A DNA stretch of 64,000 bases from contig NC_087072.1 in the NCBI RefSeq assembly GCF_026151205.1, forward strand, positions 9,855,669 through 9,919,668, read 5' to 3'. This DNA comes from Bolinopsis microptera. Lineage: Eukaryota; Ctenophora; Tentaculata; Lobata; Bolinopsidae. Position 1 is the first letter of the stretch; the number at the start of each line of letters is the position of its first letter. This document shows, piece by piece, positions 1-64,000 of this stretch. A program made the translations under genes and the position numbers. Under the pieces are notes generated by a model. That model worked only from the letters and a program-made list of their open reading frames with translations, was not told the origin of the DNA and did not search any database.

Positions 1-1960
1 ACACTCTACATCTGTCTATCAAGCTGAAGCATTTTTTCCAAGATACTGAGAGCTCATTTCGCTTCCATCTATACAGAATTAGCTTTTTTTTTGTTGATAA
101 AACATTGTGTCAAACTTTTACACCAATGCTCAAACGATCAACAATTTTCGGAAGGTTCTGCTGTCTAAGATTCAGTCCATCGTGTCAGTCTCCTTGGAGA
201 ACACAGGACAGAAACTGGAGGACACGAGGGCGTAGGACACACGGGCGGTACTTTCCTAAAAGGGTGGACACTAGGGCGTATCACGTGACTCACTCTAACA
301 TGGAAACGAGGGCGGTACCAGATACCGTTCTTAATGCTGAACTAGTAATAAACTCGTAACTAGTAATAAACCCGTAACATCACACAATTTCATTTTAACT
401 TTTGTTTATAAGCGTCAACCTACTTGTATACACATTAATGACGAATTAATATATTTTAGCTGTTACCATACACTATACAGCCATATTCAATAATTTAATA
501 ACATCTGATAAGAATTTACTGGCAAGACATAAGATTAAACGGGTTTTTGATGTTCTCGACCAATGCTGTGAAATTCGCACTAAACGTATTATTCGAATTA
601 AATTTCTCTGAAAATTGCCGCATTTAAAAAAAATACAGTAGTTGTTTCACGATAGTTCATAGTTGGTTTTGTATGGTGGAATATTACCAAAACACATAAC
701 ATGTGCTTCCCGCAACACGTTCATGGTTACTGGTTAGCGACTAGGGTGGGTACTGACCAAGATCGCAAGGGGTTAAATTTAGCTCATACCGGAAGACATT
801 ATGAGTAATAAACTTGAAATCACTTAATTTCCTCCACAGTCTACTTGTCGAGATTTGTGTGTTCGAGACTTGAAGTATAACGTCACATATCCATAGACTC
901 GAGAATGCTGCAATGCTGCGCGTTCCCACAGCCGCATTTTTACCGAATTTTCTGCGCATTTCTTGGCGAATTTAACAGCCCCTCAAATTAAAACTTGAAG
1001 TAGTAAATTGGCGAATTATTCGCGTATTTTTGAAAACTCTAAATGCGCCGTATTTTTTGACGAATATTTGTCGAATTTAACAGCCTTGTTCTCAACAGTC
1101 AGGTTGAGGTAAAGCTTAGCTCAAATAATCTACTCACGTGAAACAAAACATACTGATGTGATAAATATTCACCCAGATTTAATAGAGCCAAAATTTGAGA
1201 TATTTTCCTTAGATATCTCAGCCAACTCAGCAGCAGATTTAGGGGTTCGGTAACATGGTTAGACCAATTAAACACTGCCTAGATGTTCATGTGAAAAACT
1301 TGATCTTCAGTATATCGCAGTCGCTGACGCTACAGTTACCCAGATTTAGATCAGGGGTAGTACGCACCAGGGCGGGTATTTACTTTGGTCAGACGAATTT
1401 CACTGAGGTGCGTTCACTCAATTTCAAACCATCAATCCTCTCAGTGAACGATTTTCAAACTGATTAAGGCTTTTATTTGTTTACCTTACCGTCTTTGCTT
1501 CAGCCTTTTTAGTTTTAATCGCCTTTGTGTCCTCCGCCCTAGTGTCCTACACCCCACAGGATACAAAGCAGTAAGCACCTACAATCGAGGCAAAATTATC
1601 ATATTAACGTAGAAGTCTAGAAGTTGCCCGATCATTACTTTTGGTTCTTAGACCTAAAAACCAAAAGTAATGATCGGGCAACATTCCTCAGCTGAAGAAA
1701 TATTCTCACGTTTGCCGCCTCATGTCTTGGAAAGGGTTGACGAATGAGCTTTTCCATTCAGTTTATTGGACTGCAAATTAAATTAACCTTTTGTTCTATC
1801 GATTAACCATTTGTTCTATTATTTTACTCAATGTATTATCTAGATACTCTTTATGTAGGTGCTGGATTGTGTCACATCGAACTTGGCTAGATTGAATGCC
1901 ATTGGTTTTGTTTTTTAAAGGATTTAGACTTTTCTAGGGCCGTTTTCTATAACAGCTACC
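1..1960. other. Non-coding stretch upstream of the 7TM receptor, with a possible decayed MITE
   Basis: No convincing gene is seen; open frames are short and without recognisable domains. Two inverted 17-base segments, 232-248 and 1534-1550, match at 15 of 17 positions on opposite strands (core GTAGGACAC..GGGCGG). A related motif recurs near 267-281. They may be the ends of an old non-autonomous DNA element of about 1.3 kb, but no target duplication was found. The receptor's 5' UTR probably begins shortly before 1961, where an acceptor-like CTAG sits near 1938. Confidence 0.35.
1623..1682. repeat. Perfect 24-bp inverted repeat (hairpin) with 12-nt loop
   Basis: Bases 1623-1646 and 1659-1682 are exact reverse complements (arm begins GTTGCCCGATCATTAC), separated by 12 bases. 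Transcribed, this would fold into an uninterrupted 24-bp stem. It lies about 280 bp upstream of the receptor start codon. It could be a small foldback element, a recent local inverted duplication or a hairpin RNA; the sequence alone does not decide. Confidence 0.8.
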
Positions 1961-3001
1961 ATGAATAGTTCCAGACTATACGGAAATTACACTATATTCG
2001 GGTTGCACAGCGAGGCAGAAAGATACTTTTGGGCTTCCTTTCATATATTAGTGGTCTTCTCATCACTCATTGGAGATCCTCTGGTCCTCTATGCATCTTT
2101 CAAGAAGGATTCCTTTAAAGTCAACATATTCATCGTCGTAATAATCCAACACCTTGCTGCATCCAATATTACTTATTCTATCTTTGTTGTCCTTCCAGAA
2201 GCCATTGCATTATTCGCCGGTTCTTGGGTATTAGGAGATACCATTTGTTATATTTCTGTTTATACATACCATTACATTTATTTGGTAAGTATGCTTCTCA
2301 TTGCTACTCTGGCTACAAGCAAGTTTCTACTACTGAAGTCTTCTCAGCATCGATTCTGGTCAAAGAAAAATGCTCATTTGGTATGCAGCACCATTTGGGT
2401 CTTTTTACTGATCACTCCAATCCTGATGCTTGTGCTAAACAAAGATGATGTGTATTTCGACTTCAGGATTTACAATTGTAACTACTGGGGAACCGCTGAT
2501 GCATGGACTTACATAGTCCCCGTAATTGCCTTCTTCTTTCTTTTCGCCCCCAATGTAATCATCGTTGGCATCACAATTTCCATCCTGAAGTACTTGGCTG
2601 CTGCAAGAACATCAGCTAGACGTGTCCACGGAGTTGTTCTTTGGCAAGGTACTCTTGCTGTTACCTTCACTACTGTTATCTATTGCATCTCGTCGTTACC
2701 TACAGCAGTCTACCATACTGCCGAACGTTTTGTCGAAGATTCGAAGAGCCAATTCCGCATCCATCTACATAGAATTGGCTTCTTCATGGCGATGATAAAC
2801 ATTATGTCCAATGTCTACATCTATGCTCTGACGATAATAAGCTTCCGAAAGTTCCTTCTGTCTAAGGTCCTTTGTATGGAGTCTGCAGTTTCTTCACATG
2901 AGTCCCAGAACTCGAGAAGCGTGTTGGCGTCTCATACAGTTCAGGTAGAACGAATAAATACTAACCATCAGCAACTACAAGCATTATTATTAAGATACTA
3001 A
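1961..3001 (+). CDS. Divergent rhodopsin-like seven-transmembrane receptor, single exon
   Basis: 346-residue protein with seven hydrophobic segments, roughly residues 23-46, 54-78, 92-118, 137-158, 182-207, 225-250 and 271-293. This indicates a plasma-membrane receptor, presumably G-protein coupled. Two N-terminal glycosylation sites (N-S-S at 2, N-Y-T at 9) and the cysteines expected to bridge TM3 and loop 2 (C96, C173) are present. The hallmark motifs are eroded: TM1 has GDP instead of GN, TM3 ends in TSK where D/E-R-Y is expected, TM6 has C-I-S-S-L-P instead of CWxP, and TM7 has N-V-Y-I-Y instead of NPxxY. Class A families often expand in invertebrates with such drift. The ligand is unknown. 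The intact frame in one exon argues against a pseudogene. The ATG follows stop codons in frame and opens the membrane topology correctly. Confidence 0.8.
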   Translation: MNSSRLYGNYTIFGLHSEAERYFWASFHILVVFSSLIGDPLVLYASFKKDSFKVNIFIVVIIQHLAASNITYSIFVVLPEAIALFAGSWVLGDTICYISVYTYHYIYLVSMLLIATLATSKFLLLKSSQHRFWSKKNAHLVCSTIWVFLLITPILMLVLNKDDVYFDFRIYNCNYWGTADAWTYIVPVIAFFFLFAPNVIIVGITISILKYLAAARTSARRVHGVVLWQGTLAVTFTTVIYCISSLPTAVYHTAERFVEDSKSQFRIHLHRIGFFMAMINIMSNVYIYALTIISFRKFLLSKVLCMESAVSSHESQNSRSVLASHTVQVERINTNHQQLQALLLRY

Positions 3002-3433
3002 GATATTCCGGTAATTTATATTTGATCGCTGTTAACCTGTATAGTGTATATTGGTGATTTCTTAGTTCTCACAAAACCTTACTTTTAAGGTTACGATACA
3101 GGGAGAAGGACAGCACAGGATCACAACTCCGAAGATCACGAAAACCTCCATTTGAAGGTGTCAATTTTTGAAAGACAGGAGCAAAGAAGTGTGTGAAAAA
3201 CATGAAAACGAAAAATAGGTTATCACAGGCCCTTTGAACGAAATTTACTCTTAACTATTCAATTTTGTGTTTCCTGATTACATTTTGATTTGGCCAAAGT
3301 ATTTTCATGGACAGGAATGTTCTAATTCTCTTCTTATTTTGTTAATATTCAGTTTGAGTTGAGCTAATCCTTAAAAGGTTTTACTTCTTATATGAAGTTT
3401 GTCAATATGTGAAGTTAAGTGTTAAGTTTGTTT

Positions 3434-3444
3434 TTTTTAATAAA
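3434..3444. promoter_or_regulatory. Polyadenylation signal between convergent genes
   Basis: AATAAA at 3439-3444 on the plus strand lies about 440 bp past the receptor stop codon. The same T-run/AATAAA block reads ATTAAA on the minus strand, about 95 bp past the proposed DNAAF2 stop. The two convergent transcripts may therefore end on the same few bases. Confidence 0.5.
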
Positions 3445-3533
3445 AAAGTAAGACTTGTTTCGCGGAGACTTGTGTATTCAGTTGGTGATTCATTCACCAA
3501 CTGTTCTAAACAATAACAGTTATAAACAATAAG

Positions 3534-6500
3534 TTATAAACAATACATATCGGTATAAGAGCGGTTGGCAAAAAAATTAGAAGGGTTAAATTCTCGCTTC
3601 CGTCTAAAATAATAGAACAGTATAATTTCATATAAGCACCTGGTAGTAACTGGGGATGAAGCATCATCAGAGCTCTCACTAGCACTGCTGCTACCATTCT
3701 TGTTCTTTCTCCGCTTCTTTCCCTTCAAACTTCTCTTACTAGGCAACACGAAGGTCTCAACCTCCTCGTTAAACGACACCTGAAGATCAATATTATGTAA
3801 CAAAAATCAGCCATCGCTATTTTGAGACCCAGGACACACAGGAGCGGAGGGTGTGGCTTGTTAGGAGTCCTGGTAATTAATAACGGATCGAAAAACAATG
3901 TTACATGAAGTTAGGAGTATAATTAGCAGTTTCTTACCTTTCTAGATCTGGGAGACTGAGGGGGAGGAGAGTGAGGGGACTTGAGGATTCCTTTAAGGGT
4001 CGGATCATCACCGTCTGAATCCGGTCTGAAAATGTGATCATATTATCATAGTTTTTAAATGTGCGAGATCCGTTTGAACTTAATAAATCATCTGAAAATT
4101 AAATTGAGCAGTAGACATTTTTTATTAAATGTAGATGAAACTTACGAGTATTGCATAGGAATGTCACATGGTCGGTTGCCGACTGTGTACGTGATCTTGG
4201 TTCCAGAGTCAGATGTACTGACATGAGGAGTAATGCTGGCAGAGCTGGTATCTTCCCAGGGATCTCCAAACGATTGCACTATCCAATCAGCATTCTCCTC
4301 AGTTATAAACTTAAATGGGAATACCTGGAATTTTAAATGTGATTAAAATGTTAAAATCACAGCTGGTGATTGATAAAGCACACTCCACAACAGAAGATAA
4401 TTTCCATTGTCCACTTTAAATAGTGTCAAAAGATTCGTTTCTACGAACAAAAGTAAATGATCAACATGAAAGTTCCTGCAACGAACCTCATCCTCAGAGT
4501 GACCTATGTGTATGGCTGACCAGAGAGATTTGTGTTGTTTGTAAAGAACAAAACACACGTTGTCATATGACATGTCGATGGTGTAGGTAGTTACTGTATG
4601 GGGTAGGATGAGGTACAGTGAAACGTCCTCGTTTTCCAGCCAAACCTGTAATACGAGAGGTTCACGTACTGTAGTGCGACACGTACTCTAGTGCGACATG
4701 TACCCTAGTGCGAAACCTCCAAGATTGACACTGTCGCAGTTGAGTACGTTACCTGGATCGTAGTGAGACACGTACCCTAGTGCGACAGAGAATTTTCAAG
4801 GCCGACACTGTCGCACTACAGTGCGCTACCTGGACTGTAGTGCGACACGAACTAAAGTGCGACAAAGCACTTTACACATTCACTAGGTCATCCTTCTCCA
4901 GCCGTCAGGATAGAGTCAGTGGATAGTCACCAGCTGCGTGAACAAGTTAGTCGAGGTGCAGAAGGTACAATCGATGACAAGATGAGGGGCCTCAGCTAAA
5001 CGATCCATATTTTCCACAGTGCCGAACAGGAAAGATCTTCTTCTCTCTGCTGAAAAGGTAGAATCCCAAAGAAGGAAGGTTTCGCCACCGTTCGTTCTGA
5101 TGTAGTCAGGAGTTAGGACAAGGTCAGCCAAAGAGCGGGGAGCAACAGGATGGCTCATGGCCTTCGTCCGAGCTGTGCGTGCCATCTTAGCGAGGGATTC
5201 CTGCTGACAGTTGAGTTTTGACATGGCTTCGAAGGAGAGGGGTCCAACAGCGTCAGCAATTAGGTGTTTCGTAGGGAGGTCAGTATCGGAAGCTTTCCGT
5301 TTCATGTTCTGCTTTGCTGTGTAGACAGAGTTTGCTGCAGGAGTAGGAGGGTGGGAATGGGTCTTCGTACTGGTCACAGTAGTGTCGTTCATCAAACTGA
5401 GAAGTCCGGAGCAGATCTTCTCAGTGCATCGCCAGTAGGTCCTGTCGTCGCGCTTCTTATCCAGGCAGTAGCGGTATTCGTCGTGGATAACGTTTCTTGA
5501 ACCAGTATAGTGCGTCCAGGAATGAAGGTGATTGAAGAAGACATGTTGATGTTGTTCGATGCTTTGGTAGAATCATCGTGGACTTATATATGGCCCAAGC
5601 ATATGAACTTGTTATCCCAATCGGAGATATACCTTCATACGATGCGTGATAGGAATGAGGATCATATGCTGCTTACGAGTTACCCGGTGGATCACACACT
5701 GCATACATGGCTTGAACTGACCCGAAGGAATTGTGATCAGTGGATCACTTCGAAACACGTGATGTGAACCGACGAATCGTATTGTCAAGATCACTTCGAA
5801 ATAAGTGACGTGAACCGACCCGACGAATCACTTGATGGTCCATAAGAAGGATAGGATGTGACCGGAACTTGGAAATAAGTCAGGATATTTTGTCGCAGTA
5901 GAGTACGCTACCTGGATCGTAGTGCGACACGTACCCTAGTGCGACAGAGGGTATTTTTGTCGGACTTCGCACTAGAGTACGTGTCGCACTAGAGTACGTG
6001 TCGCACTACAGTACGATTACCACAGTTTATCTAAATTTTTTTATGAAACTCATCAGATTTGCAAATTTAAATTGCCACATTTCTGGAAGCAATAACCAAG
6101 ACAGGAAGTATCGATTAGCAACTCCAATTAGCTTGATTGCAGGCCCAAAAAGTTACCCTCACCTTCTTGCCAGATAGCTTCACTTCAGGAACACTGTTGT
6201 ACACAGTATCAAACAGCACTGTAGCAGTGCTCATATCTTGGAACACTCGAATTCCTACACCTGAAGTAAACGTAATTTTGTTATTGTATCCGAACTTCAT
6301 AATAAAGCGGTAAAATGTTGCCGCCTTGATTTGGTAGCTTCTTGGGACAGCTTTTTATGAATGCTTTTGGATAGGGTTTGGGGTAGCTTCTTCGATGACT
6401 GTTATTAATCGGTAATAACTACTTTCCAGAAAGATCTTGGTGTCGATGATTCTGGATTAAACGTGCTCCACAACGTACCATGCAGCACGATCGATATCGT

Positions 6501-9500
6501 GTCGCTCGATCGATCGATCGTGTTTTCCATTCGCGCGCGCGCATAACAACAGAAATCGCACAAAATTTACCGTTGAGTCTCTATTTTTGCTTCGCGCGTT
6601 CCCGAAACCAAAGGAATAAATCTCTAATCCAGAAGGACTTTCGACTAAATTGTTCCATTCGATAATGCCGAAAGTGAAGCGTTTTTAGTGTTTAAAAAGA
6701 ACCATTTTCAAAATGCATGACCAGACATAAGCACGCACGTACAGCACCCCTCAACAACGATGGCACGCATGCGATATGTCGGTAGGGTTAACCCGACCCT
6801 ACAAAACCCGAACCCTAACCCAAGCCTCAATCAAACCGCGGCAGTATCCAAGAAGCCAAACCACTAACGATAGACAAACTTTTATGGTTTTAGTAAGGCT
6901 GAAGATAAGAATATTGTAGAGAGACAGGTAGGGAAGTATGAAGGAAAGTTCTAAAACGTGTGGTTTACACTCAGTCAAGGCATCTGAACTGAGTCGGGCA
7001 TTGCTTCGCTATTTGGAACAGTCATTAGCCAGTGCCGGGCCCAGTGGAATAAATTTTAAATATGACTAGGAATCCATTTTGGGAAGAAAAAAAGGCTATA
7101 TATTTTTCGGCCGCTTTGCGGCCGACTTGTCACTGGTCAGCTCTTCTCCCAGGTCAAGATTAGTTTGAAATGCTTAGCGTATCCATTAGAATAATTACCG
7201 GATGAATATGCAATTGCAAATTTTGAAATTAAATAAAAAATTTCTGAGAATTCTTTAATTTATTTGAAACGCAAGGAAATATTTTTTAAAAGAACTATAC
7301 AGCCTAGCCCACAGACATTACCATACTATTCTTCAATCTAACTCGGTAGATCGAGTTCCAAGATTTGACTCTCAGCAGCATGATGAATGATTCGCTACTC
7401 AGAAAGTGGCTTCGACCTTGTGTCGATGTTTATGGCCTGACTTTGGATCTGAAGCTTGCTTCTGCCAGGTTAGATACAATATTGGACAATAAATAATGAT
7501 AAACTTCGGACTTAAAGCGGGATAGGGATGTATAATGGTGGGGCCGGGGTTGTCTGCACTGTACTCTAGATGATCTAGGATGTGAAGCTTGCTTAAGCCT
7601 AGAACACACGAGTTCCCCTGATATAGTAGCAATGGCTAGATTCACTTCCTTCCCACTTGCACTGTTGTTGACTTGTAGCTACAATATTAAATTGATTCGT
7701 GGAAATCGGTCTCGGATGTGAAGCTTCCTTAAGCGCCAAACCCTGAGAATACTGTATTACTCGAACTTCGAGAATTTTCTAAATGAATATAGACTAAAGG
7801 AGCCAACTTGAATCCATAAAATTTTGAATGCTACATTTTAAAATACCGCTCTATATTTACACCGTTCACCAGTTAATATGGCTGGGAGGATTGGGAGGAT
7901 TCATATTAGATTGTCGATTGTTTAAGATTAACTTGATATTTTAGCGTATCAGAGCTGAAATTTTGCATGACTATTTCAAATGACTATTTTACATGACTAT
8001 TTTTTCATATTCCGGGTTGTTGAGGAAGGAGGAATGGATAGCTCGCGTTTTCTGCGCGTTTTTTGGTGTCTGAATGCGCAAAAAATAGTCAAGCAATCTT
8101 ATAGGTAAGAAATAGTCATGGAATCTAGGAATGCGCTCGATTCGAACTTCGAGTCGATAAAATGATGTAACATCGCGTTAGCCCTGAGAGCGACCAATTT
8201 TGATTTAATTTTAAATTAATGTGAATATTTTTTCCACAAGAATCTTTTTTTACCGGTTATCAACAAATTTTGACTAGGTGTTAAATTCCTGGACGCCTGA
8301 CTATTTGCCACTGGCACTGCCGGGGTCTGATCTTTACAAGCTGATCCTACTCCAGCTTAGACGAATGATTCTGGATTTGTTGTTCTTTAAAATTTGTTGT
8401 GTTTACCAGTAATAAAATACAAATATCGATGAGTAATATGTAAGCCAAGTTCAGAATCCTACAAAATAGTTGCTACAGAGCCATCTAATCAACATGTTGC
8501 AACTAAGCTGTCCCTAACCTAAATGAAACACATGAGCTATCCACACATTTGATAACTTGACATTTTAGATGATAGCGTCAATAAATAGCCAAAGTACGGT
8601 GCCCAGAAATATTCGCACATTTCATCATTCATGGTCCTTTAAAGTGCCGGGCAACTGAATTAATTAATCTCAGACACAAATATCGACAAAAATCAGGCAC
8701 AAAAAGTCTGGCGAGACAAAAATCACAGCAACTAAGAAATTAACTTACTGAGATTATCTTCTAAAGTGCAGTCCGTATAAGAGCTCAGTCCACTGTTTAT
8801 CGAACCACCTTCATCTGGAATGTAAAATAATTAAACCACAATCAGAATTCAAATTTAGATAATTATGAAACTAGATAAACTGTGCATATAACCAAGACCT
8901 AAGAAAGTGTGCAGTAATTGGTGCAATAATAACAGTAAATTTAACAACATAATTAGTACTTACCAACGATGGTTAAATCTCTGTTTTCAAAGTCATTCTT
9001 CTCTGCTTCACTTATTCCTGCACAATTCGGCTCCTTGCAATTTTTGGGATCTCCGTAATTACAAAGTGTGGCAGAACACGGCACGGGTGATACGTTAAAT
9101 CTACTCCGGAACCTGGCCGGTTTCTTCGGAGCTTCTGACGTTTCTTTGTCTTCACTAAAAGTTATTTTAACCTCAGTTATTTTAGCCACTTCTGAGTCGT
9201 CAGATGAGCCGTTAGTAGGGGAGGACTGAGCTGAAGGAGGTGAGGGAGGGGATTGGTCTGGTATTTCAGGTGATATTGGCTTGAACGAGTTGTCGGGTGT
9301 GCTAGAAGTTTCTACCATATTCTCTGGGTCTATACTACATCTGGGAACTTCTATAGATTCAGGAACTTCGTCTAGAGGAGCAAACGGAATATGTTCGAGG
9401 TTTGTCTCTGTGGATGAAGTGTCTGACATTTCAGAATTACAACTGTCTATTGATGGTACTATCTCTATGGATGAGACTTCTGAAGAGGACGCTATATCTA

Positions 9501-12500
9501 TATCATTGACTGCAGATTGTAAATTATGTTCTATCCCGTTCTCCTGTACAGTTTGTTCTACAGATATGGACGATATTGCTGCTAAACTTGGCCCCTCTAC
9601 GTAAGTGGTCGTGTTTTCCGTTACTGACGGTTCCTCGGATATTGTAGAAGGTTCGGAATCAGGTAAGTTATTAGAGTCTGAGCTTTCAGTCTGTTCGTGT
9701 GGTTCAGAGGGTCCTGGAAGCTCCTCCATAAGACTTGACTCTGAAGGTTCGGGAAGTTCCTCCACAAGACTTGACTCTGAAGGTTTGGGAAGCTCCTCCA
9801 CAAGACTTGACTCTGGAAAATTTGAATAGTCTTCCTTGTTTATTTCCTGGGGAAAGAATGAAAAGTTAATGTTGATAATAATTTTATATTACGTATTATT
9901 ATATAGTTTTATATTACGTATTATTTCTTGAAATGGGACAGTCTTATTCATAGAATTGTAATATTTAACACTTTTTAATTAATTTTCTTGTGTTTTAAAT
10001 GTCCTTTCCTGATCAGAACTTAGTTTAAGAACAAAATTTCACTGGCTGATTGAAATCATGTTCTAAGATGTTATACTTAAATCATAAACTTTTATATACG
10101 ATTGTGAACTTTAATTTACGATCAAACAACTAAATTGTCAACGAAATTCAGACTTCAATACCAGAGACCTAGACATTGATCGTTAAAAAAGGACGTACAC
10201 TTATGAACATAAAATATAACGATAAACTGGAGCAAATATAAAGATAAGCTAAAACAGGTTAACAAGAAAATGACGGAGGTAAAACTTTAAATGTTCAGAA
10301 ATCAAATTAAGGATGGTGACGTAAGCTGCTCAAACAAAAATAAATAGATAAACTACGGTAAGGGCACAGTGAACGATTGTAATCATTCCACTAAAGATAT
10401 AATGGTCAAATTGTTCGGTTCTGATGCGTTATTTTAAATTGTTGCTGACAGAGAACCGTGCTTCTTTGAATTTTCTGTAAATTCTTGTGTACATTCTTGA
10501 GTTTGAGGTTGAGAAGGCAGCTGTGAGTTGGCTCCTTCTACCTGTAGTGCTTCACTAGTAGTTTAACGGTGTACCATGTTGCACAAGTGTGCTTCCATTA
10601 ACGACACATCAAAGGAAGTATTTCGAATAATTGCAAAAGCAAAACAGGCATAAATTAGGTAATTATAGCACATAGAAGTAATATATATATAATATATATA
10701 TTATACGCAATACGCACTCGACAGTTTAACAAAATCCGGTGAAGACGGTATGTACCGGACCAATGACTAAATTTTGAAAACAATTAATTTTAATCAATAA
10801 TGTAATCAATGTACGGCCAGGTAATGGACATGTGACCAATTACCGTAATGACGTGGACTACATTCTAACTTTACTGAAACACCAAGTATAAAATTTCAAA
10901 TTGTGCTGGCGTTCTGCCAGATTGTTTTAATGAAATTAGACTTGACCATGCAGTATTCTGAAAGTCACATACGACTAAAAATCTTAAACAAGAACTTGTC
11001 TGAAGAAATGTAAAACAAATACCTGTGGTAAAACGTCTAGTGTAACTACCAGTTCTCTCTTCTCTTTATCGAACTTTGCTTTACCTGAAATTAGAAAGAT
11101 TGTTGGTGCTTTGTACTTTCGATTTCCTTATTTCGATACGTAATACTTCGCCGGTATTAGCTTTATACAGAGCCAGCCAATAATAATAAGCTCTAAAATA
11201 AGTTAAATTATATAAAACTCCACGAATGGTCAGTGCGGTAAATTTCTGACGGAAATGTAATAAAATCTTCCGAAGAACCATGCTTAATCCGTTTCACGCT
11301 TATTACCGAGCCAAAAAGGATATTATATAGATAAGAAAACTTAGATATAAACTTTGATGAACTAATGGATATAATGGGTAAAGTACACTGAGTTTAGTAT
11401 ATATAGCATATTAATATCATGCATGTAAGAGAGTTGTTATTTGTAAACAGTAAACGTGTATATAATATAATATACGTTAACAAATTACTGGAGTATCTTA
11501 TCACAGTCAGACCTTTTTATCGCTAATGGTTTGCAGTAAGTGTACGTGGTATTATATGTGGTACACACACTGTACACTGTACATTACTCATAGCTCTCAG
11601 AGTACATTATAGTAGGTACTTGTACACAGATCACTAATACAATATAGTGATCTGTATACATTATACATTAGCAGATACCACCACTAGATATAAGATACGC
11701 TCTTCAATACAATGTTCTGTGCTGATGAGAAAGTGCAGCTATTTGCAGATATTTGGAGATGTTGCTATCAAAACTTCTTTATTGATCTCGTGAAATAGAT
11801 ATTTGGAGATTACTGATTTACCTGGAGTCTTGGGAGATAAGCCAATTATTCACATTTTATTTACAGTATTAAAAAATGACGAGTGAGCCATTTATTAATT
11901 TGCGGTGCAACTGATGGCAATATACCACCCAAAAAAGTTATACAAAATATGGTATGCGATTATATATTGGATGCCTGTACTCCTTGTAGCAGATACAGCC
12001 ATGACGTGTTACATTGTGGATTGCTAGAGATTTATTGCTTGTACCTTGTCCCATATATTTGTGACCTGCGTCGAACCCTTGTGTTATTATACGCACGTAC
12101 AGTAGTTTACATTACCGCATATTAAAATCCTGAACAATTCATCCCTCCAGGCTGAAGACGGACAAAGTTATACCTAATAATATATTGAAACACAAACCTA
12201 GTAGTAGTATAGACACTTCCGGCTCTAACATTAGTTTGTATGGTATATTATATCACTGATATTTGTTTTGTGACCGGTTCGAGAACTACTTTTGTTTCTT
12301 TGTTTGAACCTTTTTGTTTTATTGAAGCAGAAATGAAAGTTTTAATCTCTACACGTACCGTTATCACAGTCAACTTTGTAGGGTAGATTCAGGTGGTTGA
12401 GATTGTAATGCTTGGAATGTAGTTCGAGGAAGTCAGCGTACACATCTAGATTAACATCCCTGGCAGAGGCGTGGAGCGGCAGAGAAAAAGTAACGACGGT

Positions 12501-14544
12501 TTGAGTTGGTCTGCCGCCACTTGTAACCCTGAGATATTGTGAGTACGTGTGTTTGTGTCAGATCTTTACATACCGTACTTTGTAAATTCTAGACGGTCGC
12601 AATTTACAAAATGTAAATACAACAAACAGTTTAGCTTAAATCTTAATCAATGACTTGCTCAGTGCTCACTGCTTCTACTTCATAATCCTCAATTAAAATT
12701 ACCGGTCGTTGGTAAAGTTGCCCATGTTCACATCTTCTCTAAATACTATCTTATATTCAGGTTCATCTGACGGTTTCTTCTTCTTTTCTTCCTCTGCTTT
12801 ACTTAATTTCTTCTCTTTTTTCTTCTCCTTTTCGCCGGGAATTTCAGGAAAAGCAGGCCGTCCTCCGAGGTGATCAAACGCATCCGGTTTCTCCTAGAGT
12901 GAAAGATAAAAGGTTACTCAGGGATTGGTAAATTTTGGCACTCTGAAGCAAGCTGTGTCACATGATAAACATTCTGGGGCCCTGTAACTTGGGCACTGAT
13001 AAACATTCTGGGGCCCTGTAACTTGATAAACATTCTGGGGCTCTGTAACTTGATAAACATTCTGGGGCCCTGTAACTGGGGCACTGATAAACATTCTGGG
13101 GCCCTGTAACTTGGGCCCTGTAACTGGGACACTGATAAACATTCTGGGGCCCTGTAACTTGATAAACATTCTGGGGCTCTGTAACTTGAAAGCAAAAAAC
13201 CGAAAAACGTGAGCTGTCATAAATTCAATTTCAGTTTAACATGAGATATATTATGACAAACCTCGCCAACACGCTTTCTAATGACACAGGAAGAAGGAGT
13301 CCCTTTGAACTTCATCTTTGGGAACTTCTTTGAACCTCTGTCGAGAGTAACCTTAAAGTTATTGCATACCCCGTCGATTGCTGTTTCCACGACCATGTCT
13401 TTAAACTTGGGATGGGAACACCGGGTGATAACTTCAGGATTGAAAACTACATCAAACACATCACACTCGACATCCTCTGAAAATATTTGACATGTTTCAG
13501 CTGATTCTTCTAAATGGGTCGTAACGTTTGTGCAGTTTTAAAAGCTTGACTCTCAACCACAGACAGAATTGACTTTATTTATTTCTCAACTCTGAAATAG
13601 GCTGAGAAAGAGATTGTTTCAGACTAACACGTGACTGTCAAACTAACACGTGACTGTCGAAATGACTCAACGTTGATAAAAGTGACTTACTGTTATCCTT
13701 TTCAACATGGGAAGGTGAAAGACTGTAGGGTAGAGAACACTGCTGACCCTTCTCAACTTTATCACCCTCTGACTTCTCCGCGTACTGGAATTCAGGGGGC
13801 GCTATCTCGGGGGAGCTACACACGTTTATAAAGGCTTTTTTAGCCTCGCTGTCGTTCATCTTTATCACGAAACCAGGGGTAGGTTTGATAAACTTCATGT
13901 CTACACCGCGTTGGGATTCCAATGTGGTTAGTTCATCCTCGTATAACTGAGAAAACGGTATATAGAATACAAAATAAGTAACCAGGGCAACAGTTCGTCA
14001 ACAAACGATATCAAATTATCGAATTTATTTGATAACTAGACATAACTAGACATAACTAGACATAAAACCTAGATGTTGTGAAGTTAAAACCCCTGTTATG
14101 AATTTAGGGTAATACTTGATGAGAATATTATGTCAAATTCCACGCCCCGCCTATTGTTTACAAATTGTAGGAATTCAGTATTTACAAAACAAGGGATTTT
14201 CATAAAACGTGAACATCCCAACCAACCGAGAGCAGAGGCTCAGGTGACAGTGTATTGTACTTTAGTCTTGATTACAATAGTACTAGGTGATTCGTTATAA
14301 ATTCGAATTTGTCCAAATTAGGGCATCATATAATATAGCGCTAAATGTGGCTTCAAAGCTATGACCTAACCATTAATCAGGGTAATTTCTTTACAACAAT
14401 TTGCACATTTCTTACTTTTCGTTTTTCAGGGTCAGCCAACTCCTCTGCATAATCTGCAAGCAATTTTCTAAATTCTTCTTTCTTCAGAGCTTCCGTTATC
14501 TTCTCCATCTCCTCCTTCGTCATGTCAAGCTGTTCTCCCGGCAT
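3534..14544 (-). CDS. DNAAF2: Dynein axonemal assembly factor 2 (kintoun), 13 coding exons
   Basis: Cytoplasmic co-chaperone that preassembles axonemal dynein arms before import into motile cilia. Coding exons read on the minus strand: 14544-14416, 13946-13691, 13476-13262, 12893-12703, 12528-12359, 11084-11023, 9846-8964, 8814-8749, 6260-6163, 4645-4487, 4324-4146, 4025-3938, 3779-3534. Every intron is GT-AG and every phase joins in frame, giving about 913 residues against 837 in human. Exons 1-3 hold the PIH1 region: YAEELADPEKR near residue 35, ESQRGVDMKFI, FINVCSSPE, SLPYSLSP, FDVVFNPEV and KFKGTPSSCVIRKR, all matching kintoun. Exons 4-6 carry the following CS/PIH-like fold (NLPYKVDCDNGKAKFD, ELVVTL). 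Exon 7 is a long acidic Ser/Glu/Pro-rich linker. Exons 9-11 match the second conserved block, and exon 12 has the KGILK motif seen in kintouns. The last exon's end is least certain. The start ATG at 14544 gives the expected short leader before the PIH1 domain. Confidence 0.9.
4665..6015 (-). mobile_element. MULE-type DNA transposon remnant with subrepeat TIRs, inside a DNAAF2 intron
   Basis: The ends are inverted repeats of about 45 bp built from a 17-bp subrepeat (GTACTCTAGTGCGACAC and variants). The left outer end starts CGTACTGTAGTGCGAC at 4665 and the right end is its reverse complement ending at 6015. Further diverged subrepeats fill 4670-4870 and 5890-5960. The interior carries part of a FLYWCH-MULE transposase gene. 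Long, subrepeat-rich termini are typical of Mutator-like elements. No clear 9-bp target duplication is visible. The element lies in the intron between DNAAF2 exons 9 and 10 and does not disturb either splice site. Confidence 0.7.
4916..5500 (-). pseudogene. FLYWCH zinc finger plus N-terminal MULE transposase fragment
   Basis: An open minus-strand frame of about 190 codons. Near 5500-5395 it encodes a FLYWCH-like finger (Y-R-Y-C, then T-Y-W-R-C, then K-I-C-S, then H-S-H). After a linker comes a stretch resembling the start of the MULE transposase core (FLFGT, then VIDCTFCTSTNLFTQLVTIH), where the usual family pattern is D-G-T-F..P..F-Q-L-Y-T-I-H. Translation stops directly after T-I-H at 4916, so most of the DDE domain is missing. 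The fragment lies between the subrepeat TIRs and is the source of the element assignment. It is non-functional. Confidence 0.7.
9716..9823 (-). repeat. 36-bp tandem repeat coding 12-residue units in DNAAF2 exon 7
   Basis: Three adjacent 36-bp copies (GGAAG landmarks at 9716, 9752 and 9788) encode three units of the form ESSLVEELPKPS, E-P and G-P variants included. The period is a multiple of three, so expansion keeps frame. It lies at the start of the disordered acidic linker, where length variation is likely tolerated. Confidence 0.85.
12962..13190. repeat. ~27-bp minisatellite in DNAAF2 intron 3
   Basis: About nine copies of a unit around GATAAACATTCTGGGGCCCT with small length variants, including a shortened GGGCCCTGTAACT form. 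The array fills most of the intron between coding exons 3 and 4. It is open in two minus-strand frames by chance, but no splice phase supports coding. Confidence 0.85.
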
Positions 14545-15522
14545 ATTGTCTCCTTTCTAGCGGATGTGGTGGTTAATTGACTAATTAATTGACTGTAATT
14601 TAATTAACTGATTATGAAGGTGAGAAAAAATATCACTCCTATGTTCAGTGTTCACCGAGACAATTCAGATGATTTTTCGGGAGCAGTTTTTAAGGTTGAA
14701 AGATGGATCCCGATTAGTAAATAATACAATTACTCAGATGTTTGAAAAATATTTAAATTGAGCTGAAATACAATAAACAGATTATAATGTTGAATGGATC
14801 AAACAATTGTTAAAAACAAACGCGTTTATTCTAATTCAACTTCAAGTAAATTTAAAATGAAAACTCAGAAAATTCATGTCATTTATTATAACGCTAATAC
14901 ATTAAATAAAATTTAAAACCCGTTTTTGTTTACCTTCATTAAATATAAATTTTAAAATGCAAAAAGTGCGATATTTTAGCGGTCTTGCCCTAAAAATTGC
15001 AACCAAACTTCAATAAGGTATTTACCTAAATTAGACTCAACAAGCAACAAACAACAAATCGAAAAATGGTGCTGTTCTTTTGGCTGCAACATCAGAATAT
15101 ATAACAGCAATGTGGTCAGCCATTAGCAAAATTGACTCAAAGAAAGTATTTACCCATGCTTGACATATCAATTACGAAAACCATAGTGTACAGTACATGA
15201 ACCATTATACATTGAAGCGAGTATAATTAACGTCTGGCCATCGTACATTGGTCATATAATAATGCGAATAGTACAGCTCAATATTATGATAGTGTAAGTC
15301 AATGGCAAGGTGGGCTTAGTTTTGTCAAGCTAAAAACAAATTATAATACTGGCATGCAATAATTGTGTGACAGAAAGTTTGTTGCACAAAATTACTCACA
15401 GACATGATAAAAAATGGCAAATTAATCCCGGCTTGTTTACAAAACGTTTAATAAATTACAGTTCGTAAGAAGTTATAAAATGTTTTAAATTGTATCCTAG
15501 AGATCTTTTGCGTCAAAACTTG

Positions 15523-18432
15523 TCAGAAATCGTCAAAGAAGGAGTCGTCGATATCTTCTAACAGTTTCGCTATCTCTTCTGTGTGAAATATAATGTAAAT
15601 CATTAAATTTCCTAATATACCGTTGCATTGTTTCAAAATTAAAAATATCCGTGGAAGATCAGTGCAACGTGTATCAGAGCCGACTGGTAAAAAGTGTTTG
15701 TTTGAACCAAAACTTTTATAATTATAAACCTTTTTTCGATTTGAAAGCTTTGTTACGTCAAGTAATAATTGCCTGCGTTCAATATTACGAGTCTAAATCA
15801 TACTTAAAAACAAAATCCCGTAAAAATCAATAGCTAAAATTACCTTGTTCTTTAGGAGAGATGTTGCTGCTGCCAGCTGCCCCATTCTTAGAAGGAGGTG
15901 GAGTCGTTTTAGTCCTCTTACTACCACCCACTGCCTCTCCCACTACTGTTAAAACCAACCGCCTCCCCGCTATTCCGCTTCCTGCTCCCCTGAACAGGTG
16001 TGGCGGGCCCCACCCCTGCTGCTCCTGCGTTGTATACTGGATGTCTTGGTGGGGATTGCAAGTTTGGTCCGCTCGAACTCTTCTGAGAGGTCTGTTTTTT
16101 CTGCTGGAATCGGGTTCGTTGGGGAGTCCATGTCTTTTGGGGAGTTTGATTTGCAGGAGTCCCAGCTCTGTTTCCAGGGTTGTAAGGCACATTGTCAGGG
16201 TTTGTTTTGTTTTGCGGAGTGTCTGTTCTAAAGTTGTTCTGCATAATGTTTGTTCTTGAATTGTTCTGAGGTGTAGTTGTTCTGGATATATTATTACGAG
16301 ATGGTCGAGGTGGAGGGGGTCGGTTTGGTGTGTTCAGTGTTATGTTTGGAGTCTGATTTTCCATGTCAGGGTTCTGCTCTTTCTGGACATTAATCTCCGA
16401 TACCTGTAAAACATCATCACTAAAGTTATATTTAAGAAAGTTCATACTTAAATCTGTGTTAATCAACAATATTAATCAGAAATAGTTTGAAATCAATAAC
16501 CTTTTTTTGAGTGCTTAAAAAGTTAGTAATAATAATAAGTATTGAATACTCCAGTTTGACTATACATATATGACATTCAATACTGATAAGACTCTAAAAG
16601 TTTAACTAATGAAATACACATCACCTCCAAAATGTGCTTGTCAATGATCCCTTGTTCTGGGTGTAAACTTGAGGCGTTGTAAATGTGAACAACGTTCGGT
16701 AGAGTAATGTTAACATATTTCTGTACTGATATGAAGGAGAATATAGTACACTGTCGGAGTAAGAGTCCGGCACCAGGCTCTAGTAGTGCTCCGTACTTTT
16801 CCATCACTTTACTGTGTACTGCCGCTTTTATCTCACCTGAATATTTATTATTTACACATTACTAACGTTAGATAATGTACAACTTATGAACTTATATTAC
16901 ATTGATGAAGTTATCATTATACCTGGGTCACATAGTTAAGTTATTATGTCCCTCTAGCTCTTGGGAGATGTGTCGTTTCATATTACTTATTCCCATTTAA
17001 AATATCTATGATATTAATATTCTTATAATGCTTTAATAACTGACTCTTGGATAAGTTACATAAATTAAAAGTTTATAATATTCCTTTGTTTTTTTTTGTC
17101 TGACTCCACGACGGGACAGGTATTAAAAGAATGTAAATTATTTTAACAAGAGACGATTTCTTTCTGTCGTTTATTAGTTAATTAGATCAACCTTATCACT
17201 CGTTGAAAGTCTAATAAGCACAAAATATCATCAGAAGAAGCAGGATCACTGCAAGATTTACTAACTTAATTACGATATCAATTGCTAAAAATCGTCAGAA
17301 CAAATGTTAAAGGTATTCTAACCTTATTTTAATAATACCGACTGGAAAATACTTCTGCAGAACAATTTTCTGGTCAACGAATGTTTTTCTTTGTCAAATT
17401 CATAACAACTGTTGCCAAGACAATTAGGATATGATAATATGGGATATATAATTCAACATAATATGCAATAATATATAACATATATTAAAAGCTCCAAAAA
17501 GAAGCACACCTGTATTGTCGTGTAGAATAAAAGATGTGTCTTTGTGGGACACTGCCTCCACAGACTTAATAATAGCAGAAATGTGGGCGACTTTCCCTCT
17601 ATACAGACACTTGCCATGCAGAATATTCTTTATATTGTAAGGGAGGAGAATATCTGTCTTGTCTTTGAGGGTTCTCAGTGTGTTCCAGATATCCCCTTGC
17701 AAGTTGCTGTCCTGATCTTTTATCTGAAATTATCTGTGTTAAATCAACAATTTGTTAAATCAACAATTTGAACTTCATGAATATCAAACTGAGGACTGAG
17801 CGCTGCGCTCAGTGACCGCAGGCTGTAAATTAGACTATTAACTTTAATTTAAATAATGTGACATGGTGTATCATTACCTGATAATTATAAGACAAGACAA
17901 GTTATTGTAATTTGATGCGTAAGTGGTAGGGGTGAATGGCCGAGTAGATACTTCATAATTAAGTCATATAATAAATTATACAAGTACATTATGAACTTTA
18001 TCAACAACTATAATTATATTAACCATCAAAAATACTATATCACGTCACAATTAATCAAGTATTAATCACCTCTTGACTACAATAGATTCCCTGCACTGAA
18101 TTTGATATGGCAGCAGAGAGTGGCGAGATAAGGTCATTCTTTCTACCAGAGCTGAGATGAGGAGAACGAAAGCAAGGCCTCTTCTTGTTGGGAGTAGTGA
18201 ACTGTTTTTGAGTAGTGACAGGGATGTCTGGTAAGTCATCAAACAGATCTTGACTGTCACCAACAGCATCTTGCAATCCAAATAGTTCAATTGAGGTAGG
18301 TGATCCCTTAATGTTCATCCCTATAACCATAGTTTTGTCGAATGAAATTGATAGAATATGATAATCATTTCTCGGAATAAAATAAACTTTTAAAGAGTAA
18401 GAGCTTTCAAGAAGAATTTGAGTCATTTTCAT
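15523..18432 (-). CDS. HROB: Homologous recombination OB-fold protein (MCM8IP-like)
   Basis: Nuclear factor that recruits and activates the MCM8-MCM9 helicase in recombination repair and meiosis. Minus-strand exons: first visible exon ~18432 or later to 18070, then 17723-17510, 16836-16625, 16403-15844 and 15578-15523. Exons 2 and 3 together encode the OB fold: KVAHISAIIKSVEAVS, FILHDNTGEIKAAVHS, VMEKYGALLEPGAGLLLR, VNITLPNVVHIYNA. These align with the human block (MIKSL..VFKDPTGEMQG..HRLLLE..LKPGSVLLLKQ..HYLNVTPNNLVHIY). The last exon ends EEIAKLLEDIDDSFFDDF, like the acidic DDLDGLL..DFF tail of human HROB. Phases join (0, 1, 0, 1). Within the fourth exon the upstream frame runs into TAG at 15921, while the strong donor at 15844 needs the next frame. 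The N-terminus is uncertain: an ATG at 18318 just after a TATAG acceptor begins a stretch (SIELFGLQD..) resembling the human start. DNAAF2 begins 979 bp downstream on the same strand. Confidence 0.82.
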
Positions 18433-18555
18433 TTTATATTTTTCAGTTTAATTTCAGGGGCCAATCTCACTTGACGGTATATTTATAATTGAGCTTAACT
18501 ATGGGAGCTAAAATGTAACCTTAAAATAACAATATCATAACAATATCATCATAAG

Positions 18556-19025
18556 CAGTGGCGTGACGTTGCGTCTTGGCTCCCCCTCCCCTCTTAAAGT
18601 TGTAGAAGAATATTCAAACAATATACACATAATATAGCAATGGCCAATTGGCTGACTATAAGGTCATGGCCTGAACAAACAATTTTTTTTTAAATAGTCA
18701 AGTGATGCTAAAGCAGAGCACAAATGTGTAATAAGTTAATAGATAAAAATACTGATTCAATGATTAAAAATTTAGCTGTGAGTGTCAATAAATTACTGTG
18801 TCATAAAAAAAGGAACGATGTACACGTTATCTGAGATACCAATATTTCAATATCAAAAGGATAGTGTCTAGAAACATTCATAGTCCATGGTGGCAGGTAT
18901 CAAGTTCCCCTCTTAAAGTAGAATCGTAAAATTGGACAGATTAGGTGATCTCAGAGGATACGCCGGTAAAATCTCTAAAAAAGTGCGTTTCTATCTAGAG
19001 CAAAACGTTTTTCAATATTGTCCCA
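18556..19025 (+). mobile_element. Truncated, interrupted copy of the hAT MITE family
   Basis: The left end reads CAGTGGCGTGACGTTGC, one change from the intact copies. The middle (TACGCCGGTAAAATCT, then CTAGAGCAAAACG, then TTGTCCCACA) is shared with the copies at 25836 and 63595. The right terminus is missing. A 13-bp direct repeat (CCCCTCTTAAAGT at 18588-18600 and 18907-18919) brackets about 306 bp foreign to the family, which looks like a later insertion with its target duplication. Confidence 0.65.
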
Positions 19026-20406
19026 CATTATGTCTACATTAAATGAGAATGTAAACTAATTAATGCAAACGATTAATGAAGTCATTACATTTTTCATTGG
19101 CAAGTCGAAAGAGTCATATTAAATAGCTGAAAACCATCTTTGTAACACTCAGCAGATTTCAAAAACTGAGCAGTACCAGAAAAAGCTTAAAGAGCAATGA
19201 CTAAGCAATGATTTTATTGGATAGTAAATTTAATATTGTGTTTTTATGTTGGGCATCTAGGCTCAATTAAAAAAATGGGACAGGCTTAGCTGCAACTGGG
19301 CATCTGAAACAATTCTTACTGCCACTAATGGTTAGCCTAATTTAAGACTCAGCTGAATAGAACAATCCACAGTCCTATTTACAGATCATGTCATCGTATC
19401 CACTTGTAAGTTGTACCCAACAGTCATGAATCACATAAGACTTCATCAATGCAATGATCATATATCTATGTTCTACTAGATGAGTCTTGTGCTTAACACT
19501 CAATTAAGTAATACATAATAAGGGGTTGTCGGACTAAAGCTATTGTCACCGTGCACGTAAATTGAAATCGACTAAGTAGTACACTATAAACATGCCATCC
19601 ACTCACAATAGTGAATGGAAGCTCGTATGCAGGTAGGGTCAACAATAGCGCTCGATTCGTGATCCAAAACAATTATTTTGTATACGCGCGGCTTCTACAC
19701 CATAAAACAATTTTCATTGACATAAACATTATTTTATGTATTATTTTATGTATTGTTTTTACGTAACGGAAAAAGACAATTTTGAAAATAACAACGAGGA
19801 GAGGAAAAGGCAACAACTAAAATATGAATTAGATAAAAGATTTCATCATCATCATACTTATACTATATTTTTTGATGAAATGTTACTTAGCTTGCTAATT
19901 TATTACATGACAATTGATACTCGAAAAATATTTATTTCGAATGTTGCGACCGTCCGTGTCGACGAGTTCAACTCATAAAAACTCATCAAAATGCATTTTG
20001 ATAAGTATTACAAACCATCAAATCTGTTACTCAATTCTTTCACGAATATTATATGGATATTGAATATGAAAATAGCGCCGCGCGGAGGGATGGCTAATGA
20101 CGCACCAGGTAAAATGGAATTCAATTGTTATGTGCAATCAGTAATGATATAATACATAAACAATAAAGCATCCAAATAATTAAATTGCTTCGCGTGCTCC
20201 GTAGAGTTTTCATTTTGTGCAATTTTAAGTTTTTAGCATATAAAATTTAAAATGTGAAATGGTTAAATTGTGAAATGGTTAAATTGTTTACTTTATCAAT
20301 ATAAAATAAATAAAGCTAGTATTTGAATAATATAAACCTGGAAACCCCATACCATGCATGATGCAGAGTTAATAAATAAATTATGTCATATGTACCAAAT
20401 GAAATT

Positions 20407-20960
20407 ATGGCGGAATGACGGCTGATCAGCGCGCAGCTTAGTAAAATTGCATTGACCACAATTCATGATTCAAATGACCTTTAAAATGACGACTAAAAAC
20501 AAACTAAACAAATATAATGCTGTATGCTGTACACATTACTTTTTACATTTTAGGTTTCCATCGCGCAATTTTGTTTATATGAGGACCCTTGTCATACGTT
20601 GTGCGCGGCTCCCCTGTATCGTCGAAGACGATATAGTGAAGACGATATAGTGAAGCGACCGTGGGGGTCACCACGTGATACAATGAGGACCCCAGGCTTT
20701 AATGTTGATAAACAACAATAGAGATTAGGCGGAATGACAGGCTGAGCGCGGCCCAGTAAAATTTTGTATTTTCATTATATAATAAAAACAAATGATTGTC
20801 TATATAAAAGCAACACTGAAATAGTTGTCTTACGTTGTATGACCCGCCGCGCACGAGTGCGCGGCTTCCCCTGTATCATAGAAACTCTACCCCCTGTATC
20901 GTAGAAACTCCACTATAGTGAAGCGACAGTGGGGGTCACCACGTGATACAACGAAATAGC
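20407..20960. repeat. Diverged tandem duplication (~300 bp unit)
   Basis: Two successive blocks share the order GGCGGAATGAC, AGTAAAATT, CCCTGTATCGT, TATAGTGAAGCGAC and GTGGGGGTCACCACGTGATA. One copy runs about 20407-20695 and the other about 20727-20955. GC-rich sub-blocks contrast with the AT-rich surroundings. No coding frame spans it. It is probably a repetitive element duplicated in tandem. Confidence 0.55.
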
Positions 20961-21765
20961 ACGCACGACCTTAAAAATCAAACTGCGGAAAAGCTTGTAT
21001 TACGTCGTAACCCTCATTGTTGTTCCACTAATTTTGTTTTTGTTTTTATAAGCACGTTAATTGTATTTGCTCGTGGTGATTATTGATGATCAATCTATTT
21101 ATACTTTCAAATAAATTCAGCACCATATGCTTTAAAATCATGATATGTTAATATAATATAACATATAATCAGCTTTGTTGCAAAACATCAGTTATGTAAC
21201 CTTAATCACTAACTTCAATCTGATTACACAAATTGCCTCTATTTCGCAAGTGTCCTGATTAACAAATCTTCTTCTTTTTCGTTTTGACGTTTTGTCTGAA
21301 ATTAAGCTATTCGTCCATGTTTCTAGAAGGCAAACTAGGAACATTCTTGGTCGTGTTTGTATCTTTTTAGGAGATGATGTGATCCAAGTCTCCCCTAAGT
21401 TTTATAACGTTTTAGCGGGTATAATTTGTTATGTGGGTATTTAAAATTAGCCTGTTGGGATTGAAAGTTTTTGATCACTACTATTTATTGTTAATAAAAT
21501 GCTCATTGTAGCCAGTTATTTTAAGATTTTCATCATCATCATCCCCCAACATCACGGAAAGCCATGAAATTTCACAGCTTTTCATTTAGTTTTGCCAAGC
21601 TGGCATATGCATATTTATGTGATGTGTTAATCTAAGCTATTTCCTAGACTAGGTAACACTGGGATTCGAAGCTTGGACATAATTGTGCCAATGTTAACAT
21701 ATTACTGCCACATAATAATTTATGTGACCAGTGCGTGGGTGGCACTGGGATACCCTAAATGCTTG

Positions 21766-22317
21766 TATTAGTGCTTTTCATGCAACAAGTAAAACAAATC
21801 CTTTATGTCATGTTTCCAGGGTTTGGACTGGAATTGCCTGCTTAAAGAACCTCCATCGCATTACATTACATAATTTTCTGAAACATATATTACATTTACA
21901 ATAAATTATGCAATATCACAACATTACAATCAACAAAATAAATTTAATCGCAGAATCTCAAATGCAAATAATCGTAAATTAAACACAAAAACAAATTAAA
22001 CATGCAATAAATGAATATACGAATGCGCATCTTTTGTCAACTTACTCCTTCATAAAATTAATTTTTGACAAAAAATTTTTTAGACGGTAAAATAATGGTT
22101 ACTAATTTATAAGTCACAAATAATAAATCAATACAAATTAATCACAAATACTAGAATAATTAATAGATATTAGGTAACTAATATAACTGAAAAACGATAT
22201 ATGTCGATACAAATTACAAAATAATATTAGGTGATTGAAACATTTCAATAAATTCATCATAAATATCACTACCATATTTACCCCAAATATTTAATCTTGA
22301 TTTATAAAACTTGACAA
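21766..22317 (-). repeat. 3' pseudo-LTR of the Penelope-like element
   Basis: This 552-bp copy contains the last ~35 codons of the element's frame plus the 3' untranslated region. It matches 25083-25635 with only a few differences seen by eye (for example AATGCGCATC versus AATGTGCATC, and one extra A in a homopolymer). Confidence 0.9.
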
Positions 22318-25012
22318 ACTTGTTGCGCAAAGCAGCTAACTTAAATCCTTGCGCAACCAATTTACCTAAAAGTTCGGTAACACAATTTTTGAAACCCTTA
22401 AGTGTCGAATTAATTCTGGCTAATCGTACTAATTGAGAAATAAATATTCCATAAGACAAATTATTTGGAACGTTTCCATCCAAAAAAGGATAAGATATAA
22501 CTTTAAAATTATAATCTTATCTTTTATCATATAACGTCACTCTAAACTTTCCTTGATAAATACTAATGTTTAAGTCTAGATAGCAACATTTACGAGCCGA
22601 AATATTAGTATTATTTATTATCATTTCCTTAGGATAAATATCTTCTAATACATTCTGTAATAAATTGAAATCATCAAAAACTATCAAATCATCTTGATAA
22701 CGAAATGTGTCTTTTAATCTTTTTAGATTTTCTGTATCCTCTTGTTCTATCAAAAGTTTAATATATTTATATTCGTAAACATGTAAATAAACATTAGCTA
22801 TTTGTGGTGCTGCATTGGTACCCATTGGTATTCCAATAACTTGTCTATAAATTTGACCCTGATAAGTAACATAAGAATTATCAATCAAATAATTAAGACA
22901 TTCCAAAAGTGTATCTTTAGAAAAATGAACTTTATTTTTACTAACATTATCAGAGAAATAGGCCTTCTTAGTATAAAGATTAGGAATAATATAAGACTTA
23001 TCTTTAAAATCAAATACTCTTTCTACAAACATACGAAGATTATCCTTCAATTGAATATGAGGAATAGATGTATATAAAGTTGAAACATCATAAGTACTGA
23101 CAGACTTTAAACCTTTCTGGGTATTATCATAACTAAGAAAATCTAAGATAGGCTCATTATTATCAATAACAAAATAATCATTTCTAACGTGAAATTTATT
23201 ATCATATATAGATTTATTTTTAGCTGAGTGAAGCATAGATTTAATACAAATGCTAAGATAGACTGATAATTGTTGTAAACTACTTCCACTACCAGACGTT
23301 ATATATCTAACTCCGACTGGCTTTTTATGCTGTTTTGGTGTAATATATAAATAAGGTAATTTGCTATTATCTTCATCAAATTTAATACGATGTTTAAGTA
23401 AGAATGCTTTATGCTCATTAATTATATCATCTTCTGAACGATTAACTTTAGTAAATGTATTCGATGATAATTCCTTTTCAATCATACTAATATAGAACTT
23501 TTTACAAACAATAGTAATATTATTTTTGGCTTTATCGGTAGGAACCAATACAAAATCTTTATGAAGCTCATCTAAATCTGCTAAGACTTCAACATCTGAT
23601 AATACTGAATAATAGGGATATGGTTTAATAGCTCCTTGCAGTTGAATTTTCACTTGCTCTATGATTAGTGTTTTCCACTCTTGAAACTCTTCTATAGGTT
23701 TATGCCACAAATTAGACAATTTATCGCAATAGCTTTTGAGTGCCGTCTTTACTGATTTTAAAGCTTTTTCAGTACATGGTTTAGCTTGGTCTCTATAATT
23801 TAATCCCTTCATTAGGAGATTACGAAGTTTATCATTACTGATCATTGATAGCTCTCCTGTAATGACATGTTTATGAGTAGGGTCTGTATAACGACTTGAT
23901 GCACAATTACATTTCAATGTTTCTGAGTCAATGTTAGCTTCATTATATACTTTTTTGTAGTTAAGTACTTTAGATCTGATTGTTGGAGGGTATTTGTAGG
24001 ACAATGTAGGTTGCTGATGATACTTTGACTTGAATGGTGCAGCTTTAGTAACTTGTTCCATTTTAAATATCTTTCGAAAATCAATATACTCGACAAATTT
24101 ATTAACATAATTAACTACAATAAAAGAATTTGATTTACTATTATTCTTACACGCTAAACCCATTCTTGTAAGGTAAAACCATGATAAATCTTTAACTAAG
24201 AGAATTTTATGAAATCTATATGTCGTTATACTACTATTAAAATTATTAATATAAGATATAGCTTTAATATATACTAACTTAAGTTGTTTCTTTTTAAGAT
24301 TACATAGATTAGTACGAATATCATGCATATCAATCATATTATCATCATCCAGCAAATCTTCATAAAATACATCGATATCAAATTCTTGTCTTTCACTTAC
24401 TATATTACTAATGAATCTACCTCCACGTGAATGTCTATTTATTTTAACTATATCGAACTGACTATAAATCGTTGTTTTAGAGTTCATCACAATATTGCAG
24501 GCATCTAGTATGTTCTTCTTTTTAACACGAACGTTGAGACCATATGGGAAAACTGTATTTAACTGCAACATACAAGCTTCTTCAATGTCTTCTCTTTCTT
24601 TCAATGTAGTATTATTAGGTAAGAGTTTAATCGGCATGATAGCCATGTTTTCAGTGCTATGAATTTTAGTGAAGTGATCACGAAGTATTTTGCAGCCTCC
24701 ACCACGTTTTATAGTAGATTTATGTTGGCTTATTCTAGAAGCAATTGAATTGATCGTGTGCCCAATGTATTGATATTTACAATCTTTATGCAAGCATTTT
24801 ATCAAGTAGATGCAATTCTTCGTTTGACATGATCCATTAAAGTCAATGAGGAAAGTAGAGTTTGTAGTGCTATTAGTGTAGAAGTTGTCAAAAGAAAGGC
24901 GGTTTAAGCATGTAACGCATGATTTTCTATCACATGGTACTATGTTAAAGGTTTCAAGAGATTCTGGATCATTTATACTTTGATGATCATTACAAGATTG
25001 TTCCGACTTCAT
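22214..25012 (-). pseudogene. GIY-YIG endonuclease plus reverse transcriptase of the Penelope-like element, one in-frame stop
   Basis: Would copy element RNA into the genome by target-primed reverse transcription. The ATG at 25012 opens MKSEQSC. A cysteine cluster (C-D-R-K-S-C-V-T-C, about residues 27-35) precedes the GIY-YIG nuclease, residues ~60-160, seen as C-I-Y-L-I-K-C and Q-Y-I-G-H-T, then an H-rich segment. The reverse transcriptase occupies roughly residues 480-930: PTDKAKNNI, YITPKQHKKP, DVSTLYTSIPH, GIPMGTNAAP and the catalytic Y-Q-D-D box followed by L-I-V-F. The thumb (NVPNNLSYGIFISQLVRLAR, FVKFYKSR) lies after the stop. A TAA at 22519-22517 interrupts the frame after LYDKR; the same frame resumes at once and stays open to 22214. 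There is no C-terminal nuclease. Without the TAA the protein would be about 932 residues. Confidence 0.88.
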
Positions 25013-25082
25013 GTAGAAAAAAAGACAGCTAAGCTATCATTGACCAAGCAGGGCGCAGAAACAGCCACAGTAGATCACTAAA

Positions 25083-25635
25083 TATTAGTGCTTTTCATGC
25101 AACAAGTAAAACAAATCCTTTATGTCATGTTTCCAGGGTTTGGACTGGAATTGCCTGCTTAAAGAACCTCCATCGCATTACATTACATAATTTTCTGAAA
25201 CATATATTACATTTACAATAAATTATGCAATATCACAACATTACAATCAACAAAATAAATTTAATCGCAGAATCTCAAATGCAAATAATCGTAAATTAAA
25301 CACAAAAACAAATTAAACATGCAATAAATGAATATACGAATGTGCATCTTTTGTCAACTTACTCCTTCATAAAATTAATTTTTGACAAAAAAATTTTTTA
25401 GACGGTAAAATAATGGTTACTAATTTATAAGTCACAAATAATAAATCAATACAAATTAATCACAAATACTAGAATAATTAATAGATATTAGGTAACTAAT
25501 ATAACTGAAAAACGATATATGTCGATACAAATTACAAAATAATATTAGGTGATTGAAACATTTCAATAAATTCATCATAAATATCACTACCATATTTACC
25601 CCAAATATTTAATCTTGATTTATAAAACTTGACAA
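25083..25635 (-). repeat. 5' pseudo-LTR of the Penelope-like element
   Basis: Near-identical copy of 21766-22317, located upstream of the element's frame. It is best read as the tail of a partial tandem copy. About 70 bp separate it from the ATG at 25012, which leaves room for a short leader; in this family the upstream repeat is thought to carry the promoter. Confidence 0.9.
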
Positions 25636-25835
25636 TAATACAGTTTCATATCAGGGCATATGCTGCATCATGTGTCCAGACTTTCTCTAGCATCACACTA
25701 GCTTGTCAGGAAATGGGGGCCGAATGAGTTTGAAATTTTGATCCATATCTAGGAGCAATCTTTATCAAACACAGCCAAATGTATTCCTGAATTTAACTCT
25801 ACTTATATAAGCTGTGGCCTGTGAGACTTTTGAAG

Positions 25836-26124
25836 CAGTGGCGTAACGAAGGGCCTTGCTGACCCCGCTGTGCAGGGGGGCGCCGTCTTAGGGGGGCGCC
25901 AAATCGTCGTTTGAATGTGGGACAATTTCGAAAACTTAACTAAAGTACTAGCAAAACTGCGCGTTTTGCTCTAGATAAACACTTTTTTATAGATTTTACC
26001 GGCGTATTCTCTAAAATCACCTAATTTGTTCAATTTTAGGGAGGGGCACCAAAAGGGGAGGGGGTGCCAACAGGGGGGCGCTTTTTTCGGCAGGGGGGCG
26101 CCAACAGGCAACGTTACGCCACTG
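25836..26124. mobile_element. hAT-type MITE with 8-bp target duplication
   Basis: 289 bp with terminal inverted repeats (left CAGTGGCGTAACG, right CGTTACGCCACTG). The element is bracketed by the exact 8-bp direct repeat TTTTGAAG at 25828-25835 and 26125-26132. An 8-bp duplication with CAG..CTG-type termini fits the hAT superfamily. The interior is G/C-rich at both ends and non-coding. The same family occurs at 63595-63959 and, decayed, at 18556. Confidence 0.9.
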
Positions 26125-26132
26125 TTTTGAAG

Positions 26133-27035
26133 TTGCACTTTTAACAAAAACGCACTGGGTTTGTATTTTGAAATTCATTTTAACCTGTAGCTGTAGTGAC
26201 AATCTATAATTACCCATATGTTCATTTTGAATTGTTTGCTGTTTCAATAACGCATTATTTACAGTAACAGCATTATTGATGAATAACATTGACGGTGGAC
26301 AAGGTAAGACTTTAACTTATTCTTTGCATTCTCTTTTTCTTAAAGTTACATCCCCGAAAAATTTTACTTTGTAGATCACATGAAGGCCTTGAAGGGTTTA
26401 TTCTTTAGTTACCATTAACAATTTATATGATATAATTATAACAAATGTAACCATAACATTTATGGGTGATAGCTTGACAAGTTGCCAAAACTAAACTGTA
26501 GCAAGGTGCTATGACAAAAGTATGCAGATATCTTTATGTGCTAGTGCTTAAGATCGTGTTAGATTTGACCTACCCAGTTGTGTTATAAAATTTTGTATCA
26601 CAACATGGTACTACTAGCATCGTAGCTTGTTGCAATTCTTGAACGAAATGATTTTAGATTCCTTCAATTCCAACGGCTCAGGCTTTTACTTTAAGAAATT
26701 TGAATAACAATAAAAGTTTTCTTCAAACATTTAATTAAAGATTGCTTAAACTTCTTATGGCCTTTTGTCAAATTTGGCGGCTTGTCAAGTTACCTGCTTT
26801 TAGGTGATATCTGATGTTTCCTTAAAGATATAAGCTGGAATTGAAGGCATCAAAATTAGTTTTTTGATTATAGTTGCAGTTGCATGTGAAATTATTGATT
26901 ACTTGTGTCATGTCTATGAGTAAAAAGACAAGCTTTTCAAAACTCCTACGAAAATCAACTTCAATTCCAGCCTAGCTCTCAGAAAGAGTCAAAGTCTGGA
27001 TACCAATAAATTTCAGGAACAGGGAACTAAAGATC
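26133..27035 (+). other. CEP164 upstream region and probable 5' UTR
   Basis: Non-coding. An acceptor-like TTTCAG at about 27011-27016 lies 20 bp before the CEP164 start codon, so a 5' UTR exon may splice in from further upstream. No core promoter can be pointed to with confidence. Confidence 0.35.
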
Positions 27036-30000
27036 ATGCTTGCTGGAGACCAACTCATTCTAGAAGAAGATTACGATGAGAACTATGAGCCCACTGAGCA
27101 TGAGATAAAGGAATATGCTACTGACATTTTAGGCTTGTCACTTGCTAGTGATGCTGAATTTATTTGGATAGCTCGACAGGGAATCAAAGAGCCATTGCCT
27201 CCCGAGTGGAAACCTATCCAAGATGTATCTGGTGATATCTATTATTTTAATTTCGAAAATGGCCAAAGTATGTGGGATCACCCATGTGATGAATACTACA
27301 GAGGACTTTATCTGCAAGAAAAGAAAAAGAAAAAGGAGCGTCTTGTAAAAGATAAATCAAGAGATAGATCAAAAAGTAATTCTATATCAGAGAGTAATAA
27401 AGAATCAAAATCTAATCAATCAAGATCTAAGAATTGCAGTAAATCTGAGAGTACTGCAAAGCTTCCAAAGCTTGCTCCTCTTGGAAAGCTGGCTCCAATA
27501 TCAGCAGGCAAATCATCAAAAATTTCAGAAAATGATTTGTCTGAAGCGTCAAAAAGTTTTAATGCCAAAGATTCTTCTGAAGCACTGGTCTCAGAGAAAA
27601 CACCTATGATCCCGTCAACCTCAGTAACTCTCGACATTAACAAGTCAAGACCTACAGGTCGTATGGCTCTTGCCTATGAAGATTCTGAAAGCTCCAGTTT
27701 CAATGAGAAAGTTGGTTTAAAGAGGCAGCAGGAAAAGTCTAAAGTTTTGTCAAAGGTTGAAGATGAAAGTGATGACGACATAGATTTTGGACTGGACCTC
27801 CCCAAAAGCATGCAGAATGATCGAGCAGGTTCCCCTCCAAACATGTTGAAAGACTCTTTAAACCTCACTTCCTTCCCAGTGTCAAGTCCCCGAATAAAAA
27901 CTGACAGCGACTCAAGAAGTCAAGTGACACACAAAGAAGCAATCTCATCCTACAGGGGGAATTTAGAGGCTGAACTAGCCAAAGAAAAGCAAAAGTTGAA
28001 AAATAAGTATGATGGTGAGATGGAAAGATTGAAGCAAGAGAAGGAGGAAGAATTTGCAAGAGAGAAACAAAAGATAGCTAGTGATAAAGAGGCTAGAATT
28101 CTTAAATTGAGGCGTGATGCTGAACAAGATATCGAGAAAGAACAAAGCCAAAGCATTGACAAAAAAGCCAAAGAGTTGGAATCATTGAAAGATGTAATTA
28201 CCTCTGAACTTGGTCAAGAGAAAGATAACCTTATAGAAATGAAAGATTTTGAGATAAGGAGGATCAAAAAAGAACATGACGAGGAAATCGATAGACTCAA
28301 AGATGACCTTGAAGACGAGTTGAACAAAATGAAACGAAGCAATGAGTCGAAACTCTCTGAAGAAATTGAAAAGCGTCGTCAAGAAATAGAGCAAGACAAC
28401 CAAGAAAGTTTCGGTGAGTTCAAGAGAAAGCAAAACGACGACTTGGAAGAGAAGAAATCTGCTCTGAGGATGGAGAATGAGGATAAGATAAGGCGATTCA
28501 AGCAAAGTCAACAACTGGAGATTGATAACGAGCTGACTGACCTGAAAAGAAGTTTAACACAAAAGTTGAATCGTGAAAAGGAATCTCTAGAACAAGATCA
28601 TCAGCTAGAATTGTCGAACTTTAGGCAGAAAGTCGAATTAGAACAAAAGTCCAAAATGTCTCAAATGGAACAGGAAACACTCGACTCCAAAATGAAAATC
28701 TTAAACCTCGACATGGAAAAAATGCTTGAACAGAAAAAAGCTGACATTGCATTAAACCATAAACAAGCCTCGATGAAACTTGAACACAGCCTTGAGGAAG
28801 AACTAGAGGAACAACGTGATGCTCTAAAGAAGAGAAATAATGCCGAGCTCAATAATCTGGAACATGAGCTCACCAAAAGAAAGGACAAGGTTGTGAAGGA
28901 TCAAGAAGAGCTGCTGTCTGACTTACAATCTGAATTTTCTGCCCAGAAAAGAGCAATTCAAGAAGAGCACAACGACCAGCTAAAATATTTACGAGACAGA
29001 AACAAAAGTGAACTTGATATGTTGAATCTTGAGAAGACAAGTGCTGATGAGGATCTTAAAACTGCAACTGCTAGAGTCCAAAACACGAGGGATCGATATG
29101 AGAAAGAGGTTCAGGAAATCAAGAAGATGGAGAAAGATTTGAAAGACCGCAGTGATCAGCTCACTGAACAAATCAGATCTGTAGAACTAAGTCAAAAAGA
29201 ATTTGAAGCTGAGAAGAGCATCAAAATGACCACAGAACTGTTGGAGCTGCAAAATCAAATAAAAGTCATGCATGAGGAGATTGAGAAGTTAATGAACGAA
29301 AAACGAGGAGTCACCGAGAAATTGAATGAGTCGATCAAAAGACAAAACACTGAGGAAAAACATGCCTCTGAATTTAAAAATCTTTCTGAAGCAGAGATGT
29401 CTGTATTAAAGAGTAAAAAGGTTGATAGTGAGGCCGAAATAAAGCGTTTGGAAGCACACAAACATGATCTCCAGATGGAGGTAAAGGAGTTGAGGCATCA
29501 GGTAGAACTTTTGAAACTTGATGTGAAGCATGGTAAGACAAATGGTCACGAGAAAACAAATGGTAAGTCCAATACTCCGAGGAAAACAATACCGCCATGT
29601 TCAAGTGACGATTCCGATTCAATTGAGCTCATAAAACTGAACGGTAAAACCAAGATTCCCTCCAATTTCCCAAGTCCATTAAGTGACACAGACGAAGAAA
29701 ACCTTGAAGACCTGAAACAAGTGTCTCGGCGTCTGAAAGATGTCAGAGTAAACTCTCCTCTAAGTCCAGAGGAGAAGAAATTTGCGACTGCTAAGGTCAG
29801 GAAAGAACGCCACAAGCTGAACCTTGATTACAAAAAGAAAGAATTCCGTCGTCTCAAGAAAGTTCATGCATCGAAAACTGCCACTTATCTTCAAACTCTG
29901 GAAAATCACATGCTTGAATCTTCACCAGAAACAACTGATTTCATTGAAAATATCAATGCCGAGATCGGTAACGATGCTAAACTTCTTGAGAAGAAACTTC

Positions 30001-30704
30001 AGAAGTTAAAGATGGATCAGGTGTCGTACAGAAACCGTCTCCACAAGATAAAGTACGAGAACAATATAGAGTATGATGACAGTGACACTTCAGTTTCAGA
30101 TGATTTCCTGAGGCATAGTAAACCCCTCAAGAAATCTAAACGTGGCCGCTCCGCCAGTCCTGGATCCCAGACAAGGGTTTTAAAATCACTTTCAAAGATA
30201 AACGGTGAACTATCATCTGTTTTAGACATGTTTCAAACTAACTTGACCAGCAAAGATATGAATGATACGACGGTAGCGCAACCCATTTATGCCTCTACTC
30301 CGATGACCAAAGTCGAGCCTAAATGGACACAGGCTCGACATCAAGCAAATGATATGTTGGCACAAAAGTGGAAAACATATTTTGGTTCAGAAGGCATGAC
30401 GATATCGACCGAGAAATCACAAATGTGTTTACCTGTACAGTACAACTATGATCCCAAAGAACATGTCCAGCAGTTTAAAAAGGAGCAGCTATGTTGGCTT
30501 TCAAAGAACAAATCAACTACAGACTTGCTGGCGAGTCACTCAGAATGGCTCAGGGACTTTAAAGAACAAGTTGGAATGTCATCAGGTAATTTCCCAAACT
30601 ACAACAGAAGTGGAAATATGAGCGACTCAAATAAATTCAATAACTTGTTCAACGGATCACCCAACCCACCAGGCTCCCCCAACAGAGATCAACCGTGGAG
30701 ATGA
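27036..30704 (+). CDS. CEP164: Centrosomal protein 164 homologue, uninterrupted 1222-codon frame
   Basis: Distal-appendage (transition fibre) protein of the mother centriole, needed to dock vesicles and recruit TTBK2 when a cilium forms. The first ~90 residues match CEP164 closely: [18 protein letters not shown] at 4-21, then [11 protein letters not shown] domain lies at ~54-84 ([26 protein letters not shown]; key tryptophans 58 and 80, proline 83). A Lys/Ser-rich low-complexity region follows (~95-300), with SPR and SPP sites. A very long, charged coiled coil runs from about 305 to 850, rich in E, K, L and Q. The C-terminal part (~860-1222) has [21 protein letters not shown] and a second predicted coiled segment. 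Human CEP164 is 1460 residues and encoded by many exons; here no intron is needed. The start ATG matches the position where human begins GDQLVLEEDYDE, a few residues shorter. Confidence 0.92.
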
Positions 30705-31565
30705 TCAAATGGAATGTGAAAACTTTGTGTTCTGTGAGAGATCAAAGATTGTAATATTCAGATTTAATGTTGATGTGTCTAGCCGAGATCAGATGTGTGT
30801 TCCATGTGCAGTGCTGAATAGGATATCAGATCAGTGTATTTGTTGTTTTTGTGCTGAATAAGTTGATGTAAAACTAAGTGTGATTGTGGAATGTGGTTCA
30901 CGTGTGAAAAGCTGTTTTATGAATGTGGAACATCTATAAGAATACGTACGTATTGTTATTTGTTACATACACTGGACAGTGGACAGGTCATTTTTACTTT
31001 AAGGGATCTTTTTATACATCTCTTACAATTGCTGGGCAATCAGTGTTTTATCTTCGTTGACTTTTGTAGAACCCACCAAAACATGCATCGACAGCTCAAA
31101 AGGTTCTTAAATTGAAATTTTTAGAATATCATTAAAACATTGTGTGTGATTCATGCCAAAGATGACATAAGATTCATGACCGAAAGATGATTAGATGATT
31201 ATGATAACAGTTTATTGATTGGTATATTATCATTACCGTAAAACTTATCAGTGTGATGGATTATTGTTAAGTGGACTTAGTTTTTGGTATATGTGATTTT
31301 ATTTATTTTTGTATGATGGTAACATTATGTACCAAGTTTTTCTTTTACATAATCTTGTTGTGGTCATTGTATTTGCAACTTGTCAAGCTTTGATCCCATG
31401 AAAAAATTCAAAATTGCCCATTTGAATATCTGATTGGTAATCAAATTGTCGATATAAAAGAAATATTGCAAATTAGTACATTAGCATTCCACCTTCCCCC
31501 AGAAGTCAAGTTTCAGAACATCTTACAACACTTATTAACATTGTTAGTAACAACACTTATTTTAG

Positions 31566-34500
31566 TTTGGTATTACTATGACATACCGGAGCTTCAGCCC
31601 CGCCAGGAGTCGCAGATACCCGTGTCTCAGATACCCGTACTGAATGGAGTTAAAGGGGAGCAGATTGACATTCCCCCTCCCAGACGCGGAGGAGAGGGTA
31701 TTGACTCTGAGTATATTGCACTTGCTAAGGCTGGCGGCAGAAAGGGTACGTTGATATTTTATCTTATATTTCGTTCGTTGATTCAATATTGATGTTTAAT
31801 GCGAACACTGTTTAGTGTTTATAGTAGTATGTTTATAGTAGTCTATTTATAGTAATCTGTTTATAGTAGTCTGTTTATAATAGTCTGTTTATAGTAGTCT
31901 GTTTATAGTAGTCTGTTTATATTAGTCTGTTTATAGGAGTGAGGGACTAATTCGTCCTGTTTCAGATCTGCTTCTCTACAGAGAGAAGAAGAAGAACAAG
32001 GAAGTAAAGGAGTATCAAAGAGTAGACTGGTTTGATCACCCTGATATTAGCCCTGATGTCTTGGTGGGTAAACCACGTGTCAGACAAGCTCCCATTCCTC
32101 CTGCTGTGTGAGTTTTAGTTGTGTTTTAGTTAGTTTTAGTTGTGTTTTAGTTAGTTTTAGTTGCATTTTAGCTAGTTTTAGTCGTTCGAGTTTAAGAAGC
32201 TATCCTTTGTTTTTTGATGTAGCAAAGTTGGAAATGTTCCAGTAAATATACCGTTTCAAATGTTTCTATATATATCTAAATACCAACTTGGAACTGACCC
32301 GTACTTCTCAGGACGGGTAACAAGAAACCAGTGTCGATGTTAACAGAGGATGCCCCCTTTGGAGTTGATAAATTTAAAACTTGGGGTAAAACGTGAGTTT
32401 TGTTAAATAAAAAAACTTTAAATAGTCACTTCTTATCCATAGTATATTATCATGTGATAGCACATTTCAAGAGACGCCTGAGCTCTTGAGCGTAAATATA
32501 TTGAACATGATGAAACCACTTTGCCAACTGAAACACTACTCACTAGTCACTAATCACTAGTTACAAGTTTGTGTAAAAGTTCACTTAACTCTTGTGTACT
32601 ATATTTACGTGGCGTAATCATCAGTATTGCCATACCGTGTGACTCACTGACTCATTGTTGTCATGATAATCATTAGTACAACCCATTCGTAACCATAGCA
32701 ACATATTATCGCTTCTCTCTATGCTGCTTACCTTCACGGAGACCTGGATCACAGAGAGAGCGAGAGAGAGAGAGAGGTGTTTGTAGAATGTGAGCTATTT
32801 TTAGCTCCCCACAAAACGTTTACCGTTGAGTCTCCAATCAAGCAGATTATTGGCGATAAGTTGTACAAAGGGGCTGAAGATTATATACTATGTCTTGTAG
32901 TTGTATGTGACAGTTGATAAATTGAGATATTGGACGCATTCCAAGTTGAATTTCCTCGGCATGCAATATCGTGACATGCCAATATATCACAGTAATCTAG
33001 CTTGTTGAAACTCTCAAAAGATGCCGTTAAAAACACTTGCTTGTTACGGAATGCCATCACATGATGCTCCACCATTTAAATCATTGTATTTTCTATCTTG
33101 GAAGCAACCAGTGAAATCATACGTCAATCAAATTCTATTCTATTATATTTTAGAATCATGCTTGATACTGGTCATATCTCTTTGTTATAACCAATGACGG
33201 ACGAGAACGTAACCACCTAAATCTGAATGATATATTGTAGCTGAAGATAGCGCGTGCCCTGATAGATAACGGCGTGCCCTGATGACGGTGATTATTATTA
33301 GAAAAGTTAAAAGGATCCAGCGCCACAAAGTGAGGCTGTTAAAATAGACCAACAAGCACTACGTAAATGAGATAATTAGATAAATAAGTCAATGTGTTGA
33401 TTGCCACAACTGTTTTGTTGACTATTGACTATTTTTGACTATTGTTATCTTGAATTGACCATGTATGATGTTGAAAGAGAATGTGCACCTACCCCCTTTG
33501 AAGTGAAAGAAACCCATGATTCTGACTTTAGGTAGGATTAACCACTACCAAACAAACCTGGCCTCATATTGACTTGACTCTGGATTTAAGTACGTGTCCA
33601 ACATGTTTGTTAAAACAGGCCTCGTACTCTTGTTCATATTTTGTGAATGTCATTTCACCAAAATATGTGAGTCTCGTGGTTTTACCCTTGATCCACATTA
33701 GCAATATGCTGTGATACATGTATGTTGGGTTACGATTGTGCGATTTTTTATGGTTCGTTACAAATATCTAATGGGATTATTTTTCTCGGTATTGCATCAT
33801 GGTGTATTGAGCAGGTGGTTTAGTTTACATAAATCGTAGTGATGATGCAAATATAATTCAGTTATTGAGACAAAACGTCATGATGCTATTTGACTTTATA
33901 TGTTTGTTTCCTTTTAATTTGTCTGATTCGGGCAACTGAGCTGAGTTGCAAAGTAAACCTTCTATAAAATATACAAAATAATCCGAATGGATCTTAGAAA
34001 AGAAGGGTATGCGATTTCCGGGCTGTTATTAATAGACCTTATGACACAAATATGAAGTGCTCAATGAGTGCATTAAACCGTGTTTGGGGCAATATCAAGA
34101 AAATAACCATATTTCTGATTTAAACCATATTTCTCCACAGTGATGAGGAAGATCAAGATCAGTATCTGACACGCCAAGCGAGAAAACAGCGAGAAATGAA
34201 CCGAACCAGAGCTCCTCCTGCTCCTCTTCCCCTTCCAGATCCTATATTTCGTACTCACAAGAGAGTCGACAAACCTCCTCTGTAAGTTTTACTATCACTG
34301 GAAATTGGGATTTCATACGACACGGGTATTATCTTCATACTGTTTGCATAAAATGAATACTGATGAGCAAAATTCGTACAATTTTTTGTTGCCTAATACC
34401 AGATTAGGCCCTATTCGCTAAAAAACAGCTGTACATTTCATCAACCTGTAAGATTTAAACGGGGTTATACTTCCATTTAAGAAAATTAAGGGGTCGTATT

Positions 34501-35718
34501 TCTTCCACTTTATGCAATGAAGAATCTGATAAGAAGATGAGACGATAAGAGATTGTATGTACTTAGAAACTCATGCAATATATTATTATTGATGTATTTC
34601 TCAGGGGTGAGGTAGCGGACCAAGTCAGCTTCTCGCATTTGTTATCTCATGGCTATCAAGTGGATTGGGGCAAGGATATGGCTGAGACAAGAAAGCAGAA
34701 AATGGAGTCTAAGAGGGTAAGAAATGTACATTTACTATTTCTTAGTTCAATCCATGACAATCATCTCATTTAAGATTTATTGGTTCAAGCCAATTCTCCG
34801 ATCACATTTGCGAAATTTTCTCACGTACATCACCGATCTTGCCCGCCTCTACTTGCGTTACAAATTGTCATCTTGCTAGCTGTGACTTGGTCGATAAACG
34901 CTAGTGGTTTCTAGCGAAACGTTACTAATAAGATTGCTTGACATAATAACTCACAAATATACCCGGACTCATAGAAACTTTAGTTTGCTCATCACCTTGT
35001 ATTCCTAGTAGGGCTACCCATTCAAGTTAGAAGAGTTCACTGCAGTTGTTTATCTTTCCCGCGGTTTGCCGTTCGAACTTATCATTGGTCAAATTGTAGT
35101 AAACGGAAAGTAGTCTACCACCATATTTGTTGAACGTAACGCGCGGTCGCCTAATTTCAATTGCAAACAAAAAGTAGCTGCTGTCATTCGGCAGTGTTTA
35201 TCGCATGAAAATATATTGCGCTCTAATTGGTGGTTGCTATGGCAACCACGCTCATGTGACTGCGTAATTTGTGGACATGTGACCACGACACAATGGGCTG
35301 GGGGGCATAATAATTAAGATCTTTTGTTGCACCTACCTTTACAGCCATTTCCGTGGGTATTATGAGCTGCAGGCCACTTAAATGGTAAACTTGCCCTTCG
35401 GTTTACTTGTGCATTGTGCAACGATTATCCCTTAGACGGATCTAATAAACTGAGATCACAATTTAAGTATATTGGCTATTAAAACGACATTGCACCCTGT
35501 GGAATGTTATTTTTGACAGAAATGACAATATTCTAATATTCTTCCTCAAAAATTCTCTCATTCCTGAATTCCTCTAGAGAGTTGAACGCGAGCAAAAGGA
35601 GAAGCTGACTCAACATTTGACAGATATGAAGAAAAATAACGCGACTACGGTTCCTGATAAACCCCTGTTCAAGATTAAGAAGTTCTCAAACGTTGCACCA
35701 AAAGTTGTCAATAGCTAA
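31566..35718 (+). CDS. C7orf57-like protein, six exons seen, 5' exon missing
   Basis: Homologue of human C7orf57, a protein of unknown biochemical role. Exons: 31566-31745, 31966-32107, 32312-32392, 34141-34281, 34605-34716, 35578-35718, all GT-AG with matching phases. Matches to the human protein in order: W-Y-Y-Y-D-I-P (human DWYYHVP), SQIPVL (SQIPGL), DSEYIALAKAGGRKDLL (DSEYVKLAKQGGRPDLL), VDWFDHPD (LPDWYIHHS), FKTWGK (MKTVW), and FSHLLSHGYQVDW (FSKLISNGYKDEW). The C-terminal exon is basic and ends FKIKKFSNVAPKVVNS. About 265 residues are accounted for. Exon 31566 needs one base from an upstream exon; no in-frame ATG precedes it, so a short first coding exon lies in 30705-31500 and was not identified. 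It lies about 860 bp after CEP164 on the same strand. Confidence 0.82.
31816..31938 (+). repeat. 14-bp tandem repeat in first visible intron of the C7orf57-like gene
   Basis: About nine imperfect copies of GTTTATAGTAGTCT sit between exons 31566-31745 and 31966-32107. They end roughly 25 bp before the next acceptor, so copy number could influence branch-point spacing. A second small TTTTAGTTAG-type repeat follows the next donor (32113-32180). Confidence 0.8.
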
Positions 35719-35834
35719 CATTTGACAAGACGTTGAAGACATTTTTGCAGACATTTAGCTAGAGCATAGCAGATAATCAGACTTGTATAAAAAATACACG
35801 TATAAATAGACTTGGCTATGGGTGCAACGAGGAA

Positions 35835-35901
35835 GTTTGTTGTGACACGTGACAACGAAGTGTGTATCTAATTGGTCACGTTGTCACGTGTCAAAACAAA
35901 C
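35835..35901 (+). repeat. Long imperfect inverted repeat in the 3' UTR of the C7orf57-like gene
   Basis: Arm 35835-35857 (contains GTGACACGTGACAACG) pairs with 35879-35901 (CGTTGTCACGTGTCAAAAC), about 21 of 23 bases matching, around a 21-base loop. Weaker pairing continues outside both arms. It lies 117 bp after the stop codon, so it would form a strong hairpin in the mRNA. It also carries CACGTG boxes in each arm. Confidence 0.75.
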
Positions 35902-38900
35902 CATCTTGCCTCATCCGAAGTCATTAGTCAAGTTGGTACCATGTTGATGTACAAATTTGAATACGCGGATGTTGTAACATGTAACTTGTAGCCTTACGCC
36001 GTATTTGTTGACTCTTTGATGTAAATACGAAACTTGCTTTTCTTTGTAACGAAGGTTTTTAAATATTTACTTATAAGATACTCTATTATAAAATTGTTCT
36101 AATGCGAGAGTTTTATTGAAAGACTCAGAATTTCGTGTCTAGTGTGTTGTTGTGTAGTTAACAGTCACACACGTGACTATAAATTGAACATCTGGTCCCC
36201 TCAAAAACCTCCACGTAGCACCTACGATCATACTCGGTCCTTTCTGCAAGTGTTAAATATTGAGACTGTGAATATAAATACCAACGACATGGTTGTCTAT
36301 TACAAATGACGTGATAGTCTTTAAAAGCTGGCCCCCAAAAACCGGAAAATCAGAGCTTTTGGGATCCCAACTGTCCCTAAACCCACCTATGAATAGTTCT
36401 ACAATTACAGGTGGATCATTGTTCTGGTTGAGTGCCACTAATATGTTATATCAAGTTTCACTAGTGTGGAGCGCACTGTTCAGATCATTGTCGGGGCCGC
36501 TACAGCAGAGTCGTTATTATTTCACCTGCTGCTGAAGGGCGTTACTGCAGTAGTAGCTACGTGTTTTATAAGTCTATCTTAATGGAAATTAGTGGGTTTC
36601 TTTATCATCACGCACATATTCTGTAATGTACTGTCCAACTGTGTCAACTGCCAATACGGTGAAGAGACCATGATAGTCGCAATTATGCTAATTTCAAAAG
36701 TACACTTTTGTAATTGCACTGTTCTCTGTATTAGCTAGATGTATAGGCGTATATTACTACCACACAGCATATAGCTGTTGTGTCTACCACATTTGTGATC
36801 ACTTTCTTAGTCTACTGTAGCGCAGTCTGCCAAATTCTTAGCTGCACATTCCACAAATAATTGGAATATATTGGAATGACAGGCCAGAAATTCGCTGCTA
36901 AATTGCAAAGCGGCGTGTCGTGTACTTGTATTTTTGTGTATGCTTGAACAAGTGCGCTTATTAATAACGAATATGTGTACAAATCGCTGTATTCTGATTG
37001 CTTAGCTTGTGTGTATTTCTTGAAATTAGTGAATTATCTCCCCGATCAGACACGTATCATTAAGATTCGTCCCGACAAATACCAATCCTTCAATAGTTCC
37101 ATCTCGCCCACTAGTAAATACCGCATATTATTCAGCCGCTGTGCACTACAATACCACGCTGCATATTATTCAGCGGCTGTGTATTATGCGAGTAAGTGAG
37201 TAAGCACGTCAATCAACAAGACAACAGGACAACTGCCAGATTTCAGTTTCAGCCAGCCATTGTTCGGCCGACCTGACTAGAAACCGCACCTCTCTCTTTC
37301 TCTTTGTTGAATTGCCAAAGCTTGCTGATGAGTATTCCCCGGTTGCTTTATGTATAATACATTATACATCACATCAGGCGTTTTTACGTTGTTATACATT
37401 TCAGATGTAATGTTTCTTATTCGATGTTGTTAATCAGAATGTACCTACTATCTTCCATCTTTCCATTGTTCAGCCTTTGTATTAGCAGCTTGACAATCTA
37501 CATACGTTTCTTACAGTTAACTAAGATATATAAGTTAGATCATAGTTTACTAAGATACATAGTAAGTTTCTTGAAGGAAGTTTTTGTGGACCACGTTTAC
37601 AACTTTATTGCTACAAATTTGTGACTAATATTAGCCGTTACTGTGCAACGCACAGAAGGAACAAATCTGTCACAAGTTTGACTCAGTTGCTTATATATTT
37701 GCTGGCATGTGTGTGAGACGTGAGTGCCCCATATGTAAGCATGGTCTACGCTTGTGTAATGTGTAAATACCTAAGAGTCTGATGTTGCTGTAGCAACCAA
37801 TAACAACAAACAAGAAAAATAGCTTCGTTAACTTCCAAAGAATACTAATAATGGCCTGGCTCGGTCGATTATAGAAAATTCTTTGTCATTAGATGCGTCG
37901 TTAGGGATCGTTAGGGATCGTTATGGAATGAAAATCTGGAATGAAAATCTGCTTCAATACTATGTGTCTACTTTCATACTGTTGTTGTTTATTGTGTCTA
38001 CCTCGCTGTAGGTAGATTGTAGCTCTTCCTTTTCAAAGTTAGTATTCGAACATCTACGACTATTACACCACAGTCGAGAAAAGCTGGCTTCTGTATTTCG
38101 AGCTTTTAGTGTAATTTTATCGCAATGATTTAAACTTTTAGTGGCTAGATTTTCGCGGCCGTGCTTTATCAATTATTATCATTCATCACTAATGACACGC
38201 AGTAATGCCGAATTTAATGCGCCATTAACTCGACCACTTACAAATTACGGATCCATGAACATCATTTACCGTCACTTGGCTTACAATAATGGACTCGTGA
38301 GATGGGACCGGTTGTAAGATATCCCGTTTCTATCTACTCGCGAATGATTTAGTTTATTCGTCCCCACGTCCTGGTAGCTTAGCTGCAGAGTGTAACTCAT
38401 AGCACGGCACATATCAACGTTTACTTAATACTTAAGGAGGGGTTTGGTTTACAATTACCGCCTTTTTTACTATCTGAAAACTTTAGGGTGTTACAGCTGA
38501 CTTTAGTCATTCGCAAAGATCGGCTCGGTGCAAACGAGTACACACAGTGCACACGCAGTGCACACACACAGTGCACACACTCTCTGTTTGTACCTCAGTA
38601 CGGTGCACACACTCTCTGTTTGTACCTCAGTACGTCAGCTTCCTCCAATCCTCATCCCTCTATCACACTTACACTCATACTGTCTGATCAACACAATCAG
38701 TATATTATAACCTAATACAATTTCATCACTCGTCAGCTTCACAATAGCGCTATACTATACATCTACACTTGTATAATGCACGGTATAATGTCATATGGTT
38801 CATTATGTGCTATGTTGTATTATATATACACGTTATAAAGGTAAACCCTTCACATGCCCGTCACTTGCAATTGCATTCACCCTGTTTATATGGTGCATCA

Positions 38901-40559
38901 CAAGCTTGATGTACCCAATCAACCTTGTGAACTTTCTGTACCCAGGAATCACTTTCTCGCATAGCTAGTATAGATCATTTACATAAGAGTAAGCACCACC
39001 TCGGCCCTCCGTCATGCTGTAACCAATTAACCTGCATTATTGTACCTTGTTAGTTATTATACCATACTTTAATTACTGAACCGCTGCCATAGCGTCTAGC
39101 ACACACACACGTGCTCTACAACTTGTTATACAGTGCTTGTTATAGTACTTAGTAGTAGTACAGACTACTACACACTGTTTAAATTACACGCAGAGCGGCC
39201 CTCTCTCTGTAATATATATAATTACACTCTCAAACTGTACCTTCTCGGTACACTCATCTTTACATACTGATCATGAAGGAGCTTCAAGCGACTCTCAATC
39301 TCAGTTATAAGTTACAGTAACGATAACTATTGTGTGCCATGCATTGTTAGTTTGTAACTGCTCTCGTTCTTGTCAGGAGAAGTTGTTTGTTGTTTCTTTG
39401 GGAGAGCTGACTGCTGAGATACGAACTTTATTTGACTCTTAACTCTTAATTGCATATAACGTTGAATGTTTTACTTTTCATAATTTGTAAGTTTTGGAAA
39501 ATTGCGATACTCTCAGCAAAACCTGTCGCATCCTTGCAGTCATGTTATGCTAGGCTGGTGGATTTACTCCGAGTTTTTCACACTTTCAGCAGAATGTGCT
39601 GCTTCTGCACTAAACCGGTGTCAACTATTTTACTAACGAATCACACTCGTCTACTGGAGAGTGTGTAGAGTCTGCAGCGTTTAAATCTTACCATATCATG
39701 TTGTTACACACTTTTACTGCAGTTATTCCACAATTTTGATTAGAATCGTACAGATACGAATGGTTTTAATGTGCTTGTAATATAAGAAATAAGTTTAAGT
39801 TTTACTGGTAACAGAAACAGAACTAACTTATCAAGATCACAAGGTACGCTCCCACTCTGTTCCTCAGAAATTTGTGGGCGGGATATTTGACTTCAATTTT
39901 TACGGTTTAATGTTCAAAAGTTTAATCGTATTGCTGTAACTGTTGTCGCTACCTTTCAGCGGACTATTGCTCTACAATGATACCGTTATTGCTCAATTTA
40001 AAGACTCATATAGAAGGCAATAAAACAAGTTACATCCTAGATGGATGAAGGCTCACTAGTCAATACCATTAAAGTAATTACACTTACACTTAATATAACG
40101 ATTAATGATCCTTGTTACATCACAACACAACACAACATAATTAAAAACATATCAGCTAAACGTAACTGCTATTTAAAGTAGTTGTGTTTGCTTAAAATAA
40201 CGAAATATATAGTATTATTCTAATTTTCGTATATTTTTATGACCTAAATATACAAAAATGGAGTGATTTTGTATTTTATCTCATAAATTAGAGCCATTGA
40301 AAATCCACACACTATTTTCAACTCAACCTGTAGATTCATGATCAGGCAACCTGTAGTGCACTTAGCGGATTCGTCCCCAACATACTCTTCTGCTGAGTAG
40401 ACATGATATAACTTAGTCAGTCGCAAATTTAGCATAACTACTTGTTTTCAGCGTTTTCGTCATGCACATTGTACTCTAAGTGTACTGATATGACTCACTA
40501 TTACCATTTTATTTGGGAGACTCTGCTCAGAAGACTAGAGTTTGCCACATGCTCGTTAC

Positions 40560-40756
40560 CCCGGTACCTCATTAACTTGGTACTTCGATAACTTGGTACC
40601 TCATTAACTTGGTACCTCATTAACTTGGTACCTCATTAACTTGGTACCTCATTAACTTGGTACCTCATTAACTTGGTACTTCGGTAACTTGGTACCTCGG
40701 TAACTTGGTACCTCGGAAACTTGGTAACTCGGTAACCCGATAACTTGGTAACTCGG
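40560..40756. repeat. 16-bp tandem repeat
   Basis: About twelve copies of GGTACCTCATTAACTT with drift to TACTTCGGTAACTT and AACTCGGTAACTT at the edges. The central copies are identical, which suggests recent expansion. It is non-coding. Confidence 0.88.
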
Positions 40757-43429
40757 TTTAAAATATTAAAGCGGCTTTTTGCGGCCGGTTATAGCGCCAC
40801 CACGTCTACTGGCGCCACCACAACAATTAAATGGCGGCAGTAGTGCCATATTACCTTATGTTGGACTGCCCACTTATAACCAGACTCCATAGCATTTGGA
40901 ATTCGAAGGAGAACTTGTTTTAAGACTCAAGATTCCGATATTAATAAGGCCCCTCAAATAACTTAATAACTGAACAAAACCATTAACCACGGAGAGCTAA
41001 ATTACCAGTTACCAGGCGATTTAAAGTAAATATAGAAATGCGATCCTCATTTCGATTATAATGATTCGATGATGTTCCCCGGAAATTCACCGCTTTCTCA
41101 CCTTATAATTAAATTTAGTGCTCGGTCCTAAATTCTATTTTGCCTCAAATTGTGCGCTGCAACAAATATTACTTATATTAGGTGGATAATTGTTGGCGTA
41201 ATATGATCCAATGGCGTAATAACTAATATGATTCAATGTCACACAATAACTTTATGTTGAGAATGTTTGATTGGATTTTAAGTTAACAAGGAGATTGGTT
41301 TGCAAGTTTTATATGATTATAAAATTATAATTCTCTTAACAATGCTCAATATTCCTCCAGGAATTTATAATTTGTCTTCCCTCTTTGTCATTTTGGTTAG
41401 TGCCTAGATTCTGCTTCCTCCCATATTAAAATTCCGCAGGTTGTTATCTTTTGTCTTGCTGTGTAGGTTGTAGGTATAGCTGAACATTATCCAATATTAT
41501 TATTATTAGACTACTTGCGAATTCTTTTCCGCACATTTCCAGTCGTAAACTGTTGTCTCGTAACCCGTTGTCTGCATTTTTATTGCACACTTGTATCAAG
41601 TTATAATAATATCCAATATCAGGTTACTTTCGGTATGTCCAATGTTTGGTTTTTGTAACCTAGCAACGTCTTCTGAGAACGAAAACCCCCTCTTTCACCC
41701 TGCATTTCACTTTCTCCCGCATAGCTATTTGGTAAGATTTAGGGTAGAGGTCTCTATAACTATTTACTTTAAGTGTTAATGAAGAAAAGAGGGTAACGGT
41801 AACTGTAAATGTTGGGCGATAATTCTGATAAGAGTAAGATAAGTTGAGGTTAGTATTATGAGGACCTCAATCATGAGCTGTGAACACAATCAGGGCACAC
41901 TAGAAACTATTATATTACTATTAACCGTGTAGTCATCGTTTTTGGCCGAAAGTCTGCGAAGATAAAATTTAAATTACGACGAAAATTTCAAATGTTAATT
42001 GGCCTAACAAACGCTGATGAACCAAATGCAGTTATTATTATATCGGACCCAAAAAGACCTTTTGGTTTTGGGTTTGGTAGTACTAAAATTTTTAGTACTA
42101 CAATTTGTCTGACAACTGTGAGCTGTCATATGACAACAGCGACTTACCAAATCTGTGTCATGTCTCAAATCATCTCCCTAGCATTATTGACACCACTAAA
42201 TGGCAACATGTATATTGCAATAGCCGCTGCTATCTTACTATATATAAAGCGAGACGATATATATGGTTCCGTGCCATTTTACTGACACCACGGCATCAAC
42301 TTTAACGCGACTTTCCGCAAAAACCGTAAAAGATATAAAACTGAAACTTTTTTGGCTGGGTCAAATGCTTTAATGGCCTTCAAATCAGCATGAAAAAATA
42401 AAAAATTGGTCAAGAAATAGGAGTTTTAGAGCTCAAAATTTGGACCCCCAAGTGGTGTCAAAAACGCGAATTAAATAGGTACCTAATAATTATTTTAGTC
42501 TCTTGAGTCTTGACACCACTTTAGGGTTAGACGGGTTCCTGCTAGTTGATATAATGTTATATATACTATGTAAGTATGTATGCTATGTGTTGTATGCTAT
42601 GAGTTTTATGCCATATATTCAATCCATAGAGATATTTTAGAGCTTTGATTTAAGTTCGCACTTAAATATTTAAGTACGACTTTGGGAGTTAAACTTAGTT
42701 AGCGTACACTTAAAGTTGCGTTAGCCTCCATATTTAAAGTTTTATTCACGTTGACTACTCTTTCACTGTTTATTATTTAGCTTTTAAGCAGTATACTACT
42801 TTGCTTTCTATATTCTTTCAGACTTTTATTTAAGTCTAGTTATACATTACTTTATCATATTTTATTTAACTATTGCCAGATCCGGCCAGTTCAATTTGTA
42901 ACGGAGTTTTGTATTGACAGGAAACGATGTAACAGAGTCGATATATTTTAATGTTGCCATGGGGCAGGGGGTGGCAAGTCCCCATACGGCATACATCGTG
43001 GTCCGGTAGTTTCATTGCGTCCTAATATATGGTGCGTGTTGGAAGCGTAATTGTAATCGATACTTACTTAAGCCCATAATTTACTTAAGTGTGCACTTAA
43101 ATCAGGCAGATTTAAGTAAAAAGTTAAGACCAGTCCAAACCGCACTTAAGCTGTACTTAAGTCAAACTTAAACGTAAAATCGGATTAATTTGTGATAACT
43201 AAAAATAGGGATTGACGAACAGTATTAACAGTTTCGAGCATTTTTCAATAAGCTGAAGGGCTTAGTAACAGTTATCTTCAGTCAACATTTACATGAACGA
43301 ATCAATGACACATGTTTTAGCTTCCTGTCCCGATTTCACTTTTCAGGGCCTCTTTTTCACTGATGTCCTCGCGATGTCGACGAGACAAGGCCATCTCGCT
43401 CTCTTTCCTCATCATATCAGCGATATCTG

Positions 43430-43720
43430 TATCTACAGGGTAGTCCATATTCCTAGATCTGCAGTAATTATGCAGGCCATACAACTAACTATGATATTAC
43501 ATGCGGTGTCTTCCTGATACAATATTGCACCACCTGTCTTCTTGCAGAGACACCTAAACCTCGATTTCAGAACACCAATGGCCCTTTCTACAGTGCATCT
43601 GCACTTTTTGTGTGCAACGTTGTACCGTTTCTCTTTCGGAGTGAGATTTTTTTCAAGCAGTGGAACCATCATGATTTATCGCTGGCCGTACCCCGAATCA
43701 CCCCGGATCACTGGAAACGA
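43430..43720 (-). pseudogene. PIF/Harbinger (HARBI1-like) nuclease fragment
   Basis: The minus-strand frame encodes GDSGYGQR, then a TAA, then MMVPLLEKNLTPKEKRYNVAHKK in two overlapping blocks, followed by TVERAIGVLKSRFRCL, GGAILYQEDTAC and NIIVSCMACI. This is the C-terminal part of the Harbinger transposase (GDSGY..L.TP, then E-K-x-Y-N-x-x-H, R-x-x-V-E-R-A-F-G-x-L-K-x-R-F, and the A-C-x-I..A-C..H-N end). The interruption and missing N-terminus make it a relic. Flanking TTAAGTGC-rich palindromes at ~42650-43180 and ~44125-44200 may be parts of its element, but ends were not fixed. Confidence 0.75.
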
Positions 43721-45149
43721 CATAATCATTAATACTAATAGAACCTGTCAAAAACTGTGGCAATATAACCTTCACAGTTCACAGCCACCTCATCACGAAC
43801 GGACATGGCCTGGGTGTGCTCAATTTGCTATCACACCATTGGTTAGTGTGAGCTGCGTTACCTCAGTCACGTGACAGTAAAGTACGTCTGCATGATACCG
43901 TTCGTGGACGACAGGCTTATCCTAAATTTGTGTTTTCTTAAAGGGGGTGCGAACCTCAGAACAAGCAAGGTTATTTTGTAATAACGCTCTATGATATATG
44001 ATAGTAACGTTACGGTGACTCAATAGGTGAAACAATTAGCTCTCTAGTGCGAGTAAAAATAGATTTGGGGAGTCGCGAGTGGCACCCCCTTTAAGTGTCT
44101 CTAGTTTCGTGGACAGTAGAAATTGTCGCACTTAAAGTTAAGCTAAGTGCGCACTTAGCTTAAGTTCAAAAAGGTTAAGTACAAGTTTCGTGGAAGAGGT
44201 CCACGGAGCACAAAATATCGGAGGTCTTAACTCTACTACTCCACTGCAATATTCAAAATCATTTAATATGCATATGATCGGTCTGAAGGCTCATAACTAT
44301 TATTGGCCGGTAAGCTTAACTATTTAAAATAACATTATTCGCAAGCTGTTTTTATCACCAAACGGTTACACTTTGCCATTAGTTGATAGGATTAGTAGGA
44401 TTGGTAGAATCGAACAGAGGTCTTATTTTTCTGCAAGTCAGTCCAGTCCACGAAGTTAATAATTAGATTAAATTTTTATCTAGCTAGATCGTCCACCCAG
44501 TCGGACTATAGTTAACTTTTATAATGTCGAACAAACCACATTTGACAGCTAAAATACGATCATCCGGCACAAAGCTGACAGTTATGATATTTTATCACTG
44601 ATTCCAGCTTATCTCTTAAAGTCTAACTCTCCCAGGCGGATTAGATATATTGCTTGCCAGCTATCAAGCTAGTACGCAGTACTAGACCAATAGAGGAGAC
44701 GTCTTCTCATTTCTAACTTTTTCTGCATGCCAACTACGCGATAAGTTGTGCTCACACCGATATGTGTTGTCCTGTGCTGGCCAGTGCTGCGTTATAATTA
44801 TATAGTGAGATGAATATCAGCGTTCACTGTCAGTGTTTTTTCATTGAGATACTTCTTTTCTGCGATTACTTAACGTTTGAAATTTCGTTAAAACTGCATA
44901 GCTAGTATAATTTATACAGAATGCTTCTGTATTTAAGTTGATTTAAACATTTAACTAGGTCGATATCCAATTTAATAGTAATCCTGACGGAATTGTGACG
45001 AAATTCACGCTCCGATTGCGTCAAAGCGTTATGTTTAATGCGTTCTTATTGTTAATAATACTCATAATCATATAACTAGTTGTCAACAGTTTGTAATTTA
45101 ACTTCAGGAGTCCCCAGCTCAGTATTTTAATAGTGTTTGCTTTCAGAAA

Positions 45150-45668
45150 ATGACACCTCCTGTCGATTTTGAGAAGATATTGATTGGGGTGAGCTGTTTG
45201 TTCTTCATCTTGGTGTTTGCTGCGATTCTTTTCTGTATGACAGACTTCAAACTCTGCTTCCAGCAGAACAACGCTCAGAAGATATTCCACGACTCAGTGC
45301 TGGAAAATGTTGCTGCCGTTCAGAGAGACCGCGAAAATTCAGCATTGGAGAAAAATGGAGGACTCTCTGTGGGCAGTAAAAGAAATTCAGAGACTAGTAT
45401 GGGCCTTAAGAAAAATAAAACTCATCCAGCCAGTGATGGAATTTCAGACGACACTATAACGCTAGATTATGATGAGACTATAAGAAGCAGTAAACCTAAA
45501 ACTAATGGCAAAGTTATGTCAGACGCCAGTCTTATAGTGATAATTGATCAAGACAAGATAGAGATTAGCAATGAACTTATTGTATCGGGATTGCCGGAGG
45601 GCAAGAGGAAAACTTGCAAGATTCAGAAACACAAATCATCGGACGAAATCAATCCTATGCCGGTTTAG
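45150..45668 (+). CDS. Small single-pass membrane protein of unknown function
   Basis: 172 residues from an ATG directly after an acceptor-like TTTCAG at 45141-45146, so a 5' UTR exon probably lies upstream. Residues ~10-29 form one strongly hydrophobic segment (ILIGVSCLFFILVFAAILF). The N-terminus is short and acidic-neutral, and the remainder is hydrophilic, rich in Ser, Lys, Asp and Asn (GSKRNS, LKKNKTH, TITLDYDET). The topology suggests a short outside face and a ~140-residue cytoplasmic tail, but no cleavable signal site is obvious. No family was recognised. The frame has normal codon usage and a clear stop; the following AT-rich sequence (ATTAAAGC near 45976) may hold the polyadenylation site. 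Confidence 0.6.
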   Translation: MTPPVDFEKILIGVSCLFFILVFAAILFCMTDFKLCFQQNNAQKIFHDSVLENVAAVQRDRENSALEKNGGLSVGSKRNSETSMGLKKNKTHPASDGISDDTITLDYDETIRSSKPKTNGKVMSDASLIVIIDQDKIEISNELIVSGLPEGKRKTCKIQKHKSSDEINPMPV

Positions 45669-46709
45669 TTACCATTTCATATTAATAGTTACAGTGTAGA
45701 CTGTAGATAGCATTTTAGGTAGGTAGTTGTTATATCGTTTACAATTTAGATATATTATAATTTCACGGACAGTATTGTACTAGGAATAATTAGTATGTTG
45801 TAGTTTATCATGTTACAATTTACACAGTCGAGAAAGTTTATGTAATTGTATGTTGGCTTTGCAGCCTTGAGAACCTTTATGATTTTATTATTATGAGCAT
45901 TTTCTGCTGGGATCAGGATAAATTCCATTTTAAATAGTTCAGTTTTTAAGCAATTATTGATTAAACGATGTATTATTAAAGCAAAGTGTCTCATTTGTCA
46001 CGTATATCTGAAGTCAGATCCATTATTATGCGAACACTGGTGGTCGTCCTGGTAAGATTTTCGTAACTCAATTTAATTCCTGTATTCCTATTAATACTGT
46101 TTTTCTATCCATGGATTTACTTGGATAACTAAATTGTAGATGCATTATCGGACCCACAATCGGGAATGTTTGAGTGAAGCCCTGACTTGCTCAATTAAAG
46201 GATCTCGTGTATTGGTGAGATGAAAATAACTAAGCAAGAAACCTGTCTTCCTATAGCCTAACTGTTTAAATATGTTTGAGCTGCCGGATGTTAACAAGTA
46301 GCAGAGTGAATCGTAGATTTCAAATCTTCGACTCGACCAGTCGACCTAATATTTAAAACTCACGTTGCGCGCGCGGCGCGGCGAGTTAGGAGTCATTTTG
46401 CGCAGATTGATCAAAGTTTAATTCTTGTGCGTCCTCCATCAATATTGAAAATTTCCGTCGTCTGTCCCATGACTCAGCACTGGCTCGAGGGAACTCTTAC
46501 ACCCGTGATCAGTGATCATACTACCTATCTGGCCCCTTAGCCCATAGAATATAACGAGGCATCGAATGTTCAACGAAAACAGATCATTTCAACATACTGC
46601 AATTTCTTCGACATTATACTCATATATTCATAAGATGAATGTTTATATTACACATCAACCAACGACTCGTGAGTCGACATCAAAAGCAGGGCTAAGTAAA
46701 TATTATAAA
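45669..46709. other. Intergenic stretch after the small membrane protein
   Basis: Nothing beyond probable 3' UTR and a short CpG-rich patch (GCGCGCGCGGCGCGGCG at about 46367-46383) was recognised. It ends at the TTAA that borders the polypurine element. Confidence 0.35.
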
Positions 46710-46713
46710 TTAA

Positions 46714-49420
46714 TGGGGGGGGTGTCATGTCCGTCTATGTCCGCCTATGTCCTGTCCTTTTTGGATTCTATGAGACAACGGACGTGTTTTTTGGGACACG
46801 GACGGACACAGACGGACATTGGCGGACTCGGACGGACATTGGCGGACTCGGACGGACATTTGCGGACCCGGACGGACATTGGCGGACTCGGACGGACATT
46901 GGTGGATATTAGCTCAGGAGGAGGAGGACTCAGGAGGAGGACTGAGGAGGACTGAGAAGGAGGAGGACTGAAGAGTACTGAAGAGTACTGAGGAGGATGG
47001 CTGAGGAGGATGGCTGAGGAGGATGACTGAGGAGGATGACTGAGAGGGAGGAGGAGGATCAGGAAGACCCAGGAGGAGGAGGAGGAGGAGGACCCAGAAG
47101 GAGGACCTCGGAGGAGGAGGAGGAGAACTGAGGAGGCAGGATGACTCAGGAGGAGGAGGACTCAGGAGGATGACTGAGGAGGACTGAGGAGGATGGCTGA
47201 GGAGGATGGCTGAGGAGGATGACTGAGAGGGAGGAGGAGGAGGAAGAGGAGGAAGAGGACTGAGGAGGAGGAGAAGGACTGAGGAGGAGAAGGAGGACCC
47301 AGGAGGAGGGGGACCCAGGAGGAGGAGGACCCAGGAGGAGGGGGACCCAGGAGGAGGAGGACCCAGGAGGAGGACCCAGGAAAAGGCCAAAGGAGGAGGA
47401 GGAGGACTGGGGAGGAGGAGGACTGTTGAGGACTGATAAGGAAAACTGAGGACGAGGAGGAGGAGTAGGAGGAGGACTAAGGAGGGGAGGAGGAAGAGGA
47501 CTGGGGAGGATCAGGAAGACCCAGGAGGAGGACCCAGAAGGAGGAGGACCCAGGAGGACCCAGGAGGAGGAGGAGGACTGAGGAGGACTGCGGAGGAGGA
47601 CTGACGATGACTGAGAAGGAGGAGGACTGAGGAGTACTGAGGAGGATGGCTGAGGAGGATGACTGAGTCACTGAGAAGGAGGAGGAGGACTCAGGAGGAG
47701 GACTCAGGAGGAAGAGGAGGAGGAGGACTTAGGAGAAATGAGAAGGAGGACTCAGGAGAACTGAGGAGGAGGAGGAGGACTAAATAGGAGGAGGAGGAGA
47801 AGGAGGGGGACTGGGAGAGGACTGAGGAGGAGGAGGACTGATGAGAAGGATGAGGAGGAGGACTGAGGAGGAGGACTGAGGACCGAGGGGGAAGAGGAGG
47901 AGGATGAAGAGGAGGAGGAGGACTGAGGAGGAGGACTGAGGAGGACTGAGGAGGATGGCTGAGGAGGATGACTGAGAGGGAAGAGGAGGAGGAGGAGGAG
48001 GAGGACTGAGGAGGACTGCGGAGGAGGACTGACGATGACTGAGAAGGAGGAGGACTGAGGAGTACTGAGGAGGATGGCTGAGGAGGATGACTGAGAGGGA
48101 GGAGGAGGAGGACTCAGGAGGAGGACTCAGGAGGAAGAGGAGGAGGAGGACTTAGGAGAAATGAGAAGGAGGACTCAGGAGAACTGAGGAGGAGGAGGAG
48201 GAGGAGGACTAAATAGGGGGAGGAGAAGGAGGGGGACTGGGAGAGGACTGAGGAGGAGGAGGACTGATGAGACTCAGGAGGAGGAGGACTCAGGAGGACT
48301 GAGAAGGAGGACTGACGATGACTGAGAAGGAGGAGGACTGAGGAGTACTGAGGAAGATGGCTGAGGAGGATAGCTGAGGAGGATGGCTGAGGAGGATGAC
48401 TAAGAGGGAGGAGGAGGAGGACTTAGGAGGAGGACTCAGGAGGAAGAGGAGGAGGAGGACTCAGGAGGAGGACTTAGGAGAAATGAGAAGGAGGACTGAG
48501 GAGAACTGAGGAGGAGGAGGAGGAGGAGGAGGACTGAATAGGAGGAGGAGAAGGAGGGGGACTGGGAGAGGACTGAGGAGGAGGAGGACTGATGAGAAGG
48601 ATGCAGATGAGGAGGAGGACTGAGGAGGAGGACTGAGGACCGAGGAGGAAGAGGAGGAGGATGAAGAGGAAGAGGAGGACTGAGGAGGAGGACTGAGGAG
48701 GAGGACTGAGGAGGACTGAGGAGGATGGCTGAGGAAGATGACTGAGAGGGAAGAGGAAGAGGAGGACTGAGGAGGAGGAGGAGGAGGACTGAATAGGAGG
48801 AGGACTGAATAGGAGGAGGAGGAGGGGGACTGGGGGAGGACTGAGGAGGAGGATGGAGGACTGAGGATAAGGATGAGGAGGAGGACTGAGGAGGACTGAG
48901 GACTGAGGAGGAAGAGGAGGAGGATGAAGAAGTGGAGGAGGACCCAGGAGGAGGACTGAGGAGGAAGAGGAGGACTGGGTAGGAGGAGGACTGATGAGGA
49001 GGACTGAGGACGAGGAGGACGAGGAGGAGGAGTAGGAGGAGGACTGAGGAGGGGAGGAGGAAGAGGACTGAGGAAGATCAGGAAGACCCAGGAGGAGGAG
49101 GAAGAGTAGGAGGAGGAAGCATCTAAATGTTATTTCCATTTTTGTCCGTTTTTGTCCGCTCTATTTTTGTCCTTTTTGAAAATATAGGGTACCGAACGGA
49201 CAAAAAACATGATCCCCCTATAACAGCAAAAATTGAACATTTTATTTAGCAATTTAGGTGTCCATTAATGTCCGCTAATGTCCGTCTATGTCCGCCTATG
49301 TCCGTCTATGTCCGCCTATGTCCGCCTATGTCCGCCTATGTCCGCCTATGTCCGCCTATGTCCTGTCCTTTTTGGATTCTATGAGACAAGCGGACATAGA
49401 CGGACGTGACACCCCCCCCA
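46714..49420. mobile_element. 2.7-kb TIR element bordered by TTAA and filled with polypurine satellite
   Basis: The left end reads T plus eight G then TGTCATGTCCGTCTATG (46714 onward). The right end is its reverse complement with one difference over 29 bases (TGTCACGTCC), ending in eight C and A at 49420. TTAA lies outside both ends (46710-46713 and 49421-49424); because A and T flank it, ATTAAT is an equally valid reading. Inside each end are tandem oligomers: ~20-bp units with CGGACATTGGCGGACTCGGA at 46798-46905, and 10-bp TCCGCCTATG units at 49258-49360. A shared block TCCTGTCCTTTTTGGATTCT follows on each side in direct orientation. No transposase is encoded. TTAA targets are used by piggyBac and Kolobok elements; the family was not identified. 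Confidence 0.8.
46912..49105 (+). repeat. GGA-rich polypurine satellite (~2.2 kb)
   Basis: Nearly all plus-strand bases are A or G, built from GAGGAGGAGGACT and GAGGATGGCTGAGGAGGATG words with higher-order repeats. Blocks of several hundred bases recur, for example around 47570-47830 and 47998-48260. Long frames read on the minus strand (Ser/Pro/Leu-rich) are artefacts of stop-poor composition. Confidence 0.95.
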
Positions 49421-49425
49421 TTAAT

Positions 49426-50085
49426 GATGTATTAATTTATACTCTTATATAATAGATTTAAGATAAAGTGCCCTCTTAAAGTTGATATGCCATTAAAATT
49501 GCATTTAAGAACGAAAGAGATAAAAATTAGATTTTGGTTTTAAAAGATAATATAACTGGGTCTCAAGTAAGAATTAAATATAAATTCTAAAATTATCAAA
49601 AGACATAAGGTAAAACCTCAATAGTAGATAGAAGCACTGTGAACCAAGTTCAGCTAAACATGCCCATCTCACAAATTCCAACTTAAATCTACAACTTTTT
49701 ACATGCCCGTACTATATCTATTATACAAGTTATCATCGTGAAATGAGTATTTTTTGAAACTCGCATAATCTGAAACCAAACAATATATTTCTGAACCAAT
49801 CCCATATCATAAATCTGAGCAAACACTTATCACCCACATGTGTGCTTATCGGTAGAATACGATAAGGTATCGTGGTCGAAACTTGAAAACTGAATTGACT
49901 TTAAATCTCCATGATTCATCCAGTTCATATCAGGCTTGTTTCATGTGGGTTCTAACGACAACTCATCATAACAGCTGATGTAAAGTTTACAGAAGTGATC
50001 GGGTCAGACATTCAACCAAACTTTCGACCAATTGTTTTCTTCCGATGAGTACACATCCGGATCAATCCCCTTTAAATACAACCCC
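49426..50085. other. Intergenic stretch after the polypurine element
   Basis: AT-rich, with no recognised feature. It should include the 3' UTR of the kelch gene, transcribed from the minus strand. Confidence 0.35.
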
Positions 50086-53000
50086 TCAAATTTCTGATCG
50101 CCTGACTTTGACAGAGTCTAGTATTTTACTTGGAATGTCAACAATGCACACTCCCACACTACTTCGTCTCATACTCATACTGGCGACTGATATCCACTGT
50201 CCCGCTACGAGGTCGTATCTGAAACAAGCTTTTGTGAGTTTCAAGATATTCAAAAAATAAGGCCATTATCATAATATGTTTTATCATAATATGATACCTA
50301 TGATCATATATTATGGTCATTCGCAGTTATGGTCATTTGCAGTTATCTGAATCCGTGCCGACAATTATTTCAATTTCTACACAGCATAATACTTCGGACA
50401 ATTTGGTACTTTTTCATTATTCTCAGACTCATCTAACGATTCTCAGGAAATGTGAGATTTTAAAATATAAAAAATCAAAGAACAAAGTGCCGGTGGCAAA
50501 GAAAAGTGGCGGTGGAAAAACATACTTTTCGCTGAATCGTATTTCTAAGTAAACTCTAATATAAACCTCCCAGAAAGCTATCCATATTTCCCACATAAAT
50601 TGCTCTATATTAGAAAAGCCCTTCACCACACGATGAAACAACTGTCTCGAGTATATCCATTACATCACCCTCAGCTTCTAACGTTCCATGCTACCATGCT
50701 TACTAAGTTTCAAGCAATAAATCTCTGTCAGCCGTCCCTAATTTCTAAATTAATAATCTTTAGGAGAGCCTGTTTTTACTTGATTCATTATTTCCAAGTG
50801 CAACATGAGCGCAGTATCAATATGACACTGGGGCAGAACTTCTTGCACCTTATTACTTCACTTAGGGTATGAATTGAAGCTGTGATTTGTCAGTGCTATT
50901 TAATGTGGCCTCTAATTTCCAGAATCTCTGACGCAAGTCCCCTTGATAATTTAGTCTTCCAACAGATCTGACGTAAGCATCACATGCATGATTTCATAGA
51001 CGCCCTATTAGAGAACATAATGAAACCAAAAATAAAACTAAAAGTGCAAACATCTGTGAATTGAGAAAATAAAGGAAAAAAACTAACTTTTCGACTGTAT
51101 TGAGAGAGCTGCATCCGTCGTTCCCGCCCACAGCGTAGAGCGCGCCGTCCACCACAGCAATATCAACTGCACTGCGAGACGTGTGCATTGGCTCCAACCA
51201 CCTCCACTTTCCTTCTCGAGTATCGTATCTGAAAAAAGGAGGAGTAAAAAAATCCACCTTAAATAAATGAATAATGAGGGTTACACCTGATACATTTCAT
51301 ATTATAAATAAGTGATAACAAACTAAGCAATCAAAACATCATGTTTTAAACAAACCTCTCCACAGAACTGAGACTAGTACAGCCATCATTACCTCCCACC
51401 ACATACACACATGAGTCGAGTGCTATAACACCGGCACCTGAGCGCTGGGAGTGCATCTGATTCACTGTATACCTGAGATATATACAGTCGTTAGTTTTTA
51501 GAATATACAGTCGTAAGCTTTAAGAATATATCTAATGAGCTGTAAATTATTTAACTGTGAAGCAAGATTACATCCCAGCTGCGCTGCAGTGTCAGGGGTT
51601 TAAGGGTCCCTGGGTTGGAGCCAGATAGATAGATGCCTATAGAGTTAGAATAATTTCGGAAATCCTTACCATTTTTCCCTGTCTGGATGGAACATTTCCA
51701 CAGTACTAAGATGAGAAGTTCCGTCAAAGCCGCCCACTGCGTAGATCTGCTTATCAGAGGTGACTGCGCGTACGTAGCGCCGCTTTGTTGTCATTACTGG
51801 TGCCGCCATCCACACCTGACAGAACTTAGGTTCAGTTTGGTTTTCAGTGTAACTCAGCGAATAAATTATATATCCTGAACCGTTATCTGTTTATATGTCC
51901 ATATTTTTAATGTGAGATAATAAATAAATACCAAATAATGGATATGTAATTTATCATATCATATTCTGGATGTGACTAATTTAATTCCACTCTTGCTAAA
52001 GTTGAGCACCTTTTGGAAAACCGTCCAACGGCAATATTAGATGATTATGGCGATGCCCACCATTCGATCTCAAACTTTTCAAAAGTATTCTAACTTTATT
52101 TTCAACAATTTGTCGAACATTCAGAGTTCTCCTCTCTTGTAGTTAAAACACTAATCAGAGAGGAGTAAACTACAACAATTCATTAGCATGATCTATATAT
52201 TCTCCCTGGAACAATCTTATATATATAGTAACTCAATGAGGTTGTCTCATTAGCCAAGGGGGAAGGATGAGAGGGTAAACTAGAGACTCAAGAGAGGACA
52301 AAGGATGTAGCTTACACATTATGGCGGCCTCTATTACCTCTCGTATGCAGATAGCAGGCACCGGCGATGGTGATCTATTGTTAGTTTGTTAAATTATAAT
52401 GATCCATGTTCCCGCACAAACTCGGGGTATGGATAGAGCTCCTCTTTTTCACGTACGAGTTACACTAACAATAACACGTTCTAGCACACACACCATTACA
52501 CGGACATGCTAGCTACCATATCAATATCCACTACCCTCTCTACTTCTAGATATAATTATAATAACTCACATACAGACTCTATGCTATTAGTGCTGCTACA
52601 GTCAGACTATGAGACTGTAGCACTGTGCTATTATTACTGCTAAAGTCAGTTGTAGCACTGTGCTATTATTGCTGCTAAAGTCAGTTGTAGCACTGTGCTA
52701 TTATTGCTGCTAAAGTCAGTTGTAGCACTGTGCTATTATTGCTGCTAAAGTCAGTTGTAGCACTGTGCTATTATTGCTGCTAAAGTCAGTTGTAGCACTG
52801 TGCTATTATTGCTGCTAAAGTCAGTTGTAGCACTGTGCTATTATTGCTGCTAAAGTCAGTTGTAGCACTGTGTTATTATTGCTGCTAAAGTCAGTTGTAG
52901 CACTGTGCTATTATTGCTGCTAAAGTCAGTTGTAGCACTGTGCTATTATTGCTGCTAAAGTCAGTTGTAGCACTGTGCTATTATTGCTGCTAAAGTCAGT

Positions 53001-56000
53001 TGTAGCACTGTGTTATTATTGCTGCTAAAGTCAGTTGTAGCACTGTGCTATTATTGCTGCTAAAGTCAGTTGTAGCACTGTGCTATTATTGCTGCTAAAG
53101 TCAGTTGTAGCACTGTGCTATTATTGCTGCTAAAGTCAGTTGTAGCACTGTGCTATTATTGCTGCTAAAGTCAGTTGTAGCACTGTGCTATTATTGCTGC
53201 TAAAGTCAGTTGTAGCACTGTGCTATTATTGCTGCTAAAGTCAGTTGTAGCACTGTGCTATTATTGCTGCTAAAGTCAGTTGTAGCACTGTGCTATTATT
53301 GCTGCTAAAGTCAGTTGTAGCACTGTGCTATTACACAGACTGTTTGCGCTCCAGTGTGTAACTCACTTCTGCTGCAGCTCTAATGTTATACACTGGACAC
53401 ACTGAGACGCAAAGTCCAATGAGTTTTAAAATAATATCTAGCTTGTATTGTACTGGTAACATAAAATTATCAGTATCAGCCGCAAGCCAGCAGCTGCATG
53501 CTCTCTGAAACCAGCGGTGCGGCTAATGGAGATACACATAATCTATTATTGGGGCTCTAGAAGTATTGGCTTATTGAACCGCTAAAATCAGGGTCTGGAC
53601 TCACTAGACATAATCACTCGCAAGAGACTTGATACGAGGAGGTTGGGGCCTAATCCTCCGTTAGAGGATGCTGATGCTAACAGAATATTTTCACAAAACA
53701 CGCGAGCACACGTGATAATGGATATCATGTTGAGTGTTGACGCTGCTGCTGGGATGATATCTTGATCTGCGCTGGTAGTTATAGTCGAGTAACCATCGTA
53801 TCTCATTACACTTCATGATGAGTTCACACAGGGACATTACCACTGTGATTACAGTTCACTACATTACACTACTTAAATCATACGGGTAATAAGATCAACA
53901 TGGCCCCAGGACCAGGGAGGGAGAGTACATGGTCAGATGCGCTCACTGGTTTACAAGCGGCTGGTTTGTGCGTCATTGGTGGTGCAGTGGTGCAATCATT
54001 GTTGATTGTACAAATGCAGGTCTCTTTGGATAGCATTAAATTTCATTCTGTTTAAGAGGGCAATAATCGAGTTGTGTTCAAAATTGCCTCGAGATTAGGG
54101 AATTACAAATGAAATAATACATAGTGATAAATATCGATACTGATAAGACGGAATTGAAGACCATCATATCACCAACTTGTAAGCTGATAGGATAATTTCT
54201 GTGCCCACTGAAAAGCTGCACAGATGAGCGGGTGAATTTGAATTATGAGCTACCTTAATACCGTGTGGTTTAAACAGTGCAGTGAAAACAAGTTATGTTT
54301 AACAGTACACGTGCTGTAAAAGGCAATAAGGTGAATTGAGTAGTGTAATAACAAGATAATATTAACAGTTTATGTTTAAAGAACAGGGCTGTTATAGGAT
54401 TATGTGGCAATGTCAATATAAAGAGAAGAAACTTCTAATAAACCTACCTAATGCTAATATACAGACTGGCTAAAGAATGTAAAATGAAGCGACAAATAGC
54501 AAAAAATGTAGCAAAAAGGAACCCACCTCCATATAAGGATCGTATCTCTCCATGTAGTCCAGACAAGTGTATCCATCATATCCTCCCAAAGCGTACATTA
54601 TACCATCCAGCTCTGTTATCCCTACACAACTCCTCCTGATTGTCATGGAGGGGGCTGCTGTCCACTCGTTCACCTGAAATGGAACCGTCGTCAGTAAAAT
54701 ACAAACACACAGTTTTTATTGTTGATGTGAACACATTGCGTTCACATTTAAGAAAACGGTCAACCAAACTTCTTAAATTTCATTTTATATGGGGTATTTT
54801 TCCAACAGTGTCCATTTTATGTGCCCAGTCCCTTCCATTCTATCAATTCTGAAACTAATCTAATCTTATGGTGCTTATGTATGTAACTTCTTTTAGTCCT
54901 CTTGTTCTGATCCGTAACTTAAATCTGCTTTTGTGTTTTTTGTTGCTGTGTACGTGTTTTTATGCATGTATTTATTTTCTCAAGCTCGTTTCTTCGCATG
55001 TTTTATCGAGACAAGCATGACAAGTGGCAGCTCAGTTCCTATTTTGAAACAGTAGTAAAAAAACAGCTAGTTCACATCTTTGGCACGCCGACTATCAATT
55101 ATGTATCATCACGTTTTTCAGATCTGATCATGCAGATTGATCGATAAAATATAGTTTTGTCCAATTACTTTTAAAACTTTTCGATCGATACACATGTTAA
55201 GTTTTGAAGAGCTCAAACAATATGTCAGGATGCAACTGCCATGTATTTATTCGCTTTCAACTAACGTACAAATACATGCATAATTTTAAGGAAGCTTCTA
55301 GAATGATTGTTGGTCACTTCACTGAAAGACTTTGATCTTACACTTTACTATTAGATAAACATTATTAAGTTCCAGATAATAATGATGAATGAGAACAACA
55401 AGCATTATATGTAATGAAGGTCGTGTAGAGATATTTATATTAATTACAGCGTTGGCACACGCTGCGTTCTAAATATTATATGGGTAAGATTTTAGGACAA
55501 TTTCAACAAATCATTCGTGATATTGTGATTCTTTGTAAGATTTACGAGTAAAATGACTTGTTTTATTGTGTTTTAGAAAAAAATAGGAAGGATAAGATCC
55601 TGATTCTGGCAGGTCTGCAAAATTCTATTTCCTTGTAATTCTTGCAAATTCTATTTCCTTGTACCACTCATTCTTCTTTAACGTTAATCGAATCTGGTGA
55701 TGACTCTAATAGAATTAGGAATATGTACATGACCCATCAGGATAAGAGTTTTTCAGAATTGGTTGTAAAGAGACTAACGAGCTTGAACATGAAATCTTGT
55801 TATTTGATCAATAATCAGTTTAGAAAGGAAATCTAGACGATCTGAAAGCACATACAAAAGCTGAATTTGATTCATTCATCACTTAGTCTTATCCTGTAAA
55901 GTGTAATTTTATTTCGTGAAAGTTTTCGGTCATCGACCTAAAACTTCCTACACAAACAATGAACATCACCTTATTATAGTTTGGAAACTTCCTGAATCTA

Positions 56001-59000
56001 TAAATACGCTCAAGTTGATTAAAGAAGCCATGACCCAAGAGTCCAGACCACCTTTGACGTGATAGCCATTACCAACCAGGCCGAACTGATTACAGATCCA
56101 TTATTTGATGGGATAAATCAATTTAATTGTAATTAGAAGCTGTGCCATATGATCTGTACCACGGACCTGGTGTTTACCACCGGCCCATAATCTAATCAAC
56201 TAATCGTAATCCTCGACAAAACAGACACCTTCACAACAATGTATCCGACTAAAGATGTTATATAGCAGAGTCTTGTGACTCATACTCACGGAAGGGTTGT
56301 ATTTTTCCATGGAGAGAAGGTGGATAGCTCCGTCGTAGCCTCCAGTTGAGTACACAAATCCGTCAAGTTCCAGGACACCCGCACGTGCGCGCGGCGTGGA
56401 CATCTGCGAAACACGATACCACGTGTCGTCAGTTATAGAGTAACACTCACACTCACAGTGTGTTGTGAATTGGGATCCTCCACCAATAGCCATCATTGTG
56501 GGTATGTGATCTGGTTTCTTTCTTGCTATCGTTCCTGGGAGAGTATAATATTAATGTGAACTGTTTGTTTTTCTAAACTTTTAATTGAATGAGCTAACAA
56601 AATAAGTTCTCACAAAGACTTTTTAAAAGGACACCCAGATAAATCACTCTAAACGCCCCTCATCTTATTACAGCGTTACTAAATCAGTTGGCAAATGCAT
56701 TCAGACTCTCAGCACATTAAATCACACTCTAAATTTAAAACCAAAATCGAATTTTCCTTATTTCACCCCCGGTGAGTAAAGCATATTCATGATTAAAAAC
56801 AACAAACCTAATCGACTACTTACAGTCCACCGGAGTAAAAACAAACTGGAAAATCACAAACTTTTAAAGACCTTAAACAAAGTTAAAAGCTCACCAAAAT
56901 GTTGCATGGAGCTCCGATGTCTAGGTTGCATCTGATACCTCATAGCCTGCATCAGCAAGTCTTTAATCTTTACGTCCACGATATCTCCGATAGCTTCCAG
57001 CACTTCTCCCAGGAGGACTGAGGAGGGAAGGAGGGAGAGCTTAACGTAACTCAAAACATCTGCTAGGTTACTAACTCTTTTTATAGGGTCCTTGTTGTAC
57101 CACTTCATAGCTGCTTCAAACAAAACTCGTTCACTTGCCACGTTCAGTTTATCCATTGACAGGAACTGGAAAAGGAAATGATGGTTAAAAATACTCGATG
57201 ATTTAGCTAAATATTAGTAAAACAAGTCTAAGAATTTGTCTCACCATCATTGTCTGTAATGTGGCCTGCCTGGATAAAAATATTTTCATAAAACATACTC
57301 ATTACCCCACATTGGTTACAATATTTTTGTTATTTTAACTTTAATACCTCTATAATACTGCCAGCAGGAAGTTGTACGAACTCATCTCCCTTCATACACA
57401 CTTCATAGAAGTTCCTCTGAATGAACCGCCTCGCTGTGGCTAGTAACGATTCACAGTGGTGTTTGTCTGAAAAATAATATAGAATTATTATTAACTACAT
57501 GAAAAGCAACCTGAGAAATTTTTGAAAATGACGATAATGATATGCATGGATAGACCTTATATTGTTCTACGTCATAAAACTCATTAATTTACAATAACTC
57601 TGGCGTCGTTATTGACCAACAACGTGTTTAAAAAAACGCAAAAGAAATAAGATGAAATAATGTCCTTCGTACCAGCAAAGAGGTAAAATCCGAGACAGTT
57701 TGATATAGAGAGATGTTGTTCGAGGAACACGCCACACTGGTCCACTACATAGTCTAATTGTAACATCCTGGCTGCTGGTAACAACTCCTGTACGTTCTCC
57801 TCACAGATCGTCACCTGAGCAGATACAAGGGTTACTTGGGAGTACAGTAGGGTTTGTGGTTATTCAGGATAAACTTTTGAAAAGGAGTTGACTAACACAG
57901 AGTTAATATAAGTATAATCATACGCAGTTTTGGATCAGTAAGCGAATTCTGGTTCAATTTTTTTGAGGAATCAAGTAATAACCTCATCCAATGCCAAATC
58001 CATGGCCAAATCCATAGTCGTGCACCTCCAGAAATATATGAGTTTAAATTATAAGTAGGATTCGCAGAAAATAGAGCAATCATGTGCTAGAACGATACTC
58101 AAAAACTCGAAGAATGCAGATTGCAACAGGTAACGTCGTTAAGTACAAATGACCGCTACCCAAGCTTGGTATGTGCCTTGGATCGTCCAGTGGGGACATG
58201 ATTTGCATAATGTAATCACCAACTATTTACCATAATTTCTACTTGCTGTTGTAGTGAGTTACACCTTCAAGTACAGAACATTATATCATTAGCCAGGCCC
58301 GCTATGTCTCTATAATAGGACAGTGAGAGTGAACAGTGAACAACACCACAATAAGATAACAACAAAACAATACCTTGTTTGAGTAAGCGTAGTCTATAAG
58401 AGCCTCCACGGCACCAGCATCAACATCGTACAAAGAGACCTTGTCCTGCTTACTCTCTGCTAAGTTACTGGTGAACATGGCCCGGAAGTAGGGGGAACAT
58501 GAGGATAGCACTATTCTGTGCGCCTGAAATGATATCGTCAGATCTTGATAATTAACGAATAATGTTATAAATGTTCATAGTCAATCACATAGTCTTGCTA
58601 TTGCTTTAAGGTTTGTTAAAAAAAGTCAACTAGTTCATAAACGGTCCTAAGTTTGCTAAAGTATGCTGAACAGTAATAAGTAACTCACCTCAATCTCTTT
58701 ATCTCCAACTACAATGGTAATGTCACAGAAGAACTTCTTTTCACGGAAGTATTGCATTTCGTCCAACATCTTGCTAGCTTCACTGTCGCTGTGATAGTCT
58801 ATACTACTGGAGTTGTGACGAGGTGAAGTTGATCCAAATGAAGCACTTCTCTTTCTACGGGTCCGCTTGCCACTGCAGACTGAACGGACCGGACTGGTGT
58901 CTGATCTTTCTGATTCAAAGTCGGATCTGAAGAATTCTTCTGAAATTAGAGACTTGTTACCTCTTTCAGAATCCAACGACTTACTCAACCAACTATTCAA

Positions 59001-60452
59001 CTACTACGTACCTGTAGGCAGCTACATAATATGACTTTAAGTGCAGCTGAAACGTAATTTTTGATCCATTGTTTTCGTTTTGGAGTTAGCTCGTTATAAA
59101 ATTTGAGGTTATTTTATTTTAAATACACGTTATGCTTATCGTTTTATTATATACTAGTGTAACCCGGCCTTCGGCCGGGATTTCACTGCCGCAGTTAAAA
59201 AGGGTAGGAGCATTTACCCGTTGAGTCAGAACCCGCATTAGGTGAGCAATTCTATTCGGAGTGCCCTCACGTATCCAATGGTATCTTAAACAATAGTAAT
59301 AGTATCTTAAACAATAATCAATAGAAATTAACCCTTAACACCACACCCGCCTATCATATTTGTGAACACGCATAACATTGTCGTATGAAAGTATGAACTC
59401 TCTCTCTCTGCAGTCCAAACAGTTCCCCCTCCCCTAATAAGATTATAGTATAGACAGCGAATCTTACCCGGGTAACTCAATTACACTAATTATGCAGCTA
59501 CATATATATATATGCGAGCCCCGTAACTCTTACCGTTCTGCTCAAGCCATTTTATGTAACATTTGTGGTACAAAACCATCAATTAAACCACCTACCAACG
59601 ACCGATTTAAAAAACCTTTATCATTTAACTTCGTCAGAGTTTTGTCGGCACTTTACCGAAAAAATCAGTCCCGCAACTCTTACCGTTTTCTTGATTAAGC
59701 CGCTCGGAAATTACAAACAGACAGACAGACACACATTCTGGGATTATTAGTTAGATTATAATCTCATGATCATGCAGACTATTAATGTAATAGTGCCAGT
59801 CGGATAAACTTGCTCAACGTATTTGGTTTTCAATAACTGCAGAGTACAGACCAATAAATAATCTTAATTTGTTTACTGCAACTGGATCGTACGGGATGCA
59901 TTAATAACATGAAATTAAGCTGAGGTATAAAATCCCACACGAACCCCTCAGTCCACACAAACTAAAATGAGAAGTATTTATTATGTATGTTAGTATGTAC
60001 ATACCAAATATAAACAGACCAAGCACGAATAATTTTGTTGAGATATTTGAAACAAGTAAAGAAGGAAGACTAATTACTTGACTATCAGAAAGGCTGAATG
60101 TTAAATGCACATGACGGTATAGGGGTCAGAAGCTTCAACGATAATCTTCCTACAATAATACAGGGCACTTAGTACATGATACATGTCAACCTTTGTATTG
60201 GAATTTAACTGATTATTGAAAGATTTGGCGAAATAATTTAGATAATAAGCTCTCCACAAATTTAATTTTAAACAGTTGTAACTTGTATTTACCAGGAGGG
60301 TCAGGTGATAGATTAGATAAGGTGAGGGTTTCTGATAAGTTGTCAAGAGTTTCCTCGAGCTCGTCCAAACCAGAGTCAATAGGCTCTATGTGATCAACCA
60401 ATTCAGGAGATGACCTCAGAGACGAAGGTCGATCATATGACCTGCCAAACAT
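50086..60452 (-). CDS. KLHL17/KLHL20-like BTB-BACK-kelch protein, 12 coding exons
   Basis: Probable substrate adaptor of a CUL3 ubiquitin ligase. Minus-strand exons: 60452-60293, 58939-58689, 58523-58374, 57817-57673, 57466-57348, 57165-56895, 56534-56290, 54673-54527, 51815-51670, 51472-51356, 51228-51088, 50218-50086. All are GT-AG and all phases join, giving 674 residues. Exon 1 and half of exon 2 encode a Ser-rich, probably disordered N-terminus. BTB starts near residue 115 (FFCDITIVVGDKEIEAHRIV, then SCSPYFRAMFTSN). BACK spans exons 4-6 (EENVQELLPAARMLQLD, FADKHHCESLLATA, FYEVCMKGDEFVQLP). Six kelch repeats follow, each with a GG pair and distal W (GGYDG, GGFDG, GGNDG). Repeats 3-6 resemble human KLHL17/KLHL20 in order (KRRYVRAVT, GAGVIALDSCVYVVGGNDG, ALYAVGGNDGCSSLNTVEKY, RRSSVGVCI). 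ATG 60452 is the first in frame after a stop; a 5' UTR exon may exist. Confidence 0.9.
52610..53335. repeat. 35-bp minisatellite in a kelch-gene intron
   Basis: About 20 head-to-tail copies of a 35-bp unit (contains AAAGTCAGTTGTAGCACTGT) in the intron between exons 54673-54527 and 51815-51670. Copies are almost identical; two share the same C-to-T change (TGTTATTATT), so the array shows recent homogenisation. Confidence 0.95.
59147..59756. mobile_element. Probable short interspersed or MITE-like element in kelch intron 1
   Basis: Starts with a CCGGCCTTCGGCCGGG palindrome (59163-59178) preceded by ACTAGTGTAAC, and ends with (CAGA)n then CTGGGATTATTAGTTAGATT. The composition differs from the surrounding intron, and an internal phrase recurs (CGTAACTCTTACCG at 59521 and CGCAACTCTTACCG at 59671). 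No frame is convincing. The assignment as a mobile element rests on structure only. Confidence 0.4.
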
Positions 60453-62200
60453 CCTCCTAGTACACCTGGGCAACTTGTTCAGTTATAATGGCAAATAATT
60501 ATGCAAACATAATTTTTCTTCAAACATATATTAAAATCAGAACTCTGATTAGACTTACCACTGTTACTTCCTATAGCCGAGACATATTTATAAAGCAGCA
60601 TTATAAATTATGAACTAAATATAAATTATACACTCAATTACACACTAAAACTATACACTTTCACTGCATGACGTTATTACAAGTTCAGTGTTTCACGAGT
60701 GATAACTGACCTGATGTCATTTTGCTAATAATTCTCTGGTCGTTTTCCAATCTATAGAGACTAAAAGTTTAACATTATATCAAAGATCAAAGCACATAAT
60801 AGATCACATAAGTTTAAGTTGTACTTAACAATTACTGATAATAGCAGAGTGCTCATTAAGTGATATAGTGATAATGTGACAGACATAGAACAAGACATCC
60901 TGTCGCTAATTAGCATGCTGCACTTGTTACGAAATGTGTCCATGTGAGTTAAGGTTATAAGTATGTCAACACAAAACTGAAATATTTATGATCTTGCAAA
61001 GCCAAACGCACAATTTCCTAGTTATCTACAGGTTTAGCACTTTCTGCTACTAAATGCTAGCAAATTTAAAGCAATGGAGAAAAACGAAATCACACATACT
61101 TTGTATCGATGCTTGCAACATAGCTGCTTTCAATAAATATCGAGGAATCTAAAATGCTATGATTTTCACAGTGCAACAAACGGACAACACTTGGATAAAT
61201 AATACAAAAGTAGTCAGATAACAATATTGAGTAAAAAAATATTAAGTAAAAACGTTGTTCTATAATGTATATTCCAGATTATCTCCATCACACTCACGGA
61301 AATTGATAATGATGTGGATACATAGAAATTACAAAAATAAAACTGATTCACAGCTGCATGACTGGTTAAAAAAGGGGGGGGGGGGACCCCCAACCCATGT
61401 AGCTGAGACACCTCACAGCTGCATGACTGTACCAAATCAGCAAAGCATCGAATTTACAGTAAGTAAACAATTTTTCCCTAAAAGAAACTTTGTAGTGAAG
61501 TTTTGATACAACAACAAATTGGAACCTCCATCATGGGCAGCACTGCAATAGCTGACCAATTTTTAAATGGTTGCAATGATTCAGGATAATCTTGGCTTTT
61601 CAGTAGCGCTCGATTTTGGTCGAGCTAAACGTACATGAATTATGTAGTACAGTCAACAGTGCGCGGCGTCAATGAGCCGACATCAGCTAGGCAGCATGAA
61701 GGATGATTATTAATCACTCTACACTCGACTTTCACGTGACTTTTTTTCTAGGTGGCCCTGAACGACCATTCGAACCCCCTAACCCTCTACTTTAACAGGT
61801 GTACTAGATTACAACTTTTTAGCTAAAACTTTTTAATTCCGTATTTTATTGTTATGAAGCTTAAGCTTAATTGGTATGATGGCTTTTGACCTCACAAAAT
61901 TGTATAAGTACTTAAATAAAAAGTTAAATCTGCTACATTTTCAATTTTACAATTTGTTGTACAATTACTTTACCCGGCCCGCCATTTTATTTATTTATGA
62001 TTTATATATTAATTTCCTCTGCATAAGCCCTCGTTTTTCTTCTTTTCACATACATCGGTGAGCGAAGCGAGCAATAAACTACCAAGCTAAGTGAGTAATT
62101 GCTCAGACTGTATGTGAGCAAAAATAATCATTCATGATTTATAAAACTTGTCTTGAGATTAATATTTAATAATTTTATCCCATCTTCATTCTTCACCCTA
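60453..62200. other. Region upstream of the kelch gene
   Basis: Contains the probable promoter and 5' UTR of the kelch gene (an acceptor-like GCCCAG is at about 60473) and a 13-base G run with adjacent C run at ~61374-61390, flanked by two copies of TCACAGCTGCATGACTG (61349 and 61414). No gene is supported. Confidence 0.35.
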
Positions 62201-62206
62201 TGCTAG

Positions 62207-62238
62207 GGATACAAGGATACAAGGATACAAGGATACAA
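62207..62238 (-). repeat. 8-bp tandem tail of the LINE
   Basis: Four exact GGATACAA copies, which on the element's strand read TTGTATCC and close its 3' UTR. Such microsatellite tails replace poly(A) in several LINE groups, so this fixes the element's 3' end. Confidence 0.75.
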
Positions 62239-63594
62239 AAGTGATAATTACTTTATTGAGTACACAATAGTTGTAATTCTGAAATAATTTAAGTTACACA
62301 ATTCTAATTATTTACAAGTGTGTAGGGATAATTTAGAAATGTTATATAATGCTAGTTTTAGAAAAATAGATAAATCGAGTTTGTATGGTTCAATCTTATT
62401 TTAAGGTCCTATAGCATTATGCACTTGCCAGTATTTGAGTGGAAATCTGGGCTCTTATAATAGGCTGTATAATTTTCGTTCACAGAGAGAATTGAATGGA
62501 TTGCTCTTGCTGTGGCAGTGAGTGTGGTAGGATCTAGAGTTTTGTTGGAGAGCAAACCGACTAGGTCAGTAATGTTTAGGGGATGGAAATTGAATTTTTC
62601 CCTAACTGAGGAGTAGAGCAAACAATCAATCAATACGTGACTTTCGTCCTCAATAGGCTTTAGCCCTTTGCTGAAAAAGCAGTAGGTGCACCAACGTTCT
62701 TCTCTTGGTACAAGGGGGGTTTCGTATCTGCCCCTTTCGATGTAGAGGTTGTGGCAGCTGATACGAAACCTTGTCAGACTTTTTCGAACATCCGGTATTT
62801 TGATAATTCGTAGGTGTGCCTCTGGTTCGAAATCATGTTTAATTAAGTTATAGAATTCTAGTTTTGGCGAGGAGGCCTTGGCAGCTTTCCAGGTATTCAC
62901 GAATTCTTCCCTCATGTTATGACTGATTTGGGTGGAGAGCTTAGATTTTGAGGAAGATGAGGGGGTGAAGTTGTATTTGGTGAGAAGCTTTGAGATGTTG
63001 GTATACCAAGGAAGTCCCAACATGATTTGTTCGTGAAATGCAGCACAGAGTAGTTCGTTTTCAGTGTTTTCAAGGCGACTATAGTAATCTATTGCAAGTT
63101 TGCAGGCTTCAAAAAATAGAGGGTGGCGCCCGCTTTCGCCCCAGCAACCTATATTGATGCTTTTGAATGTACAGACAAAGACCACTTGATAAACTTTAGG
63201 TGGAATTTTTCATAGTGGTCTTGTGCAATGTACTTCAAGGTATGCTGGGGGTTGGCTTTGTCATCTATTTTTGAAAGGTATCTCATGGTTTTTGAGTGGG
63301 GGCATAAGACTTGACAGCCATAAAGCAGGATGGTTTTATAAGGAGTCAAATAGAATATTAAGGGCACGGTGTGAGAGGGCATCCTTAACTATTTTGCCTT
63401 TGAGGCCATAGAGAGCACGGAGAGCCTTGGCCCTCAGCTCAGTATTTGCTGCTGTAAACGATCCATTTCTGTGGAATATTATGCCAAGACTTTTGACAAA
63501 AGATTCAACATCGCTTCTGGCTGTATCATATTCCATATATTGTCCTAGATGCCACACTCCAGCTACTGGCTCATATATAATAGTTAGATTGTGG

Positions 63595-63959
63595 CAGTGG
63601 CGTAACGTTGCCTGTTAGCGCCCCCTGCCGAAAAGGCGCCCCCCTGTTGTTGACGGATGTTACTCGTCTAAATTTCTTCGAAGTAGCGCGCGCCGGGCCA
63701 GATCATTAACAATGGTCAACCCTGTTGGCGCCCCTTCCCCTTTTGGTGCCCCTCCCTAAAATTGAACAAATTAGGTGATTTTAGAGGATACGCCGGTAAA
63801 ATCTCTAAAAAAGTGTGTATCTAGAGCAAAACGCGCAGTTTTGCTAGTACTTTAGTTAAGTTTTCGAAATTGTCCCACATTCAAACGACGATTTGGCGCC
63901 CCCCTAAGACGGCGCCCCCCTGCACAGCGGGGTCAGCAGGGCCCTTCGTTACGCCACTG
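63595..63959. mobile_element. hAT-type MITE inserted in the LINE, 8-bp target duplication
   Basis: 365 bp with termini CAGTGGCGTAACGTTGCC and CGTTACGCCACTG, bracketed by the exact 8-bp duplication GATTGTGG (63587-63594 and 63960-63967). It is the same family as 25836-26124, in opposite orientation, with extra sequence near 63640-63710. Reading the minus strand across the site with the MITE and one duplication removed continues the LINE frame (TIHN joined to LTIIYEP), so the MITE landed in LINE coding sequence. Confidence 0.93.
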
Positions 63960-64000
63960 GATTGTGGATGGTTAACTGCGGTCGGTCCGAGAAACCTATC

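Follow-up and report, generated by a model that had tools for sequence, protein, structure and literature searches.

Several mobile elements are known to carry satellites or other tandem repeats with them. Among the groups to which they belong, Tc1/mariner elements duplicate TA on insertion, and Helentrons have neither terminal inverted repeats nor target-site duplications. The Xenopus Tc1/mariner MITE miDNA4 is non-autonomous, with inverted repeats and an internal satellite of variable copy number, and no nested second element figures in the available parts of its descriptions (PMC12628747, PMC9659126). Lepidopteran MITEs with (GTCY)n microsatellites likewise spread a tandem repeat, according to the accessible portion of PMC9659126. 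Excerpts of PMC7492417 and PMC9659126 describe non-autonomous Helentrons of the Pacific oyster that disperse satellite-like arrays; the Tetris foldback element of Drosophila virilis has repeat-rich ends and a linked satellite whose source is given, in extracts of PMC9659126 and PMC12628747, as the terminal inverted repeat; and Xstir is, in partial text of the same two sources (PMC12628747, PMC9659126), another case of a satellite or microsatellite carried by a mobile element.

Here we describe a family of this kind in Bolinopsis microptera, starting from one copy in a window of 64,000 nucleotides, by which we mean the whole stretch of DNA analysed. The family makes 6-bp duplications rather than the TA duplication expected of miDNA4 from its Tc1/mariner origin, and it appears to hold a nested second element, which miDNA4 as described does not. 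It carries a 2-kb purine satellite where the lepidopteran MITEs carry a microsatellite, has both the terminal inverted repeats and the target duplications that Helentrons lack, and bears its satellite internally, in contrast to Tetris. We consider it very probable that the family is a cut-and-paste DNA transposon of composite build, apparently non-autonomous, with 6-bp, mostly TA-centred duplications, and that it originated by nesting. No described family with these ends was found in the literature on transposons and satellites, searched by text and not by sequence. As far as that literature was searched the kind is known, a satellite-carrying MITE, and the family, its duplication and its nesting history are new. 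The family bears on the open question of how satellites get scattered along chromosome arms.

Structure and copies of the element

The element spans positions 46715-49419 of the window (2,705 bp) and is closed at each side by a 29-bp inverted repeat, with a single mismatch between the two and eight G outermost, just as a first-pass annotation of this DNA had described them; its limits of 46714 and 49420 were right except for one base at each side (Table 1). The annotation's inner 10-bp and 20-bp arrays and 2.2-kb satellite were likewise found in place by Tandem Repeats Finder. Calling the satellite purine-only was too strong, the window copy being 83.2% purine with 8.6% C and 8.1% T; its periods are 3, 13 and 16, with 62-68% matches.

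Table 1. Features of the element and its borders, in window positions
Feature	Positions	Strand	Remark
Target-site duplication, left copy, ATTAAT	46709-46714	+	Same 6 bases at 49420-49425
Left terminal inverted repeat, G8 start	46715-46743	+	836 such ends genome-wide
Left terminal core TGTCCTGTCCTTTTTGGATTCTATGAGACAA	46748-46778	+	Recurs at the right end in the same orientation; direct alignment score 104
Left subterminal array, 20-bp CGGAC units	46794-46906	+	Tandem Repeats Finder
Purine-rich satellite, GAGGAGGACTGAG-like, 83% purine	46916-49117	+	Tandem Repeats Finder and base composition
Buried type T right end: GTCCG units, core TTTTTGAAAATATAGGGTACC, then CATGATCCCCC	49119-49218	+	Alignment with the L094 end
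TATAAC, putative right half of the nested type T element's duplication	49219-49224	+	Satellite-free relatives read AATATAACAGCAAAAATTG
Right subterminal array, 10-bp ATGTCCGCCT units	49268-49363	+	Tandem Repeats Finder
Right terminal core, repeat of the left one in direct orientation	49349-49379	+	Sequence and alignment
Right terminal inverted repeat, C8 finish	49391-49419	-	Sequence read
Target-site duplication, right copy, ATTAAT	49420-49425	+	6-bp direct repeat

The end sequence was searched for in the whole assembly (264.65 Mb, 232 contigs), in which the window belongs to contig C1. At up to three mismatches it matched 836 times (413 forward and 423 reverse), far from being confined to the window, and the reversed control pattern gave 0+0 matches, so the end is repeated beyond chance. 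From these 836 ends we infer about 400 copies of the element. The first 100 ends listed are exact matches from C1 and part of C2; on C1, 64 of the 76 listed exact ends pair into 32 inward-facing elements, the shortest 1,773 and the longest 6,020 bp, with a median of 2,607. The multiple copies and inward-facing pairs bear out the original claim that this is a transposon.

For closer comparison we used the window copy together with 20 of the 39 other listed left-end matches (n = 21), which were taken as the best matches to the left end and are therefore no random sample. Copies lacking TTAA at their borders do occur, against the expectation of the first-pass annotation, but interiors are not unrelated: a purine track is present in 21/21, the left end being there by selection, and a 34-base satellite word in 20/21, three times in the window copy. 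Right ends differ by 2.3% on average and 5.9% at most (n = 18), so the family looks young.

Probable origin by nesting

The core TGTCCTGTCCTTTTTGGATTCTATGAGACAA of the main ends, compared left with right, scores 104 in direct and 39 in inverted orientation, against a shuffle maximum of 24. GTCCG units stand on one side of this core and CGGAC units on the other, and hence an inverted repeat arises. The G-run, the 29-bp inverted repeat, the GTCCG-unit arrays and the direct core would together form the ends that a transposase binds. Two further end types were met. Type S, with ends GGGGTGACATGTCTCCAATGTC, repeats the layout of the main ends around TTTTTTGAAAAGATAGGGTGC; its left and right ends score 93 in direct and 84 in inverted alignment, the shuffle maximum being 26. 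Type T is represented by CATGATCCCC with core TTTTTGAAAATATAGGGTACC; in L094 it has a G-run of its own, and there it aligns with the end buried in the window element at a score of 155. Types S and T are thus kin by sequence: either type T copy aligns with the type S left end at 43, above shuffle maxima of 24 and 26. Between main ends and type S the scores are 19-27, with shuffle maxima of 24-26. The main left end aligns with the buried type T end at 40 and with the separate one of L094 at only 22 (shuffle maximum 23 in both cases), and the former score may come from exchange inside the composite. Main ends resemble S and T in layout, in the G-run and, so far as it was tested, in a 6-bp duplication; their kinship by sequence appears weak.

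Two relatives without satellite bear directly on how the composite was built. One lies at about C4:11178140-11179234, with ACTATT on both sides (by eye), the other at about C2:20643388-20644703, with a GATATA duplication found by script. Both have the same left end and array as the satellite copies, then several hundred bp of other sequence, then a similar right part. These relatives read AATATAACAGCAAAAATTG where the satellite copies have satellite, a type T end and then TATAACAGCAAAAATTG. The ancestral element, probably about 1.1-1.3 kb long and free of satellite, would have received a nested element with G-run ends and the purine satellite; the left end of the latter would then have been lost and its right end left buried close to that of the composite, and the composite would have multiplied to its roughly 400 copies by means of a transposase supplied in trans. 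We favour nesting followed by spread because of the satellite-free relatives and because other elements with G-run ends carry the same satellite. The left half of the nested element's duplication is not preserved in clean form, and the case for nesting therefore rests on the right junction, on the type T end found elsewhere and on the satellite-free relatives. In L021, L023 and L042 an interior of the satellite-free form is mixed with satellite, so modules have been exchanged as well. One genome seems to show the steps together, with satellite-free elements, other carriers of the satellite and a young composite that has brought it to hundreds of sites, leaving clean duplications of the target.

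The interior of the satellite-free form was also considered as a possible remnant of a transposase, and this was rejected. Part of it matches a stretch of C12 at 68% (E 5.7e-19); that stretch takes in the final 57 bases of a frame with a helicase-like P-loop domain and extends past them. Since the matched stretch mostly follows the frame, a captured piece of other DNA is the likelier source, judged by this alignment.

A wider proposal is that these ends define an undescribed superfamily, with poly-G termini, 6-bp TA-centred duplications and arms around a direct core, in which at least three families (GTCCGCCTAT-, GTCTCC- and GTCCGTTTTT-type ends) pass one purine satellite among themselves by mutual nesting, some relatives holding a second satellite of about 250 bp. 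We put this forward tentatively, as a doubtful possibility; if true, satellites would be the shared cargo of the group.

Target-site duplication

By script, with the ends set at the G/C-runs, 16 of the 25 end pairs proved to have an exact 6-bp direct repeat, five had one of 5 bp and four had none. Among 600 wrong pairings of flanks, six matched over 6 bp, and none of the 25 true pairs did so over 7, 8 or 9 bp. Six of the 25 pairs gain a 6-bp repeat once a merged base or an interrupted run is allowed: L004, L009, L017 and L028 have 5 bp that become 6 if one base merged with the G/C-run counts, and A_C4 and L027 have 6 bp past an interrupted run (by eye). Three pairs do not fit, namely L062 (5 bp), L069 (five of six bases) and L070 (none).

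With these three left out, and L043 and one type S element added by eye, a list of 24 duplications was obtained. TA forms the centre in 18/24, against 0.084 in flanking DNA, and a pyrimidine-purine step does so in 22/24, against 0.239. ATTAAC, TATAAT, GTCATT, TCTGTA and TACATC are among the duplications of other copies. The TTAA that the first-pass annotation read as the border of the window copy is the middle of its 6-bp repeat, and TTAA lies inside just five of the 24. Terminal inverted repeats in many copies and a duplication of fixed length, 6 bp, are MITE-like features.

The type S element at C1:10423483-10426110 holds purine satellite and sits within a tandem array, with GATACT on each side. 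The sequence expected before its insertion occurs 11 times in the adjoining array. The array unit holds GATACT twice, however, so this empty site is suggestive backing for a 6-bp duplication and no proof by itself.

Candidate sources of the transposase

No transposase frame was recognised in the copies read, with frames judged by eye and a few of them run against Pfam. Pattern searches of the genome for related ends gave 11 with another inner continuation, nine with divergent cores and 67 matches of an older type with TGACA (control 5+7), 16 of the last being one tandem array on C7. This array (G000:C7:19717671-19718164) consists of 16 copies of GGGTGACATGTCCCCC, mostly 25-34 bp apart, that resemble the ends of older relatives. 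An autonomous partner was not found at 34 of the 67 older-type places, read about 1.25 kb inward, nor at any of the nine divergent-core places, which were read through seven further pieces and L043. Older relatives were recovered, e.g., L043, L062, L069 and L070, of about 0.4-1.0 kb. The sharply defined set of ends provides a handle for finding the transposase.

Several smaller observations were made along the way. Remnants of roughly 50 bp were met in L060, L061 and L082; in these, little separates the two G-run ends, and the remnant in L060 has GGACTGA on both sides. Near an older-type end, L072 and L079 have reading frames that we take to be Sushi/CCP-like and that are possibly captured or neighbouring exons. 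A frame in L025 was rejected as the family's transposase: it belongs to a distinct element nested within the satellite (L025:1175-2009; G000:C1:7187374-7188208) with ends of its own, GGCAGTATCGAGATAGCCCGACC, and an 8-bp repeat, CCTCAGCC, on each side. We assume that this 99-aa frame resembles the start of a Merlin/IS1595-type transposase; no Pfam match to it passed the cut-off.

Buster hATs have a target preference that the TA centre recalls, and hAT ends usually start with CA. A non-autonomous family of hAT6 type, moved by a transposase from a hAT lineage with 6-bp duplications, is possible, if unlikely. hAT domains are abundant in this genome, with 150 scored hAT dimerisation domain matches among 366 candidates and several of them in open frames of more than 500 aa. 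Against such a source, the ends of the family start with a G-run, and, as a weak point, none of the 150 hAT places was seen inside the copies read when compared by eye with the listed end positions (100 of the 836 ends); no link between the abundant domains and these ends was found. By description, both hAT6 families (excerpt of PMC12730594) and IS3EU (excerpt of PMC10045372) make target duplications of 6 bp, as found here.

We hold it to be very unlikely that an integrase of IS3EU or Polinton type supplies transposition. A duplication of 6 bp is usual for both groups in the available text of PMC10045372, and the family agrees with them in this; the same partial source gives complete IS3EU families as always having TA..TA termini, where the ends here start with a G-run. 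No polymerase or integrase genes of Polintons were recognised by eye in the copies read, and the element may be a short non-autonomous Polinton derivative. Dada elements also make 6-bp duplications, and are described, in the portion of PMC3706591 available, as lacking terminal inverted repeats and inserting in small RNA genes. The present family has 29-bp inverted repeats, and no Rfam match was obtained in the window.

Association of the satellite with the element

Genome-wide, the 34-base satellite word was found at 837 places. Clusters were built from the 100 of these that were listed, which lie on C1 and within the initial 3.7 Mb of C2. Among the resulting 45 clusters, an exact main end lies within 5 kb on both sides of 33, on one side of five and on neither side of seven; the two-sided score at random positions is 0.0036 (0.36%). 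The nearest ends face inward in 33/33 of the two-sided clusters. Of the two possibilities raised by the first-pass annotation, that a mobile element spreads the satellite and that a satellite expanded inside a MITE, the former is supported by these 33 of 45 listed clusters.

An ordinary dispersed satellite, flanked by chance by ends that are separate insertions, could account for the seven listed clusters that lack an exact main end nearby and for the five one-sided ones. We nevertheless regard it as extremely improbable, given the 33 clusters set between two inward-facing ends, the single exact 6-bp repeat common to both ends at 16/25 pairs and the satellite junctions common between copies, the left one to 16 of 21 first-set copies and the right one to 18 of 21, some pieces stopping before the latter. 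The mobilisation of an internal array with its element, as in miDNA4, is seen here in the same clusters and junctions. The seven clusters without an exact main end nearby were read in part. A main-type end, with a change, was seen in L088 alone; type S ends were found in L087 and L091, and a type T right end beside the satellite in L086/L094 and in L089; L090 (with L095) has a truncated type T region and L085 (with L096) a rearranged one. Among the 45 listed clusters no array was clearly free of G-run elements or their pieces, L085 and L090 being ambiguous. It is scarcely credible that a TTAA-type element, a MITE of the piggyBac or Kolobok group, acquired the satellite: TTAA adjoins both ends in the window copy and is inside the five duplications mentioned above, but the repeated unit is 6 bp and 19/24 duplications are without the TTAA that defines piggyBac and Kolobok insertions, which makes both unlikely and a piggyBac- or Kolobok-type partner, as first suggested, probably the wrong one to seek.

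Within the composite transposon favoured here, the satellite varies in length. Measured from its left junction to the first right junction, it spans 596 to 3,189 bp (n = 14 copies with both), and in L001 and L003 blocks of about 0.8-0.9 kb, type T end included, are repeated, so arrays changed length after the founder existed. Growth and shrinkage in individual copies might proceed via slippage, unequal exchange or gap repair. The family could serve as a test case for length change of a tandem array between transposition events.

A different tandem repeat was seen in L026 (1373-3501), which has the same right end as the main element; its unit is 247-255 bp and is present in at least 8.5 copies. 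An element of the older type, L047:1859-2416, has 2.2 copies of a repeat that resembles it by eye.

Other features of the window

Elsewhere in the window, an 831-aa frame with a GIY-YIG domain (Pfam) at 22517-25012 on the minus strand is perhaps a Penelope-like element. An uninterrupted frame of 1,222 aa at 27036-30704 on the plus strand has a WW domain (Pfam) and is presumably CEP164-like. At 52616-53333, Tandem Repeats Finder reports a 35-bp tandem repeat of 20.5 copies with a 99% match.
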